Shown in pieces: positions 1 through 64,000 of a stretch of 64,000 nucleotides of DNA (positions are counted from its first letter, which is position 1; every line of letters starts with the position of its first letter). Origin of the DNA: Pseudothauera rhizosphaerae (GTDB taxonomy: Bacteria > Pseudomonadota > Gammaproteobacteria > Burkholderiales > Rhodocyclaceae). Under the pieces are notes generated by a model, which was given only the letters and a program-made list of their open reading frames with translations, had not been told where the DNA came from and did no database searches. The stretch covers positions 1 to 64,000 of the forward strand of contig NZ_SSOD01000006.1 in NCBI RefSeq assembly GCF_004801305.1, read 5' to 3'. A program made the translations under genes and the position numbers.

Positions 1-10
1 TCGATTGTCC

Positions 11-26
11 AGGTTTTTAAAGAACC
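11..26 (-). promoter_or_regulatory. boxA-like antitermination element in an rRNA leader
   Basis: Minus-strand GGTTCTTTAAAAACCT resembles the boxA element (TGCTCTTTAA-type) of proteobacterial rRNA leaders, which binds NusB/NusE. It lies about 165-170 nt downstream of the predicted start site of the consensus promoter at 196-223. The 16S gene itself would lie beyond the left edge and is not seen. Confidence 0.55.
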
Positions 27-195
27 GCTGCGCGGGCAGCGAAGAAGCGAAAGTTTGACCCATACAACTACTCCCGTCAACCCCCTCCAGCGCCCCAACT
101 CACCACCCAGACACCGGAAGTACCGCTTCCTCCCCCACCCCGCTCGCCGCCTCCAGCACCGCCGGAAACCGCACCACAGCGCCAAAGAGGCGCGA

Positions 196-223
196 ATTAT
201 AAAGACCTCGAATGGACTGTCAA
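196..223 (-). promoter_or_regulatory. Consensus sigma-70 promoter, probably of an rRNA operon reading leftward
   Basis: On the minus strand a perfect -35 TTGACA (218-223) is separated by 16 bp from a perfect -10 TATAAT (196-201). The bases after the -10 are GC-rich (CGCGCCTC), as in stringently controlled promoters, and an A/T-rich tract lies upstream of the -35 near 236-246. No coding gene follows before the left edge, while a boxA-like element does. Such a full-consensus promoter is typical of rRNA or tRNA operons, which is the inference made here. Confidence 0.8.
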
Positions 224-367
224 TGCCCCGATGGAAGAAATTTTCCGCCCTCGAAGGAAAACCCCCATGGCGCGCCCCGAAAAGCTCGCAGGATCAAGGA
301 GAAGGGTGCTGCGGCCAACGCTCGCACGAACCACGGTCGGGAGCCGCCTCGCCCCCGACCGCCCCGT

Positions 368-1762
368 TCAAAGCACCTGGTAGACGCGCAATTCGAAATC
401 GCCGCCGCAGGCGACGGCGTCCAAGGGTTTGAGCTTCTGTATCGTGCCCTTGAAGGTGAGGAACAGGGGCACACTGGCGGTCAACGTGTCGAGGGGGGCC
501 AACAGGCGCACGGCCTCCCCTTTCAGGATGGGGTCGCAGAGCAGCACTTCCGCGGCACGGCGGCCGTCATCGACGGATACGACCTCGGGCTTCTGCGACA
601 GCGTCTCGACCCCGACCAGCCGTTCGCTGCCCGCTGCCCGCTTGCGCCGCACGATACCCAGGTGCCAGGTCTCGCTCTCGGCCGCCCGCAGACCGACCAG
701 GTCGCCCGCCTGGACTTCGCCTGCCGCAGCCGCGGACACCAGGGCGCCAACACCGCCGCGGCACACGTCGTGCATGAGCCAGTCGCGTCCGGCCGGACGG
801 GCACCGCTGCCGATCAGCTTCTTCAGCTCTTCGAACCCGCACACAGCGGTCAGCCGCCCGTCGAGCAGATGGCGGCGGAAGCGCCGCACCGGCGGCCGGT
901 CGGACCACTGGCGCAGCAGGGTCTGCACCGCCACGGTCAGCACATCGTCCGTCTGGGCGGCGCCCAATCCGGCCGGCACGACGCCGTGGGCCAGTTGCGC
1001 GGCGAGGCCGGCGAGGATTTTCGCCGCCACGCGGGTGGCGAAATAACGCCCGCCCTCGGGCAGATCGCCGCCCTGCACCATGCGCCGCGGCGCAAGGCCG
1101 GAAGCCGGCGCGAACAGATAGGGCACGCCGGCCTCCGGTTTGCGCACAAGATCCAGGTGGGGGAGCACCAGGGTGATCAGACGATCGGCCGCGATGACCG
1201 AGGCAATGGGCAACTGGTCCAGGCCGCCGCTGAAGTAGGCCAGCGCGCGCAGGCACTCGCGGGCCGCCGCGCTGCGCTCCCCGGCGTGCGCCCACACCGC
1301 CCCGAGGGAGCGCCACAACGCGGGATGCTCCGGCCCGCAGGACAGCACCTCCCATTTCACGCGCTGGGCGGCCGCACCCGCCAGCCGCACATCCACCTCG
1401 GCGCGCCCGTCTGCGGGCAGATCGTTGGATGCGGACAGGCCGACGTAGGCATCGAGCAGGGCGCCGAACACCGCGCACACTTCGTCGGCAAAGCGCGCCC
1501 AGCCGGCCATGCCATGCACGGGAATGCGTTGCGGCTCGGCCAGCACGCGCGCGATGCTGTCGCGTGCATCGTCTTCGAGCTGCTTGATCAGCGCCAGGCG
1601 GGCGCCGGCAGGAAGCTGATCCGGCACCGCCAGGCCGCGCAGCGAGGCAGCCACGGCCTGCAGGCCCGCAATGGCGTGACTGACGCCCGGCGCAGCCATC
1701 TCCGTGCGCCAGGCGGTCTCATGACGCCCGTCGTTGCCGGCCGGGTGCGTTTCCTTTTCCAT
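368..1762 (-). CDS. Conserved hypothetical protein with PilZ-like C-terminal region
   Basis: Protein of 464 residues with no family I can name firmly. The ATG at 1762 is chosen because GGGGAG lies 7 bp upstream; an in-frame start at 1819 lacks this. The N-terminal 300 residues look helical and Ala/Leu-rich, with no signal peptide or membrane segment. In the C-terminal third, the sequence around RDWLMHDVCRGGVGALV, followed by GDLVGLR and WHLGIVRR, resembles a PilZ domain, whose (D/N)xSxxG motif binds cyclic di-GMP. Here Ser is replaced by Cys and the upstream RxxxR is only loosely present. A cyclic-di-GMP-responsive or structurally PilZ-like role is inference. The gene reads toward the rRNA-type promoter and is alone on its strand. 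Confidence 0.6.
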   Translation of the reverse strand: MEKETHPAGNDGRHETAWRTEMAAPGVSHAIAGLQAVAASLRGLAVPDQLPAGARLALIKQLEDDARDSIARVLAEPQRIPVHGMAGWARFADEVCAVFGALLDAYVGLSASNDLPADGRAEVDVRLAGAAAQRVKWEVLSCGPEHPALWRSLGAVWAHAGERSAAARECLRALAYFSGGLDQLPIASVIAADRLITLVLPHLDLVRKPEAGVPYLFAPASGLAPRRMVQGGDLPEGGRYFATRVAAKILAGLAAQLAHGVVPAGLGAAQTDDVLTVAVQTLLRQWSDRPPVRRFRRHLLDGRLTAVCGFEELKKLIGSGARPAGRDWLMHDVCRGGVGALVSAAAAGEVQAGDLVGLRAAESETWHLGIVRRKRAAGSERLVGVETLSQKPEVVSVDDGRRAAEVLLCDPILKGEAVRLLAPLDTLTASVPLFLTFKGTIQKLKPLDAVACGGDFELRVYQVL

Positions 1763-1903
1763 CTGCAAGCTCCCCGCATGACGGGTACCGGGTAGACGGC
1801 AGGGACCGCCGGCCGGCACGCTGCACCCCAGATTGTCAATCGGGGCAGGTTAGCATGGGCAGACCAAGCTAAAATCGGGACTTCCGCACACAGGAATCAA
1901 TTC

Positions 1904-2698
1904 ATGCGCCAGTACCTCGAACTCATGCGGCATGTGCTGCAGCACGGTCATCGCAAGACCGACCGCACCGGCACGGGCACCCTGTCGGCATTCGGCTGGC
2001 AGATGCGCTTCAACCTGGCGGAGGGCTTCCCGCTGCTGACCACCAAGAAGCTGCATACGCGCTCGATCATCCACGAGCTGCTGTGGTTTCTGCAGGGCGA
2101 CACCAACATCCGCTACCTGAAGGAGAACGGCGTCTCCATCTGGGACGACTGGGCGGACGAGAACGGCGACCTGGGACCGGTGTACGGCAAGCAGTGGCGG
2201 CGCTGGGAGGCCGCCGACGGGCGCACGGTGGACCAGATCGCGCAACTGGTGGAAGGGCTGAAGAAGAATCCCGATTCGCGCCGCCATCTGGTGTCGGCCT
2301 GGAATCCGGGCGAGGTGAACAACATGGCGCTGCCGCCCTGCCACGCGCTGTTCCAGTTCTACGTGGCGGACGGCACCCTGTCCTGCCAGCTCTACCAGCG
2401 CAGCGCGGACATCTTCCTCGGCGTGCCCTTCAACATCGCCTCCTACGCGCTGCTGACACAGATGGTGGCGCAGGTGTGCGGCTACAAAGCGGGTGACTTC
2501 GTGTGGACCGGCGGCGACTGCCACCTCTACCTGAACCATCTGGAGCAGACCCGCCTGCAGCTCGGACGCGAGCCGCGCGCCCTGCCGACCATGCGGCTCA
2601 ACCCGGACGTGAAGGATCTCTTCGCCTTCCGCTTCGAGGACTTCACGCTGGAAGGCTACGACCCCCATCCCCACATCAAGGCGGAGGTGGCGGTATGA
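1904..2698 (+). CDS. thyA: Thymidylate synthase
   Basis: Converts dUMP and methylene-tetrahydrofolate to dTMP and dihydrofolate in the cytoplasm. The 264-residue length equals that of the E. coli enzyme. The catalytic Cys146 lies in [12 protein letters not shown], and the dUMP-binding segments [17 protein letters not shown] and [11 protein letters not shown] are intact. AGGAA lies 7 bp before the ATG. The stop overlaps the folA start (ATGA), so the enzyme that produces dihydrofolate is translationally coupled to the enzyme that recycles it. Confidence 0.98.
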
Positions 2699-3201
2699 AC
2701 GGGCGGCCGGAACTGGTGCTGATCGCGGCGGTGGCGCGCAACGGCGTGATCGGGCGCGAGAACGCCCTGCCCTGGCGCCTGAAGGCGGACCTGGCGCACT
2801 TCAAGGCCGTCACCACCGGCCACCCGGTGCTGATGGGACGCAAGACCTGGGAATCCCTCGGCCGCCCGCTGCCGGGACGGCGCAACCTGGTGGTGAGCCG
2901 CGATCCGGCCTGGCAGGCGGCCGGCGCGGAGCGCTTCCCCAGCCCGGCCGCCGCGCTGGCCGCGGCCAAGGGCGCGGAGAGGGTGTTCGTGATCGGCGGC
3001 GCCGACCTCTACCGCCAGCTCATCGACCAGGCCGACACGGTGATGCTCACCGAGGTGTGGGCGGACGTGGAGGGCGATGCCCGTTTTCCCGAATTCGACC
3101 GCCCGCAGTTCGAGGAACTGGCGCGCGAGTCGCGCCAGGCCGATGCGGACAACGAGTTCGGCTTCGACTTCGTCACCTACCGCCGCATCCGCGGGGAGTA
3201 A
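2695..3201 (+). CDS. folA: Dihydrofolate reductase
   Basis: NADPH-dependent reduction of dihydrofolate to tetrahydrofolate. The 168-residue product has the type I DHFR pattern: [20 protein letters not shown] near the N-terminus, the cofactor-binding [20 protein letters not shown], and [11 protein letters not shown]. The chosen ATG overlaps the thyA stop by four bases, so the two genes form an operon. A perfect 9-bp hairpin follows the stop and separates it from the convergent decarboxylase gene. Confidence 0.97.
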
Positions 3202-3205
3202 ATCG

Positions 3206-3228
3206 AAGGGCCGCACGCGGCGGCCCTT
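3206..3228 (+). terminator. Hairpin terminator after thyA-folA
   Basis: Perfect 9-bp GC-rich stem (3206-3214 with 3220-3228) and a 5-nt loop, four bases after the folA stop. It is followed only by a weak pyrimidine tract. It lies between convergent genes and may act on both strands. Confidence 0.6.
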
Positions 3229-3252
3229 CCCTCTTGCAAGCCTGGACTCCGC

Positions 3253-5502
3253 TCAGTCCTGGCGCACGCAATCCACGTAGTACTTCAGCTCGCCGTTTTC
3301 CTCGCGCACCAGGCCGTGGATGTCGGTCTCGAAGCCGGGGAAGGCGGCGTTGAAGTCGCGGGCGAACTGCAGGTAACGCACGATGGTGGCGTTGAAGCGC
3401 TCGCCCGGGATCAGCAGCGGAATGCCCGGCGGATAGGGGGTGACCAGCATCGCGGTGACCCGGCCTTCCAGTTCGTCGATGGGCACGCGTTCGATCTCCC
3501 GGTGCGCCATCCTGGCGAAGGCATCGGCCGGCTTCATCGCCGGCACCATGTCCGACAGATACATCTCGGTGGTCAGGCGCGCCACGTCGCGCGCCTTGTA
3601 GAAGCTGTGGATGCGTGCGCACAGGTCCTTCAGGCCCACCTTCTCGTAGCGCGGGTGCTTGGCGATGAAATCCGGCATCACGCGCCACAGGGGCTGGTTG
3701 CGGTCGTAGTCGTCCTTGAACTGCTGCAGCTCGGTCACCAGGGTGTTCCAGCGCCCCTTGGTGATGCCGATGGTGAACATGATGAAGAAGGAGTAGAGCC
3801 CGGTCTTCTCCACGATGATGCCGTGCTCGGCGAGATAGCGGGTGAGGATGCCGGCCGGGATGCCCCAGGCGGCGAAGTCGCCCTCCACGTCCAACCCCGG
3901 GGTGATCACCGTGGCCTTGATGGGGTCCAGCATGTTGAAGCCTTCCGCCAGGTCGCCGAAGCCGTGCCAGCGCTCGCCGGCCTTCAGCATCCAGTCCTCG
4001 CGACTGCCCATGCCTTCCTCGGCGAGGTATTCCGGCCCCCACACCTTGAACCACCAGTCTTCGGCGCCGAAATCGGTCTCCACCTTGCGCATGGCGCGGC
4101 GGAATTCGACCGCTTCCGCAAGGGACTCCTCCACCAGCGCGGGCCCTCCGGGGGGCTCCATCATCGCCGCGGCCACGTCGCAGGAGGCGATGATGGCGTA
4201 CTGCGGGCTGGTGGAGGTGTGCATCAGATAGGCTTCGTTGAAGATGTCCCGGTCCAGCCTGCGGGTCTGGGAGTCCTGCACCAGAATCTGCGAGGCCTGG
4301 CTCAAGCCCGCCAGCAGCTTGTGGGTGGACTGGGTGGAGAACACCATGGACTCCCGGCAGCGCGGACGGTCCGCGCCGATGGCGTGATAGTCGCCGTAGA
4401 AGTCGTGGAAGGCCGCGTGGGGCAGCCAGGCCTCATCGAAGTGCAAGGTGTCGATCCGGCCGTCCAGCAATTCCTTGATGGTCTCGACGTTGTACACCAC
4501 GCCGTCGTAGGTGGACTGGGTGATGGTCAGGATGCGCGGCTTCTTGTTCTTCGCCTCGCGGGCGAAAGGGTTGGCCTCGATCTTCTTCTGGATGTTCTCC
4601 ATGGAGAACTCGGCCAGCGGAATCGGCCCGATGATGCCGTAGTGGTTGCGCGTCGGCGTCAGGAACACCGGCACCGCACCGGTCATGATGATGGAGTGGA
4701 GGATGGACTTGTGGCAGTTGCGGTCCACCACGACGATGTCGCCGGGCGCCACCGTGGTGTGCCACACCATCTTGTTGGACGTGGACGTGCCATTGGTGAC
4801 GAAGTACAGATGGTCGCAGTTGAAGATGCGCGCGGCGTTGCGCTCGCTGGCCGCCACCGGGCCGGTGTGGTCGAGGAGCTGGCCGAGTTCCTCCACCGCG
4901 TTGCACACGTCGGCGCGCAGCATGTTCTCGCCGAAGAACTGGTGGAACATCTGCCCCACCGGGCTCTTCAGGAAGGCCACGCCGCCCGAGTGCCCCGGGC
5001 AGTGCCAGGAATAGGAGCCGTCCGCGGCGTAGTGGGTGAGCGCACGGAAGAAGGGCGGGGCCAGGGAATCCAGGTAGTTCCTGGCCTCGCGCACGACGTA
5101 GCGGGCGATGAACTCCGGCGTGTCCTCGTACATGTGGATGAAGCCGTGCAGTTCGCGCAGCACGTCGTTCGGGATGTGGCGGCTGGTACGCGTCTCGCCG
5201 TGCAGGAAGATGGGGATGTCCGCGTTGCGGAAGCGGATTTCCTCGACGAAGGCACGCAGCCCGGCGATGGCGTTCTCGGCCGCCTCGGGCGAGGAGAACT
5301 CCTCGTCGTCGATGGACAGAATGAAGGCCGAGCCGCGGCTCTGCTGCTGGGCGAAGGAGGTCAGGTCCCCGTAGCTGGTGACGCCCAGCACCTCCATGCC
5401 CTCGTCCTCGATGGCCTTCGCCAGCACGCGGATACCCAGTCCCGATGCGTTCTCGGAGCGGAAATCCTCGTCGATGATGATGACCGGAAAATGGAAGCGC
5501 AT
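3253..5502 (-). CDS. Orn/Lys/Arg decarboxylase, class III PLP-dependent
   Basis: A 749-residue member of the inducible arginine/lysine/ornithine decarboxylase family, which removes the alpha-carboxyl to give agmatine, cadaverine or putrescine. The start at 5502 is preferred over 5550 because GGAG lies 6 bp upstream and the protein then begins MRFHFPVIIIDEDFRSENASG, as family members do. The N-terminal wing domain (about 1-130) is followed by the PLP-binding large domain. The PLP lysine is K395 in STQSTHKLLAGLSQ and the cofactor-binding Asp is D356 in HFDEAW. The C-terminal domain is intact. Substrate cannot be settled from sequence; arginine or lysine is likeliest. It stands alone on its strand, converging on folA. 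Confidence 0.9.
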   Translation of the reverse strand: MRFHFPVIIIDEDFRSENASGLGIRVLAKAIEDEGMEVLGVTSYGDLTSFAQQQSRGSAFILSIDDEEFSSPEAAENAIAGLRAFVEEIRFRNADIPIFLHGETRTSRHIPNDVLRELHGFIHMYEDTPEFIARYVVREARNYLDSLAPPFFRALTHYAADGSYSWHCPGHSGGVAFLKSPVGQMFHQFFGENMLRADVCNAVEELGQLLDHTGPVAASERNAARIFNCDHLYFVTNGTSTSNKMVWHTTVAPGDIVVVDRNCHKSILHSIIMTGAVPVFLTPTRNHYGIIGPIPLAEFSMENIQKKIEANPFAREAKNKKPRILTITQSTYDGVVYNVETIKELLDGRIDTLHFDEAWLPHAAFHDFYGDYHAIGADRPRCRESMVFSTQSTHKLLAGLSQASQILVQDSQTRRLDRDIFNEAYLMHTSTSPQYAIIASCDVAAAMMEPPGGPALVEESLAEAVEFRRAMRKVETDFGAEDWWFKVWGPEYLAEEGMGSREDWMLKAGERWHGFGDLAEGFNMLDPIKATVITPGLDVEGDFAAWGIPAGILTRYLAEHGIIVEKTGLYSFFIMFTIGITKGRWNTLVTELQQFKDDYDRNQPLWRVMPDFIAKHPRYEKVGLKDLCARIHSFYKARDVARLTTEMYLSDMVPAMKPADAFARMAHREIERVPIDELEGRVTAMLVTPYPPGIPLLIPGERFNATIVRYLQFARDFNAAFPGFETDIHGLVREENGELKYYVDCVRQD

Positions 5503-5596
5503 CCTTCTCTCCAGCATCTGCCCCAGGGTGCGGAGCAGGAAAGTGGGCATGATACCCGTGTGGTGTTTGCCGTCGCGTTACTGCCGAAAAGCACAA

Positions 5597-5615
5597 GGGG
5601 GCCGAACCGGCCCCC
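5597..5615 (-). terminator. Hairpin terminator after dcd
   Basis: On the minus strand, 31 bp past the dcd stop, an 8-bp perfect GC stem (5608-5615 with 5597-5604) with a 3-nt loop is followed by TTGTGCTTTT. This fits an intrinsic terminator for the mrp-dcd direction and insulates the decarboxylase gene. Confidence 0.65.
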
Positions 5616-5645
5616 GGATTCCTGCCTGCCGCGGCGCCCGCCCGC

Positions 5646-6212
5646 TCAAATCTTGGGCAGGGTCACGCCGGTCTGGCCCAGGTACTTGCCGCCCCGGTCC
5701 TTGTAGGAAGTTGCGCACACCTCGTCCGACTCGAAGAACAGCATCTGCGCCACGCCCTCGTTGGCGTAGATCTTGGCCGGCAGCGGGGTGGTGTTGGAGA
5801 ACTCCAGCGTCACGTGGCCTTCCCATTCGGGCTCCAGCGGGGTGACGTTGACGATGATGCCGCAGCGGGCATAGGTGCTCTTGCCCAGGCACACGGTGAG
5901 CACGCTGCGCGGGATGCGGAAGTACTCGACGGTGCGCGCCAGGGCGAAGGAGTTGGGCGGGATGATGCACACGTCGCCGGTGAAGTCGACGAAGCTGCGC
6001 GCGTCGAAGTCCTTGGGGTCGACGATGGTCGAGTTGATGTTGGTGAATATCTTGAATTCGTTGGCACAGCGCACGTCGTAGCCGTAGCTGGAGGTGCCGT
6101 AGGAGACGATCTTGCCGTGCTCGTTGGCACGCACCATCTCGGGCGCGAACGGCGAGATCATGCCGTGCGCTTCTGCCATGCGGCGGATCCACTTGTCGGA
6201 CTTGATGGACAT
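5646..6212 (-). CDS. dcd: dCTP deaminase
   Basis: Deaminates dCTP to dUTP, feeding dTMP synthesis, and so relates in function to nearby thyA. The 188-residue length matches the usual one when the start is taken at 6212 ([19 protein letters not shown]); an in-frame start at 6245 adds 11 unlikely residues. The trimeric dUTPase-fold signatures are visible: [28 protein letters not shown] and the catalytic-Glu segment [17 protein letters not shown]. It lies 109 bp downstream of mrp on the same strand. Confidence 0.96.
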
Positions 6213-6321
6213 CGGGCGCGGGTTCCTTGGCTGCGTGCCCGGCACGGGGCCGGCGCTGAAAAATCCGCGTAGTGTAGGGCAAGCGCAGCCGAATCGAAAG
6301 CGCTGTTTCAGGCGCCCTCGC

Positions 6322-7413
6322 TCAGGTGTTCTGCACCACGATGCTGGGGAATTTGTGGGTCATGTCCTTGGCCTTTTCGGCCACGCGCACGGCCACCTTG
6401 CGGGCGATCTCGCGGTAGATCGCGGCGATGCGCCCGTCCGGGTCGGCCGCCACGGTGGGGGTGCCGCCGTCGGCCTGTTCGCGGATTTGCAGGTCCAGCG
6501 GCAAGGCCCCCAGGAAGGGGATGCCGTAGTCCGCACAGAGCTTCTGCCCGCCGCCGGCGCCGAAGATGCGCTCCTCGTGGCCGCAGTTGGAACAGATGTG
6601 GATGCTCATGTTTTCCACCACGCCGACGATGGGCACGCCCACCTTCTCGAACATCTTCAACCCCTTGCGCGCGTCCAGCAGGGCGATGTCCTGGGGCGTG
6701 GTGACGATCACCGCGCCGGTCACCGGCACGCTCTGGGACAGGGTGAGCTGGATGTCGCCGGTGCCCGGCGGCATGTCGATGACCAGGTAGTCCAGGTCCT
6801 TCCAGTTGGTTTCCTTGAGCAACTGGTTGAGCGCCTGGGTGGCCATCGGCCCGCGCCACACCATGGGCGTCTCCACGTCCACCAGAAAACCGATGGACAT
6901 GGCCTGGATGCCGTGGGCTTCCAGCGGCTCCATGCTCTTGCCGTCCAGCGACTGGGGGCGCTCGTGGCCGATGCCCAGCATCTGCGGCTGGGACGGACCA
7001 TAGATGTCCGCATCCAGGATGCCCACGCGCGCGCCCTCGGCGGCCAGCGCCAGCGCCAGGTTGGCCGCGGTGGTGCTCTTGCCCACGCCGCCCTTGCCGG
7101 AGGCCACGGCGATGATGTTGCGCACGCCGGGCAGCAGCTTCACACCATGCTGCACCGCGTGGGCGACGATCTTGCTGTGCACCGCCACGTCCACGCCTTC
7201 CACGCCCGGCAGCGCGGCCACCGCGTCGGTCAGCAGCTTGCGGATGGGCTCGATCTGGCTCTTCGCCGGGTAGCCCAGTTCCACCTCGAAGCGCACCCGG
7301 CTGCCCTCCACCGCCAGGTTGCGGATGCAGCGGGTGGTGACGAAATCCTTGCCGGTGTTCGGATCGAGCACGGACTTCAGGGCTTCGTTGACGGATTCGA
7401 CGCTTACGCTCAT
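6322..7413 (-). CDS. apbC: Iron-sulfur cluster carrier protein ApbC/Mrp
   Basis: P-loop ATPase that carries and transfers Fe-S clusters in the cytoplasm. The 363-residue product has an N-terminal MIP18-type domain (about 1-85), then the deviant Walker A GKGGVGKS at 106-113, and [13 protein letters not shown] and [13 protein letters not shown] further on. The CxxC pair in [10 protein letters not shown] (near 235) would bind the bridging cluster. The ATG at 7413 has GAGGA 8 bp upstream; a GTG two codons earlier is possible. It is divergent from the OmpA-like gene. Confidence 0.95.
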
Positions 7414-7572
7414 TTGCACTGTCCTCGGAATCTGGAAGGCCCGCCGCGGCGGGCGCGATGCGCACGATGATACCGGAGCGCCGGATGCCGCTCACCCTCT
7501 TCGTGGGCAGGGTTTCTTCGTCCGGGGCGCGACGCGGTAACATCCCTCGCCTTGTTTCGACCCTCAGTTCCC

Positions 7573-8133
7573 ATGCCGAATTTCCGCCGCCTGCTCTGTC
7601 TCGCCCTGCTGCCCGCCCTGCTCGCCGCCTGTGCCACCCCGCCCCACGCCCCGGCTGCGCCCGCTGCGCGCGGAACCGAGGTCAAACCCCGCCCGGCCAT
7701 AGACTGGGCGCAAGTCGGCGCCGCGCTGACGCGCGACCTGGGCGCCCTGCCCGGCGTTTCCCTCACGCCCCGCGACGACGGCGCGCTGAAGCTCGCCATT
7801 CCGGCGGCCGAGGGTTTCGCCACCGGCGAGGCCGATCTGCGGGCCGGACTCGCCGGCAAGCTCGACCGCATCGCACCCGTGCTGCAGAGCCAGCCCCTGG
7901 CGGCCGTCCACGTCATCGGCCACACCGACGGCATGGGCAGCGAGCTTTTCAACCTGCAACTATCCATCGCCCGAGCCGAGGCGGTCATGGAGCACCTGCG
8001 CAGCCGCGGCATCGCCCTGCTGCGCCTGTCCGCGGACGGCCGCGGCGAGGCCGAGCCGGTCGCCGACAACGGCACGCCCGAAGGCCGGGCCGCCAACCGG
8101 CGGGTCGAACTGATCCTGCGCCCGCTGTATTGA
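7573..8133 (+). CDS. OmpA-family lipoprotein
   Basis: A 186-residue predicted outer-membrane lipoprotein. The N-terminus MPNFRRLLCLALLPALLAAC has a positively charged start, a hydrophobic stretch and a lipobox (LLAAC). The C-terminal part, about residues 95-186, is an OmpA/MotB-type peptidoglycan-binding domain with HVIGHTDGMGSELFNLQLS and the closing GRAANRRVEL. Such proteins tether the outer membrane to the wall. The short linker is Pro/Ala-rich. The gene lies between the divergent apbC and metG. Confidence 0.85.
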   Translation: MPNFRRLLCLALLPALLAACATPPHAPAAPAARGTEVKPRPAIDWAQVGAALTRDLGALPGVSLTPRDDGALKLAIPAAEGFATGEADLRAGLAGKLDRIAPVLQSQPLAAVHVIGHTDGMGSELFNLQLSIARAEAVMEHLRSRGIALLRLSADGRGEAEPVADNGTPEGRAANRRVELILRPLY

Positions 8134-8210
8134 ACTGCAGGCAACCGAAAGGGCCGCGGGCGGGCCCCCGCGTTTGTTAAGATTCAACTTTTGGTTGATC
8201 CCTCAACATC

Positions 8211-10361
8211 ATGTCCCGCAAGATCCTCGTCACCAACGCCCTGCCCTACGCCAACGGCGACATCCACCTCGGCCACCTGGTGGGCTACATTCAGGCCGAC
8301 ATCTGGGTGCGCTTCCAGCGCATGCGCGGCAACACGGTGCATTACGTGTGCGCGGACGACACCCACGGCACGCCGGTGATGCTGCGCGCCGAGAAGGAAG
8401 GCATCACCCCGGAACAGCTCATCGACCGAGTGCACGGCGAGCACCTGCGCGACTTCACCGAATTCGGCGTCGCCTTCGACCACTACCACTCCACCCACAG
8501 CACGGAGAACCGCGCCTACGCGGAAGACTTCTACGCCAAGCTGAAGGCGGCCGATTTCATCGACACCCGCGCCATCGAGCAATACTACGATCCGGTCAAG
8601 AACATGTTCCTGCCGGACCGCTTCATCAAGGGCGAATGCCCCAAGTGCGGCGCGGCCGACCAGTACGGCGACAACTGCGAGGTGTGCGGCGCGGCCTACG
8701 CCCCCACCGAGCTGAAGAACCCCTACTCCGCGGTGTCCGGCGCCAAGCCGGAACTGCGCAGTTCGGAGCACTACTTCTTCCGCCTCTCCGACGAACGCTC
8801 GGTGGCCTTCCTGCGCGAATGGACGCGGGGCACCAATGCCGCGGGCCAGCGCCGCCTGCAGGCCGAGGCCGCCAACAAGATGAAGGAATGGCTGGGCGAG
8901 GAAGGGGAGAACAAGCTCTCCGACTGGGACATCTCCCGCGACGCGCCCTACTTCGGCTTCGAGATCCCCGGTGCGCCGGGCAAGTACTTCTACGTCTGGC
9001 TGGACGCGCCCATCGGCTACCTGGCGAGCTTCCGCCATTACGCGGAGAAGCGCGGGGACGTGGCCGTCGACGACTACACGGACGCCACCCGCGCCGCGGC
9101 CGCCGCCACCGAGATGGTGCACTTCATCGGCAAGGACATCCTCTACTTCCACGCCCTGTTCTGGCCCGCCATGCTGCAGTTCGCCGGCTACCGCACGCCC
9201 ACCCAGCTCTGTGTGAACGGCTTCCTGACCGTGGATGGCGCCAAGATGAGCAAGAGCCGCGGCACCTTCATCACCGCGCGCTCCTACGTGGAGCAGAAGC
9301 TGGACCCGGAATGGCTGCGCTACTACTTCGCCAGCAAGTCCAACGGCACCATGGAGGACGTGGACCTCAGCCTGGACGACCTGATCGCCAAGGTGAATTC
9401 CGACCTGGTGGGCAAGTACGTGAACATCGCCAGCCGCTGCGCCGGCTTCATCGCCAAGCGCTTCGGCGGCAAGCTGGGCGCCAGCGACCCGCGCGCCACC
9501 GGCGAATTCGAGACCGCCTACGAGGCCGCCATCATCGCCCGCGCCTACGAGGAGCGCGACTACGGCCGCGCGCTGCGGGAGATCATGCGCCTGGCGGATC
9601 TGGCCAACCAGTACGTGAACGACCACAAGCCGTGGGAACTGGCGAAGCAGGAAGGCGGCGAAGAGCATCTGCACACCGTGTGCAGCACCGCGCTGACCCT
9701 GTTCCGCGACCTCACCCTGTACCTGAAGCCGGTGCTGCCGGCGCTGGCGGCCAAGGTGGAGGACTTCCTCGCCATCGAAGCGCTGACCTGGAACGCCGGC
9801 TGGCATCCGCTGCCCGCGGGCCACACCATCAGGGACTACCGGCACCTGATGACGCGCGTGGAGCGCAAGCAGATCGACGCGCTGCTGGAAGCCAACCGGG
9901 AATCCCTGGCCCCGGCCGAGTCCGCCAAGACTGCCGCGCCCCATTCCCAGCAGCGCCATGCGGAGAAGCAGCAGCACGCCGCCCAGTCTTCCGAGACTGC
10001 CTCCGCGCACATTTCCATCGACGACTTCGCGAAGGTGGACCTGCGCATCGCCCGCATCGTGGACGCCCAGCACGTGGAAGGCGCCGACAAGCTGATCCGT
10101 CTGCAGCTCGACATCGGCGAGACGGACGAAGCCGGCAACCCGAAGCCGCGCCAGGTGTTCGCCGGCATCAAGTCGGCCTACGACCCGGCCGCGCTGGTCG
10201 GGCGGCTCACCGTCATGGTCGCCAACCTCGCGCCGCGCAAGATGAAGTTCGGCCTCTCCGAGGGCATGGTGCTGGCCGCTTCCGATCCCGACGGCCAGAC
10301 CGGCGGGCTCTACATCCTGTCGCCGGACGCGGGCGCCGAGCCCGGCATGCGGGTCAAATAA
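8211..10361 (+). CDS. metG: Methionyl-tRNA synthetase
   Basis: Charges tRNA-Met, class I. The 716-residue protein begins [21 protein letters not shown], with the HIGH motif as HLGH (19-22) and KMSKS at 345-349. The zinc knuckle Cys143, 146, 156 and 159 is complete, as in the E. coli-type enzyme. An Ala/Gln/His-rich linker (about 575-605) leads to a C-terminal EMAP/Trbp111-like tRNA-binding domain (about 608-716) that includes [20 protein letters not shown]. The ATG follows an AT-rich leader; a likely -10 (TAAGAT) lies near 8180. Confidence 0.98.
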
Positions 10362-10513
10362 ACCGCGCGTCAGGCCCCCGTCAGAAACTCGCGCTTTCAT
10401 GCCTCTGACCGCTTCCAAGCGCTGGATCGCGCATCAGCGTGACGGCTTCGGGCGAATTGCCCGTGCCGTTCCCGCCCGCATGCGCATCCCGCTGGAAGAC
10501 CTTCGGAGGCATC

Positions 10514-12202
10514 ATGATCTCGTTTCGCCCCAAGCTGCTTGACACCCTGCCCGGCTACGACCGGGCGGGCTTCACCGCCGACCTCTCCGCCGGCATCACC
10601 GTGGGCGTGCTGGCGCTGCCGCTCGCCATGGCCTTCGCCATCGCCAGCGGCATGAGCCCGGCGGCCGGCATCTGGACCGCCATCGTCGCCGGCTTCCTGA
10701 TCTCCGTGCTGGGCGGCTCGCGGGTGCAGATCGGCGGCCCCACCGGCGCCTTCATCCCCATCATCTACGCCATCGTCGCCGACTACGGCGTGCAGAACCT
10801 GCTCATCGCCACCATGATGTCCGGCGTGCTGCTGTTCGCCCTGGGGGCGTTCAAGCTCGGCAACATGATCCGCTTCATCCCCCTGTCGGTGGTCATCGGC
10901 TTCACCAACGGCATCGCGGTGGTGATCTTCATCTCCCAGATCAAGGACTTCCTCGGCCTGCAGATCGACAACCTGCCGGGCGAGTTCTTCGCCAAGATGG
11001 AAACCCTGGCCGGCCACCTACACACCCTCCGCGTGCCCACCGTGCTGCTGGCCGTGGTCTCGCTGGCCGTGCTGCTGGGCTGGAACCGCCTGGCGGCGAA
11101 GGTGGCCTGGATGCGGCGCATCCCCGGCCCGCTGGCGGTGCTCATCATCGCCACCGTCTTCAATGCCCTGTTCGCCCTGCCGGTGGACACCATCGGCAGC
11201 CGCTTCGGCGGCATCCCCCAGAGCCTGCCGGATTTCGGCCTGCCGGAACTCTCCCTCTCCACGCTGGGCAAGCTGATCGCCCCGGCGGTCACCATCGCCC
11301 TGCTGGGCGCCATCGAGTCGCTCCTCTCCGCCCGCGTGGCCGACAGCCAGATCGACGACCGCCACGACCCCAACCAAGAACTGATGGCCCAGGGCATCGC
11401 CAACGTGGCCGCGCCGCTGTTCGGCGGCTTCGCCGCCACCGGGGCCATCGCCCGCACCGCCACCAACATCCGCACCGGCGGCCGCACCCCGGTGGCCGGC
11501 ATCCTGCACGCCGGCGTGCTGCTGGCCGTGGTGCTGGCGCTGGCCCCGCTGGCGAGCGCCATTCCGCTCGCCACCCTGTCGGCCATCGTCGTCGTGGTGT
11601 CCATCAACATGGGCGAATGGCACGCCTTCGCGCCCAAGGAACTCGCGCGCTACTCGGTCAATTACCGCACCATCCTGCTCGGCACCTTCTTCGTCACCGT
11701 GGTCTTCGACCTGACCCTGGCGGTGGAGCTGGGCATGGTGCTGGCAAGCCTGTTCTTCATCTGGCGCATGTCGGACCTGACCCGCATCGAGCGCATCCCG
11801 CTGGAGGACCACTACGGCGTCGCCGCGCTGTCGCGGGAGGACGGCACGCCGCGCATCCTCGCCTATCGTGTATACGGCAGCCTGTTCTTCGGCGCCGCCA
11901 ACAAGCTGGAAAACCTGCTGCTGACGCAGCACGGCCACCCGGACGTGGTGATCCTGGACATGGAAAAGGTGATCAACATCGACACCACCGGCCTCGACAT
12001 CCTGCAGACCCTGCACCGCAACCTGGGCAAGCGCGGCGCGGAGTTGATCCTGTGCGACCTCAACGCCCAGCCCGCTTCCCTGGTGCAGCGCTCCGGCTTC
12101 TTCGAGCGCCTGGGCGCCGCCAACGTCGCCGCCAACCTCACCGAGGCGCTGATCCGCGCCCAGCGCACCGGCGGCCACGAGCCGGAGGTTTCCTATGCCT
12201 GA
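10514..12202 (+). CDS. SulP-family anion transporter with STAS domain
   Basis: Inner-membrane permease of 562 residues from the SLC26/SulP family, which moves sulfate, bicarbonate or other anions. The start at 10514 has GGAGG just upstream. The N-terminus DLSAGITVGVLALPLAMAFAIASG and the following run of hydrophobic helices to about residue 420 fit the family. The C-terminal STAS domain (about 440-550) contains VVILDMEKVINIDTTGLDIL. Its stop overlaps the start of an acylphosphatase gene by 8 bp, so the two are probably co-translated. The transported anion cannot be told from sequence. Confidence 0.9.
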   Translation: MISFRPKLLDTLPGYDRAGFTADLSAGITVGVLALPLAMAFAIASGMSPAAGIWTAIVAGFLISVLGGSRVQIGGPTGAFIPIIYAIVADYGVQNLLIATMMSGVLLFALGAFKLGNMIRFIPLSVVIGFTNGIAVVIFISQIKDFLGLQIDNLPGEFFAKMETLAGHLHTLRVPTVLLAVVSLAVLLGWNRLAAKVAWMRRIPGPLAVLIIATVFNALFALPVDTIGSRFGGIPQSLPDFGLPELSLSTLGKLIAPAVTIALLGAIESLLSARVADSQIDDRHDPNQELMAQGIANVAAPLFGGFAATGAIARTATNIRTGGRTPVAGILHAGVLLAVVLALAPLASAIPLATLSAIVVVVSINMGEWHAFAPKELARYSVNYRTILLGTFFVTVVFDLTLAVELGMVLASLFFIWRMSDLTRIERIPLEDHYGVAALSREDGTPRILAYRVYGSLFFGAANKLENLLLTQHGHPDVVILDMEKVINIDTTGLDILQTLHRNLGKRGAELILCDLNAQPASLVQRSGFFERLGAANVAANLTEALIRAQRTGGHEPEVSYA

Positions 12203-12497
12203 GGCGGGGGCACCCGGACCGGTGGTCGCCCACCGGCTGCTGATCGTCGGCCGCGTGCAGGGCGTGGGTTACCGCGCCAGCGCCGCCACCGAGGCGCTGC
12301 GCCTGGGGCTCGCCGGCTGGGTGCGCAACCGCTTCGACAGCAGCGTCGAGGCCCTGGTCGCCGGGCCGCAGGCGACCGTCGAACAGTTCATAACCTGGGC
12401 GCGCCGGGGGCCACGGGCAGCGCGCGTCGACCATGTCGAGATCAGCGCCGCCGAGGCGCCTGCCGACGACACCTTCCGGGTGCTGCCCAGTGCCTGA
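12195..12497 (+). CDS. acyP: Acylphosphatase
   Basis: Small (100-residue) cytoplasmic enzyme that hydrolyses acyl phosphates such as acetyl phosphate or carbamoyl phosphate. The phosphate-binding loop VGRVQGVGYR ends in the catalytic Arg27, and the catalytic Asn45 sits in GWVRNRFDSSVE, both at the expected places. The gene begins 8 bp inside the end of the sulP gene, which suggests translational coupling. Confidence 0.92.
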   Translation: MPEAGAPGPVVAHRLLIVGRVQGVGYRASAATEALRLGLAGWVRNRFDSSVEALVAGPQATVEQFITWARRGPRAARVDHVEISAAEAPADDTFRVLPSA

Positions 12498-12512
12498 CCG
12501 GAAAAGTCCGTC

Positions 12513-12761
12513 TCAATCCTTCCTGCCGGCCGCGGCTTCGTCCCGCGCCACCGCCTGCAGATCGCGCAGATACCAGGCGGCGTAGCCGAGGCCCGCCAGC
12601 GCCACCAGCGCCGTAAACACCAGCGTGCCGTCGAACGGCCTGCCTTCGGCGAGATTGGCCAGCACCACGTAGCCGAGATAGAGCGCGGCGACGAGGCCGC
12701 CGAGGATGCGGGTGAGGGCGAAGATCTTGCGCTGGCGCAGGGTGGGCGTGGCTTCGGGCAT
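12513..12761 (-). CDS. Small conserved membrane protein, unknown function
   Basis: An 82-residue protein beginning MPEATPTLRQRKIFALTRIL. Two hydrophobic segments (about 18-36 and 46-64) predict two membrane spans with a short polar hairpin between, and the C-terminal tail is charged (LQAVARDEAAAGRKD). GGA lies about 9 bp before the ATG. It lies 86 bp downstream of the phosphoglycerol-transferase-like gene on the same strand and could be co-transcribed. I recognise no family. Confidence 0.55.
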   Translation of the reverse strand: MPEATPTLRQRKIFALTRILGGLVAALYLGYVVLANLAEGRPFDGTLVFTALVALAGLGYAAWYLRDLQAVARDEAAAGRKD

Positions 12762-12847
12762 GAGTGTTTCCGTTGTGAGGATGGCGCGACTGTCGCGGCA
12801 GGCCCGATTCTCGCAGAGATCGGCGGCGCCCTGCCACGGCACTCGCC

Positions 12848-14929
12848 CTACGGAACGTTTGCGACGCCCGCGCTGTTGTCGAGCAGGCTGCGCGTGGCCG
12901 TCTGCAGGAAGGACTGCAGCCGCGTTCCCATCGCCGCTTCCGCCGTGGCGTCCCGGATGCGTTCGCTGCCCGGCCGGGCGCCGAGCTGGTAGGCGTAGAG
13001 CCGGGGTTCCAGGTCCCTGGGCTGGACGAGAATGCGTCCGCCCTCGACGATGGCCACGGTCTGGTCGCTGCCCGAGGGTTTGATGACGCCGCGGCCCTCG
13101 TCGCCCGCCGGCAGGCCGAGCAGGTCGCGTCCCCAGCACTGGTGGCGGACCTCGCCGCCGAGCCGCCCCATGATGGTGGGCACGATGTCGAGCTGGGTAC
13201 CCACGGTGTCGCGGCGCTCGCCGAAGGTCTCCCGGATGCCGGGGCCGATCAGCAGCAGCGGCACGTGGAAGCGGTGCAGGTCCATCTCCGTCAGTTGCCT
13301 GTCGGTGCCGAAGCCGTGGTCGCCCACCACCACGAACAGGGTGTCCCGGAAATAGGGCGACCGGCGTGCCTCATCGAAGAAGCGGCCGAGGGCCCAGTCG
13401 GAATAACGCATCGCAGTGAGGTGCTCGTCGAGCGCGCCGTGGCCGGTCACCGGCTCCACCGGCAGCACCGCGGGCAGCGCGTAGGGCGTGTGGTTGGACA
13501 GGGACTGCAGCAGCGCGTAGAAGGGCCTCCCGCCGAAGCCCCGGGCCAGTTCGGCAGCGCCGCGCTCGAACATGTCCTGGTCGGACACGCCCCAGGTGGG
13601 ATCGGAGACGGCCGGGTTCTCGTAGTCGCCGCGGCCGACGAAGCGCGTCATCCCCTGGTTGCTGAAGAAACCGGCCTGGTTGTCCCAGGCGAAGTCGCCG
13701 TTGTAGACGTAGAGGTCCTCGTAGCCGCGCGCGCTCAGGAGCTGCGGCAGGCCGGAGAAACGGTGCCCGCCTTCCGGCATCTGCATCAGGTACTCGAAGC
13801 CCGGCAGGTTGGGAAAGCAGGCCATGGTGGCGAACATGCCCTGGTGGGTGTGGGTGCCGTTGGAGAAGAAGCGGGTGAACAGCAGCCCCTCCCGTGCCAG
13901 GCGGTCGAAGTGGGGCGTGATGCCGTCGGCGTTGCCGAGCGCGCCGACGTAACGGCCGGCGAAGCTTTCGAGCAGGATCACCACCACGTTGCGGACCGGC
14001 GGCGTGCCCTGAGCCGAAGGCGTGCCTTGAGCCGGCGGCGTGAAGTCGCGACGCACGGCGGCGACGTCGGCGTCCACCAGGCGGTCGGCCGGCGCCAGCA
14101 GCATGTCGCGCACGACGCGCGTCGCCTCGTCCTGCGGCAGCCGGGCTTTCCAGATCTTGTCGCCGGACACGAAGTAGCGCGCTTTGGCCGCGGCGATCAG
14201 GGTCAGGCTGCCGTTGAGCCCGAGCTGGTTGGCGAACATGGACTCGGTGGTGTAGGCGTCGCCCCAGCGCAGCGGCGGGCCCTGGCGCAGCGTGCCGCGC
14301 GCCGCCGCCACCGCGGCCACCAGGCACAGCGCCAGCGCGAGCCAGCGCCGGCCTGCGGCGGAATGGTCACCGGTGACGGTCGGCCGCGTGCGCGCGTCGA
14401 TCCACGCGAAGGCCCGGACCATCAGCCACGATCCGACCGCCCACACCAGCAGGTAGCGCAGCACCGGGAAGCCGTGCCAGAGCATGCTCATGACGGTCTG
14501 CGGGTCTTCCCCGATGTACTGGAACACCAAGCTGTTCAGGCGCTGGTGGAACTCCCGGTAGAAGTCGAACTCGATGAGGCCGAGGAACAGCGTGACGCTC
14601 GCGGCGAACGACAGCCACGCGCGCAACGCCCCGCGCGCCGCCATCGCCCGCAGGCTGCCCAGGGACAGCAGCAGCGGCAGGCAGAGATAGACCGCCAGGC
14701 GCAGGTCGAAGCGCAGGCCGTTCCCGAAGGCCTCGACGAAGGCGGCCGCGGGCGCCTCGCCGATCTGGGCACGGTTGTAGGCCAGCAGGCCGAGCCGCAG
14801 CAGCGCGTGCATCGCCAGCAGGGCGAGCACCGACAGGCCGGTGAAGGCCAGATGGGCACGGATGCCCGGCGAGAGGATGGCGGCGGAGGCGGTGCGGGGC
14901 GGCTCGGCCGCCGCAGTCGGTGCGTACAT
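12848..14929 (-). CDS. LTA-synthase/MdoB-like sulfatase-fold membrane transferase
   Basis: A 693-residue inner-membrane enzyme. Five hydrophobic helices (about 25-235) precede a periplasmic alkaline-phosphatase-like domain (about 300-600). That domain shows VVVILLESFAGRYVGALG (metal-ligand Glu), FSNGTHTHQGMFATMACFPN (likely nucleophile Thr), and VVVGDHGFG with the Asp-His metal ligands. Family members transfer phosphoglycerol or phosphoethanolamine to envelope glycans or lipids. The substrate is unknown. The gene is divergent from the ColR-like regulator, and a TTGAC-N6-TTCAC site lies 72 bp upstream of its start, suggesting control by that regulator. GGAG lies 10 bp before the ATG. Confidence 0.85.
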   Translation of the reverse strand: MYAPTAAAEPPRTASAAILSPGIRAHLAFTGLSVLALLAMHALLRLGLLAYNRAQIGEAPAAAFVEAFGNGLRFDLRLAVYLCLPLLLSLGSLRAMAARGALRAWLSFAASVTLFLGLIEFDFYREFHQRLNSLVFQYIGEDPQTVMSMLWHGFPVLRYLLVWAVGSWLMVRAFAWIDARTRPTVTGDHSAAGRRWLALALCLVAAVAAARGTLRQGPPLRWGDAYTTESMFANQLGLNGSLTLIAAAKARYFVSGDKIWKARLPQDEATRVVRDMLLAPADRLVDADVAAVRRDFTPPAQGTPSAQGTPPVRNVVVILLESFAGRYVGALGNADGITPHFDRLAREGLLFTRFFSNGTHTHQGMFATMACFPNLPGFEYLMQMPEGGHRFSGLPQLLSARGYEDLYVYNGDFAWDNQAGFFSNQGMTRFVGRGDYENPAVSDPTWGVSDQDMFERGAAELARGFGGRPFYALLQSLSNHTPYALPAVLPVEPVTGHGALDEHLTAMRYSDWALGRFFDEARRSPYFRDTLFVVVGDHGFGTDRQLTEMDLHRFHVPLLLIGPGIRETFGERRDTVGTQLDIVPTIMGRLGGEVRHQCWGRDLLGLPAGDEGRGVIKPSGSDQTVAIVEGGRILVQPRDLEPRLYAYQLGARPGSERIRDATAEAAMGTRLQSFLQTATRSLLDNSAGVANVP
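14001..14036 (-). repeat. Two 18-bp tandem repeats in a linker-coding segment
   Basis: Two near-identical 18-bp units (14001-14018 and 14019-14036, three mismatches) encode repeated AQGTPP/S in the linker between membrane and sulfatase domains of the transferase. It looks like a local slippage duplication that keeps the frame. Confidence 0.7.
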
Positions 14930-15000
14930 GCGTTGGGGGCTCCATGGACCCGAATGCCGCGCGCGGCAGGTTCGAGACCGGGAATGCTAGGCAAGCCCCC

Positions 15001-15016
15001 GTGAATTTTTCGTCAA
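15001..15016 (-). promoter_or_regulatory. ColR-like operator facing the phosphoglycerol-transferase-like gene
   Basis: Minus-strand TTGACGAAAAATTCAC fits TTNAC-N6-TTCAC, the pattern also found before both methyltransferase genes. It lies 72 bp upstream of the start at 14929, in the divergent region shared with colR. Two half-sites 11 bp apart are usual for OmpR-type regulators. It departs from the Pseudomonas ColR consensus, as I remember it, in the central T run. Confidence 0.5.
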
Positions 15017-15138
15017 GGGCCCCGCCGCCGGAAGCCGCCCCGGCCGGAACCCGTTGCGCGCGCTATCATTCGCGCCGGGCACCACCCCCTGCCGCAACCA
15101 GGCCCGCCCACGGCGGGCCGCCTTTCACGGGACGATCC

Positions 15139-15810
15139 ATGCGCCTGCTGGTCATAGAGGACAACCGCGACATCCTGGCCAACATGGCCGACTACCTGGG
15201 CATGAAGGGCTACGTGGTGGATTGCGCCGCCGACGGCCTCACGGGCCTGCACCTGGCCGCCACCCAGCATTACGACCTGATCGTGCTCGACGTGATGCTG
15301 CCGGGCATGGACGGCTTCGCCCTGTGCGAACGCCTGCGCAGCGGCGAGCGCAAGGACGTGCCGGTGATCATGCTGACCGCCCGCGACGCCCTGGACGACC
15401 GCCTGCGGGGCTTTCACCTCGGCGCCGACGACTACCTCACCAAGCCTTTCGCGCTGCCCGAACTGGCCGCGCGCATCGAAGCGGTGCTCAAGCGCAGCCA
15501 CGGTGGCGCACGGCGCGAACTCTCCATCGGCGACCTGCATTACGACCTGGACACGCTGGAGGTGAGCCGCGCCGGCACCGTACTGCACCCGGGCCCCATC
15601 GGCCTGAAGCTGCTGGCCGTGCTGATGCGCAAGAGCCCCGCGGTGGTGCGCCGCGAAGTGCTGGAGGAAGCCTTGTGGGGCGACAGCCCGCCCGACAGCG
15701 ACGCGCTGCGCAGCCACATCCATGCCCTGCGCCAGCAGATCGACAAGCCTTTCGACCGGCCCCTGCTGCACACGGTGCATGGCATCGGCTACCGCCTGGC
15801 CGAATCCTGA
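15139..15810 (+). CDS. colR: ColR-like OmpR-family response regulator
   Basis: DNA-binding response regulator of 223 residues. The receiver domain (1-115) begins MRLLVIEDNRDILANMADYL and has the phospho-acceptor D51 in LIVLDVMLPGMDG and the conserved Lys in ADDYLTKPFALPELAARIEA. The C-terminal winged helix (about 130-220) ends HTVHGIGYRL. The N-terminal half closely resembles Pseudomonas ColR as I remember it, which controls membrane-protective genes and responds to metals through ColS. The cognate sensor is separated from it by three envelope-related genes. ColR-like direct repeats follow its stop within 22 bp. Confidence 0.85.
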   Translation: MRLLVIEDNRDILANMADYLGMKGYVVDCAADGLTGLHLAATQHYDLIVLDVMLPGMDGFALCERLRSGERKDVPVIMLTARDALDDRLRGFHLGADDYLTKPFALPELAARIEAVLKRSHGGARRELSIGDLHYDLDTLEVSRAGTVLHPGPIGLKLLAVLMRKSPAVVRREVLEEALWGDSPPDSDALRSHIHALRQQIDKPFDRPLLHTVHGIGYRLAES

Positions 15811-15816
15811 ACGGCT

Positions 15817-15832
15817 TTCACATTTTTTTCAC
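15817..15832 (+). promoter_or_regulatory. ColR-like operator before the first methyltransferase gene
   Basis: TTCACATTTTTTTCAC has half-sites TTCAC and TTCAC 11 bp apart with a T-rich centre. It fits every position of the P. putida ColR consensus as I remember it, (T/C)(T/C)NA(C/G)NN(T/C)TTTTTCAC. It lies 67 bp before the start at 15899 and directly after colR. Confidence 0.65.
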
Positions 15833-15845
15833 GTCCTGGCAACCA

Positions 15846-15898
15846 TTCCTTGAACCTGCCCTGATTATTTTAGGGACTCCGCACCCATGGAGTCCGCG
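15846..15898 (+). repeat. Leader copy 1 of the duplicated methyltransferase unit
   Basis: This 5' region matches 16643-16698 ahead of the second gene: TTCCTTGA, then CCCTGATTA, then GGGACTC and ATGGAGTCC close to the start. The distance from the ColR-like site to the shared GATTA element is 30 bp in both copies. The duplication therefore included the promoter, not only the coding region. Confidence 0.7.
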
Positions 15899-16588
15899 AT
15901 GTCCTATGACATCACCCCCGTCATCGAACTGCCCTTCAGCGCCGCGTATGACGTGCAGCACTCGCGGGCCTGCCTGGAAAAGCACCGCGACGGCCTGCGC
16001 CGCCACCTGTCCGACCTGCGCGAACAGCAACTCGCCCGCCGCGCACTGGCCATGGCCGGCGAGCCGCGACAGGTGCTCGACCTGTCCCGCACCGCCGGCC
16101 GTTTCTGGAACACCCTGGCCGAGCACCCGACCCGCGAAATCATCGCGGCCGACGACTCGGTACCCGCGCTCGACGTGGCCATGCACTACTACGCACCGCA
16201 ACTCGGCGGACGCATCCGCCCGCTGCGCACGTCGGCCTTCGCCATCGACCTGCCCGACGGGTCGGTGGACAGCATCTTCTGCATGGACCTGCTGCACCGC
16301 GCCGGCGAACCGGACCTCCGCCTGGCGCTGCTGCGGGAACTTCACCGGGTGACGCGGGATACGCTCATCGTCTCCCTGTGGGTGGACGGCAACTACCAGG
16401 CCTGGCGCCGGCAGTGCCGGCACAGGCGCCGCCTGCTGGACGGCGAGGAACTCGCCCCCACCCGCTTCGTGCTGCCCCGGGCCACGGCGGATGCGGAATT
16501 CGCCGGCGCCGGTTTCCGCATCGTCGGCCATCTCGACTTCCTGCCCCTGCACTCGATGCGGCGCGTCTACGTACTGCGCCGCGCCTGA
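15899..16588 (+). CDS. Methyltransferase-like protein with degenerate SAM motif
   Basis: A 229-residue class I SAM-methyltransferase fold protein, clearly a tandem paralog of the next gene, with the two alike at well over half of positions. The start at 15899 has GGAG 6 bp upstream; the same arrangement is seen in the paralog. The SAM loop that reads LDLPCGAGRF in the paralog is LDLSRTAGRF here (D61, T65, G67), so the first glycine of DxxxGxG is lost. Downstream MRLLHHIGE has become MDLLHRAGE. The shared C-terminus WVDGNY and HLDFLPLHSM is retained, so the frame is under selection or recently diverged. A catalytically inactive partner or a changed substrate is inference. By position it corresponds to WarA-type genes near Pseudomonas colRS. 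Confidence 0.75.
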   Translation: MSYDITPVIELPFSAAYDVQHSRACLEKHRDGLRRHLSDLREQQLARRALAMAGEPRQVLDLSRTAGRFWNTLAEHPTREIIAADDSVPALDVAMHYYAPQLGGRIRPLRTSAFAIDLPDGSVDSIFCMDLLHRAGEPDLRLALLRELHRVTRDTLIVSLWVDGNYQAWRRQCRHRRRLLDGEELAPTRFVLPRATADAEFAGAGFRIVGHLDFLPLHSMRRVYVLRRA

Positions 16589-16613
16589 GCCGCCCGGCGG
16601 AAGCCCGGGGCAC

Positions 16614-16629
16614 TTTACGTTTCCTTCAC
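16614..16629 (+). promoter_or_regulatory. ColR-like operator before the second methyltransferase gene
   Basis: TTTACGTTTCCTTCAC fits TTNAC-N6-TTCAC and differs from the remembered ColR consensus only at two positions of the T run. It lies at the same distance from the shared GATTA element as in copy 1, 85 bp before the start at 16699. Confidence 0.55.
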
Positions 16630-16642
16630 ACCCGCACGACTT

Positions 16643-16698
16643 TTCCTTGACCCGGCCCTGATTACCCTGCGGGGACTCTGCATCGGATGGAGTCCCCC
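16643..16698 (+). repeat. Leader copy 2 of the duplicated methyltransferase unit
   Basis: Second copy of the 5' leader described at 15846-15898. It preserves TTCCTTGA, CCCTGATTA, GGGACTC and the ATGGAGTCC that supplies the ribosome-binding GGAG. Confidence 0.7.
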
Positions 16699-17391
16699 AT
16701 GTCCCGCAACACCGTCCCGGCCGGCATTGAGCTGCCGTTCAGCGCCAAGTACGACGCCGAGCATTCCCAGGCCTACCACGACAAGCACCACGGCGACCTG
16801 CGCCGCCGCCTGTCCAACTGGCGCGATCAGCAACTGGCGCGCCGCGCCCTGGCCCTGGCGGGCGAGCCGCCGCAGGTACTGGATCTGCCCTGCGGCGCAG
16901 GGCGCTTCTGGGAAACCCTGGCCGAGCGCCCGGAGCGCCGCATCATCGCCGCCGACAACTCCGCCGCCATGCTGGAGGTGGCGTTGCGCCACTGCCGGCC
17001 GGCACTGCTCGAACGCATCCGCCCGCTGCACACCTCGGCCTTCGCCATCGACCTGCCCGACCAGTCGGTGGACAGCATCTTCTGCATGCGCCTGCTGCAC
17101 CACATCGGCGAGTCCGAACACCGTCTGGCGCTGCTGCGCGAATTCCACCGCGTCACACGGGACACGGCGATCCTGTCCCTGTGGGTGGACGGCAACTACC
17201 TGGCCTTGCGGCGCGGACGGCAGGAAGCGCGCAGGCACCGGCACGGCAGGAACGGTTTCCAGAACCGCCACGTGCTGGCGCGCTCGGCGGCGGAAGCCGA
17301 GTTCGCCCTTGCCGGCTTCGCCATCGCCGGCCATCTCGACTTCCTGCCCCTGCATTCGATGTGGCGCGTCTATGTACTGCGCCGCGCCTGA
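16699..17391 (+). CDS. Class I SAM-dependent methyltransferase, WarA-like
   Basis: A 230-residue cytoplasmic methyltransferase. Motif I is intact as LDLPCGAGRFWETL (D62, G66, G68), the acidic end of strand 2 is in IIAADNSAAML, and SVDSIFCMRLLHHIGE matches motifs II/III. The start at 16699 uses GGAG 6 bp upstream. In Pseudomonas a methyltransferase (WarA) and an InaA-type kinase near colRS modify lipopolysaccharide; a similar role is inferred here. The 3' end overlaps the kinase gene by 20 bp. Confidence 0.85.
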   Translation: MSRNTVPAGIELPFSAKYDAEHSQAYHDKHHGDLRRRLSNWRDQQLARRALALAGEPPQVLDLPCGAGRFWETLAERPERRIIAADNSAAMLEVALRHCRPALLERIRPLHTSAFAIDLPDQSVDSIFCMRLLHHIGESEHRLALLREFHRVTRDTAILSLWVDGNYLALRRGRQEARRHRHGRNGFQNRHVLARSAAEAEFALAGFAIAGHLDFLPLHSMWRVYVLRRA

Positions 17392-18052
17392 GCCGCCGAC
17401 GGGACTCGCGACACCCGGCAAGGACGGCTTCGAGTACTGGTGGACGCTGCCGGGCAACTGGGTGGAAGAACCCAACGAGCGCCGCAACGGCTGGAGCGGC
17501 GTGATCCGCGGCAGGGCCGGAGACGCCCTGGTCTACGTCAAGCGCCAGCGCGGCCACCTGTGCCGCAGCCTGCGCCATCCCCTGGGCTGGCCCACGGCGG
17601 GCCGCGAGTGGCACTTCCTGCAGCGCTTGCAGGCGCTGGGCATCGCCGCGCCGCGCCCGCTCTTTCACGCCATGCGGCACACCAGCGCCGGCGTCGAGGC
17701 GGTGCTGGCCACCGCGGCGCTGGAAGGCTACCGCGCCATGGGCGAGCTGGGCGACCTGCCGCCCGCCCGGCGCGCCGCCATCGCCGGCGCGCTCGGCCGA
17801 GTGCTGGGCCGCCTGCACCGGGCGCGCCTGCAACACGGCTGCCTGTACGACAAACACGTTATGATCCGCGTGCACGGCGACGCCCCGCCCGAGGTCGCGC
17901 TGCTGGACCTGGAAAAGATGCGCCGCCGCCTGAGCCGGTGCCGGGCCGCACGCCACGACCTCGCGCAGTTGCGCCGCCACCAGAACCTGTTCGACGATCA
18001 CGACTGGAAACTGCTGCTCGCCAGCCACGCCCGTGCCCTGGCCGGCCCCTGA
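17372..18052 (+). CDS. Lipopolysaccharide kinase InaA/WaaP-family protein
   Basis: A 226-residue protein kinase-fold enzyme of the Kdo/WaaP/InaA group, expected to phosphorylate lipid A-core sugars on the cytoplasmic face. The candidate ATP-binding Lys is K57 (YVKRQ) with Glu79 (REW). The catalytic-loop region reads LQHGCLYDKH (155-162), where the Asp of the usual HxDLY pattern is Cys157. The metal-binding Asp is D179 in LLDLEKMRRR. The start at 17372 overlaps the methyltransferase gene by 20 bp; its ribosome site is weak, and coupling is likely. It is followed 14 bp later by the sensor kinase. Confidence 0.8.
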   Translation: MYCAAPEPPTGLATPGKDGFEYWWTLPGNWVEEPNERRNGWSGVIRGRAGDALVYVKRQRGHLCRSLRHPLGWPTAGREWHFLQRLQALGIAAPRPLFHAMRHTSAGVEAVLATAALEGYRAMGELGDLPPARRAAIAGALGRVLGRLHRARLQHGCLYDKHVMIRVHGDAPPEVALLDLEKMRRRLSRCRAARHDLAQLRRHQNLFDDHDWKLLLASHARALAGP

Positions 18053-18066
18053 CCCCTGCCCGCCCG

Positions 18067-19347
18067 ATGAAGGCTTCCCTCTCCCGCCGACTGTTCCGCA
18101 CCATCTTCGCCGTCGGGCTGATCAACGTGCTGGTCACGCTGATCGCGGTCGAGTTCATCTACGAGGACATGGAGGACACCATCCTGCGCCTGGAACTCGC
18201 GCAGGAACGCGCCTACCTGGAACAGGGCATCGGCGAGGCGGGGCGGCAGGGATGGCACTCCTCCCTGCTGACCGCCGTCTACCACCCCGACGGCGCCACC
18301 GACGAACTGCCGGAGATCTTCCGCGGCCGGCCGGTGCCCTTCTCCGCCGAGGTCATGATCGGCGACAAGACCTACCTGATCTCCATCGAACGCACCGCAA
18401 ACCGGGCCGGCGTGCTCTACCTGGCCCAGGACATCAGCCTGCTGGAAAGCCGCGAGGACGTGATGCAGGTCGGCATGACCCTGCTCGGCCTGTGCATGCT
18501 GCTGCTCTGTTTCGCCCTCGCCCGCGTCGGCACGCGCCGCATCGCCGGACCGCTGCACGGCCTGAGCCGGCACATCGCACACATCCACCCGGGCACGGCC
18601 TTCACCCGCATCACCGCCCACTACGACGACGAGGAACTGGCGGACATCGCCGCCACCCTCAACCACCTGCTCGACACCCTGGAAGCCTACGTGCAGCGGG
18701 AGAAGTCGCTGGTCAGCCTGGCCAGCCACGAACTGCGCACGCCGGTGGCGGTGATCGCCGGCGCCCTGGACGTGCTGGAGCAGCGCAACTCCCTGGGCGA
18801 GGCGGACCGCCGCACCGTGGCGCGCATCCGCCGCGCGGCGGACGAGATGCGCGCCGACGTGGAAACCCTGCTCAAACTGGCACGCCGCTCGGGCGCGGAC
18901 GACGAAGCCGAGGACGTCGCGCTGACCGAGAGCGTGCGCGAGGTCGTGACCGAACTGGAAAGCGGCGCCCCCGAGCACGCCGGACGCATCACCTGCTACG
19001 CCACCGGTCCCGCGCCGACGGTGCAGGCGGACCCGGCGCTGGTACGCATGCTGCTGCGCAACCTGATCCAGAACGCCATTCGCCACACCCCGGACCGGGT
19101 AAACATCCACATCGGCGCGGACAGCCTGCGCATCGTCGACACCGGTGCGGGCCTGCCGGAACACGTGCGCGCCCGGCTTGCGGATGGCAGCGACCGCCGG
19201 GTGCCGGAGGACGGCCTGGGGCTCTTCATCGTCCGCCTGATCTGCGAGCGGCTGCAATGGCGGCTGGAAATCCGGCGCAGCGACGAGGGTGGCACGGTCC
19301 TCGAACTGCTGTTCGCGCCGCCCGGCGCACCGCCCGTTCAGGGATAG
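18067..19347 (+). CDS. colS: ColS-like sensor histidine kinase
   Basis: A 426-residue membrane kinase. TM1 (about 12-29), a periplasmic domain (about 30-133), TM2 (about 134-152) and a HAMP-like linker precede the phospho-acceptor H221 in SLASHELRTPVAV. The ATPase domain has N-box NLIQNAIRH and G1/G2 boxes VDTGAGLP and DGLGLFIV. The periplasmic part contains two ExxE pairs, E33-E36 just after TM1 and E80-E83. ColS of P. putida was reported to sense iron and zinc through an ExxE motif, so metal sensing is plausible. The partner is the ColR-like regulator at 15139. Its 3' end overlaps the convergent dnaE end by 10 bp. Confidence 0.8.
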   Translation: MKASLSRRLFRTIFAVGLINVLVTLIAVEFIYEDMEDTILRLELAQERAYLEQGIGEAGRQGWHSSLLTAVYHPDGATDELPEIFRGRPVPFSAEVMIGDKTYLISIERTANRAGVLYLAQDISLLESREDVMQVGMTLLGLCMLLLCFALARVGTRRIAGPLHGLSRHIAHIHPGTAFTRITAHYDDEELADIAATLNHLLDTLEAYVQREKSLVSLASHELRTPVAVIAGALDVLEQRNSLGEADRRTVARIRRAADEMRADVETLLKLARRSGADDEAEDVALTESVREVVTELESGAPEHAGRITCYATGPAPTVQADPALVRMLLRNLIQNAIRHTPDRVNIHIGADSLRIVDTGAGLPEHVRARLADGSDRRVPEDGLGLFIVRLICERLQWRLEIRRSDEGGTVLELLFAPPGAPPVQG

Positions 19348-22300
19348 ATGACGTCCACCGCCTCGGGCGGCAGCCATTCGCGCAGGCTTTCCAGCAACGC
19401 GTCTTCCGGGCGCACCCGCCAGCCCTCGCCGAAGGGCAGGTCGGCCTCGGCCTCCCCGTTGCGGTAGCGCACCCGCACCGTGCAGCCGCCGTCGCGGAAG
19501 GGCGCGAGCAGGTTCTGCAGGCGGTCGGCCGCGGCCGCCGCGCCGCCGGCCTCGGGCACTTCGCCGTTGATGCAGATCTGCAGCGCGCGGGCGTGGCGGG
19601 CGCGGGCCTCGCCCAGCGTGGCCAGGCGGTCGGCGATGATGCGCACGCCGTTCTCGCCGTTGAAGTCGTCCCGGCTCACCTTGCCTTCGACCACCAGCAC
19701 CTCGTCGGTGACGATCTTGCCGCGGCTGGCGTCCAGCACCTCGGAATACACGGTGACTTCCCGCGGCTGGGTGCCGTCGTCGAGCTGCACGAAGGCCATC
19801 TTGCCCCGGTTGCCCATCTTGGTGCGCACTTCCATCACCACCCCGGCCATGGTCACCGGATCGCGCGAGGGTTCGAGCTGGGCCAGCGTGCGGCGCACGA
19901 AGCGGCGCACCTCGGCCTTGAAGGCGTTGAAGGGGTGGCCGGAGAGGAAGAAGCCGATGGCGGTCTTCTCCTCCTTCAGGCGTTCGCGCTCGGACCAGGG
20001 CCGCACGCGGGCGAACTCGGGCGCGGCGCCGGCCGCCTCGGGGATCAGGTCGAAGAGCCCGCCCTGCATGGCATTGGCCGCGGCCTGCTCGGCGGCGTCC
20101 ATGGCCAGGCCCACGGTGGCGAGCATCTGCGCCCGGTCGATGCCGGCATGGCCCGGCAAGGTATCCAGGGCGCCGCCGCGGATCAGCGCCTCCACCACGC
20201 GGCGGTTGACCAGGCGGCGGTCCACCCGCGCGCAGAAGTCGAACAGGTCGCGGAAGTCGCCGCCGTCCTTGCGGGCGGCGAGGATGGCACGCACCGCCGG
20301 CTCGCCGCAGCCCTTCACCGCGCCCAGGCCGTAGCGGATGGTCTTGCGGTCCACCGGCACGAAGCGGTAGTCGGAGGCGTTCACGTCGGGCGGCAGCACC
20401 TGGACGCCGTTGGCCACCGTGTCCTCGTAGAACACCTTGATGGTGTCGGTGTTGTCCAGGTCCGCGGACATGGTGGCGGCCATGAAGGCCGCGCAGTGGT
20501 GCGCCTTGAGCCAGGCGGTGTGATAGGTGACGACCGCGTAGGCCGCGGTGTGCGACTTGTTGAAGCCGTACTCCGCGAACTTGGTCATCAGGTCGAAGAG
20601 CTGCTCGGCGAGCGCCGGGTCGTAGCCCTTCTGCTTGGCGCCGTCGGCGATGGTGGCGCGGTGCTTGGCCATCTCCTCCGGCTTCTTCTTGCCCATCGCG
20701 CGGCGCAGCATGTCGGCGCCGCCCAGGGTGTAGCCGCCGATGATCTGGCTGATCTGCATCACCTGTTCCTGGTACACGATCACGCCGTAGGTCGGTTCCA
20801 GGCAGGCTTTCAGGTCGGGATGGAAGTAGTCGATCTCCTGCTGGCCCTTCTTGCGCAGGATGAAGTCGTCCACCATCCCCGAGCCGAGCGGGCCGGGACG
20901 GTAGAGGGCGAGCACGGCGATGATGTCCTCGAAGCGGTCGGGCGCGAGCTTCTTCAGGAGCTTCTTCATCCCGTCCGATTCCACCTGGAAGATCGCCGTG
21001 GTGTTGGCGTCCTTCAGTATCTGGTAGGCGGCGGGGTCTTCGAAGCCCAGGCTCATCAAATCGGGCCGGCTGCCCTCCTGGCGCTCCACGTATTCCAGCG
21101 CCAGCTCGATGATGGTGAGGTTGCGCAGGCCGAGGAAGTCGAACTTGACCAGGCCGACGGCTTCCACGTCGTCCTTGTCGAACTGGGACACGGGCGTGGC
21201 GTCGTCGCCGTCGGCGATGTAGAGCGGGCAGAAATCGGTGAGCTTGCCCGGCGCGATCAGCACGCCGCCGGCGTGCATGCCGACGCCGCGGGTCAGGCCC
21301 TCCAGCGGCTCGGCCAGCTTCCACAGTTCCTGCACCGATTCGCCGTCGTTGCCGTCGGCCATCATCTCGCCGATCTGCGGCTCCATCTCGTAGGCCTTGG
21401 CGAGCGCCACCGGCTTGGCGGTTTCGATGGGGATCAGCTTGGAAAGGCGGTCGCACAGGCCGTAGGGCAGGTCCAGCACGCGGCCCACGTCGCGCACCAC
21501 CGCCTTGGAGGCCATGGTGCCGAAGGTGGCGATCTGGCTCACCGCGTCCTTGCCGTAGCGCTCGCGCACGTACTCGATGACGCGGTAGCGGTTGTCCTGG
21601 CAGAAGTCGATGTCGAAGTCGGGCATGGACACCCGCTCCGGGTTCAGGAAACGCTCGAACAGCAGGGCGTAGGCGAGCGGGTCCAGGTCGGTGATCTTGA
21701 GCGAATAAGCCACCAGCGAACCGGCGCCGGACCCCCGCCCCGGACCCACCGGCACGCCGTTGTTCTTGGCCCACTGGATGAAGTCGGCCACGATCAGGAA
21801 GTAGCCGGGGAAGCCCATCTGGATGATGGTGTCGGTCTCGAACTTGAGCCGTTCCTCGTAGCGCGGGCGCTGGCGTTCGCGCTCGTCGGCGTCCGGGTAG
21901 AGCTGGGCGAGACGCTCTTCCAGGCCCTTTTTCGCCTCCAGCACGAGGAAATCGTCCAGGCTCATGCCGTCCGGGATCGGGAAGAGCGGCAGGAAGTTCT
22001 TGCCGAGCTGCACCGTCAGCGAGCAACGACGGGCGATTTCCACCGCGTTCTCCAGCGCCTCGGGGAGGTCGGCGAAGAGCTCGCACATCTCCGCCTGGCT
22101 CTTGAAGTACTGCTCCCCGGTGAAGTTCTTCGGCCGCCGCCTGTCGGCCAGCACATAGCCTTCGGCGATACACACCCGGGCCTCGTGGGCGCGGAAGTCC
22201 TCCGGCTTGAGGAACTGCACCGGGTGGGTGGCCACCACGGGCAGGCCCAGCCTGCCGGCGAGCTGCACGGCCTGGCGGATGTAGCTTTCCGTGCCGGGGT

Positions 22301-22847
22301 GTCCGGCGCGCTGCAGTTCGACGTAGAAGGCGCCGGGGAAGAGCCGCGCCCAGTCCGCCGCCAGTTGCTCGGCCAGGGCCGGGTTGCCGTTAGCCAGCGC
22401 CACGCCCACGTCGCCCTGCAAGGCGCCGGACAGGCACAGCAACTGACTCGCCGCGCCGCCCTCGAACCATTCCCGGCGCAGTTCGGCGCGGCCGCGGTAC
22501 TTGTTCTCCAGGTAGGCACGCGTGAGCAGTTCGCAGAGCTGGCCGTAGCCCTCCCGGTTGCGGCAGATCAGCAGCACCCGGCCGGGCTTGTCCCGCTCGG
22601 CGTCGTTGGTGATCCAGACGTCCACCCCGATGACGGGTTTCAGACCCCGCCCCCGCGCGCCCTTGTAGAACTTGACCATGCCGAACAGGTTGCCCAGGTC
22701 CGAGATGCCCAGCGCCGGCATGCCGTCGGCGGCGGCGGCCTTCAGGGCCTGGTCGATCTGCACGATGCCGTCCACTACCGAGAACTCGGTGTGCATGCGC
22801 AGGTGGATGAAGCGGGGTTCGGAGGGACTGGGAAGCGGGGCGTTCAT
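19338..22847 (-). CDS. dnaE: DNA polymerase III subunit alpha
   Basis: Replicative polymerase catalytic subunit of 1169 residues. The N-terminal PHP domain begins FIHLRMHTEFSVVDG, as in E. coli. Two catalytic aspartates are in PDFDIDF (near 407), and the third is in the EAVGLVKFDFLGLRN segment. The thumb/fingers, tandem HhH region and C-terminal OB fold follow in order. The ATG at 22847 is chosen because the protein then begins MNAPLPSPSEPRFIHL, as relatives do; no strong ribosome site is visible. Convergent with the sensor kinase gene, sharing 10 bp. Confidence 0.97.
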   Translation of the reverse strand: MNAPLPSPSEPRFIHLRMHTEFSVVDGIVQIDQALKAAAADGMPALGISDLGNLFGMVKFYKGARGRGLKPVIGVDVWITNDAERDKPGRVLLICRNREGYGQLCELLTRAYLENKYRGRAELRREWFEGGAASQLLCLSGALQGDVGVALANGNPALAEQLAADWARLFPGAFYVELQRAGHPGTESYIRQAVQLAGRLGLPVVATHPVQFLKPEDFRAHEARVCIAEGYVLADRRRPKNFTGEQYFKSQAEMCELFADLPEALENAVEIARRCSLTVQLGKNFLPLFPIPDGMSLDDFLVLEAKKGLEERLAQLYPDADERERQRPRYEERLKFETDTIIQMGFPGYFLIVADFIQWAKNNGVPVGPGRGSGAGSLVAYSLKITDLDPLAYALLFERFLNPERVSMPDFDIDFCQDNRYRVIEYVRERYGKDAVSQIATFGTMASKAVVRDVGRVLDLPYGLCDRLSKLIPIETAKPVALAKAYEMEPQIGEMMADGNDGESVQELWKLAEPLEGLTRGVGMHAGGVLIAPGKLTDFCPLYIADGDDATPVSQFDKDDVEAVGLVKFDFLGLRNLTIIELALEYVERQEGSRPDLMSLGFEDPAAYQILKDANTTAIFQVESDGMKKLLKKLAPDRFEDIIAVLALYRPGPLGSGMVDDFILRKKGQQEIDYFHPDLKACLEPTYGVIVYQEQVMQISQIIGGYTLGGADMLRRAMGKKKPEEMAKHRATIADGAKQKGYDPALAEQLFDLMTKFAEYGFNKSHTAAYAVVTYHTAWLKAHHCAAFMAATMSADLDNTDTIKVFYEDTVANGVQVLPPDVNASDYRFVPVDRKTIRYGLGAVKGCGEPAVRAILAARKDGGDFRDLFDFCARVDRRLVNRRVVEALIRGGALDTLPGHAGIDRAQMLATVGLAMDAAEQAAANAMQGGLFDLIPEAAGAAPEFARVRPWSERERLKEEKTAIGFFLSGHPFNAFKAEVRRFVRRTLAQLEPSRDPVTMAGVVMEVRTKMGNRGKMAFVQLDDGTQPREVTVYSEVLDASRGKIVTDEVLVVEGKVSRDDFNGENGVRIIADRLATLGEARARHARALQICINGEVPEAGGAAAAADRLQNLLAPFRDGGCTVRVRYRNGEAEADLPFGEGWRVRPEDALLESLREWLPPEAVDVIYP

Positions 22848-22916
22848 GGGACTGAATTCTACCCGACCCTGCCGGGACCATCTGCTGCACCTCGTGTTTG
22901 CCCGGCGCAAAGAACA

Positions 22917-22944
22917 GGGCCGCCGCGGTTACCCGCGGCGGCCC
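22917..22944 (-). terminator. Hairpin terminator between the CmpX-like gene and dnaE
   Basis: Perfect 12-bp GC-rich stem (22917-22928 with 22933-22944) and a 4-nt loop, 18 bp past the end of the CmpX-like gene. On the minus strand it is followed by TGTTCTTTG. It should end that transcript before dnaE. Confidence 0.7.
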
Positions 22945-22962
22945 CGGAATACGGACGGTGCG

Positions 22963-24441
22963 TCAGTCCTTGGACGCCTTGTCCTTGCGCAGTTGCGCCA
23001 GCCAGTACTCCATCTGCCGGCCGGCTGCCTCGCGCCCGCCCAGGCCGAAGGACAGCGCTACCGCCACGGCCACCGCGCCCAGGGTCAGGCCGAAGGCCAG
23101 ATTGACGATGTCGTCGGCGATGCCCATGGCGCGCAGGCCCATGGCGATGACCAGACCCAGGATGGCCACCCGCGCCACGCCGGCCAGGCCGCTGGTCTGC
23201 TCGCCGCTGGCGCGGTTGATGGCGGCGTAGGCGAGATTGGCGAGCCAGAAGCCGATCACCAGGATCACGCCGCCGAGCAGGATGTCGCCGCCGAACTGGA
23301 TGAACAGGGCCACGATGTCGCTGACCTGATCGAAGCCGAGGCGGTTGGCGGCCTCCACGGTGGCGAACAGCATGGCGAAGAACAGCACCACGCGGCCGGC
23401 CAGCACCGAGGCGGTCAGCTCGCCCTTGAAGGCGTGCTCGAAGCCCAGCCGCGCCGGCAGCAGGTCGAAGCCCACGCCCGCCAGCAGCTTGGCCACCAGG
23501 CCGGAGGCGAAGCGGGCGACGAACCAGCTCACGGTCAGGATCACCGCGGCGGCCAGGATGTGGGGCACGGCGCCGAAGAACTGCTCCAGCATGCCGATGG
23601 CCGGCCCGGACACGGCCTCGATTTCCAGCGCGTCGAGGGCGGCGATCAGCGACGGCACGAAGACCACGATGAACACCAGGATGCCCGCCAGGCGCGACAC
23701 CTTGACCTCTTCGGCCAGCCCCAGCTTGCCGCCCAGGCGATCCGCGCCGGCCGCGGCGAGCAGGTTGCCCACCAGCCCGCGCAGCACGCTGGCCACCAGC
23801 CAGCCGACGAAACCGATCACCGCCGCGGCGAAGATGTTGGGCACCATGCCCAGCGCCTCGTCGATCATGCCCTGCACCGGTTCGAGCAACCCGTGCAACT
23901 GGAAGGCGCCCAGGATGGCGGGCAGGAAGAGCAGGATCACCAGCCAGAACAGTACGTTCGCCAGGTTCTTGCTCATGGGTTCCATGCCCGCCTCGGCGGC
24001 CAGCCTGTCGTCGATGGAGGTCGCCGCCAGCAGCTTGGCGACGAGGGAGCGCAGCAGCGTCGCGGCGACCCACACCACCAGCGTGAGCGCACTGCCCGCG
24101 AGCAGGTGCGGCAGATAGGTGGTGATGCGTTCCAGCAGGGCCGCGAAGGGGGCCGAGACGGTCTGCAGGTCGAGTGCGTTGAGGGCGGCGATCAGCGTCA
24201 CCAGCAGGATCAGCCAGAACACCGCCAGCGCCCCGGCGTTCTCCAGGTCCAGGGCCTGCCCGGTGCTGTCCGCCAGACGCTGGTTGACACCCAGGATACG
24301 CAGCAGGCGGCGCACCGCCGCGCGCAGGCTGACCGCGACGAACCAGCCGAGCGCCAGAATCGCCAGTGCGCCGAAGATGGTCGGCAGGCTACCGCCCAGA
24401 GTGGCGCCCAGCGCGCCCCACATCGATTGTTGTTGTTCCAT
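22963..24441 (-). CDS. CmpX-like membrane protein with repeated TM-helix modules
   Basis: A 492-residue inner-membrane protein built of about five copies of a module with the pattern P-x3-A-x6-GWxVA-x4-L-x3-LL-x4-G (near 20-56, 108-150, 198-240, 289-333 and 388-420), each contributing membrane helices. This is the conserved TM-helix repeat of CmpX-type proteins annotated as mechanosensitive-channel related. No MscS beta domain follows, so channel activity is uncertain. In Pseudomonas, CmpX is linked to envelope stress and c-di-GMP signalling. GGAG lies 9 bp before the ATG. It has its own terminator and a leftward orientation like dnaE. Confidence 0.75.
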   Translation of the reverse strand: MEQQQSMWGALGATLGGSLPTIFGALAILALGWFVAVSLRAAVRRLLRILGVNQRLADSTGQALDLENAGALAVFWLILLVTLIAALNALDLQTVSAPFAALLERITTYLPHLLAGSALTLVVWVAATLLRSLVAKLLAATSIDDRLAAEAGMEPMSKNLANVLFWLVILLFLPAILGAFQLHGLLEPVQGMIDEALGMVPNIFAAAVIGFVGWLVASVLRGLVGNLLAAAGADRLGGKLGLAEEVKVSRLAGILVFIVVFVPSLIAALDALEIEAVSGPAIGMLEQFFGAVPHILAAAVILTVSWFVARFASGLVAKLLAGVGFDLLPARLGFEHAFKGELTASVLAGRVVLFFAMLFATVEAANRLGFDQVSDIVALFIQFGGDILLGGVILVIGFWLANLAYAAINRASGEQTSGLAGVARVAILGLVIAMGLRAMGIADDIVNLAFGLTLGAVAVAVALSFGLGGREAAGRQMEYWLAQLRKDKASKD

Positions 24442-24633
24442 GCCTTGGATCTCCCATGAATACGGACGCCGGCACCCGGGATGGTGTCCGACCGCTGCCT
24501 GGGCGGCGCTCGGGAAAACCCCGCCCAGACAACTGCGTATTCATTCTAGGTCCGAAAATGCGCCGGAAATGCTTCGGCCCGATATTTCTGCTGCCATGCA
24601 ACAAAAAATGCACGCGCCCGGCGGCCGCGGCCG

Positions 24634-25608
24634 TCAGGGCAGCAGAAGAGTGGAGCCGGTGGTACGCCGCGCTTCCAGGTCGCGATGGGCCTGGGCGGCG
24701 TCCTTCAGCGCGTAGCGCTGGTTGACCTCGATCCTGACCTTGCCGGCGGTCGCCACGTCGAACAATTCGGCCGCCATGGCCAGCAGGTCGGCGCGTTTGG
24801 CCGTATGGGTAAACAGCGTCGGACGGGTGAGGAACAGGGAGCCCTTCTGCGCCAGCAGGCCGATGTCGAAGGGCGGCACCGGGCCGGAGGCGGCGCCGAA
24901 CAGCACCAGGGTGCCGAAGGGGCGCAGGCAGCCCAGCGAATCCATGAAGGTGTCGGCGCCGATGGAGTCGTACACCACCGGTACGCCTTCGCCGCCGGTG
25001 ATCTCGCGCACGCGCCCGGCGAACTTCTCCCGGGTATAGACGATGGGGTGGTCGCAGCCGTGGGCGCGCGCCAGCGCCGCCTTCTCGTCCGAGCCCACGG
25101 TGCCGATCACGGTGGCGCCCAGGGCCTTGGCCCATTGGCAGACGATGAGCCCCACTCCACCGGCAGCGGCGTGGATCAGGATGGTGTCGCCGGGCTGCAC
25201 GCGGTAGGTGCGGCGCAGCAGGTATTGGGCGGTGAGGCCCTGCAGCATCATCGCCGCGCCCTGCTCGAAGGACAGCGCCGCGGGCAGCCGGACCAGGCGG
25301 TCGGCGGGGATGTTGCGCAGTTGGGAGTAGGCTCCGAGCGGGCCGCCCGCATAGGCCACGCGATCGCCCACGGCCACGTCGGCGACGCCCTCGCCCACCG
25401 CCTCGACCACGCCCGCGCCTTCCAGGCCGATGCCCGAGGGCAGCGGCACCGGGTACAGGCCGGTGCGGTGGTAGGTGTCGATGTAGTTCAGGCCGACGGC
25501 GTGGTGGCGGACCTGCGCCTCGCCGGCGGCGGGCGGCGGCACGGCCACCTCGTCCCATTGCAGGACTTCGGGGCCGCCGGCGTGGTGGAAGCGGATCGCA
25601 TGAGGCAT
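24634..25608 (-). CDS. NADPH:quinone oxidoreductase, zinc-independent MDR family
   Basis: A 324-residue cytoplasmic reductase similar to E. coli QorA. The N-terminal GroES-like domain contains HHAVGLNYIDTYHRTGLYPVP. The Rossmann domain has the NADPH loop AAAGGVGLIVCQWAKALGA (near 148-166). Zinc-ligand cysteines of alcohol dehydrogenases are missing. GGAG lies 7 bp before the ATG. It stands alone between the CmpX-like gene and maeB. Confidence 0.93.
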   Translation of the reverse strand: MPHAIRFHHAGGPEVLQWDEVAVPPPAAGEAQVRHHAVGLNYIDTYHRTGLYPVPLPSGIGLEGAGVVEAVGEGVADVAVGDRVAYAGGPLGAYSQLRNIPADRLVRLPAALSFEQGAAMMLQGLTAQYLLRRTYRVQPGDTILIHAAAGGVGLIVCQWAKALGATVIGTVGSDEKAALARAHGCDHPIVYTREKFAGRVREITGGEGVPVVYDSIGADTFMDSLGCLRPFGTLVLFGAASGPVPPFDIGLLAQKGSLFLTRPTLFTHTAKRADLLAMAAELFDVATAGKVRIEVNQRYALKDAAQAHRDLEARRTTGSTLLLP

Positions 25609-25713
25609 GGGGAGTCTCCTCGGTCAGGGGCTGGTTCCGGGTTTTCGATTATGGTTGCCCGGCCGCGTCCGCCGCCACCCGCGGAAAACCCGCGGGTGGC
25701 GGCGGGACGGTCC

Positions 25714-28011
25714 TCAGCCCTGGGCCTGCCGGCGCTGTTCGGCGGCATCCACCACCGCCACCGCGGTGATGTTCACCAGCCGGCGCACGGTGGCCGACGG
25801 GGTGAGGATGTGCACCGGCTGCGCGGCGCCCAGCAGCATGGGTCCCACCGAAACGCCGTCGCCGTTGGCGATCTTCATCAGGTTGAAGGAGATGTTGGCG
25901 GCGTCCAGGTTGGGCATGACCAGCAGGTTGGCTTCGCCCTGCAGGGTGGATTCCGGATTCACCTTGGCGCGGATCTCGGTGCTGAGCGCGGCGTCGCCGT
26001 GCATCTCGCCGTCGCAGATCAGACCCGGGTCGGTGGCGCGCAGGATGTCGCTGGCCGCGCGCATCTTGCGTGCCGAGGCCGACGAGGAACTGCCGAAGTT
26101 GGAATGGGACAGCAGGGCCGCGCGCGGCTCCACGCCGAAGCGGCGCAGCTCGTCGGCGGCCATGCGGGCGATCTCGGCCACTTCCTCGGCGCTCGGGCTC
26201 TCGTTCACATAGGTGTCGGTGATCGCCAGCGTGCGCTTGGGCAGCAGCAGGATGTTCATGGCCGCGAACTGCTTGCAGCCGGGCTTCAGCCCGATCACGT
26301 CCTGCACCTGCTTGAGGTGGTAGTCGTAGGTGCCGAAGGTGCCGCACACCAGCGCGTCGGCGTCCCCGGTGCGCAGCAGCATGGCACCGATCAGCGTGGT
26401 GTCGCGGCGCATCTTGGCCTTGGCGATGTCCGGGGTGACGCCGTCGCGGCTCATGAGGCGGAAGTATTCGTTCCACAGGTCGCGGTAGCGGGGGTCGGAT
26501 TCGGGATTGACCACCTCGAAGTCGCGCCCCGGCACCAGGGAGAGGCCGATCTTCTTGATACGCATCTCGATCACGCCGGGGCGGCCGATGAGTATCGGAC
26601 GCGCCAGTCCCTCGTCGATCACCACGCGCACCGCGTGCAGCACGCGCGGGTCCTCGCCTTCGGCGTACACCACACGCTTCTGTTCCATGGGCACGCGCTT
26701 GGCGGCCGAGAACACCGGCTTCATGATCACGCCGGACTGGTAGACGAAGTCCGTCAGGCTGGCGGTGTAGGCCTTCAGGTCCTCGATGGGCTTGGTGGCG
26801 ACGCCGGAATCCATCGCCGCCTTGGCCACCGCCGGCGCCACCGTGACGATGAGGCGCGGATCGAAAGGCTTGGGGATGATGTATTCGGGGCCGAAGGACA
26901 GGTCCGCGCCGCCGTAGGCCGAGGCGACCACGTCGCTCTGCTCGGCCTGGGCCAGTTCGGCGATGGCCTTCACGCAGGCGAGCTTCATCTCCTCGTTGAT
27001 GGTGCTGGCGCCCACGTCCAGCGCGCCGCGGAAGATGAAGGGGAAGCACAGCACGTTGTTCACCTGGTTCGGATAGTCCGAACGGCCGGTGGCGATGATG
27101 CAGTCCGGACGGGCGCGCTTGGCGTCTTCCGGCAGGATTTCGGGATTGGGGTTGGCGAGCGCGAAGATCAGCGGCCGGTCGGCCATCTTCTCGACCATCT
27201 CGGGCTTGAGCACACCCGCGGTGGACACGCCCAGGAAGACGTCGGCCCCGGCGATGGCGTCACCCAGCGTGCGCGCGGAGGTGTCCTGCGCGTAGCGGGC
27301 CTTGTTGGCCTCCATGTTCTCGTCGCGGCCCTTGTAGATCACGCCCTTGGAGTCGCACACGAAGACGTTCTCGCGCTTCAGCCCCAGGCTCACCATCAGG
27401 TCCAGGCAGGCGATGGCCGCCGCGCCCGCGCCCGAGCACACCAGCTTGACCTGGCCGATGTCCTTGCCGACGAGCTTGAGGCCGTTGATCAGGCCGGCCG
27501 AGGAAATGATCGCGGTGCCGTGCTGGTCGTCGTGGAAGACCGGGATCTTCATGCGCTCGCGCAGCTTCTTCTCGATGTAGAAGCACTCCGGCGCCTTGAT
27601 GTCCTCCAGGTTCACCCCGCCCAGCGTGGGTTCCAGGGAGGCGATGATGTCGATCAGCTTGTCCGGGTCGTTCTCCGCCAGCTCGATGTCGAACACGTCG
27701 ATGTTGGCGAACTTCTTGAACAGACACCCCTTGCCTTCCATGACCGGCTTGGCCGCCAGCGGGCCGATGTTGCCCAGGCCCAGCACCGCGGTGCCGTTGG
27801 TGACCACGGCCACCAGGTTGCCGCGGCTGGTGAGTTCGCGCGCCTCGCCCGGGTCGGCGACGATGGCGTCGCAGGCCGCGGCCACGCCCGGCGAATAGGC
27901 CAGCGCCAGGTCGCGCTGGTTGGTGAGGCCCTTGGTCGGCACGACCGAAATCTTGCCGCGCGTCGGTGCACGGTGATAATCCAACGCCGCGGCGATGAAA
28001 TCCTGATCCAT
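25714..28011 (-). CDS. maeB: NADP-dependent malic enzyme, MaeB type
   Basis: Oxidative decarboxylation of malate to pyruvate with NADP+. The 765-residue protein is the usual fusion of a malic enzyme (about 1-430; [52 protein letters not shown]) and a phosphotransacetylase-like C-terminal domain (about 430-760) that usually serves allosteric control by acetyl-CoA. The start at 28011 has GGGAGA just upstream; the in-frame start at 28068 lacks one. Confidence 0.96.
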
Positions 28012-28298
28012 GATTCTCCCTCTCGGAATAGGTGCGGAAATGCTCGTCAGGCGCAATGGTGGGCACACGGCGGCGCCTCGCCTATTGCGAACATCCGCAG
28101 CGTGTTCGGATTTTTGATCGGCGCCGGCTACCCGACGCCCGCCGCGGACCGGGCCGCCCAGGCCCGCATGACGCCGGCTTCGGGGAGTGGGCCAGGGCGT
28201 GCATGACTGACGAAACCGAAGTTTAGCGCTGCGCCACGGCGCCGTACAGCGCCGCCCATTTTCGGCATAATCGCACCAGCCAACCGGGAGGGAAGACG
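28012..28298. other. Divergent intergenic region between maeB and parA
   Basis: About 290 bp that must hold divergent promoters for maeB and the ParA gene. A short AT-rich stretch near 28083-28115 is the likeliest promoter zone. I see no clear consensus boxes, hairpin with T run, or gene. Confidence 0.4.
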
Positions 28299-29078
28299 AT
28301 GCGACGCGTGGTATTCAATCAGAAGGGCGGGGTCGGCAAATCCACCATCACCTGCAACCTGGCGGCCATCGGCGCGCACAAGGGTCTGCGCACGCTGGTG
28401 GTGGATCTGGACCCGCAGGGCAATTCCACCCAGTACCTGCTCGGCACCGACGGGGCTGAGCTGGATGCGACGCTCGCCGACTTCTTCGACCAGACGCTGA
28501 ACTTCAAGCTCAACCCCAAGGCAACTTCCGATTTCATCGTCGCCTCGCCCTTCGAGGGCCTGCACGTGATGCCCTCGCATCCGCAACTGGAGGAACTGCA
28601 GGGCAAGCTGGAATCGCGCTACAAGATTTACAAGCTGCGCGACGCCCTCGACGAACTGGCCGAGGACTACGACTGCGTGTGGATCGACACCCCGCCGGCG
28701 CTCAACTTCTACACCCGCTCGGCGCTGATCGCCGCCAACGCCTGCCTGATCCCCTTCGACTGCGACGACTTCTCCCGCCGCGCGCTGTACGCGCTGCTGG
28801 AAAATGTGGAGGAGATCAAGGCCGACCACAACCGGGACCTGAACGTGGAAGGCATCGTGGTGAACCAGTTCCAGCCCCGCGCCAGCCTGCCGCGCAAGGT
28901 GGTGGAGGAACTGCTGGCCGAGGGCCTGCCGGTGCTGGCCCCCTACCTGTCGTCCTCGGTCAAGATCAAGGAATCCCACGAGCAAGCGAAACCCATGATC
29001 CACCTGGACCCGCGCCACAAGCTGGCGCAGGAATTCCTCGACCTGCACGACAGCCTGGCGCGCCGCTACGGCACCTGA
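28299..29078 (+). CDS. ParA-family ATPase, orphan
   Basis: A 259-residue Walker-type ATPase with the deviant Walker A KGGVGKST (9-16), Walker A' DLDPQGNSTQYL and Walker B WIDTPPAL. It lacks an N-terminal helix-turn-helix, as in chromosomal ParA/Soj. No parB or parS-like repeat is next to it, so chromosome partition is unlikely to be its role. Orphan ParA proteins position cargo such as protein clusters, flagella or storage granules on the nucleoid. GGGAGGGAAG lies just before the ATG. It converges on uvrD with 3 bp between stops. Confidence 0.85.
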   Translation: MRRVVFNQKGGVGKSTITCNLAAIGAHKGLRTLVVDLDPQGNSTQYLLGTDGAELDATLADFFDQTLNFKLNPKATSDFIVASPFEGLHVMPSHPQLEELQGKLESRYKIYKLRDALDELAEDYDCVWIDTPPALNFYTRSALIAANACLIPFDCDDFSRRALYALLENVEEIKADHNRDLNVEGIVVNQFQPRASLPRKVVEELLAEGLPVLAPYLSSSVKIKESHEQAKPMIHLDPRHKLAQEFLDLHDSLARRYGT

Positions 29079-29081
29079 AGC

Positions 29082-31283
<2,202 letters not shown>

Positions 31284-31598
31284 CGGGACTCCTTGTGTGG
31301 TCCCATTTTACCCGCCCGCGGCAAGCGCCGAGCCCGGCCGCGGAGGAAGGCACCCGCAGGAGACGTTGTTGCAGCGCAACAACAAAAGGCTTGCAGTGGA
31401 ATGCCTGTTGGGCTATTTTGCGATTGTGCGTAGCAACAATCTGTGACGAACGGAATACTTGTAAACCGGTAATTAAACCTAAAATCAGCTACATAAATTT
31501 TCGTTGCAGTGCACACCCCTGACAGATCGCGCCCACCCATGGCCCACAAGGCCCGGCAGGCGCAAGAGGCCGCACAAGGCCGATAGGAGAATGAATCT
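31284..31598. other. Intergenic region with low-GC stretch and repeated TTGCAG elements
   Basis: Between divergent uvrD and the 31.6-kb gene. Positions about 31376-31510 are far more AT-rich than the surroundings. Contents: a perfect dyad (31365-31383), TTGCAG (31391) 17 bp from TATTTT (31414), which could be a sigma-70 promoter for the rightward gene, a further TTGCAGTGC at 31504, and a direct repeat GGCC-CACAAGGCC (31541-31553 and, with one inserted base, 31568-31581) near the ribosome site. Confidence 0.5.
31365..31383. promoter_or_regulatory. Perfect dyad GTTGTTGC-N3-GCAACAAC, possible operator
   Basis: Eight-base arms separated by AGC. It lies 8 bp upstream of a possible -35 box (31391) of the rightward gene. 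Partial copies (TTGCAGTG) recur at 31391 and 31504. The core TTGCNNNGCAA recalls PhaR-type sites at phasin promoters in beta-proteobacteria, from memory only. It could also form a short hairpin. Confidence 0.4.
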
Positions 31599-34767
<3,169 letters not shown>

Positions 34768-34778
34768 GGACCCGAACG

Positions 34779-35285
34779 ATGACATCCCTCTCCCGCCGCC
34801 GCCTTCTCGCCGCCGCCAGCGTGCTGCTCGCCGGCGGGCTCGCCACCGGCTGCGGCTTCCGCCTGCGCGGCCCGCAACCGCTGGCCTTCTCCACCATCCA
34901 TCTGGGCATCAGCGAGAACAACGAACTGGGCGCCCTGTTGGCGCGCCGCATCCGCGCCTCCGGTGCCACCGAAGTGGTCGCCGATCCGGCCCAGGCCGAG
35001 GCACGCCTGCAGATCCTGCGCAACGCTTCCCTGCGCGAGATTCTCAGCCTGACCGGCGCCGGCAAGGTGCGCGAATACCAGCTCACGCGCGAACTGGGCT
35101 TCCAGTTGCTCGACAATCAGGGCAATGCGCTGATCCCGCCCACCATGCTCACGGCGCAGCGGGACTACACTTTCCAGGACGAGCGCATTCTCGCCAAGGA
35201 ACAGGAAGAAGAGCTGCTGCAGCGCGACATGCAGGAAGAACTCGTGCGCCAGCTCATGCGCCGGCTGGCCGCCGTGCGCCAGTGA
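34779..35285 (+). CDS. lptE: LPS-assembly lipoprotein LptE
   Basis: Outer-membrane lipoprotein that plugs the LptD barrel and helps deliver lipopolysaccharide to the surface. The 168-residue product has an Arg-rich N-terminus (SLSRRRLLAAASVLLAGG) and a lipobox ending LATGC, followed by GFRLRGPQPLAF, the usual LptE opening. The leuS-lptE-holA order is a well-known proteobacterial arrangement and supports the call. GAGGA lies 9 bp before the ATG. Confidence 0.92.
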   Translation: MTSLSRRRLLAAASVLLAGGLATGCGFRLRGPQPLAFSTIHLGISENNELGALLARRIRASGATEVVADPAQAEARLQILRNASLREILSLTGAGKVREYQLTRELGFQLLDNQGNALIPPTMLTAQRDYTFQDERILAKEQEEELLQRDMQEELVRQLMRRLAAVRQ

Positions 35286-36289
35286 ACCTGCGCCCGGACC
35301 AGTTCGCCGCCCAGTTGGAGCGCCCGCTCGCGCCGCTGTGGCTGCTGCACGGCAACGAGCCGCTGCTGGTCCTCGAAGCCGCCGACGCCATCCGCGCCGC
35401 CGCCCGCAAGCAGGGTTACGAGGAACGTGAAACCCTGGTGGTCGGCCAGGGTTTCCGCTGGGACGCCCTGACGCTGGCGGCCGGCAACATGTCGCTCTTC
35501 GGCGGCAACAAGCTCATCGACCTGCGCATCCCCACCGGCAAGCCCGGGCGCGACGGTGGCGACGCCCTGCAGCGCCACGCCCGGGCGCTCCCCGAAGGCA
35601 CGCTGACCCTGATCACCTTGCCCGAACTCGACTGGCAGACACGCAAGAGCGCGTGGTTCACCGCGCTCGCCCAAACCGGCAACGTGCTGGAACTCAACGC
35701 CCCGGAACGCGAACGCCTGCCCGAGTGGATCGCCGGCCGGCTCGCCGCCCAGGGCCAGACGGCCGAACGCGAGGCGCTGCAGTTCATCGCCGACCACGTG
35801 GAGGGCAATCTCCTCGCCGCCCACCAGGAAATCCGCAAGCTCGGCCTGCTGCACGGCGAAGGCCGGCTGACGCTGGGCGAGGTGCAGGACGCGGTGCTCA
35901 ACGTGGCCCGCTACGACATCGACAAGCTGCGCCAGGCCGTGCTGGAAGGCGACCCGGCGCGCTGCGTGCGCCTGCTCGAAGGCCTCGCTGGCGAAGGCGC
36001 CGCGCCGCCGCTGGTACTGTGGGCGCTGGCCAATGAAATCCGCACCCTGGCCACCCTCAAGGCCGGCCAGGACGCCGGCCAGCCGCTGCCCATGCTGCTG
36101 AAGGCCGAGCGCGTGTTCGACGAGCGCCGCAGGCAGGCCGTGACCCGCGCCCTGCCGCGCCTCACCGGCGGCGCCCTGCGGGCCGCGCTGCTGCACGCGG
36201 CGCGCATCGACCGCATGATCAAGGGGCTGGTCGCCGGCGACGTGTGGGACGAATTCCTGCAACTCGCCCTGCGCCTCGCGCGGCGCTGA
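35282..36289 (+). CDS. holA: DNA polymerase III subunit delta
   Basis: Clamp-loader subunit that opens the sliding clamp, 335 residues. It shows the family opening PLWLLHGNEPLLVLEAADAIR, the clamp-contacting region NMSLFGGNKLIDLR, and the C-terminal collar helices. The GTG at 35282 overlaps the lptE stop by four bases (GTGA), giving tight coupling and fixing the start. Confidence 0.93.
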   Translation: MNLRPDQFAAQLERPLAPLWLLHGNEPLLVLEAADAIRAAARKQGYEERETLVVGQGFRWDALTLAAGNMSLFGGNKLIDLRIPTGKPGRDGGDALQRHARALPEGTLTLITLPELDWQTRKSAWFTALAQTGNVLELNAPERERLPEWIAGRLAAQGQTAEREALQFIADHVEGNLLAAHQEIRKLGLLHGEGRLTLGEVQDAVLNVARYDIDKLRQAVLEGDPARCVRLLEGLAGEGAAPPLVLWALANEIRTLATLKAGQDAGQPLPMLLKAERVFDERRRQAVTRALPRLTGGALRAALLHAARIDRMIKGLVAGDVWDEFLQLALRLARR

Positions 36290-36375
36290 GGTCCGCACGC
36301 CAACGCCCACAAACGCGGCGTTCGATGCTCTAATCCTCCTTTGCCTCGGCCACACGCGTTCCCACGATTCCGACG

Positions 36376-37653
36376 ATGGACATCCAGCACTACATGCACA
36401 CCCTGGGCCGCCAGGCCCGCGCCGCCTCCCGCACCGTGGCCGCCGCTTCCACGGAAGCCAAGAACGCCGCCCTGCAGGCCATGGCCGTGGAGATTCGCGC
36501 CCGCCGCGAGGCCCTGCTGGCCGCCAACGCCCGCGACCTGGAGGAAGCCCGCGCCGCCGGCCTGGAGGCCGCGCTGATCGACCGCCTGACCCTGGGCGAG
36601 AAGGGCATCGAGGCCATGGCCGCCGGCCTCGAACAGGTCGCCGCCCTGCCCGATCCGGTGGGCGAGATCACCGACGTCAAGCGCCGCCCGTCCGGCATCC
36701 AGGTGGGCAAGATGCGCGTGCCGCTGGGCGTCATCGGCATCATCTACGAGGCCCGCCCCAACGTCACCGCGGACGCCGCGGCCCTGTGCCTGAAGGCGGG
36801 CAACGCCGCCATCCTGCGCGGCGGCAAGGAGGCCCTGCACAGCAACCAGGCCATCGCCGCCTGCGTGCGCGCGGGGCTCGCCGCCGCCGGCCTGCCCGAA
36901 TACGCGGTGCAGGTGGTGGACACCACCGACCGCGCCGCCGTCGGTGAACTGATCGCCATGCCCGAGTTCGTGGACGTCATCGTGCCCCGCGGCGGCAAGG
37001 GGCTGATCGAGCGCATCTCGCGGGACGCCCGGGTGCCGGTGATCAAGCATCTGGACGGTAATTGCCACGTCTATATCGACGACGAGGCCGACCCCGCCAA
37101 GGTCGTGCCCATCGTCGAGAACGCCAAGACCCAGCGCTACGGCACTTGCAACACCGCCGAATCCCTGTTGGTATCCCGCACCGTGGCCGACCTCTTCCTG
37201 CCCGAGATCGGCCGCGTACTGGCGGGCAAGGGCGTGGAGATGCGCTGCTGCGCCGAGTCCCTCGCCCTGCTGCGGGAGGCCGGCATCCCTGCCGATCGCC
37301 TGCGGGAAGCCACCGAGGCCGACTGGCGCGAGGAATACCTGGCGCCCATCATCGCGGTGAAGCTGGTGGACGGCCTGGATGAGGCCATCGCCCACATCAA
37401 CACCTACAGCTCCGGCCACACCGAAGCCATCGTCACCGAGAACTACACCAGCGCCATGCGCTTCCTGCGCGAGGTGGATTCCGCCTCGGTGATGGTCAAC
37501 GCTTCCACCCGTTTCGCCGACGGCTTCGAATACGGCCTGGGTGCGGAGATCGGCATCTCCACGGACAAGATCCACGCCCGCGGCCCGGTGGGCCTGGAAG
37601 GGCTGACCAGCCAGAAATGGATCGTCTTCGGCAACGGCGAGGTGCGCCGCTAG
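36376..37653 (+). CDS. proA: Gamma-glutamyl phosphate reductase
   Basis: Second step of proline synthesis: NADPH reduction of glutamyl phosphate to the semialdehyde. The 425-residue enzyme has an aldehyde-dehydrogenase fold with the catalytic C258 in [13 protein letters not shown], and [18 protein letters not shown] and [17 protein letters not shown] at family positions. proB is not in the window. It lies 86 bp after holA and 22 bp before xerD. Confidence 0.97.
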
Positions 37654-37675
37654 ACGCGGCTCCCACCGCCCGGCC

Positions 37676-38590
37676 ATGAGCGCCGACGCCGCCCTGCCGG
37701 CCGCCGAACGGGCCGAACTGGACGCCTTTTGCGACGCCATGTGGCTGGAGCACGGCTTGGCGCGCAACACCCTGGCCGGCTACCGCAGCGACCTGGCGCT
37801 GTTCGCCGTCTGGCTGGCCGAACGGGGCAGCCGTTTGCCCACGGCCACCCACGCCGAGCTGTCGGCCTATCTGGCCGATTTCTACAACCGCTCCAAGCCG
37901 GCCAGCCAGCGCCGCCTGCTGTCGGCCTGGCGGCGCTACTACCGGCACCTGCTGGCCAGCGGCCAGCGCAGCGACGACCCCACCACCCTGCTCGACTCAC
38001 CCCTGCCCGGACAGCGTTTCCCCAAGACCCTGTCCGAGGCCCAGGTGGAATCCCTGCTCGATGCCCCCGACCTGGACACGCCCCAGGGCCTGCGCGACCG
38101 CTGCATGCTGGAAGTGCTCTACGCCACTGGGTTGCGTGTGTCCGAACTGGTCGGCCTGCACGGTTTCTCGGTGGGGCTGGCCGAAGGCGTGGTCAGGGTC
38201 ATGGGCAAGGGCAGCAAGGAACGCCTGGTGCCCCTGGGCGAGGTCGCCGTGGACTGGATCGCCCGCTACACGCGGGAAGCACGCCCGATACTGCTCGCCG
38301 GAAAAACCAGCGACCACCTGTTCGTGAACCGTTTCGGCGGCGGTCTGAGCCGGCAGATGTTCTGGCGCATCGTCAAGCGCCATGCGCTGACGGCGGGCAT
38401 CGCTCCGGAACGCATCTCGCCGCACACGCTGCGCCACGCCTTCGCCACCCACCTGCTCAATCACGGCGCCGACCTGCGCGTGGTGCAGATGCTGCTCGGC
38501 CACGCGGACATTTCCACCACCCAGGTCTATACCCACGTCGCACGCGAACGCCTCAAGGCCCTGCACGCCCGCCACCACCCGCGCGGATAA
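37676..38590 (+). CDS. xerD: Tyrosine recombinase XerD
   Basis: Resolves chromosome dimers at dif together with XerC. The 304-residue protein has an N-terminal SAM-like DNA-binding domain and a full catalytic set: R154 (TGLRVSEL), K178 (GKGSKERLVPL), H250 and R253 (SPHTLRHAFATH), H276 (LLGHADIS) and Y285 (TTQVYTHV). It is closer to XerD than XerC by the PHTLRHAFATHLLNHGADLR segment. No dif site was noticed in the window. Confidence 0.93.
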   Translation: MSADAALPAAERAELDAFCDAMWLEHGLARNTLAGYRSDLALFAVWLAERGSRLPTATHAELSAYLADFYNRSKPASQRRLLSAWRRYYRHLLASGQRSDDPTTLLDSPLPGQRFPKTLSEAQVESLLDAPDLDTPQGLRDRCMLEVLYATGLRVSELVGLHGFSVGLAEGVVRVMGKGSKERLVPLGEVAVDWIARYTREARPILLAGKTSDHLFVNRFGGGLSRQMFWRIVKRHALTAGIAPERISPHTLRHAFATHLLNHGADLRVVQMLLGHADISTTQVYTHVARERLKALHARHHPRG

Positions 38591-38679
38591 TCGCGTAGTG
38601 GAAAACCAGCGGCGATATTCGCTGTCGCAGATTCATCGGCCCGGCAGCGTGTACCCGGACCGTAATCAAGGAAACAATC

Positions 38680-39168
38680 ATGAGCAAGAACGATCCGCAT
38701 GCGCCGGAAACACCCGCCACCCGCTTTCTGCGCCAGCACGGCGTCGCCTTTTCCAATCACCCTTATGCGTACGAGGAACACGGCGGCACGCGCGTATCGG
38801 CACGGGAATTGAACGTGCCCGAACATGCCGTGGTGAAAACCCTAGTCATGGAGGATGAAAAGGCCAGCCCCCTGATCGTGCTGATGCACGGCGACATGAA
38901 GGTATCGACCAAGGAACTGGCGCGCCAGGCAGGACGCAAGCACATCGAACCGTGCAAGCCGGAGGTGGCCAATCGCCACACCGGTTTCCTGATCGGCGGC
39001 ACCTCGCCCTTCGGCACCAAGAGGAAGATGCCGGTATTCATGGAAAAGACGATACTCGATCTGCCGCTGGTCTATATAAACGGCGGCCGACGGGGTTTTC
39101 TGGTCGGTGTGCACCCGCACGACATCCTGCGCGTGCTGCAGCCGCAGATGGTACAGGTCGGGCAATAA
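38680..39168 (+). CDS. ybaK: Cys-tRNA(Pro)/Cys-tRNA(Cys) deacylase YbaK
   Basis: Trans-editing factor that removes cysteine from mischarged tRNA-Pro. The 162-residue product belongs to the YbaK/EbsC group. The conserved Lys sits in VVKTLVMEDE, and GGTSPFGTKRKMPVFMEKTI is the GxxSPxG segment of the substrate pocket. AAGGA lies 7 bp before the ATG. Confidence 0.93.
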   Translation: MSKNDPHAPETPATRFLRQHGVAFSNHPYAYEEHGGTRVSARELNVPEHAVVKTLVMEDEKASPLIVLMHGDMKVSTKELARQAGRKHIEPCKPEVANRHTGFLIGGTSPFGTKRKMPVFMEKTILDLPLVYINGGRRGFLVGVHPHDILRVLQPQMVQVGQ

Positions 39169-39304
39169 TCTTTTTTTCAATAAGAAGGCTTTGTTATCGG
39201 GATTGATTGCTGGCAGAATGTGCGGCATCACGCGAATGCATACTTCGGCATTCATTCCGTGGCGGTGATTCCAAATACAACCCGAATCGAATAGAGGAGT
39301 AACC

Positions 39305-39682
39305 ATGGAGCTTTCCACACTGTCGCTGACAGAACTGCGCCGCCTGCAAGGCAAGGTTGAAACCGAAATCCGCCGCCGCAGCGATACGGCCCGCCGTGAT
39401 CTGCTCAAGAAAATCCAGAAGCTGGCGGCCGAAGAAGGCCTGTCGCTGTCCGACGTTCTTCAATCCGGCACGGCCGAGAAGAAGGCCAAGCCCGCGGCGC
39501 CGAAGACCCGCCGCGCCGCGAAAGGCGCAGCAAAGAAACCCGTTGCGCGCGTACCGGCGAAATACCGTCATCCGGAAGATGCCGCGCTGACCTGGAGCGG
39601 TCGCGGCCGCAAGCCGCTGTGGGTGGAACGCTGGCTGGCCGAAGGCAAGGCGCTCGAAGCGCTGCTCATCCAAGCCGCCTGA
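39305..39682 (+). CDS. H-NS family nucleoid protein
   Basis: A 125-residue DNA-binding protein that silences AT-rich DNA. The N-terminal 50 residues form a coiled-coil oligomerisation helix, the middle (about 58-85) is a Lys/Ala/Arg-rich linker, and the C-terminus YRHPEDAALTWSGRGRKPLW holds the H-NS DNA-binding motif in its beta-proteobacterial form. GAGGAG lies 6 bp upstream. The promoter region (39169-39300) is AT-rich for this genome, as expected of a self-regulated hns gene. Confidence 0.93.
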   Translation: MELSTLSLTELRRLQGKVETEIRRRSDTARRDLLKKIQKLAAEEGLSLSDVLQSGTAEKKAKPAAPKTRRAAKGAAKKPVARVPAKYRHPEDAALTWSGRGRKPLWVERWLAEGKALEALLIQAA

Positions 39683-39700
39683 GCGCTGGCACACAAGGAT

Positions 39701-39732
39701 GAAGAGGGCGGTGAATCATCACCGCCCTCTTC
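39701..39732. terminator. Bidirectional hairpin between hns-like gene and folB
   Basis: Perfect 14-bp stem (39701-39714 with 39719-39732) and a 4-nt loop between convergent genes. There is no long T run on either side, but the stem is strong and its place suggests termination from both directions. Confidence 0.7.
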
Positions 39733-39759
39733 GCATTCCCGGCGTATGAAGCGCGCGGC

Positions 39760-40137
39760 TCAGCCGGCCGTATCCGGCAGGGAATGCCCTTCGCGGCCAC
39801 GCTGGATGAACACGCCCACGCGGCGGACGTCTTTCATCACTCCCATCTTCGCGATACGGATCTTTACCCACGGCGCGCGGAATTCATCGAACAGCAGCTT
39901 CACGACGAATTCGCCCAGGGTTTCGATGAGGTTGAAATGGCGCTCGGCCAGCTCGCTGCGGATACGCTCGATCACTTCGGCATAATTGATCGTGTCCGCA
40001 ATGTCGTCGTGCTCGGCCGCGGCATCCGGAACACCGAAGGTCAGGTTCAGCTCCACCATTTGTGGTGCCGCCTTTTCGCGCGCATAGATGCCGATCCAGG
40101 CCCGTACGCGCAATTCTTCGATAAATATGAAATCCAT
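39760..40137 (-). CDS. folB: Dihydroneopterin aldolase
   Basis: Folate-pathway enzyme that cleaves dihydroneopterin to hydroxymethyl-dihydropterin. The 125-residue protein begins MDFIFIEELRVRAWIGIYAREK, with the catalytic Glu in the AREKAAPQMVELNL region and DTINYAEV and LIETLGEFV as in FolB. It is divergent from plsY, the usual neighbour in proteobacteria. Confidence 0.94.
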   Translation of the reverse strand: MDFIFIEELRVRAWIGIYAREKAAPQMVELNLTFGVPDAAAEHDDIADTINYAEVIERIRSELAERHFNLIETLGEFVVKLLFDEFRAPWVKIRIAKMGVMKDVRRVGVFIQRGREGHSLPDTAG

Positions 40138-40234
40138 GACGCCAACCCGTTAGAATCCCGCAATCCGCGGTCGATTGTATCCTGATCGGCCCGCTGCACC
40201 GGCCCTTCCCGTTTTCCCGAATCCCGTACTTCCG

Positions 40235-40837
40235 ATGGATCTATTCCTGCTGCTCGCCGCTGCCTACCTGCTCGGCTCCGTGCCCTTCGCCATCATTTCC
40301 AGCCGCCTGTTCGGCCTTGCCGATCCGCGCAAGTATGGCTCGGGCAATCCCGGCGCCACCAATGTGCTGCGCAGCGGCAACAAGGCCGCGGCGCTGCTGA
40401 CGCTGGTCGGCGACTGCCTGAAGGGCAGCGCCGCCGTGTGGCTGGCGGGAGCGCTGGGGTTCTCCGGCACCGAGGCGGCCCTTGCCGGGCTGGCGGCCTT
40501 CTTCGGCCACGTATTCTCGCTCTTCCTGCGCTTCAACGGCGGCAAGGGCGTGGCCACCGCCCTCGGCGTACTGCTGGGCATCCACCCGTGGCTGGCGCTC
40601 GTCTGCCTCGGCGTGTGGCTGGCCACGGCGGTGCTGAGCCGCTATTCGTCGGCCGCCGCGCTCGCCGCCGCGCTCGCCGCCCCGCTGGCCGGCTACCTGT
40701 TGCTGGGCACACCGGCCATCGTCGCCACCCTGCTGGTGATGGCCGCCACGCTGATCTGGCGCCACGCAGCGAACATCCGCCGCCTGATCGCCGGTACCGA
40801 GGGGCGCATCGGCGATAAATCCGGCAAAGCGGGCTGA
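40235..40837 (+). CDS. plsY: Glycerol-3-phosphate acyltransferase PlsY
   Basis: Inner-membrane enzyme that acylates glycerol-3-phosphate from acyl phosphate, the first step of phospholipid synthesis. The 200-residue product has five hydrophobic segments and the three family motifs: [24 protein letters not shown], and the C-terminal [14 protein letters not shown]. The ATG at 40235 begins directly with the first membrane helix. Convergent with tsaD, 13 bp apart. Confidence 0.95.
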
Positions 40838-40850
40838 GCCCGCGCCACGC

Positions 40851-41873
40851 TCAGACCGGCTTGACCAGTTCCGTGAGCGGCCAGCGCGGGCGGATGCGGA
40901 TCTCGCCGTCGCCCGCAACCCGCTCCCCGGCCGCCAGCCGCAACGCGCCGGCAAAAGCGATCATGGCGCCGTTGTCGGTACATAGCTCGGGCTCCGGGTA
41001 GTACACCCGCCAGCCACGCCGCCGCGCCGCCTCGTCCAGTTGCGCGCGCAACTGCCGGTTGGCCCCCACCCCGCCGGCCACCACCAGATGCCGCAGACCG
41101 GTGCGGCGCAGGGCCGCGAGCGCCTTCCTGACCAGCACCTCGACCACCGCCTGCTGGAAATCGGCGGCCAGATCGACCGCATCCACGGCGTGCCAGCCGG
41201 GCGCGGACACCACGTTGAGCACTGCGGTCTTGAGGCCGCTGAAGCTGAAGTCCAGATCCCCCGAGTTGAGCATCGGACGCGGCAGGCGGAAGCGCCCTGT
41301 GGTGCCCTGTTCGGCGAGGCGGGCGAGTTGCGGCCCGCCCGGGTAGCCCAGGCCGAGCAGCTTGGCGGTCTTGTCGAAAGCTTCGCCGGCGGCGTCGTCG
41401 AGGGATTCGCCGAGCAATTCGTACTCGCCCACGCCGCTCACCCGCATCAACTGGGTATGACCGCCCGACACCAGCAGCGCGACGAAGGGAAACGCGGGCG
41501 GATCGGCCGCCAGCAGCGGCGACAGCAGATGGCCTTCCAGGTGATGCACCGGCAGGGCCGGCACGCCCAGCGCCATGGCGAGCGCCTCGGCCATGCCGGC
41601 GCCGACCAGCAGCGCGCCGGCCAGTCCGGGCCCGGCCGTGTAGGCGAGCGCATCGAGTTCCCCGAGCGCGCAGCCCGCATCGGCCAGCGTCTCGCGCACC
41701 AGCAGCGGCAGGCGGCGGATGTGGTCGCGCGAGGCGAGTTCCGGCACCACGCCGCCGTAGGCCGCGTGCAGGTCGATCTGCGAATGCACGCGATGGCCCA
41801 GCAGGCCGCGCTCCGTGTCGTAGAGCGCGACGCCGGTTTCGTCGCAGGAAGACTCGATGCCCAGTACCTTCAT
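40851..41873 (-). CDS. tsaD: tRNA N6-threonylcarbamoyladenosine synthase TsaD
   Basis: Transfers threonylcarbamoyl to A37 of ANN-decoding tRNAs. The 340-residue protein begins [19 protein letters not shown] and has the metal-binding H111 and H115 in [12 protein letters not shown], plus VSGGHTQL and [10 protein letters not shown]. Full length and ordinary. Confidence 0.97.
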
Positions 41874-42010
41874 GTTCCCAGTCCGTTCGTCGGAGGCGGC
41901 ATTCTACTGCAGCGCCGCAGGCGTGCCGGCAGCCCGCCGTGTCGCAGTTGGCCCCGGGCGGAATGCAAAGTACCTACAATGCACGACGAGGCAACGCATG
42001 GGCCGTGCTG

Positions 42011-43048
42011 ATGAAGATCGCCATCGTCGACGACACCCCCCTCAACCTGGTGCTGATGGAAAAGCTGGTCGGCCATCATCCGGGGTGGACGCCGCTGCCC
42101 TTCAGCCTGCCGGAGCAGGCCCTGGCCTGGTGTCTGGCCAACGAGCCGGACCTGATCATCGTCGATTACATGATGCCGGGCCTGGACGGCCTCAGCTTCA
42201 TCCGCCGCGTGCGCGCCGAGCACGCACGCGACGACGTGCCCATCCTGATGGTCACCGCCAGCGACGAGCGCAAGATCCGCTATGACGCACTGGAGGCCGG
42301 CGCCAACGACTTCCTGATCAAGCCCATCGACGCCCACGAGTTCAACCCGCGCGTGCGCAACATGCTGATGCTGCGCGAGGCGCACCTGGCGACCCGGCAG
42401 CGGGCCGAAGTCCTGGCCGACGAGGTGCGCCGCGCCACGGCCGAAATCCAGGCGCGCGAACGCGAAACGGTCACCCGGCTGGCGCGCGCCGCGGAGTTCC
42501 GCGACCCGGAAACCGGCGCCCACATCCTGCGCATGGGCCACTACTCGGCGCTGATCGCCCGCCACCTGGGCCTGCACCGCGACTACGTGGACGCCATTCT
42601 GCTGGCCGCGCCCATGCACGACGTGGGCAAGCTCGGCATCCCGGACTACATCCTGCTCAAGGCCGGCCGCCTGACCCCGGAGGAAACGACGATCATGCGC
42701 CGGCACCCGGTCATCGGCTACGACATCCTCAAGGGCTCGGGCTCGGCCATCATCCAGCTCGGCGCCAGCATCGCCCTGTCGCACCACGAGAAATTCGACG
42801 GCAGCGGCTATCCGCGCGGACGCGCCGGCACCGACATCCCCCTCGAAGGGCGCATCGTCGCCGTGGCCGACGTGTTCGATGCGCTGACCTCGCCCCGCCC
42901 GTACAAGCCCGCGTGGCCGCTCGAACGGGCAGTCGCCTGGCTGAAGGAAGGGCGCGGCGGCCATTTCGAGCCGGCCTGCGTCGATGCGCTGCTCGCCAAC
43001 TGGGACGAGGTGCTGGCCATCCGCGAACGGTTCGGTGCGGAGAACTGA
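42011..43048 (+). CDS. Response regulator with HD-GYP phosphodiesterase output
   Basis: RpfG-like protein of 345 residues. The receiver (about 1-120) carries the phospho-acceptor Asp in LIIVDYMMPGLDG and the Lys in NDFLIKPID. After a helical linker the HD-GYP domain (about 145-340) shows MHDVGKLGIPD and HHEKFDGSGYPRG, so cyclic di-GMP hydrolysis is likely. The ATG at 42011 starts directly with the receiver; its ribosome site is poor and an upstream start is possible. No sensor kinase is adjacent. Confidence 0.9.
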   Translation: MKIAIVDDTPLNLVLMEKLVGHHPGWTPLPFSLPEQALAWCLANEPDLIIVDYMMPGLDGLSFIRRVRAEHARDDVPILMVTASDERKIRYDALEAGANDFLIKPIDAHEFNPRVRNMLMLREAHLATRQRAEVLADEVRRATAEIQARERETVTRLARAAEFRDPETGAHILRMGHYSALIARHLGLHRDYVDAILLAAPMHDVGKLGIPDYILLKAGRLTPEETTIMRRHPVIGYDILKGSGSAIIQLGASIALSHHEKFDGSGYPRGRAGTDIPLEGRIVAVADVFDALTSPRPYKPAWPLERAVAWLKEGRGGHFEPACVDALLANWDEVLAIRERFGAEN

Positions 43049-43059
43049 TCCGCGGGCGT

Positions 43060-43443
43060 TCAGGTGTGTTGGATCAGCTCGATCTTGTAGCCGTCCGGGT
43101 CCTCGACGAAGGCGATCACGGTGCTGCCGTGCTTCATCGGCCCGGCTTCGCGCACCACCTTGCCGCCGCGGGCGCGGATCTCGTCACAGGCCTTGTAGGC
43201 ATCCGGCACCGCCAGCGCGATGTGGCCGAAGGCGTTGCCCAGCTCGTAGGCCGCGGTGTCCCAGTTGTGGGTCAGCTCGATCACCGCGCCGTCGGCCTCG
43301 TCCTGGTAGCCGACGAAGGCCAGCGTGAAGCGGCCTTCCGGGTAGTCCTGGCGACGCAGCAGACGCATGCCGAGCACCTCGGCGTAGAAGGCGAGGGAAC
43401 GCTCCAGGTCGCCGACCCGCAGCATGGTATGGAGAATGCGCAT
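43060..43443 (-). CDS. gloA: Lactoylglutathione lyase (glyoxalase I)
   Basis: Detoxifies methylglyoxal as its glutathione adduct. The 127-residue product has all four metal ligands at E. coli-like positions: H5, E56, H74 and E122. It begins [20 protein letters not shown]. It lies only 5 bp after the end of the protease gene on the same strand. Confidence 0.96.
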
Positions 43444-43448
43444 GATGT

Positions 43449-44246
43449 TCAGTCCTCTTCGGTAATGGCTGTTTCGTCGCCGGCGGCAATCACCGGCAGC
43501 GTCGCGGCGGCCTCGCGCAACTGCCGGCGCGCGGCACGCCAGTCCGGGTACAGGGACTCGACCACGGACCAGAAGCGCGGCGAGTGGTTCATTTCCGCCA
43601 GGTGGGCGACCTCGTGGGCGACCACGTAATCCACCAGCGCCGGCGCCAGATGGATGAGCCGCCAGTGCAGGCGGATGCCGCTGTGCCGGCTGCAACTGCC
43701 CCAGCGCGTGCGCGCCGAACTCAGCCGCACGGTTGGCACCGGCACCCCCAGGCGATGGCAGTATTCCGCGACACGACCGGGGTACCAGGCCAGCGCGCGC
43801 CGGCGCAGCGCCCGCTCCAGCGCCGCAGCGGTATCGACCGTGGCCACCGGCAGCAGCAGTTCGTCGATGCCGTCGGGCGCGACGCGCCAGCGCACCGCCC
43901 GTCCGCTGCCACCCAGGTTCAGCCGGCAGGGCCGGCCCAGCAGGGGGAATTCAGCGCCGTCGACGGCCTTGAACGGCACAACCGCCGGCCGTGCGGCCAG
44001 CGCGTCGAGCTTGTCCAGGAGCCACTGCGTGTGGGTAGCGATGAAGCGCTCGACCTCGGCCGCGGGACAGTGCAGGGGCACCGCCACCTTGACGCCGCGC
44101 GCATCCACTTGCAGGGCCAGAGTCCGGCGCGCCGAGCGGCGCAGCGTGTAGCGCACCCGCCGCCCGCCGAGGACGGTTTCGCAGGCTTCCTCGCGCGGCG
44201 CCGTCCGCCGCCGCAGCAGACGGCCTATCAGTTGCGCGCCTCCCAC
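43449..44246 (-). CDS. YgjP-like (DUF45/WLM) zinc metallopeptidase
   Basis: Predicted M48-like metal-dependent peptidase of about 265 residues. The zinc motif is HEVAH (211-215) with a third ligand at H221 in [17 protein letters not shown], and [20 protein letters not shown] precedes it, both standard for YgjP/SprT-like proteins. The start is uncertain. The GTG at 44246 overlaps the upstream gene by 19 bp, while a GGGAGG within that overlap would suit a non-standard codon further in. No signal peptide. Confidence 0.8.
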
Positions 44247-44977
44247 GGGTGGCCGCGGCGGTCGAGTTCCGCCTCGATGCGCGCCATGGCCTCCGCCACG
44301 CGCGCCGCGGGCCCCTTCATGCCCAGTTCCAGGCTGCGCCGCTCGCCGGGGCCGGCCAGCGTGGGCAGGCTGAACAGGGCGGCGTCGGGGAAATCGGCGG
44401 TGATCGCCTGCATCAGGTCGATCAACTGGCCCTCGTAGGCGTCCCACACGGTGATCGCCTGCTCCACGTAGTCGTCCGCGTGGTGCAGGTGGGCGTAGTG
44501 GGTGTCCAGCACCCACTCGACCATGGGCCAAGCCATCTGCGGAAAACCGGGTGTGAACCAGTGCCCGCGGATGGCGAAGCCCGGAATGCGGTTGTAGGGG
44601 TTGGGGATGATGGCGCTGCCCACCGGGAACACGCCCATCTGCAGGCGCTCAGGCGTGATCTCGGCGCCGAAGCGGGCGCGGATCTCGGCCTCCGCCTCCG
44701 GGTGCAGGGCCAGTTCGATACCCAGCGCGGCGGCGGCCGACTGGCGGGTGTGGTCATCCGGCGTGGCGCCGATGCCGCCGAAGCTGAACACCACGTCGCC
44801 GGTGGCGAAGGTCTGGCGCAGGGTCTCGGTCAGGGCCGCGCGGTCGTCACCCGCGTAGCGCGCCCAGGCGAGCCTCAAGCCCCGCGCGCCGAGCAGTTCT
44901 ATCAGCCGGGCCAGATGTTTGTCGCTGCGCCGGCCGGAGAGGATCTCGTCACCGATGATCAGGGCACCGAAGGCCAT
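44228..44977 (-). CDS. CinA-N/MoCF-type molybdopterin-binding-fold protein
   Basis: A 249-residue protein with only the N-terminal competence-damage (MoCF) domain: LIIGDEILSGRRSDKH and VVFSFGGIGATPDDHTRQS. The C-terminal nicotinamide-nucleotide deamidase domain of full CinA is missing. Family members hydrolyse ADP-ribose-type compounds; the role here is not proven. GGGAG lies 6 bp before the ATG at 44977, whose first base coincides with the first base of the previous gene's stop (TGA). Confidence 0.85.
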   Translation of the reverse strand: MAFGALIIGDEILSGRRSDKHLARLIELLGARGLRLAWARYAGDDRAALTETLRQTFATGDVVFSFGGIGATPDDHTRQSAAAALGIELALHPEAEAEIRARFGAEITPERLQMGVFPVGSAIIPNPYNRIPGFAIRGHWFTPGFPQMAWPMVEWVLDTHYAHLHHADDYVEQAITVWDAYEGQLIDLMQAITADFPDAALFSLPTLAGPGERRSLELGMKGPAARVAEAMARIEAELDRRGHPWEARN

Positions 44978-45756
44978 CATTTGCTCCCGCTGGTGGAGGT
45001 CGGCATGGGCAGCGGGTCGAGGATGGACACGCCGCGTTCGGTCCGCTCGCGCCGCAGGGCCTCGAGCAGGTAATGGACGAAGGCCAGGCCGCAGAAGGCC
45101 GGCGCCACGATGTTGACGAAGGGCACGTAGGCGAGCAGCGCGCACAGACCGCCCAGCAGCAGCATGGGCGGGCGCAGGTCGCGCCGCAGGGTCTGCATCT
45201 CGATCGTGTCTGCATGCAGCATCAGCGCGTCATAGCCGAAGGCTTTCTGGTTGAGCCAAGCCGTCAGCGCCACCGAGGCCACCAGGCCGACGCCGGGAAT
45301 CAGCCAGAACGGCAGGGACACCAGCAGCCCGACGATGAACAGCACGGCGGCGAGCACCGAGTTCCACGCACTGCCCAGATTGGAGCCGCCGCGGCGGCGT
45401 TCGAGCTCACCGTATTCCCGCAAGGCGACCCTCTCCAGAATGATGGGCAGCGCCACCACGCCCACCAGCACCGCCGCAGTGACGTAGATCAGCGGGATGA
45501 AGAGCAGGAACACGAGGACCTTGGCAAGCACCAGCAGCACGCCGCCGGCCAGTTCGGATTCACCGATCCAGGGGCCGACCCAGGAGAGGCCCTCAACCCA
45601 GGCGACCAGGCTTTCCACCAGGGTGGCCCAGCTCAGAATCCCCACCACCAGCCACAGCACGGCGGCGGCCAGGCCGGGCCAGATCAACTGCCACAGGATG
45701 CCGCGCTGCCCCAGGCTGCGCAGGGCGCGGGCGAGCGAGACGAAGATCGGCTGCAT
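44977..45756 (-). CDS. EI24/CysZ-like membrane protein
   Basis: A 259-residue inner-membrane protein with about six hydrophobic segments, beginning MQPIFVSLARALRSLGQRGI. The EI24-domain pattern includes PFWLIPGVGLVASVALTAWL, NQKAFGYDAL and AYVPFVNIVAPAFCGLAFVH. CysZ in this superfamily imports sulfate, but this branch is uncharacterised. It lies 19 bp after ffh and overlaps the next gene, so the block ffh to gloA reads as one leftward operon. Confidence 0.82.
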   Translation of the reverse strand: MQPIFVSLARALRSLGQRGILWQLIWPGLAAAVLWLVVGILSWATLVESLVAWVEGLSWVGPWIGESELAGGVLLVLAKVLVFLLFIPLIYVTAAVLVGVVALPIILERVALREYGELERRRGGSNLGSAWNSVLAAVLFIVGLLVSLPFWLIPGVGLVASVALTAWLNQKAFGYDALMLHADTIEMQTLRRDLRPPMLLLGGLCALLAYVPFVNIVAPAFCGLAFVHYLLEALRRERTERGVSILDPLPMPTSTSGSK

Positions 45757-45775
45757 GGCGTAAGGGGCGGCCGCG

Positions 45776-47137
45776 TCAGCGCATCATGCCGCCGGGCAGC
45801 ACGCCCTTGAGGCTGCGCATCATCTTCTGCATGCCGCCCTTGGAGAACTGCTTCATCATCTTCTGCGTCTGCTCGAACTGGTTGAGCAGGCGGTTGACCT
45901 CCTGCACGCTCACCCCGGCGCCGGCGGCGATGCGGCGCTTGCGGCTGGCCTTGAGTATCTCCGGCTTGGTGCGCTCCTGGGGCGTCATGGAATTGATGAT
46001 GCCCTCGATACGGCCGATGGATTTTTGCTCGGTCCCGCCCTGCAGCTTGCCGGCGGCCTGGGCGAACTGGGCCGGCAGCTTGTCGAGCATGGCGCCGATG
46101 CCGCCCATGCTGCGCATCTGGCCGATCTGCTCCTTGAAGTCGTTGAGGTCGAAGCCCTTGCCGGTCTTGAGCTTGTGCGCGAAGGCGCGCGCCTTCTCCT
46201 CGTCCACGCCGCGACGCGCCTCCTCCACCAGGCCGAGGATGTCGCCCATGCCGAGGATGCGGCTGGCCATGCGTTCGGGGTGGAACTCCTCCAGCCCGGA
46301 GAGCTTCTCGCCCACACCCGCGAACTTGAGCGGCTTGCCGGTGACGTGGCGCACCGAGAGGGCCGCACCGCCGCGCGCATCGCCGTCGAGCTTGGTGAGC
46401 ACCACGCCGGTGAGCGGCAGCGCCTCGTTGAAGGCGCGGGCGGTATTGACCGCGTCCTGGCCCAGCATGGCGTCCACCACGAACAGGGTTTCCACCGGCT
46501 TGACCGCCGCGTGCAGGTCGCGGATCTCGGCCATCATGGCTTCGTCGATGGCGAGCCGGCCGGCGGTGTCCACCAGCAGCACATCGAAGTAGTGGCGGCG
46601 GGCGTGGTCGAGGGCGGCCAGCGCGATGTCCACCGGCTTCTGCTCCGGGCTGGACGGGAAGAAGGCGATGCCGGCCTGGCCGGCCACGGTCTTCAACTGC
46701 TCGATGGCCGCCGGGCGATAGACGTCGGTGGACACCGCCAGCACCTTCTTCTTCATGCGCTCGTGGAGCAGTTTGCCGAGCTTGCCGGTGGTGGTGGTCT
46801 TGCCGGCGCCCTGCAGACCGGCCATCAGGATCACCGCCGGCGGCTGGGTGGCGAGGTCGAGCCCGGTGTGGGTACCGCCCATCAGCGCCTTCAGTTCGTC
46901 GTGCACCACGCCGACCAGGGCCTGCCCGGGCGACAGCGAGCCGACGACTTCCTGCCCGACCGCCTTCTCCTTCACCCGCGCGATGAAGTCCTTGACCACC
47001 GGCAGGGCGACGTCCGCCTCCAGCAGCGCCATGCGCACTTCGCGCAGGGCGTCCTGGATGTTGTCCTCGGTAAGGCGGGCCTGGCCGCGCAGGGACTTGA
47101 CGACCTGGGACAGGCGTTGGGTGAGATTGTCGAGCAT
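45776..47137 (-). CDS. ffh: Signal recognition particle protein Ffh
   Basis: GTPase that targets membrane proteins to the translocon, 453 residues. The N domain (1-100) is followed by the G domain with P-loop GLQGAGKT (107-114), DTAGRLAID and TKLDGDARGG. The Met-rich M domain (about 300-453) ends MMRSLKGVLPGGMMR. It is divergent from the CcsA-like gene with only 42 bp between starts. Confidence 0.97.
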   Translation of the reverse strand: MLDNLTQRLSQVVKSLRGQARLTEDNIQDALREVRMALLEADVALPVVKDFIARVKEKAVGQEVVGSLSPGQALVGVVHDELKALMGGTHTGLDLATQPPAVILMAGLQGAGKTTTTGKLGKLLHERMKKKVLAVSTDVYRPAAIEQLKTVAGQAGIAFFPSSPEQKPVDIALAALDHARRHYFDVLLVDTAGRLAIDEAMMAEIRDLHAAVKPVETLFVVDAMLGQDAVNTARAFNEALPLTGVVLTKLDGDARGGAALSVRHVTGKPLKFAGVGEKLSGLEEFHPERMASRILGMGDILGLVEEARRGVDEEKARAFAHKLKTGKGFDLNDFKEQIGQMRSMGGIGAMLDKLPAQFAQAAGKLQGGTEQKSIGRIEGIINSMTPQERTKPEILKASRKRRIAAGAGVSVQEVNRLLNQFEQTQKMMKQFSKGGMQKMMRSLKGVLPGGMMR

Positions 47138-47179
47138 CGGTGTATGGGGATTTGCGCGTTGGGGTAAACTGCGGATTCT

Positions 47180-48010
47180 ATGGCCTCGATTCTACTTCAT
47201 CTCGTTCCCGCCTCGCTGTACGGTGCCCTGGGCCTGTATTTCTGGCGCATCTGCTGGGCCGGCAGCGGCGATGCCGCCGTGCGGCAGTGCATGTCCACGC
47301 GCGAACGCCTCGTGCTGCTGGCGGCCCTGGTGGTACACGGCGCGGCGCTGCACGCGGCGCTGTTCCCCGGCGGCGAGATGCGCTTCGGCTTCGGCGTGGC
47401 GGTGTCGCTGATGATCTGGCTGGCGATCTGCTTCTACTGGGTGGAAACCCTCTACGCCCGCCTGGACGGCCTGCACGCGCTGGCCATGCCCGCGGGCGTG
47501 ATCGGCGCCCTGCTGCCGGCGCTCTTCCCGGGCGAGCACGTGCTGACCAATGCCGGCTCGCCGGCCTTCCGCGCGCATTTCATCATCGCCATGCTGGCCT
47601 ACAGCCTGTTCACGCTGGCCGCGCTGCACGCCATGCTGATGGCAGTGGCCGAGCGCCAACTGCACCATGCCCGCTTCACCCGTGCCCTGGCCAACCTGCC
47701 GCCGCTGCTCACCATGGAAGCGCTGCTGTTCCGCCTGATCGGCATCGCCTTCGTGCTGCTCACGCTGACCCTGGTTTCCGGCGCCGTTTTCTCCGAGTCG
47801 CTGTTCGGCCAGGCCTTCCGCGTCGACCACAAGACCGTTTTCGCCTTCATTTCATGGCTGCTGTTCGGCATCCTGCTGGCCGGACGGCACATCCGCGGCT
47901 GGCGCGGGCGAGTGGCGCTGCGCTGGACGCTGGCGGGCTTCGTCACGCTGCTGCTGGCCTATGTGGGCAGCCGTTTCGTCATCGAAGTGCTGCTCGCACG
48001 CGCAAACTGA
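47180..48010 (+). CDS. CcsA/YpjD-family cytochrome c assembly-like membrane protein
   Basis: A 276-residue protein with eight hydrophobic segments. The conserved C-terminal part VDHKTVFAFISWLLFGILLAGR followed by GWRGRVALRWTLAGF is typical of YpjD/CorE-type relatives of CcsA. These occur opposite ffh in many proteobacteria and their function is poorly known, perhaps haem or membrane-protein related. The canonical WGxxWxWD haem motif is not visible. A TAAACT box lies just before the start. Confidence 0.8.
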   Translation: MASILLHLVPASLYGALGLYFWRICWAGSGDAAVRQCMSTRERLVLLAALVVHGAALHAALFPGGEMRFGFGVAVSLMIWLAICFYWVETLYARLDGLHALAMPAGVIGALLPALFPGEHVLTNAGSPAFRAHFIIAMLAYSLFTLAALHAMLMAVAERQLHHARFTRALANLPPLLTMEALLFRLIGIAFVLLTLTLVSGAVFSESLFGQAFRVDHKTVFAFISWLLFGILLAGRHIRGWRGRVALRWTLAGFVTLLLAYVGSRFVIEVLLARAN

Positions 48011-48136
48011 AACCGGCATGCGCGATCGTCCGTGCCGCTTTTTGCGGCAGCGCGCGCGGGACCTCGGCCTGTCGGGCCTTTACAAGGCGGACGGCGGCGT
48101 GACAAGATCGAATGTCAGTTAGCTAAGCGCGTTGAA

Positions 48137-49855
<1,719 letters not shown>

Positions 49856-49871
49856 GACAAGGAACACTGAC

Positions 49872-51107
49872 ATGGCGACTGCAACCCAAGCTGGACGCGC
49901 CGTACGGACCGGCCCCAAGGAACTGCTCTTCAACTGGGAAGGCAAGGACAAGACGGGGAAGATCGTACGTGGCGAGATGCGTGCCACGGCTCAATCGGTC
50001 GTCCAGGCCACCTTGCGCCGCCAGGGGGTGATGGTCACCAAGGTCAAGCAGCAGCGCATGTCGCGGGGTGGCAAGATCACCGATAAGGACATCGCTCTGT
50101 TCACCCGCCAGCTCGCCACGATGATGAAGTCCGGCGTACCTTTGCTGCAGGCTTTCGATATCGGCATCAAGGGCTCCGGCAACCCTGCCTTGGCACGCCT
50201 GCTGAACGACGTGCGCAACGACGTGGAAACCGGCTCCAACCTGTCGCAGGCATTCAGCAAACACCCCGTCCATTTCGACAAACTTTTCTGCAACCTGGTC
50301 GCTGCCGGCGAACAGGCCGGCATCCTGGACAACCTGCTCGACCGCATTGCGACCTACAAGGAAAAGATCCTCGCCATCAAGAGCAAGATCAAATCGGCGC
50401 TGTTCTACCCGATCGCGGTGGTGGTGGTGGCCACGCTGGTGATCGCGGTGATGATGCTGTTTGTGATCCCCGAGTTCAAGAACGTATTCGCCAGCTTCGG
50501 CGCCGACCTGCCCGCCCCGACGCTGATGGTCATCGCCATGTCGGACTTCTTCGTCGAATACTGGTACGTGATATTCGGCATCATCATCGGCACGGTGCTC
50601 GGGATCAGCTATCTGTACAAGCGTTCGACCGGCATGCAGATCGCTGTCGACCGCATGGTGCTCAAGCTTCCGGTGATCGGCGACATCATCCGCAAGGCCA
50701 CGGTGGCGCGCTGGGCTCGTACGCTGTCTACCATGTTCGCCGCCGGCGTGCCGCTGGTCGAAGCGCTCGATTCGGTGGGCGGCGCTTCGGGCAACTACGT
50801 CTATCTGACCGCCACCAAGCAGATCCAGAATGAAGTCAGCACCGGTACCAGCCTGACCGTGGCAATGCAGAACGCCTCTGTATTTCCCACCATGGTGGTA
50901 CAGATGGTCTCCATCGGCGAAGAATCCGGCCAGCTCGATTCCATGCTCGCCAAAGTCGCCGACTTCTTCGAACAGGAGGTCGACGACGCGGTGGCCGGTC
51001 TTTCCCAACTGCTCGAACCGATCATCATGGTCTTCCTCGGTACCGTCATCGGCGGCCTCGTCGTGGCCATGTACCTGCCGATCTTCAAGCTCGGCGCCGT
51101 AGTCTGA
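49872..51107 (+). CDS. pilC: Type IV pilus inner-membrane platform protein PilC
   Basis: A 411-residue platform protein with two GspF-like domains. FTRQLATMMKSGVPLLQAFD and ARTLSTMFAAGVPLVEALDS mark their repeats, and three membrane spans follow the usual pattern. AAGGA lies before the ATG. It sits 16 bp after pilB. Confidence 0.96.
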   Translation: MATATQAGRAVRTGPKELLFNWEGKDKTGKIVRGEMRATAQSVVQATLRRQGVMVTKVKQQRMSRGGKITDKDIALFTRQLATMMKSGVPLLQAFDIGIKGSGNPALARLLNDVRNDVETGSNLSQAFSKHPVHFDKLFCNLVAAGEQAGILDNLLDRIATYKEKILAIKSKIKSALFYPIAVVVVATLVIAVMMLFVIPEFKNVFASFGADLPAPTLMVIAMSDFFVEYWYVIFGIIIGTVLGISYLYKRSTGMQIAVDRMVLKLPVIGDIIRKATVARWARTLSTMFAAGVPLVEALDSVGGASGNYVYLTATKQIQNEVSTGTSLTVAMQNASVFPTMVVQMVSIGEESGQLDSMLAKVADFFEQEVDDAVAGLSQLLEPIIMVFLGTVIGGLVVAMYLPIFKLGAVV

Positions 51108-51117
51108 TCGAACCCCA

Positions 51118-51144
51118 CCGCCCGGCGGGATGTCCGCCGGGCGG
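51118..51144 (+). terminator. GC-rich hairpin between pilC and pilD
   Basis: Perfect 11-bp stem (51118-51128 with 51134-51144) and a 5-nt loop, 10 bp after the pilC stop, without a T run. It may weaken read-through or stabilise the upstream message rather than end transcription. Confidence 0.45.
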
Positions 51145-51161
51145 CTCCTGCGCATCCCCTC

Positions 51162-52013
51162 ATGATCGAATTCCTCCACGCGCCGCTCGCCTTCACGACG
51201 GCGGCCGCTCTGCTCGGCCTGTTCGTCGGCAGTTTCCTCAACGTCGTCATCCACCGCCTGCCCCGCATGATGGAACGCGACTGGCAGGCCCAGGCAGCCG
51301 AACTGCGCGGCGAGACGCCGCCCGAACAGGAACGCTTCAATCTCGCCACGCCGCGCTCGCGCTGCCCCCACTGCGGCCATCTGATCACGGCGCTGGAGAA
51401 CATCCCGGTAGTCAGCTACCTGCTGCTGCGCGGGCGCTGCCGCCATTGCGGCGCGCCGATCAGCGGACGCTATCCGGTGGTCGAATCGCTGTCGGCGGTG
51501 CTCGCCGGCTATGCCGCCTGGCACTTCGGCTTCGGCCTCGCGGCACTCGGCGCGATCATCTTTCTGTGGATGATGATCGCGCTGGCCTTCATCGACCTGG
51601 ATACCCAGTTGCTGCCGGACGATCTCACCCTGCCGCTGCTGTGGATCGGCCTCGCCTTCAACCTCGGCGGCACCTTCACCGACCTGCCGAGCGCGGTGAT
51701 CGGCGCCATGGCCGGCTACCTCGCCCTGTGGTCCGTGTATTGGCTGTTCAAGCTCACCACCGGCAAGGAAGGCATGGGCTACGGCGACTTCAAGCTGCTC
51801 GCGGCGATCGGCGCCTGGCTGGGCTGGCAGTTGCTGCCGCTGACCATCCTGTTCTCATCGCTGGTCGGCGCGGCGGTCGGCATCGCCCTGATCGTCTTCG
51901 CCCGTCACGGGCGCAGCGTGCCCATCCCCTTCGGCCCCTACCTCGCCGCTGCCGGCATCCTGGCCCTGTTCTGGGGCGAATCCCTCACCCGGCTCTATCT
52001 CGGCGCTTTCTGA
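51162..52013 (+). CDS. pilD: Prepilin peptidase/N-methyltransferase PilD
   Basis: Membrane aspartyl protease that cleaves and methylates type IV prepilins, 283 residues. The N-terminal cytoplasmic loop has both CxxC pairs (CPHCG and CRHCG), and the catalytic aspartates are in FIDLDTQLLPDDLTLP and GYGDFKLLAAIGAWLG. About eight membrane helices. Completes pilBCD. Confidence 0.96.
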   Translation: MIEFLHAPLAFTTAAALLGLFVGSFLNVVIHRLPRMMERDWQAQAAELRGETPPEQERFNLATPRSRCPHCGHLITALENIPVVSYLLLRGRCRHCGAPISGRYPVVESLSAVLAGYAAWHFGFGLAALGAIIFLWMMIALAFIDLDTQLLPDDLTLPLLWIGLAFNLGGTFTDLPSAVIGAMAGYLALWSVYWLFKLTTGKEGMGYGDFKLLAAIGAWLGWQLLPLTILFSSLVGAAVGIALIVFARHGRSVPIPFGPYLAAAGILALFWGESLTRLYLGAF

Positions 52014-52150
52014 CTGCAGACACCCCGGCTTGAAAGTCGCGCCCTGCGCCCCCAGATCGGCGCGAGGCGGCGCGCGTACGCGCCCCCGGCTTTCTTTTCC
52101 CTCATGCTGCATTGCGCTAGACTTACGCGCTTGCCTTTCCGGAGGTCGTC

Positions 52151-52405
52151 ATGCCCATTTACGAATATCGTTGCGAGAGCTGCGGGTTCCAGAAGGAACA
52201 CATGCAGAAGATGAGCGATGCGCTGCTCACCACCTGCCCGTCCTGCGGCAAGGAAACCTACGTCAAGCTGTTGTCCGCGGCCGGCTTCCAGCTCAAGGGC
52301 AAGGGCTGGTACGCCACCGACTTCAAGGGCGGCGGCGCGGCGGCGAAGCCGGCGGAAGCAGCCCCCGGGGGCTGCGGCGGCAACTGTGCCTGCCATCCGC
52401 ACTGA
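52151..52405 (+). CDS. FmdB-family zinc ribbon protein
   Basis: An 84-residue regulatory-type zinc ribbon. It begins MPIYEYRCESCGF, and a second CxxC (CPSCGKE) completes the four-Cys site. The tail is Gly/Ala-rich and contains extra cysteines (CGGNCACH), a possible further metal site. GGAGG lies before the ATG. This family often precedes DUF502 and aspS in beta-proteobacteria, as here. Confidence 0.85.
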   Translation: MPIYEYRCESCGFQKEHMQKMSDALLTTCPSCGKETYVKLLSAAGFQLKGKGWYATDFKGGGAAAKPAEAAPGGCGGNCACHPH

Positions 52406-52417
52406 CCGCCCCTCTCC

Positions 52418-53044
52418 GTGAAGAAGTACTTCATCACCGGTCTGCTGATCTGGATCCCGCTGGTCATCACCTTCATGGTGCTGGCCTGGATCGTAGGCAC
52501 GCTGGACCGGATCATCGAATGGCTGCCCAACGGCCTGCAGCCGCGGGCTGCACTGGGCTTTCACATCCCCGGCGCAGGGTTGGTGGTCAGCGTGCTGATC
52601 GTGCTGGCCACCGGGCTGGTGGCGGCCAACGTGCTCGGCCAGCGCCTGGTCGCCTACTGGGAAGCCCTGCTCGCGCGCATTCCGGTGGTCAAGTCGCTCT
52701 ACTACGGCGTCAAGCAGGTCTCCGACACCCTCTTCTCCAGCAGCGGCCAGGCCTTCCGCAAGGCCCTGCTGGTGCAGTACCCGCGCCAGGGTTCGTGGAC
52801 CATCGCCTTCCTGACTGGACGCCCGGGCGGTGACGCCGCCCACCACCTGCACGGCGAATACGTCAGCGTGTACGTGCCGACCACCCCCAACCCGACCTCG
52901 GGCTTCTTCCTGATGATGCCCCGGGACGACGTCATCGAACTGGACATGAGCGTGGACGAGGCGCTCAAGTACATCATCTCGATGGGGGTCGTGGCGCCGC
53001 CCACGCGCAAGCTCGCCCCGCGTCCCGCCCTGCTCGACGAATGA
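52418..53044 (+). CDS. DUF502 membrane protein
   Basis: A 208-residue protein with two N-terminal membrane helices (about 4-26 and 50-72). The conserved GxxxxxIPVVKSLYYGVKQV segment and PTTPNPTSGFFLMMPRDDV are DUF502 signatures. A GTG start is used 13 bp after the zinc-ribbon gene. Function unknown. Confidence 0.88.
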   Translation: MKKYFITGLLIWIPLVITFMVLAWIVGTLDRIIEWLPNGLQPRAALGFHIPGAGLVVSVLIVLATGLVAANVLGQRLVAYWEALLARIPVVKSLYYGVKQVSDTLFSSSGQAFRKALLVQYPRQGSWTIAFLTGRPGGDAAHHLHGEYVSVYVPTTPNPTSGFFLMMPRDDVIELDMSVDEALKYIISMGVVAPPTRKLAPRPALLDE

Positions 53045-53104
53045 CCTGCGCCGCCCGCGCGGCGCGCCAACCCTGACATTGCCTCTAGCCGGAACACCGA
53101 CACC

Positions 53105-54916
53105 ATGCGAACCCACTACTGCGGCCAGGTAACCGCCGCCGACCTCGACCAGACCGTCACCCTGTGCGGCTGGGTGCACCGCCGCCGCGACCACGGCGGG
53201 GTGATCTTCATCGACCTGCGCGACCGCGAGGGCCTGGTGCAGGTGGTGTGCGATCCGGACCGCCCGGAGATGTTCGCCACCGCCGAATCGGTGCGCAACG
53301 AATTCGTGCTGAAGATGAGCGGCCGCGTGCGACGCCGCCCCGCCGGCACCGAGAACCCCAACCTCGTCTCGGGCGAGATCGAGGTGCTGTGCCAGGACAT
53401 CGAGGTGCTCAACGTGGCGGCCACGCCGCCCTTCCAGCTCGACGACGACAACCTGTCCGAGAACGTGCGCCTGACCCATCGCGTCATCGACCTGCGCCGC
53501 CCGCAGATGCAGAAGAATCTGATGCTGCGCTACAAGGTGGCCATGGCCTTCCGCCGCTTCCTCGACGCTGCCGGCTTCATCGACGTGGAAACGCCCATGC
53601 TCACCAAGAGCACGCCGGAAGGCGCGCGCGACTACCTGGTGCCCTCCCGCGTGCATCCAGGCCAGTTCTTCGCCCTGCCCCAGTCGCCCCAGCTCTTCAA
53701 GCAGTTGCTGATGGTGGCCGGCTACGATCGCTACTACCAGATCACCAAGTGCTTCCGCGACGAGGACCTGCGTGCCGACCGCCAGCCGGAATTCACTCAG
53801 GTGGACCTGGAAACCTCCTTCATGGACGAGCATGCCATCACCGCCCTGGTGGAGGAGATGATCCGCTTCGTGTTCCGCGAATCCCTCGCGGTGGAACTGC
53901 CCTCCCCCTTCCCGCGCATGACCTACGCCGAGGCCATGCGCCGCTACGGCTCGGACAAGCCCGACCTGCGCGTCACGCTGGAACTCGTGGACGTCACCGA
54001 CGCGGTGCAGGACGTGGCCTTCAAGGTGTTCTCCGGCCCCGCCACCAGCGGCGGACGCGTGGCGGCCCTGCGCGTGCCTGGCGGCGGCGCGGGCGACAAG
54101 GCCCTGACCCGCGGCGAGATCGACGAACTGACCAGGTTCGTCGGCATCTACGGCGCCCGGGGCCTGGCCTACATCAAGGTCAACGACGCCTCCAGTCCCA
54201 ACGAAGAAGGCCTGCAGTCGCCCATCGTCAAGAACCTGCACGAGACCGCCCTGCGCACCATTCTGGAACGCACCGGCGCGCAATCCGGCGACCTGATCTT
54301 CTTCGGCGCCGACAAGACCAAGGTGGTCAACGACGCCCTCGGCGCGCTGCGCGTCAAGCTCGGCCACGAGAAGGGCTACGTCACCGGCGACGCCTGGCGC
54401 CCGGTGTGGGTGGTGGACTTCCCCATGTTCGAGTACGACGAGGAAGACAAGCGCTGGGTGGCCTGCCACCACCCCTTCACCAGCCCCAAGGACGGCCATC
54501 TCGAACTGCTCGGGAGCAACCCGGGCGAATGCCTGGCCAAGGCCTACGACCTGGCGCTCAACGGCTGGGAGATCGGCGGCGGCTCGGTGCGTATCCACCG
54601 CGCCGACGTGCAGGCCCAGGTGTTCGAGGCGCTCAACATCGGACCCGAGGAGCAGCAGGCCAAGTTCGGCTTCCTCCTCGACGCGCTCAAGTACGGCGCG
54701 CCGCCCCACGGCGGCCTGGCTTTCGGCCTGGACCGCATCGTCACGCTGATGACCGGCGCAGAATCGATCCGCGACGTGATCGCCTTCCCCAAGACCCAGC
54801 GCGCCCAGTGCCTGCTCACCGACGCGCCGTCGGCGGTGGACGAAAAGCAGTTGCGCGAACTGCACGTGCGCCTGCGCCAGAAAGTGGAAACCCAGGTGGA
54901 AGTCGCGCGCAACTGA
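53105..54916 (+). CDS. aspS: Aspartyl-tRNA synthetase, bacterial type
   Basis: Class II synthetase of 603 residues. An OB-fold anticodon-binding domain (about 1-105) precedes the catalytic core with motif 2 [16 protein letters not shown], a GAD insertion (about 290-420), and motif 3 [11 protein letters not shown]. Whether it also charges tRNA-Asn cannot be decided from this sequence. A good terminator follows. Confidence 0.97.
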
Positions 54917-54943
54917 ATCCGCTACACACGGATATGGCAAGAT

Positions 54944-54971
54944 GGGCGGACGGACGAACGTCCGCCCTTTT
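54944..54971 (+). terminator. Intrinsic terminator after aspS
   Basis: Perfect 9-bp stem (54944-54952 with 54959-54967), 6-nt loop and TTTT, 28 bp after the aspS stop. Confidence 0.85.
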
Positions 54972-55060
54972 GCCGTTTACCGAAGCCCTTTCTCAAGGGT
55001 GGCAGCGGAACGGCCGTTAAACACGGTACTCCGTTCCTCTTGCCCGCCCTACCGCGCACC

Positions 55061-56710
55061 ATGGCCGATCTAGCAAGCGTTTCCGTACTGGTCATCGACG
55101 CCAACGCCAACATGCGCAACCAGTTGCGCTCCATGTTGGGGAGCTTCGGCGTCACCCAGGTCCAGTTCGCCCCCAACGCGGCCACGGCCATCCGCAAGCT
55201 GCGCGAGGCGCGCTTCGACATCGTGCTGTGCGAGCTCAAGCTGGGCGAGGGCCAGGACGGCCAGCACCTGCTCGAAGACCTGCGCCACAACGACATCATC
55301 CCGCTCGCCACGCTGTTCATCATGGTCACCGGCGAGCGCAACTACGAGCGCGTGGTCGGCACCGCCGAGCTGGCCCCCAACGACTACGTGCTCAGGCCGC
55401 TGGCGGCCCACGCCCTGCACCACCGCCTGCAGCGCGCCCTCGGCAAGCGCGACGTCTTCCTGCCCGCCTACCGGCGCATCGAGATGGGCGATCCGCTCGG
55501 TGCGGTCGAGCTTCTCCGCGCCGCCGAACGGGAACACCCCCGCCATCTGGCCGATCTGCTCCGCCTGCAGGCGGAACTGCACCTGTCCATCGGCCAGACC
55601 GACGAAGCCGAGGCTGCCTACGCCAGGGCGCTGCGGGACAAGGACCTGCCCTGGGCCAAGCTCGGCCTCGCGCGCCTCATGATGCTGCGCAAGCGCTACA
55701 TGGAAGCCGAGGAAGTGCTCACCGGCCTGGTCGCCGAGTACGACAACTACATCGACGCCTACGACCTGCTGGCGCGCTGCCGGGAAGAAGGCGGCCGCCT
55801 GAACGAAGCCCGCGACGCCCTGGTGGCGGCCACCAACCGCTCCCCGTACCGCGTCGGACGACTGCGCCACCTGGGCGAGATCGCCCTCGAACTGGGCGAC
55901 CACAAGCGCGCCGAGCAGACCCTGGCCGAGGTCGTGCGCAAGGGCAAGGCATCCGATTTCCGTGATCCGGAGGACCACGTGCGGCTGGTCCAGGCCCAGC
56001 TCGGCCAGGGGCGCAGCGCGGAGGCGCGCGCCACCATCCGCGACCTGGAACGCAGCATGCTCGGCCAGGCCAAGACGCCCATGTGCGCCGCGCTGGCCCG
56101 CGCGCTCTACCATACCGGCATCGGCGAACCCGACAAGGCGCGTGCCGTACTGCACGAAGCGGTCGCCACCGGAGCCGACAGCAGTTCCCTGTCCATCGGC
56201 CTCAAGCAGGAACTGGTCAAGGCCTGCTTCGACAATGACCTGGAAGCCGAAGGCAGCGAACTGGTGCTCGACATCCTGCGCAACGCCCCCGACGAGCGCA
56301 CCGTGGAAGTGACCCGCGACGCCCTGCGCGAGCGCGGCCGGGAACTGCTCGCCGAGGAGCTCGAAGGCCGCACGCGCGAGGAGGTGCGCAGCCTGATCGC
56401 GCGCGGCGCGGACAAGGCCAAGAGCGGCGACTACGACGGCGCGGTGAGCGAGATGATGAGCGCGGTGCGCAAGATGCCCGGCAATCCGCACGTGCTGTTC
56501 AACGCCGCGCTCGCCCTGCTGCGCCACGTGGAGCACCGCGGCTGGAACGAACGCTTCGCCAGCCAGGCGAGCGCGCTGATCGTGCGCGCGCGCCGCTTCG
56601 ACCCGGCCAGCCCGCGCCTGGCGGCGATCTCCGCCTTCATGCACGGCCTGTTCAAGAAATACGCCATCCAGCCGCGCGAGCGCACGCGCAACGGCTCCGA
56701 TGCGATCTGA
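55061..56710 (+). CDS. Degenerate receiver domain fused to TPR repeats
   Basis: A 549-residue cytoplasmic protein. The N-terminal 120 residues have the receiver fold, but key residues differ. The acidic pocket is reduced to D13 (VLVIDANANMR), the phospho-acceptor position is E58 (DIVLCELKLGEGQDG), and the conserved Lys is R112 (NDYVLRPL). T90 is retained. The remaining part, about 150-520, consists of TPR-like helical repeats for protein-protein contact. A Glu at this site can mimic the phosphorylated state, so it may act as a constant adaptor. The ATG at 55061 is chosen; a TTG at 55040 is also in frame. Similar TPR response regulators occur in Pseudomonas. Confidence 0.85.
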   Translation: MADLASVSVLVIDANANMRNQLRSMLGSFGVTQVQFAPNAATAIRKLREARFDIVLCELKLGEGQDGQHLLEDLRHNDIIPLATLFIMVTGERNYERVVGTAELAPNDYVLRPLAAHALHHRLQRALGKRDVFLPAYRRIEMGDPLGAVELLRAAEREHPRHLADLLRLQAELHLSIGQTDEAEAAYARALRDKDLPWAKLGLARLMMLRKRYMEAEEVLTGLVAEYDNYIDAYDLLARCREEGGRLNEARDALVAATNRSPYRVGRLRHLGEIALELGDHKRAEQTLAEVVRKGKASDFRDPEDHVRLVQAQLGQGRSAEARATIRDLERSMLGQAKTPMCAALARALYHTGIGEPDKARAVLHEAVATGADSSSLSIGLKQELVKACFDNDLEAEGSELVLDILRNAPDERTVEVTRDALRERGRELLAEELEGRTREEVRSLIARGADKAKSGDYDGAVSEMMSAVRKMPGNPHVLFNAALALLRHVEHRGWNERFASQASALIVRARRFDPASPRLAAISAFMHGLFKKYAIQPRERTRNGSDAI

Positions 56711-56737
56711 GCGCGCCGCGCCCCGGTAGTTCTCGCC

Positions 56738-57085
56738 ATGAAACGCTGGCTGCTCGTCCTGCTGCTCCCGCTGCTGGCCGCCTGCCTGCCGGCTGCGGAC
56801 GAGGCCCCACGGGGCGGCGGCCTGCCGTCCGAAGCCCACGCCACGCTCGCGCTGATCCAGGCCGGCGGCCCCTTCCCCTACCGCCAGGACGGCACCGTGT
56901 TCCAGAACCGGGAACGCCTGCTGCCGGAACGCCCGCGCGGCTACTACCGGGAATACACCGTGCCCACGCCCGGCGCGCGCGACCGGGGCGCAAGGCGCAT
57001 CGTCACCGGCGGGCAGCCGCCCGAGGTGTTCTACTACACCACCGACCACTACCGCAGCTTCCGCCCCATCGAGCCCCGCCGATGA
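56738..57085 (+). CDS. Barnase-like ribonuclease with lipoprotein-type signal
   Basis: Secreted RNase of the microbial N1/T1-barnase group, 115 residues. The N-terminus MKRWLLVLLLPLLAAC is a signal sequence ending in a possible lipobox (C16). The mature part matches barnase in its catalytic residues: E72 in YYREYTV, R86/R87 in RGARRIV, and H104 in TTDHYRSF. The stop overlaps the barstar-like gene by four bases (ATGA), the expected toxin then inhibitor order. It probably acts outside the cytoplasm on RNA, for nutrition or competition; which is not known. Confidence 0.88.
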   Translation: MKRWLLVLLLPLLAACLPAADEAPRGGGLPSEAHATLALIQAGGPFPYRQDGTVFQNRERLLPERPRGYYREYTVPTPGARDRGARRIVTGGQPPEVFYYTTDHYRSFRPIEPRR

Positions 57086-57483
57086 ATGCCGCCTCCCTCT
57101 TCGACGCCGCCGGCGTCCGTCCCCTGCCGCGGGGTGGCCTGCGCGGCCTGGAAGCCGCCGCCCGCGCGGCCGGCGTCCCGCTCCACCGCGTGGAACTGGC
57201 CGCCTGCCGCGACAAGGCCGGCCTGCTGCGCGCCATCGCCGCCGCGCTGGCCTTCCCGTCCTGGTTCGGCCACAACTGGGACGCCCTCTCGGACTGCCTG
57301 GGCGACCTGTCCTGGCTGCCCGGCGACTGCGTCGCCGTGGCCTTCGCCGGCAGCCGGCCCCTGCGCGCCGCCGCGCCGGAGGACTACCGCAGCGCGCTGG
57401 AAATCTTCGCCGAGGCGGCCGCGGAGCTGGCGCGGGACGGCCGTCGCCTGATCCTCTTCGCACCTCTCCCCGCCCGGCCCTGA
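57082..57483 (+). CDS. Barstar-like ribonuclease inhibitor
   Basis: A 133-residue cytoplasmic protein without a signal peptide. The barstar core FPSWFGHNWDALSDCLGDLS carries D67 and D71, equivalent to the RNase-contacting Asp35 and Asp39 of barstar. It overlaps the upstream RNase gene by four bases, so inhibitor and enzyme are made together and any RNase retained in the cytoplasm is neutralised. Confidence 0.9.
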   Translation: MNAASLFDAAGVRPLPRGGLRGLEAAARAAGVPLHRVELAACRDKAGLLRAIAAALAFPSWFGHNWDALSDCLGDLSWLPGDCVAVAFAGSRPLRAAAPEDYRSALEIFAEAAAELARDGRRLILFAPLPARP

Positions 57484-59037
<1,554 letters not shown>

Positions 59038-59050
59038 GGGCGTGGCAGGC

Positions 59051-60229
59051 ATGGGCAGGAAGCGCCGGGCCTGCCTCGCCTTGCTCTGCGGACTGCTGAC
59101 CGGCACCTCGGCCGCTGCCGCCGTGCTGGTCGTCGGCCCCGGCGAGGCCATCACCCGCATCGGCGACGCGGCCCGGCTGGCGCAGGACGGCGACACGGTG
59201 CTGATCCTCCCCGGCACCTATCGCGGCGACGTGGCGGTGTGGACGCAGAAGCGCCTGGAAATCCGCGGCATGGAACCGCGGCCGGTGCTGGAGGCCGCCG
59301 GCAAGAGCGCGGAAGGCAAGGCCATCTGGGTGTTCCGCAACGGCAGCTTCACCGTCTCCAACCTCGAATTCCGCGGCGCGCGGGTGCCGGACGGCAACGG
59401 CAACGGCATCCGCTTCGAACGGGGCGAGTTGTCCGTGGAAGACTGCGTGTTCGACGACAACCAGACCGGCATCCTCACCGCCAACTTCAACGACTCCCGC
59501 CTCTCCGTGCGCCGCAGCGTCTTCGCCAACGCGCCGCGGGACGCCCGCCTGCCCCATCTGCTGTACGTGGGCCGGATCGCCCATTTCAGCGTGGAAGGCA
59601 GCCGTTTCCACAACGGCTTCCGGGGCCACCTCATCAAGTCCCGTGCCCAGGTCAGCGAGATCCGCTACAACCTGATCGTGGACGGTCCCGGCGGCGGCGC
59701 TTCCTACGAGATCGACCTGCCCAACGGCGGCGACGCGCTGGTCGTGGGCAACGTCATCGGCCAGAGCGCCGCCACCCAGAACCCGGTGGTGGTCGCCTTC
59801 GGCGCGGAAAGCCATGCCTGGCCCGGGAGCCGGCTGCGGCTGGCCCACAACACGCTGCTCACCGAAGGCTGGCGCCCGGCCTGGTTCCTGCGCACCTGGC
59901 CCGGCCGGCTGCCCGCCGGCACCACGGTGGAAACCCGCAACAACCTCACGGCCGGCTTCGGCACGCTGACCACGCTGACGCGGGGCACGCATGGCGGCAA
60001 TGTCCACCTTCCCCCCTGGATTCTCGATCCGGGCACCTTCGACATCACCCTCGGCCAGTCTTCCATCCTGCGCGGCTGGGCCGGCCTGCCGTCCGCGCCT
60101 GCCGGCCCCCTGGCCCCCACGGCGGAATTCGCTTTTCCCCTCGGCACCCGCAGGCTGGAAGCTCCCGCGGAATGGGTTTCCGGGGCCTTTCAGAGCACCG
60201 AACTGCCGCTGGACGGCAGTTCCGACTGA
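59051..60229 (+). CDS. Secreted right-handed beta-helix protein
   Basis: A 392-residue exported protein. A signal peptide (about 1-24, RACLALLCGLLTGTSAAAA) is followed by the opening AITRIGDAARLAQDGDTVLILPGTYRGDV, typical of pectin-lyase-fold repeats. Successive turns contain FTVSNLEFRG, LSVEDCVFDDN, LSVRRSVFAN and FSVEGSRFHNG. No catalytic residues of a known polysaccharide lyase can be assigned. It lies between argB and the exosortase-A-associated cluster; a role in exopolysaccharide handling is only suggested by position. An in-frame GTG at 59042 is an alternative start. Confidence 0.75.
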   Translation: MGRKRRACLALLCGLLTGTSAAAAVLVVGPGEAITRIGDAARLAQDGDTVLILPGTYRGDVAVWTQKRLEIRGMEPRPVLEAAGKSAEGKAIWVFRNGSFTVSNLEFRGARVPDGNGNGIRFERGELSVEDCVFDDNQTGILTANFNDSRLSVRRSVFANAPRDARLPHLLYVGRIAHFSVEGSRFHNGFRGHLIKSRAQVSEIRYNLIVDGPGGGASYEIDLPNGGDALVVGNVIGQSAATQNPVVVAFGAESHAWPGSRLRLAHNTLLTEGWRPAWFLRTWPGRLPAGTTVETRNNLTAGFGTLTTLTRGTHGGNVHLPPWILDPGTFDITLGQSSILRGWAGLPSAPAGPLAPTAEFAFPLGTRRLEAPAEWVSGAFQSTELPLDGSSD

Positions 60230-60330
60230 ACGGCCGCAGTCCTGCCGGCCGGATGTCACGGCGATATGCGTGCAAATCCACTAAACTCGCCGCATCCGCA
60301 ACGACTCTTGTCCACGACCGGCTCCCACGC

Positions 60331-61911
60331 ATGCAGCAGAGCTACGCCCTCCACCACCTGATCGGCGCTTCCGCCGAACGGAACCCGGACGCCGCCGCGC
60401 TGACCTTCTCCGGCGTCACGCAGGATTACGGCCAGTTCCACGCATCGGTGCAGTCCTTCGCATCCGGGCTGATCGCCCTCGGCCTCGATCGCGGCGAGCG
60501 CGTCGCCATCTACCTGGACAAGCGCTTCGAGACGGTCATCGCCAGCTTCGGCGCCACCGCGGCCGGCGGCGTGTTCGTGCCGGTCAACCCCATCCTCAAG
60601 CCCGAGCAGGTGGGCTACATCCTGCGCGACTGCAACGTGCGCGTGCTGGTCACCAGCCCGGAACGCTACGCCCCCCTGCGGGAGACCCTGGCCGCCTGCC
60701 ACGACCTGCGCCACGTGGTGCTGACCGGCACGCCGGGCGACATGGCCCCGCTGCCCGGCACCTCCGTACACACCTGGACCGACCTGCTCGCCGCGCCGGC
60801 GGCGGTGGGCCATCGCATCATCGACACGGACATGGCGGCCATCCTCTACACCTCCGGCAGCACCGGTCGCCCCAAGGGCGTGGTGCTGTCCCACCGCAAC
60901 ATGGTGGCCGGGGCGAAGAGCGTGGCCCAGTACCTGGAAAACCGCGCCGACGACACCCTGCTGGCCGCGCTGCCCCTGTCCTTCGATGCCGGCTTCTCGC
61001 AACTGACGACGGCCTTCCATGCCGGCGCGCGGGTGGTGCTGCTCAACTACCTGCTGCCGCGGGACGTGCTCAAGGCCCTGGAACAGGAGCGTGTCACCGG
61101 GCTCACCGCCGTGCCGCCCCTGTGGATCCAGCTCTCGCAGCAACAGTGGCCGGCAGGCATCGCCGAACACCTCCGCTACATCGCCAACACCGGCGGGCGC
61201 ATGCCGCTGGAAACGCTCACCCGGCTGCGCGCCGCCCTGCCGCGCACGCGCCCCTACCTCATGTACGGCCTCACCGAAGCCTTCCGCGCTACCTACCTGC
61301 CGCCGGAGGAAGCGGACCGCCGCCCCGACTCCATCGGCAAGGCCATCCCCAACGCGGAAGTGCTGGTGCTGCGGGAGGACGGCACCGAATGCGCACCCAA
61401 CGAGCCGGGCGAACTGGTGCAGCGTGGCGCGCTGGTGGGCATGGGCTACTGGAACGACCCGGAGAAGACCGCGGAGCGCTACAAGCCGCTGCCCGCGGGC
61501 ATCGCCGGGCGCGAGACGGGCCTGATGATCCCCGAACTGGCGGTGTTCTCCGGCGACACGGTACGCCGCGACGAGGAAGGCTTCCTGTACTTCATCGGCC
61601 GCCGCGACGAGATGATCAAGACCTCCGGCTACCGCGTGAGCCCCAACGAGGTGGAGGAAATCCTCTACGCCACGAAGCTGGTGGGCGAATGCGCCGCCTT
61701 CGGCGTCGCCCACGACACCCTGGGGCAGAGCATCGTCGTCATCGCCACGCCACCGGCAGGCGGTACGCTGGACGCCGCGGCCCTCCTCGCCGAATGCCGT
61801 GCGCGCATGCCGGCCTACATGGTGCCCGGCCGCATCGACGTGCGCAGCGGCCCCCTGCCCCGCAACCCCAACGGCAAGATCGACCGCAAGACGCTGGCCG
61901 GCGAAGTCTGA
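60331..61911 (+). CDS. Acyl-CoA ligase (AMP-forming), exosortase-A-associated type
   Basis: A 526-residue ANL-superfamily ligase that activates a carboxylic acid as adenylate and then thioester. The AMP-binding loop is ILYTSGSTGRPKGVVLSH, with YGLTEAFRATYLPPEEA as motif A5 and FIGRRDEMIKTSGYRVSPNE as A8; the C-terminal Lys is in NPNGKIDRKTL. The sequence and the neighbouring genes resemble the ligase that accompanies exosortase A and exopolysaccharide loci. Substrate unknown. Confidence 0.85.
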   Translation: MQQSYALHHLIGASAERNPDAAALTFSGVTQDYGQFHASVQSFASGLIALGLDRGERVAIYLDKRFETVIASFGATAAGGVFVPVNPILKPEQVGYILRDCNVRVLVTSPERYAPLRETLAACHDLRHVVLTGTPGDMAPLPGTSVHTWTDLLAAPAAVGHRIIDTDMAAILYTSGSTGRPKGVVLSHRNMVAGAKSVAQYLENRADDTLLAALPLSFDAGFSQLTTAFHAGARVVLLNYLLPRDVLKALEQERVTGLTAVPPLWIQLSQQQWPAGIAEHLRYIANTGGRMPLETLTRLRAALPRTRPYLMYGLTEAFRATYLPPEEADRRPDSIGKAIPNAEVLVLREDGTECAPNEPGELVQRGALVGMGYWNDPEKTAERYKPLPAGIAGRETGLMIPELAVFSGDTVRRDEEGFLYFIGRRDEMIKTSGYRVSPNEVEEILYATKLVGECAAFGVAHDTLGQSIVVIATPPAGGTLDAAALLAECRARMPAYMVPGRIDVRSGPLPRNPNGKIDRKTLAGEV

Positions 61912-61933
61912 CGCCGGCACCACGGAGACGACT

Positions 61934-63757
61934 GTGCTCGAACAGTTCAGCGGGATTCTTTACGGCGACACCCCTGCCCCCGATGCGGCAGCCCCCTCGC
62001 CCCAGGTGGCCCGCCTCGATTTTCCGGGGGGCACGCTGGCCTTTCGTCCCGGCGTGACGGTCTTCGAAGACGGCGGCGACCTCTGCCTGGCGCTGGGCAC
62101 GCCCCGCTTCGACGACACGGCCCTGCAACAGACGAACCTCCAGCACGGGGCCGCAGCGGCCTGGGCGCAGGCCTTCCGCCGGCATGGCGACGAGGCTTTG
62201 CAGCAGGTGCGGGGCCGCTTCTGCGTGGTGCTGATCCGCGCCGGCGGCCGCGAGGCCCTGCTGGCCACGGACCGCTTCAGCACCTGGCCGATCTGCTACG
62301 GGGAACAGGATGGCCGGCTGGCCTTCTCCGACCGGGCCGACACCCTGCCCGGCATCCCCCGGCGTGTGTCTTCCCAGGCCGTGCTCGAATACCTCTTCTT
62401 CCACATGATCCCGGCGCCGACGACCATCTTCGCCGGCGTCTCGCGCCTGCCCGCCGGCCACCTGCTGAAATGGCGCAACGGTGAGGCCGAATGCGTGCGC
62501 TGGTGGCAGCCGGTCTTCGAAGAACACACGGCGCACGGCTTCGACGACGCCAAGGCCCGTTTCCTGCAAATCGTCGAGGACAGCGTGCGGCGCGAGGCGG
62601 AAGGGGCGAACGTGGGCTGCTTCCTGTCCGGCGGCACGGACAGCTCCACCGTGACCGGCATGCTGTGCAAGGTCTGGGGCGAGCCGGCGCGCAGCTACTC
62701 CATCGGCTTCGACGCCAGCGGCTACGACGAGATGGAGTACGCCCGCCTCGCCGCCCGGCGTTTCGGCGCCGACCACCAAGAGTACTACGTCACCCCCGAC
62801 GACTTGGTCGCCGGCATTCCCCGGGTCGCCACCCATTACGACCAGCCCTTCGGCAACTCCTCCGCCCTGCCGGGCTGGATCTGCGCCACCCGCGCCCGGG
62901 AGGACGGCATCGGGAAGATGCTCGCCGGCGACGGCGGCGACGAACTCTTCGGCGGCAACAGCCGCTACGCCAAGCAGCGCATCTTCGGCTGGTACGAGGG
63001 CATCCCCGGCCCGCTGCGCCGCGGCCTGCTGGAACCGGCCCTGGCCCTGCCGGGCATGGACCGCATCCCGGTGGTGAAAAAGGGCGTCAGCTACGTGGAG
63101 CAGGCCCGCGTGCCCATGCCGGACCGCATCCACATGTACAACATGCTGGTGCGTCTGGGCACCGATACGGTGTTCGAGCCGGACTTCCTCGCCCGTGTGG
63201 ACATCGGCAGCCCCGCCCGCGGCCAGCGCGCGGTGTGGGCGTCCACCGCGGCCCGCTCCCACATCAACCGCATGCTCCACTACGACTGGAAGTACACCCT
63301 GGCCGACAACGACCTGCCCAAGGTCATCGGCACCACCGGGCTTGCCGGCATCGACGTGGCCTTCCCGCTGCTCAGCGACGAACTCACCGACTTCTCCCTC
63401 ACCCTGCCGCCGGCGTGGAAGCTCAAGGGCCTGACCCTGCGCTGGTTCTTCAAGGAAGCCCTGCGCGGTTTCCTGCCCGACGAGATCATCGCCAAGAAGA
63501 AACACGGCTTCGGCCTGCCCTTCGGCGTCTGGGCCTGCCGCCACGCCCCCCTCAAGGCGCTCGCCGCCGACGCCCTGGGCGGTTTCAAGGGCCGCGGCAT
63601 CGTGCGCCCGGCCTTCGTCGACGAACTTCTGTCCACCCACCTGCCGGCCCATCCGGGCTATTACGGCGAAATGGTGTGGATCATGATGATGATGGAGTTC
63701 TGGCTGCGCGGGCACGAGACGAACGGCCCACTCCCATGGACGACCCCCTCCCCATGA
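61934..63757 (+). CDS. Asparagine-synthetase-like protein lacking the N-terminal Cys
   Basis: A 607-residue protein with an N-terminal Ntn-glutaminase-like domain (about 1-180) and a C-terminal ATP-pyrophosphatase synthetase domain. The PP-loop is SGGTDSS (232-238), with GDGGDELFGGNSRY and KKKHGFGLPFGVW also present. The glutaminase normally begins MCGI; here the corresponding stretch is QFSGILYG, with Ser in place of the catalytic Cys and four residues ahead of it, so glutamine hydrolysis is unlikely. GTG start with GGAG 6 bp upstream. Amide formation with ammonia or another amine, as in beta-lactam-synthetase-like homologues, is inference. Overlaps the next gene by four bases. Confidence 0.8.
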   Translation: MLEQFSGILYGDTPAPDAAAPSPQVARLDFPGGTLAFRPGVTVFEDGGDLCLALGTPRFDDTALQQTNLQHGAAAAWAQAFRRHGDEALQQVRGRFCVVLIRAGGREALLATDRFSTWPICYGEQDGRLAFSDRADTLPGIPRRVSSQAVLEYLFFHMIPAPTTIFAGVSRLPAGHLLKWRNGEAECVRWWQPVFEEHTAHGFDDAKARFLQIVEDSVRREAEGANVGCFLSGGTDSSTVTGMLCKVWGEPARSYSIGFDASGYDEMEYARLAARRFGADHQEYYVTPDDLVAGIPRVATHYDQPFGNSSALPGWICATRAREDGIGKMLAGDGGDELFGGNSRYAKQRIFGWYEGIPGPLRRGLLEPALALPGMDRIPVVKKGVSYVEQARVPMPDRIHMYNMLVRLGTDTVFEPDFLARVDIGSPARGQRAVWASTAARSHINRMLHYDWKYTLADNDLPKVIGTTGLAGIDVAFPLLSDELTDFSLTLPPAWKLKGLTLRWFFKEALRGFLPDEIIAKKKHGFGLPFGVWACRHAPLKALAADALGGFKGRGIVRPAFVDELLSTHLPAHPGYYGEMVWIMMMMEFWLRGHETNGPLPWTTPSP

Positions 63758-64000
63758 CCAATCCCCTCCCGCCCAAGGCGGCGCCCGCCCACGCCCCCAT
63801 GACCCGCTTCCCCGTCGCAAATGGCGAACTGCTGGTGGGCGGCATCCCCCTCTCCCGCGTCGCCGCCCGGGTCGGCCGCACCCCGTTCTATGCCTACGAC
63901 CGCAGCCTGCTCACCGCGCGCGTGGAAGAGCTGCGCGCCGCCCTGCCGCCGGCCGTCAAACTGCACTACGCCATGAAGGCCAACCCCATGCCGGCGCTGG
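63754..64000 (+). CDS. PLP-dependent decarboxylase, exosortase-A-associated type (partial, cut by window end)
   Basis: First 82 codons of an alanine-racemase-fold decarboxylase related to diaminopimelate/ornithine decarboxylase. TPFYAYDRSLLTARVEELRA is followed by LHYAMKANPMPAL, whose Lys is the PLP-binding residue. The ATG at 63754 overlaps the previous stop (ATGA); in-frame starts at 63736 and 63799 are possible. With the ligase and synthetase genes it forms a coupled operon that runs off the right edge. Confidence 0.8.
   Translation, partial: MTNPLPPKAAPAHAPMTRFPVANGELLVGGIPLSRVAARVGRTPFYAYDRSLLTARVEELRAALPPAVKLHYAMKANPMPAL

Follow-up and report, generated by a model that had tools for sequence, protein, structure and literature searches.

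The closest described counterpart of the locus analyzed here is the ColR regulon of Pseudomonas putida. In the parts of the P. putida ColR study on which we draw (PMC2689224), ColR sites are described as two repeats with protected regions of variable length and extra putative boxes, and only a 16-bp core is defined. The promoter of the PP0903 methyltransferase gene is activated 10-fold by ColR, and the PP0900 promoter, divergent from colR, is also a ColR target (PMC2689224). WarA and WarB are predicted lipopolysaccharide modifiers under ColR control (PMC8805031), and an ExxE motif in ColS is needed for the sensing of Zn and Fe(III) (PMC4074579). A precedent for extra 11-bp repeats in the family of ColR is provided by the OmpR/PhoB-family regulator ArcA of E. 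coli, whose sites contain three to five direct repeats, mostly with 11-bp spacing, extending beyond the dimer box (PMC3798270).

How does the colR locus studied here compare? The window, by which we mean the whole 64-kb stretch of DNA that was analyzed, resembles P. putida in several respects. Its ColR is an orthologue, direct-repeat sites with an 11-bp period precede both a warA-type methyltransferase gene and the gene that diverges from colR, and the methyltransferase gene is followed by an InaA/WarB-type kinase gene. The window differs in gene order (colR-methyltransferase-methyltransferase-inaA-kinase, compared with colR-colS-methyltransferase-inaA), in the gene divergent from colR, which is LtaS-like here and PAP2 in P. 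putida, and in its sensor kinase, which, unlike that of P. putida, is not a recognizable ColS. Whereas the published P. putida operator, as presented in the parts cited, is one 16-bp core (PMC2689224), four phased half-sites at a fixed distance from the -10 element are predicted here. ArcA is another regulator with another half-site, and in the present case the -10 register is constant at one promoter family in two classes. ColR operators are a known kind of system, from which the present case departs by a longer predicted operator and a changed sensor. Among the matches listed by a literature search there was no paper on a four-half-site ColR operator, and none on ColR in Thauera, Azoarcus or Rhodocyclales.

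Genes and candidate ColR sites of the locus

The colR gene (15139-15810, + strand) encodes P0001, an OmpR-family response regulator as judged by domain search, identity and phylogeny. Divergent from it, on the - strand, lies the gene for P0005 (12848-14929), an LtaS/phosphoglycerol-transferase-like membrane enzyme with a sulfatase fold (Pfam Sulfatase, 2.5e-54), whose match to the NCBIfam LtaS model (5e-18) is far below the model cut-off. Downstream of colR, on the + strand, are two WarA/PP0903-like methyltransferase genes, methyltransferase 1 (P0003, 15899-16588), with a degenerate SAM motif I (DLSRTAGRF), and methyltransferase 2 (P0004, 16699-17391), with that motif intact (DLPCGAGRF). These are followed, also on the + strand, by the gene for an InaA/WarB-type lipopolysaccharide kinase (P0008, 17372-18052; Pfam Kdo 1.1e-44, scanned as fragment P0006; 8e-35 to the InaA model, below the model cut-off) and by the gene for a sensor histidine kinase, HK2 (P0002, 18067-19347). 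A warA-type methyltransferase and a warB/inaA-type kinase are present at this locus linked to colR, and the genes that flank the sites are warA/warB-type envelope genes, which are ColR-controlled in Pseudomonas.

An earlier note had placed three TTNAC-N6-TTCAC sites ahead of the phosphoglycerol-transferase-like (LtaS/sulfatase-like) gene and of each methyltransferase gene, and had graded their fit to the P. putida consensus. Direct checking of the sequence confirms its coordinates, strands and gene assignments. The sites are at 15001-15016 on the - strand (TTGACGAAAAATTCAC; TTGAC-gaaaaa-TTCAC, two half-sites in which an A-run replaces the T-run), at 15817-15832 on the + strand (TTCACATTTTTTTCAC) and at 16614-16629 on the + strand (TTTACGTTTCCTTCAC), and all three possess two direct half-sites 11 bp apart. 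The exact P. putida core, YYNASNNYTTTTTSAC, is matched strictly by one of the three, the site at 15817, which agrees at all positions; the site at 16614 has two mismatches, both in the T-run, and the minus-strand site has four, in the central positions. A weight matrix built only from the ColR cores footprinted in P. putida, seven in number (Table 1 of PMC2689224), was applied to the 127,970 16-mers of the window. The top score belongs to 15817 (28.7) and the second to 16614 (14.4), with the next best at 11.3; the minus-strand site, whose A-run spacer lowers its score, comes 25th (5.5). This ranking therefore agrees with the direct comparison that the earlier grading, including the weak fit of the minus-strand site, was correct.

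The start of inaA overlaps the end of methyltransferase 2, HK2 begins 14 bp after inaA, and a simple consensus scan of 14900-19450 found no terminator-like site on the + strand. HK2 is therefore probably part of a ColR-controlled operon, the putative methyltransferase 2 operon, and since it is the last gene of that operon, feedback is predicted. In the predicted topology the regulator is not under its own control and the kinase is ColR-dependent.

The putative partner kinase

By sequence identity HK2 is not a recognizable ColS, a point that the earlier note had missed. In a comparison of 17 kinases it is 26-34% identical to 12 ColS proteins, and five HK2 kinases together are 24-35% identical to ColS; seven Rhodocyclaceae ColS proteins are 42-52% identical to five of the Pseudomonas type. 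In an even sample of 150 genomes of the family, ColR was found at an identity of at least 68% in 20 genomes and at E<=1e-75 in 23, the extra three at 54-55%. ColS at E<=1e-60 was found in 15 genomes, and HK2 at E<=1e-40 in seven genomes, two of which (G039 and G030) are without ColR at 68% identity or above. The 20 ColR genomes divide into 15 with ColS and five with HK2, none having both, and absences in this sample are provisional because scoring in the searches for ColR, ColS and HK2 was limited to the top 11 or 19 first-look candidates of each genome. The window's own genome yielded no ColS at E<=1e-60. When a ColS query was run on six genomes of the genus with all candidates scored, the best match was 30-33% identical in four, and there was nothing at E<=1e-25 in two.

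Where might HK2 have come from? In G039 and G030, an HK2-type kinase follows a different regulator, RR2, that is 46% and 50% identical to ColR, respectively; in five of the six genus genomes, the best RR2 match is ColR itself. An unrooted kinase tree sets HK2 and the RR2-partner kinases apart from ColS and other kinases (support 100/100, with long-branch warnings), and the dimerization domain of HK2 resembles that of the RR2 partner. There is, in our judgment, about an even chance that ColS was lost in the Thauera clade and that HK2, from a sister RR2 system, replaced it in the ColR-controlled operon, with ColR, its operators and its envelope targets being kept and the regulator now driving its own sensor. 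This estimate is based on the order of the genes, on the association with RR2 and on the slow change of ColR.

It is also possible, if somewhat doubtful, that HK2 is ColS itself, diverged rapidly in the Thauera clade and moved to a position behind inaA. The sensor domains of HK2 and ColS show remote homology (hhalign probability 96.5, E 8e-10), and a juxtamembrane ExxE beside the second membrane helix is present in 12/12 HK2-clade rows and 20/21 ColS rows (it is ESRE in the window kinase, with a putative role in HK2), both of which speak for a diverged ColS. So do the AU tests, which failed to reject a grouping of HK2 with Rhodocyclaceae ColS (p 0.50), of HK2 with the single ColS L189 (p 0.36) and of RR2 with the HK2-associated ColR (p 0.17); with these tests, proof of a kinase swap by trees was not reached. 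However, rapid divergence of ColS does not sit well with HK2-type kinases that also adjoin RR2, with a ColR of the same clade that stayed 84-91% identical to that of the window, or with a kinase whose place in the operon changed too.

If HK2 did replace ColS, the case would be a natural partner swap in which one side was left unaltered, since the kinase-facing first helix of ColR, the docking helix, is unchanged in the HK2 clade. As this helix is unchanged and the kinase is very different, phosphotransfer from HK2 to ColR is not assured. Such an exchange would provide a clean case of a two-component partner swap with regulator, operators and targets kept, and the related genomes that possess either ColS or HK2 would allow a direct comparison of signals.

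A predicted four-half-site operator at the methyltransferase promoters

At both methyltransferase promoters, the 16-bp site reported by the earlier note is the distal half of a predicted four-half-site operator, which that note had not recognized. For methyltransferase 1 the predicted operator spans 15817-15854 on the + strand (TTCAC/TTCAC/GCAAC/TTGAA at 15817, 15828, 15839 and 15850) and is followed by a -10-like TATTTT at 15866-15871, at an offset of 49 from the array start. The candidate operator of methyltransferase 2 spans 16614-16651 (TTTAC/TTCAC/ACGAC/TTGAC at 16614, 16625, 16636 and 16647), with a -10-like TACCCT at 16663-16668, again at offset 49, which gives the layout TTTAC-N6-TTCAC-N6-ACGAC-N6-TTGAC-N11-TACCCT. 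The predicted operator form is (TTSAC-N6)x4, with an 11-bp period and the -10 at one fixed distance, and it is conserved in Rhodocyclaceae and Pseudomonas; this architecture appears longer than that described in the cited parts of the ColR papers.

Over a Rhodocyclaceae set of 28 rows, the best four-repeat score averages 22.0 at a period of 11 and at most 16.1 at the other periods from 6 to 17, and in the Pseudomonas set 11 is also top (21.0), followed by 16 (18.4). The array scores were compared with per-promoter dinucleotide shuffles, for related rows and with half-site weights that we set ourselves. Of the 29 rows in the Rhodocyclaceae set (two being the window's own), 26 have arrays at p<=0.01 and 27 at p<=0.05 (L027 and L069 missed); arrays were further detected at p<=0.01 in 72 of 73 mostly Pseudomonas rows (L115 missed), and in a distant methyltransferase clade in 0/8 rows at p<=0.01 and 1/8 at 0.05. 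The P. putida matrix behaves similarly, with a best coding-strand match of at least 9 at 26 of 29 Rhodocyclaceae promoters (again including the window's two; L023, L027 and L069 are below), in 70 of 73 mostly Pseudomonas rows (L051, L115 and L121 below) and in none of the eight rows of the distant clade. Conservation upstream of orthologues, by which the earlier note proposed that its pattern be judged, thus holds for the 11-bp-phased array at close methyltransferase promoters, and the array is absent (0/8) in the distant clade.

The register to the -10 was analyzed in 26 Rhodocyclaceae and 72 other rows, after removal of below-cut rows and identical 60-mers. TANNNT occurs at offset 49 from the array in 16/26 Rhodocyclaceae rows (YANNNT in 23/26) and in 69/72 of the others; at each of the other offsets from 44 to 59, TANNNT is found in at most one row and YANNNT in at most four. 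The start of the last half-site precedes the start of the -10 by 16 bp, leaving 10 bp between TTGACN and the -10, and the TTGAC in this position is therefore not an ordinary -35. A scan for sigma-70-like promoters found none, a result that says little because shuffles gave just 0.1.

We consider it unlikely that the ColR site is the 16-bp core only and that half-sites 3 and 4 are promoter sequence for RNA polymerase or another activator. The published consensus, in the parts cited, is 16 bp long (PMC2689224), and TTGAC resembles a -35 hexamer, but the 10-bp spacer that follows it is far too short for a -35/-10 pair. Furthermore, half-sites 3 and 4 keep the 11-bp phase and a TTSAC-like form in two classes, and an in-phase flanking half-site accompanies six of the seven published P. 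putida sites, in which AC lies at +11 or -11 from the core (AC at the other spacings from 6 to 15 occurs in at most 1/7). The footprint published for PP0903 covers 24-26 bp (PMC2689224); it is shorter than four half-sites and counts against a long operator.

How would a four-half-site operator work? We are confident that the sites are ColR operators and that they belong to an orthologous circuit in a beta-proteobacterium. The host is described as Thauera-like because, among the best 80 of 472 matches to methyltransferase 2, the closest relatives with a name come from Thauera. At the methyltransferase promoters, phosphorylated ColR would bind the T-rich 16-bp core formed by half-sites 1 and 2, and a second ColR dimer would then occupy half-sites 3 and 4. 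Half-site 4 begins 16 bp ahead of the first base of a -10 that appears to lack a usable -35, and from this arrangement we infer that ColR activates from a PhoB-like position in which it substitutes for the -35. In the PhoB pho box, the repeats take the place of the -35, and their end is about 10 bp upstream of the -10; the likeness is in the -35 replacement and the distance to the -10, and the half-site sequence differs. The outputs of the circuit would be methyltransferase 1, then methyltransferase 2 together with the InaA/WarB-type kinase, and finally the LtaS-like transferase, jointly giving envelope modification; because HK2 closes the methyltransferase 2 operon, the circuit would also raise the level of its own kinase. 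Should the operator indeed have four half-sites, the standard 16-bp ColR box would cover just the distal half at the promoter on which ColR acted most strongly in the P. putida study, and regulon predictions that omit half-sites 3 and 4 and the -10 register would mix activating and non-activating sites.

The minus-strand site appears to be a shorter version. Its last TTCAC starts 16 bp ahead of a -10-like TAGCAT at 14984-14989 (- strand), and as this is the distance seen at the methyltransferase promoters, the site looks like the promoter-proximal pair alone; it would serve the LtaS-like gene as a promoter-proximal operator of two half-sites. The colR-divergent arrays of L016 and L049 show the same proximal-pair layout by eye. 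Upstream of colR, a minus-strand array scoring at least 15.5 is present in three of 11 Rhodocyclaceae stretches (the window, L016 and L049) and not in the other eight (L009-L012, L047, L048, L050 and L067), and it is present in 66/71 gamma-proteobacterial stretches, the exceptions being L053, L059, L073, L087 and L098. The conservation by which the earlier note would judge its sites was borne out at the methyltransferase promoters and is weakest for the minus-strand site, at 3/11 Rhodocyclaceae stretches, though not in the gamma-proteobacterial set. A fixed -10 offset at the Pseudomonas colR-divergent promoters was considered and rejected; by eye the -10 there differs from the methyltransferase-promoter offset, so we make no claim of register at those promoters. 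On the + strand upstream of the window's colR, no array rises above background (12.5); in three Thauera stretches (L047, L048 and L050), the + strand array in this position scores 15.0.

ColR as the probable regulator

The regulator, called ColR-like in the earlier note, is a true ColR by identity and by placement in the ColR clade. The gamma-proteobacterial set comprises 73 loci, one of them labeled a Paucimonas MAG, and colR is present in 71 of the fetched stretches (none in L070 and L115). The window ColR is 74-77% identical to ColR in 68 of these 71 loci, the lower values being 72% for Denitrificimonas, 70% for a gamma-proteobacterial MAG and 61% for one Pseudomonas MAG. It falls inside a 34-row ColR clade with 99/98 support, in a tree with long branches outside the clade, and its recognition region, PDSDALRSHIHALRQQIDKPF, is nearly identical to that of P. 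putida. The reading of the sites as a ColR-like regulon at its own locus in a beta-proteobacterium is supported by this orthology, by the conservation described above and by the non-chance occurrence of the sites.

Could the main binder be another OmpR-family regulator? Among 18 array-bearing genomes of the family sample, four (G039, G096, G057 and G065) are without ColR at E<=1e-75, and G057 and G065 have none even at E<=1e-45, so another regulator may use the arrays, unless these genomes have lost ColR or the search overlooked it; the 11-bp repeat form is also common to OmpR-family sites. We nevertheless regard a binder other than ColR as very improbable. The colR gene adjoins the arrays in the window and in several relatives, a matrix made from ColR footprints picks out these sites, and the orthologous P. 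putida promoter is ColR-activated (PMC2689224). G053 has a close methyltransferase without an array and without ColR at E<=1e-75.

Chance frequency and other matches in the genome

TTNAC-N6-TTCAC has three matches in the 64-kb window and no others. In 100 dinucleotide shuffles of the window there was a mean of 0.07 matches, and no shuffle contained three. The whole genome (45 contigs, 4.6 Mb) has seven matches, compared with three for a reversed-pattern control, and three of the seven lie within 1.63 kb. The three-site observation is real and well above chance, which answers the question of chance frequency raised by the earlier note. The idea that the three sites came together by chance in a T-rich patch, with the low complexity of the spacers as its only support, deserves next to no credence in the face of the shuffles, the genome count, the matrix ranks and conservation across two classes.

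The published consensus YYNASNNYTTTTTSAC has two exact matches in the genome, compared with 41 predicted P. putida sites from a laxer matrix search (PMC2689224). One is the site at 15817 and the other, on contig C9, lies inside a reading frame. We take that reading frame to be EF-G-like. Widening the second half-site to TTGAC gave four genome matches, none in the window, against 17 for the reversed control; TTGAC-ended sites were rejected as an extra regulon signal because a count below the control is background. With strict patterns, no further convincing promoter site of a genome-wide ColR regulon was found in the 4.6-Mb genome. Three of the four remaining TTNAC-N6-TTCAC matches appear, as read from the sequence, to fall inside genes. 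The fourth, C7:50753, is upstream of an open reading frame that we take to be mraZ-like, and the repeats there look like MraZ boxes. At C3:98193 (L043), near a presumably DctP-like gene, there are three half-sites that, by eye, are without the -10 register.

Sulfatase-fold LtaS-like genes repeatedly adjoin ColR-type methyltransferase genes (loci L027, L054, L099, L067, L018, L020, L022 and L024), matching the LtaS-like gene of the window (12848-14929, minus strand) at 28-71%. Their placement relative to the methyltransferase varies among these loci, and this recurrence in varied positions suggests that the LtaS-like enzyme is a recurrent functional partner of ColR-type methyltransferases.

Methyltransferase 1 of the window (15899-16588) has lost the SAM-binding glycine motif, reading DLSRTAGRF, and it is likely a pseudo-methyltransferase that has retained its own full operator. 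The sole close methyltransferase found in genome G002 (L012) is likewise degenerate (DLHGHAGRF). A second complete four-half-site array with a -10 element lies 3' of this degenerate methyltransferase in G002 (L131, reverse complement, about 1158-1215), with only a partial inaA match downstream; apparently the gene that this array once served was lost and the array stayed behind.

In genome G042, no kinase was seen adjoining colR within a 3.7-kb stretch, and a methyltransferase gene, inaA and the sensor histidine kinase HK2 lie about 24-26 kb from colR (loci L154, from G042, and L128). G099, which shares its genus code, has a colR-colS arrangement.

Elsewhere in the window's own genome, three half-sites in phase (CTCAC-TTTAC-TTGAC) occur close to a DctP-like gene (L043, G000:C3:98193), where no -10 register was seen by eye. 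The ColR-like pattern also matches an mraZ-like promoter (L006, G000:C7:50753), whose repeats are better read as MraZ boxes; mraZ-like promoters are a false-positive class in ColR regulon scans.
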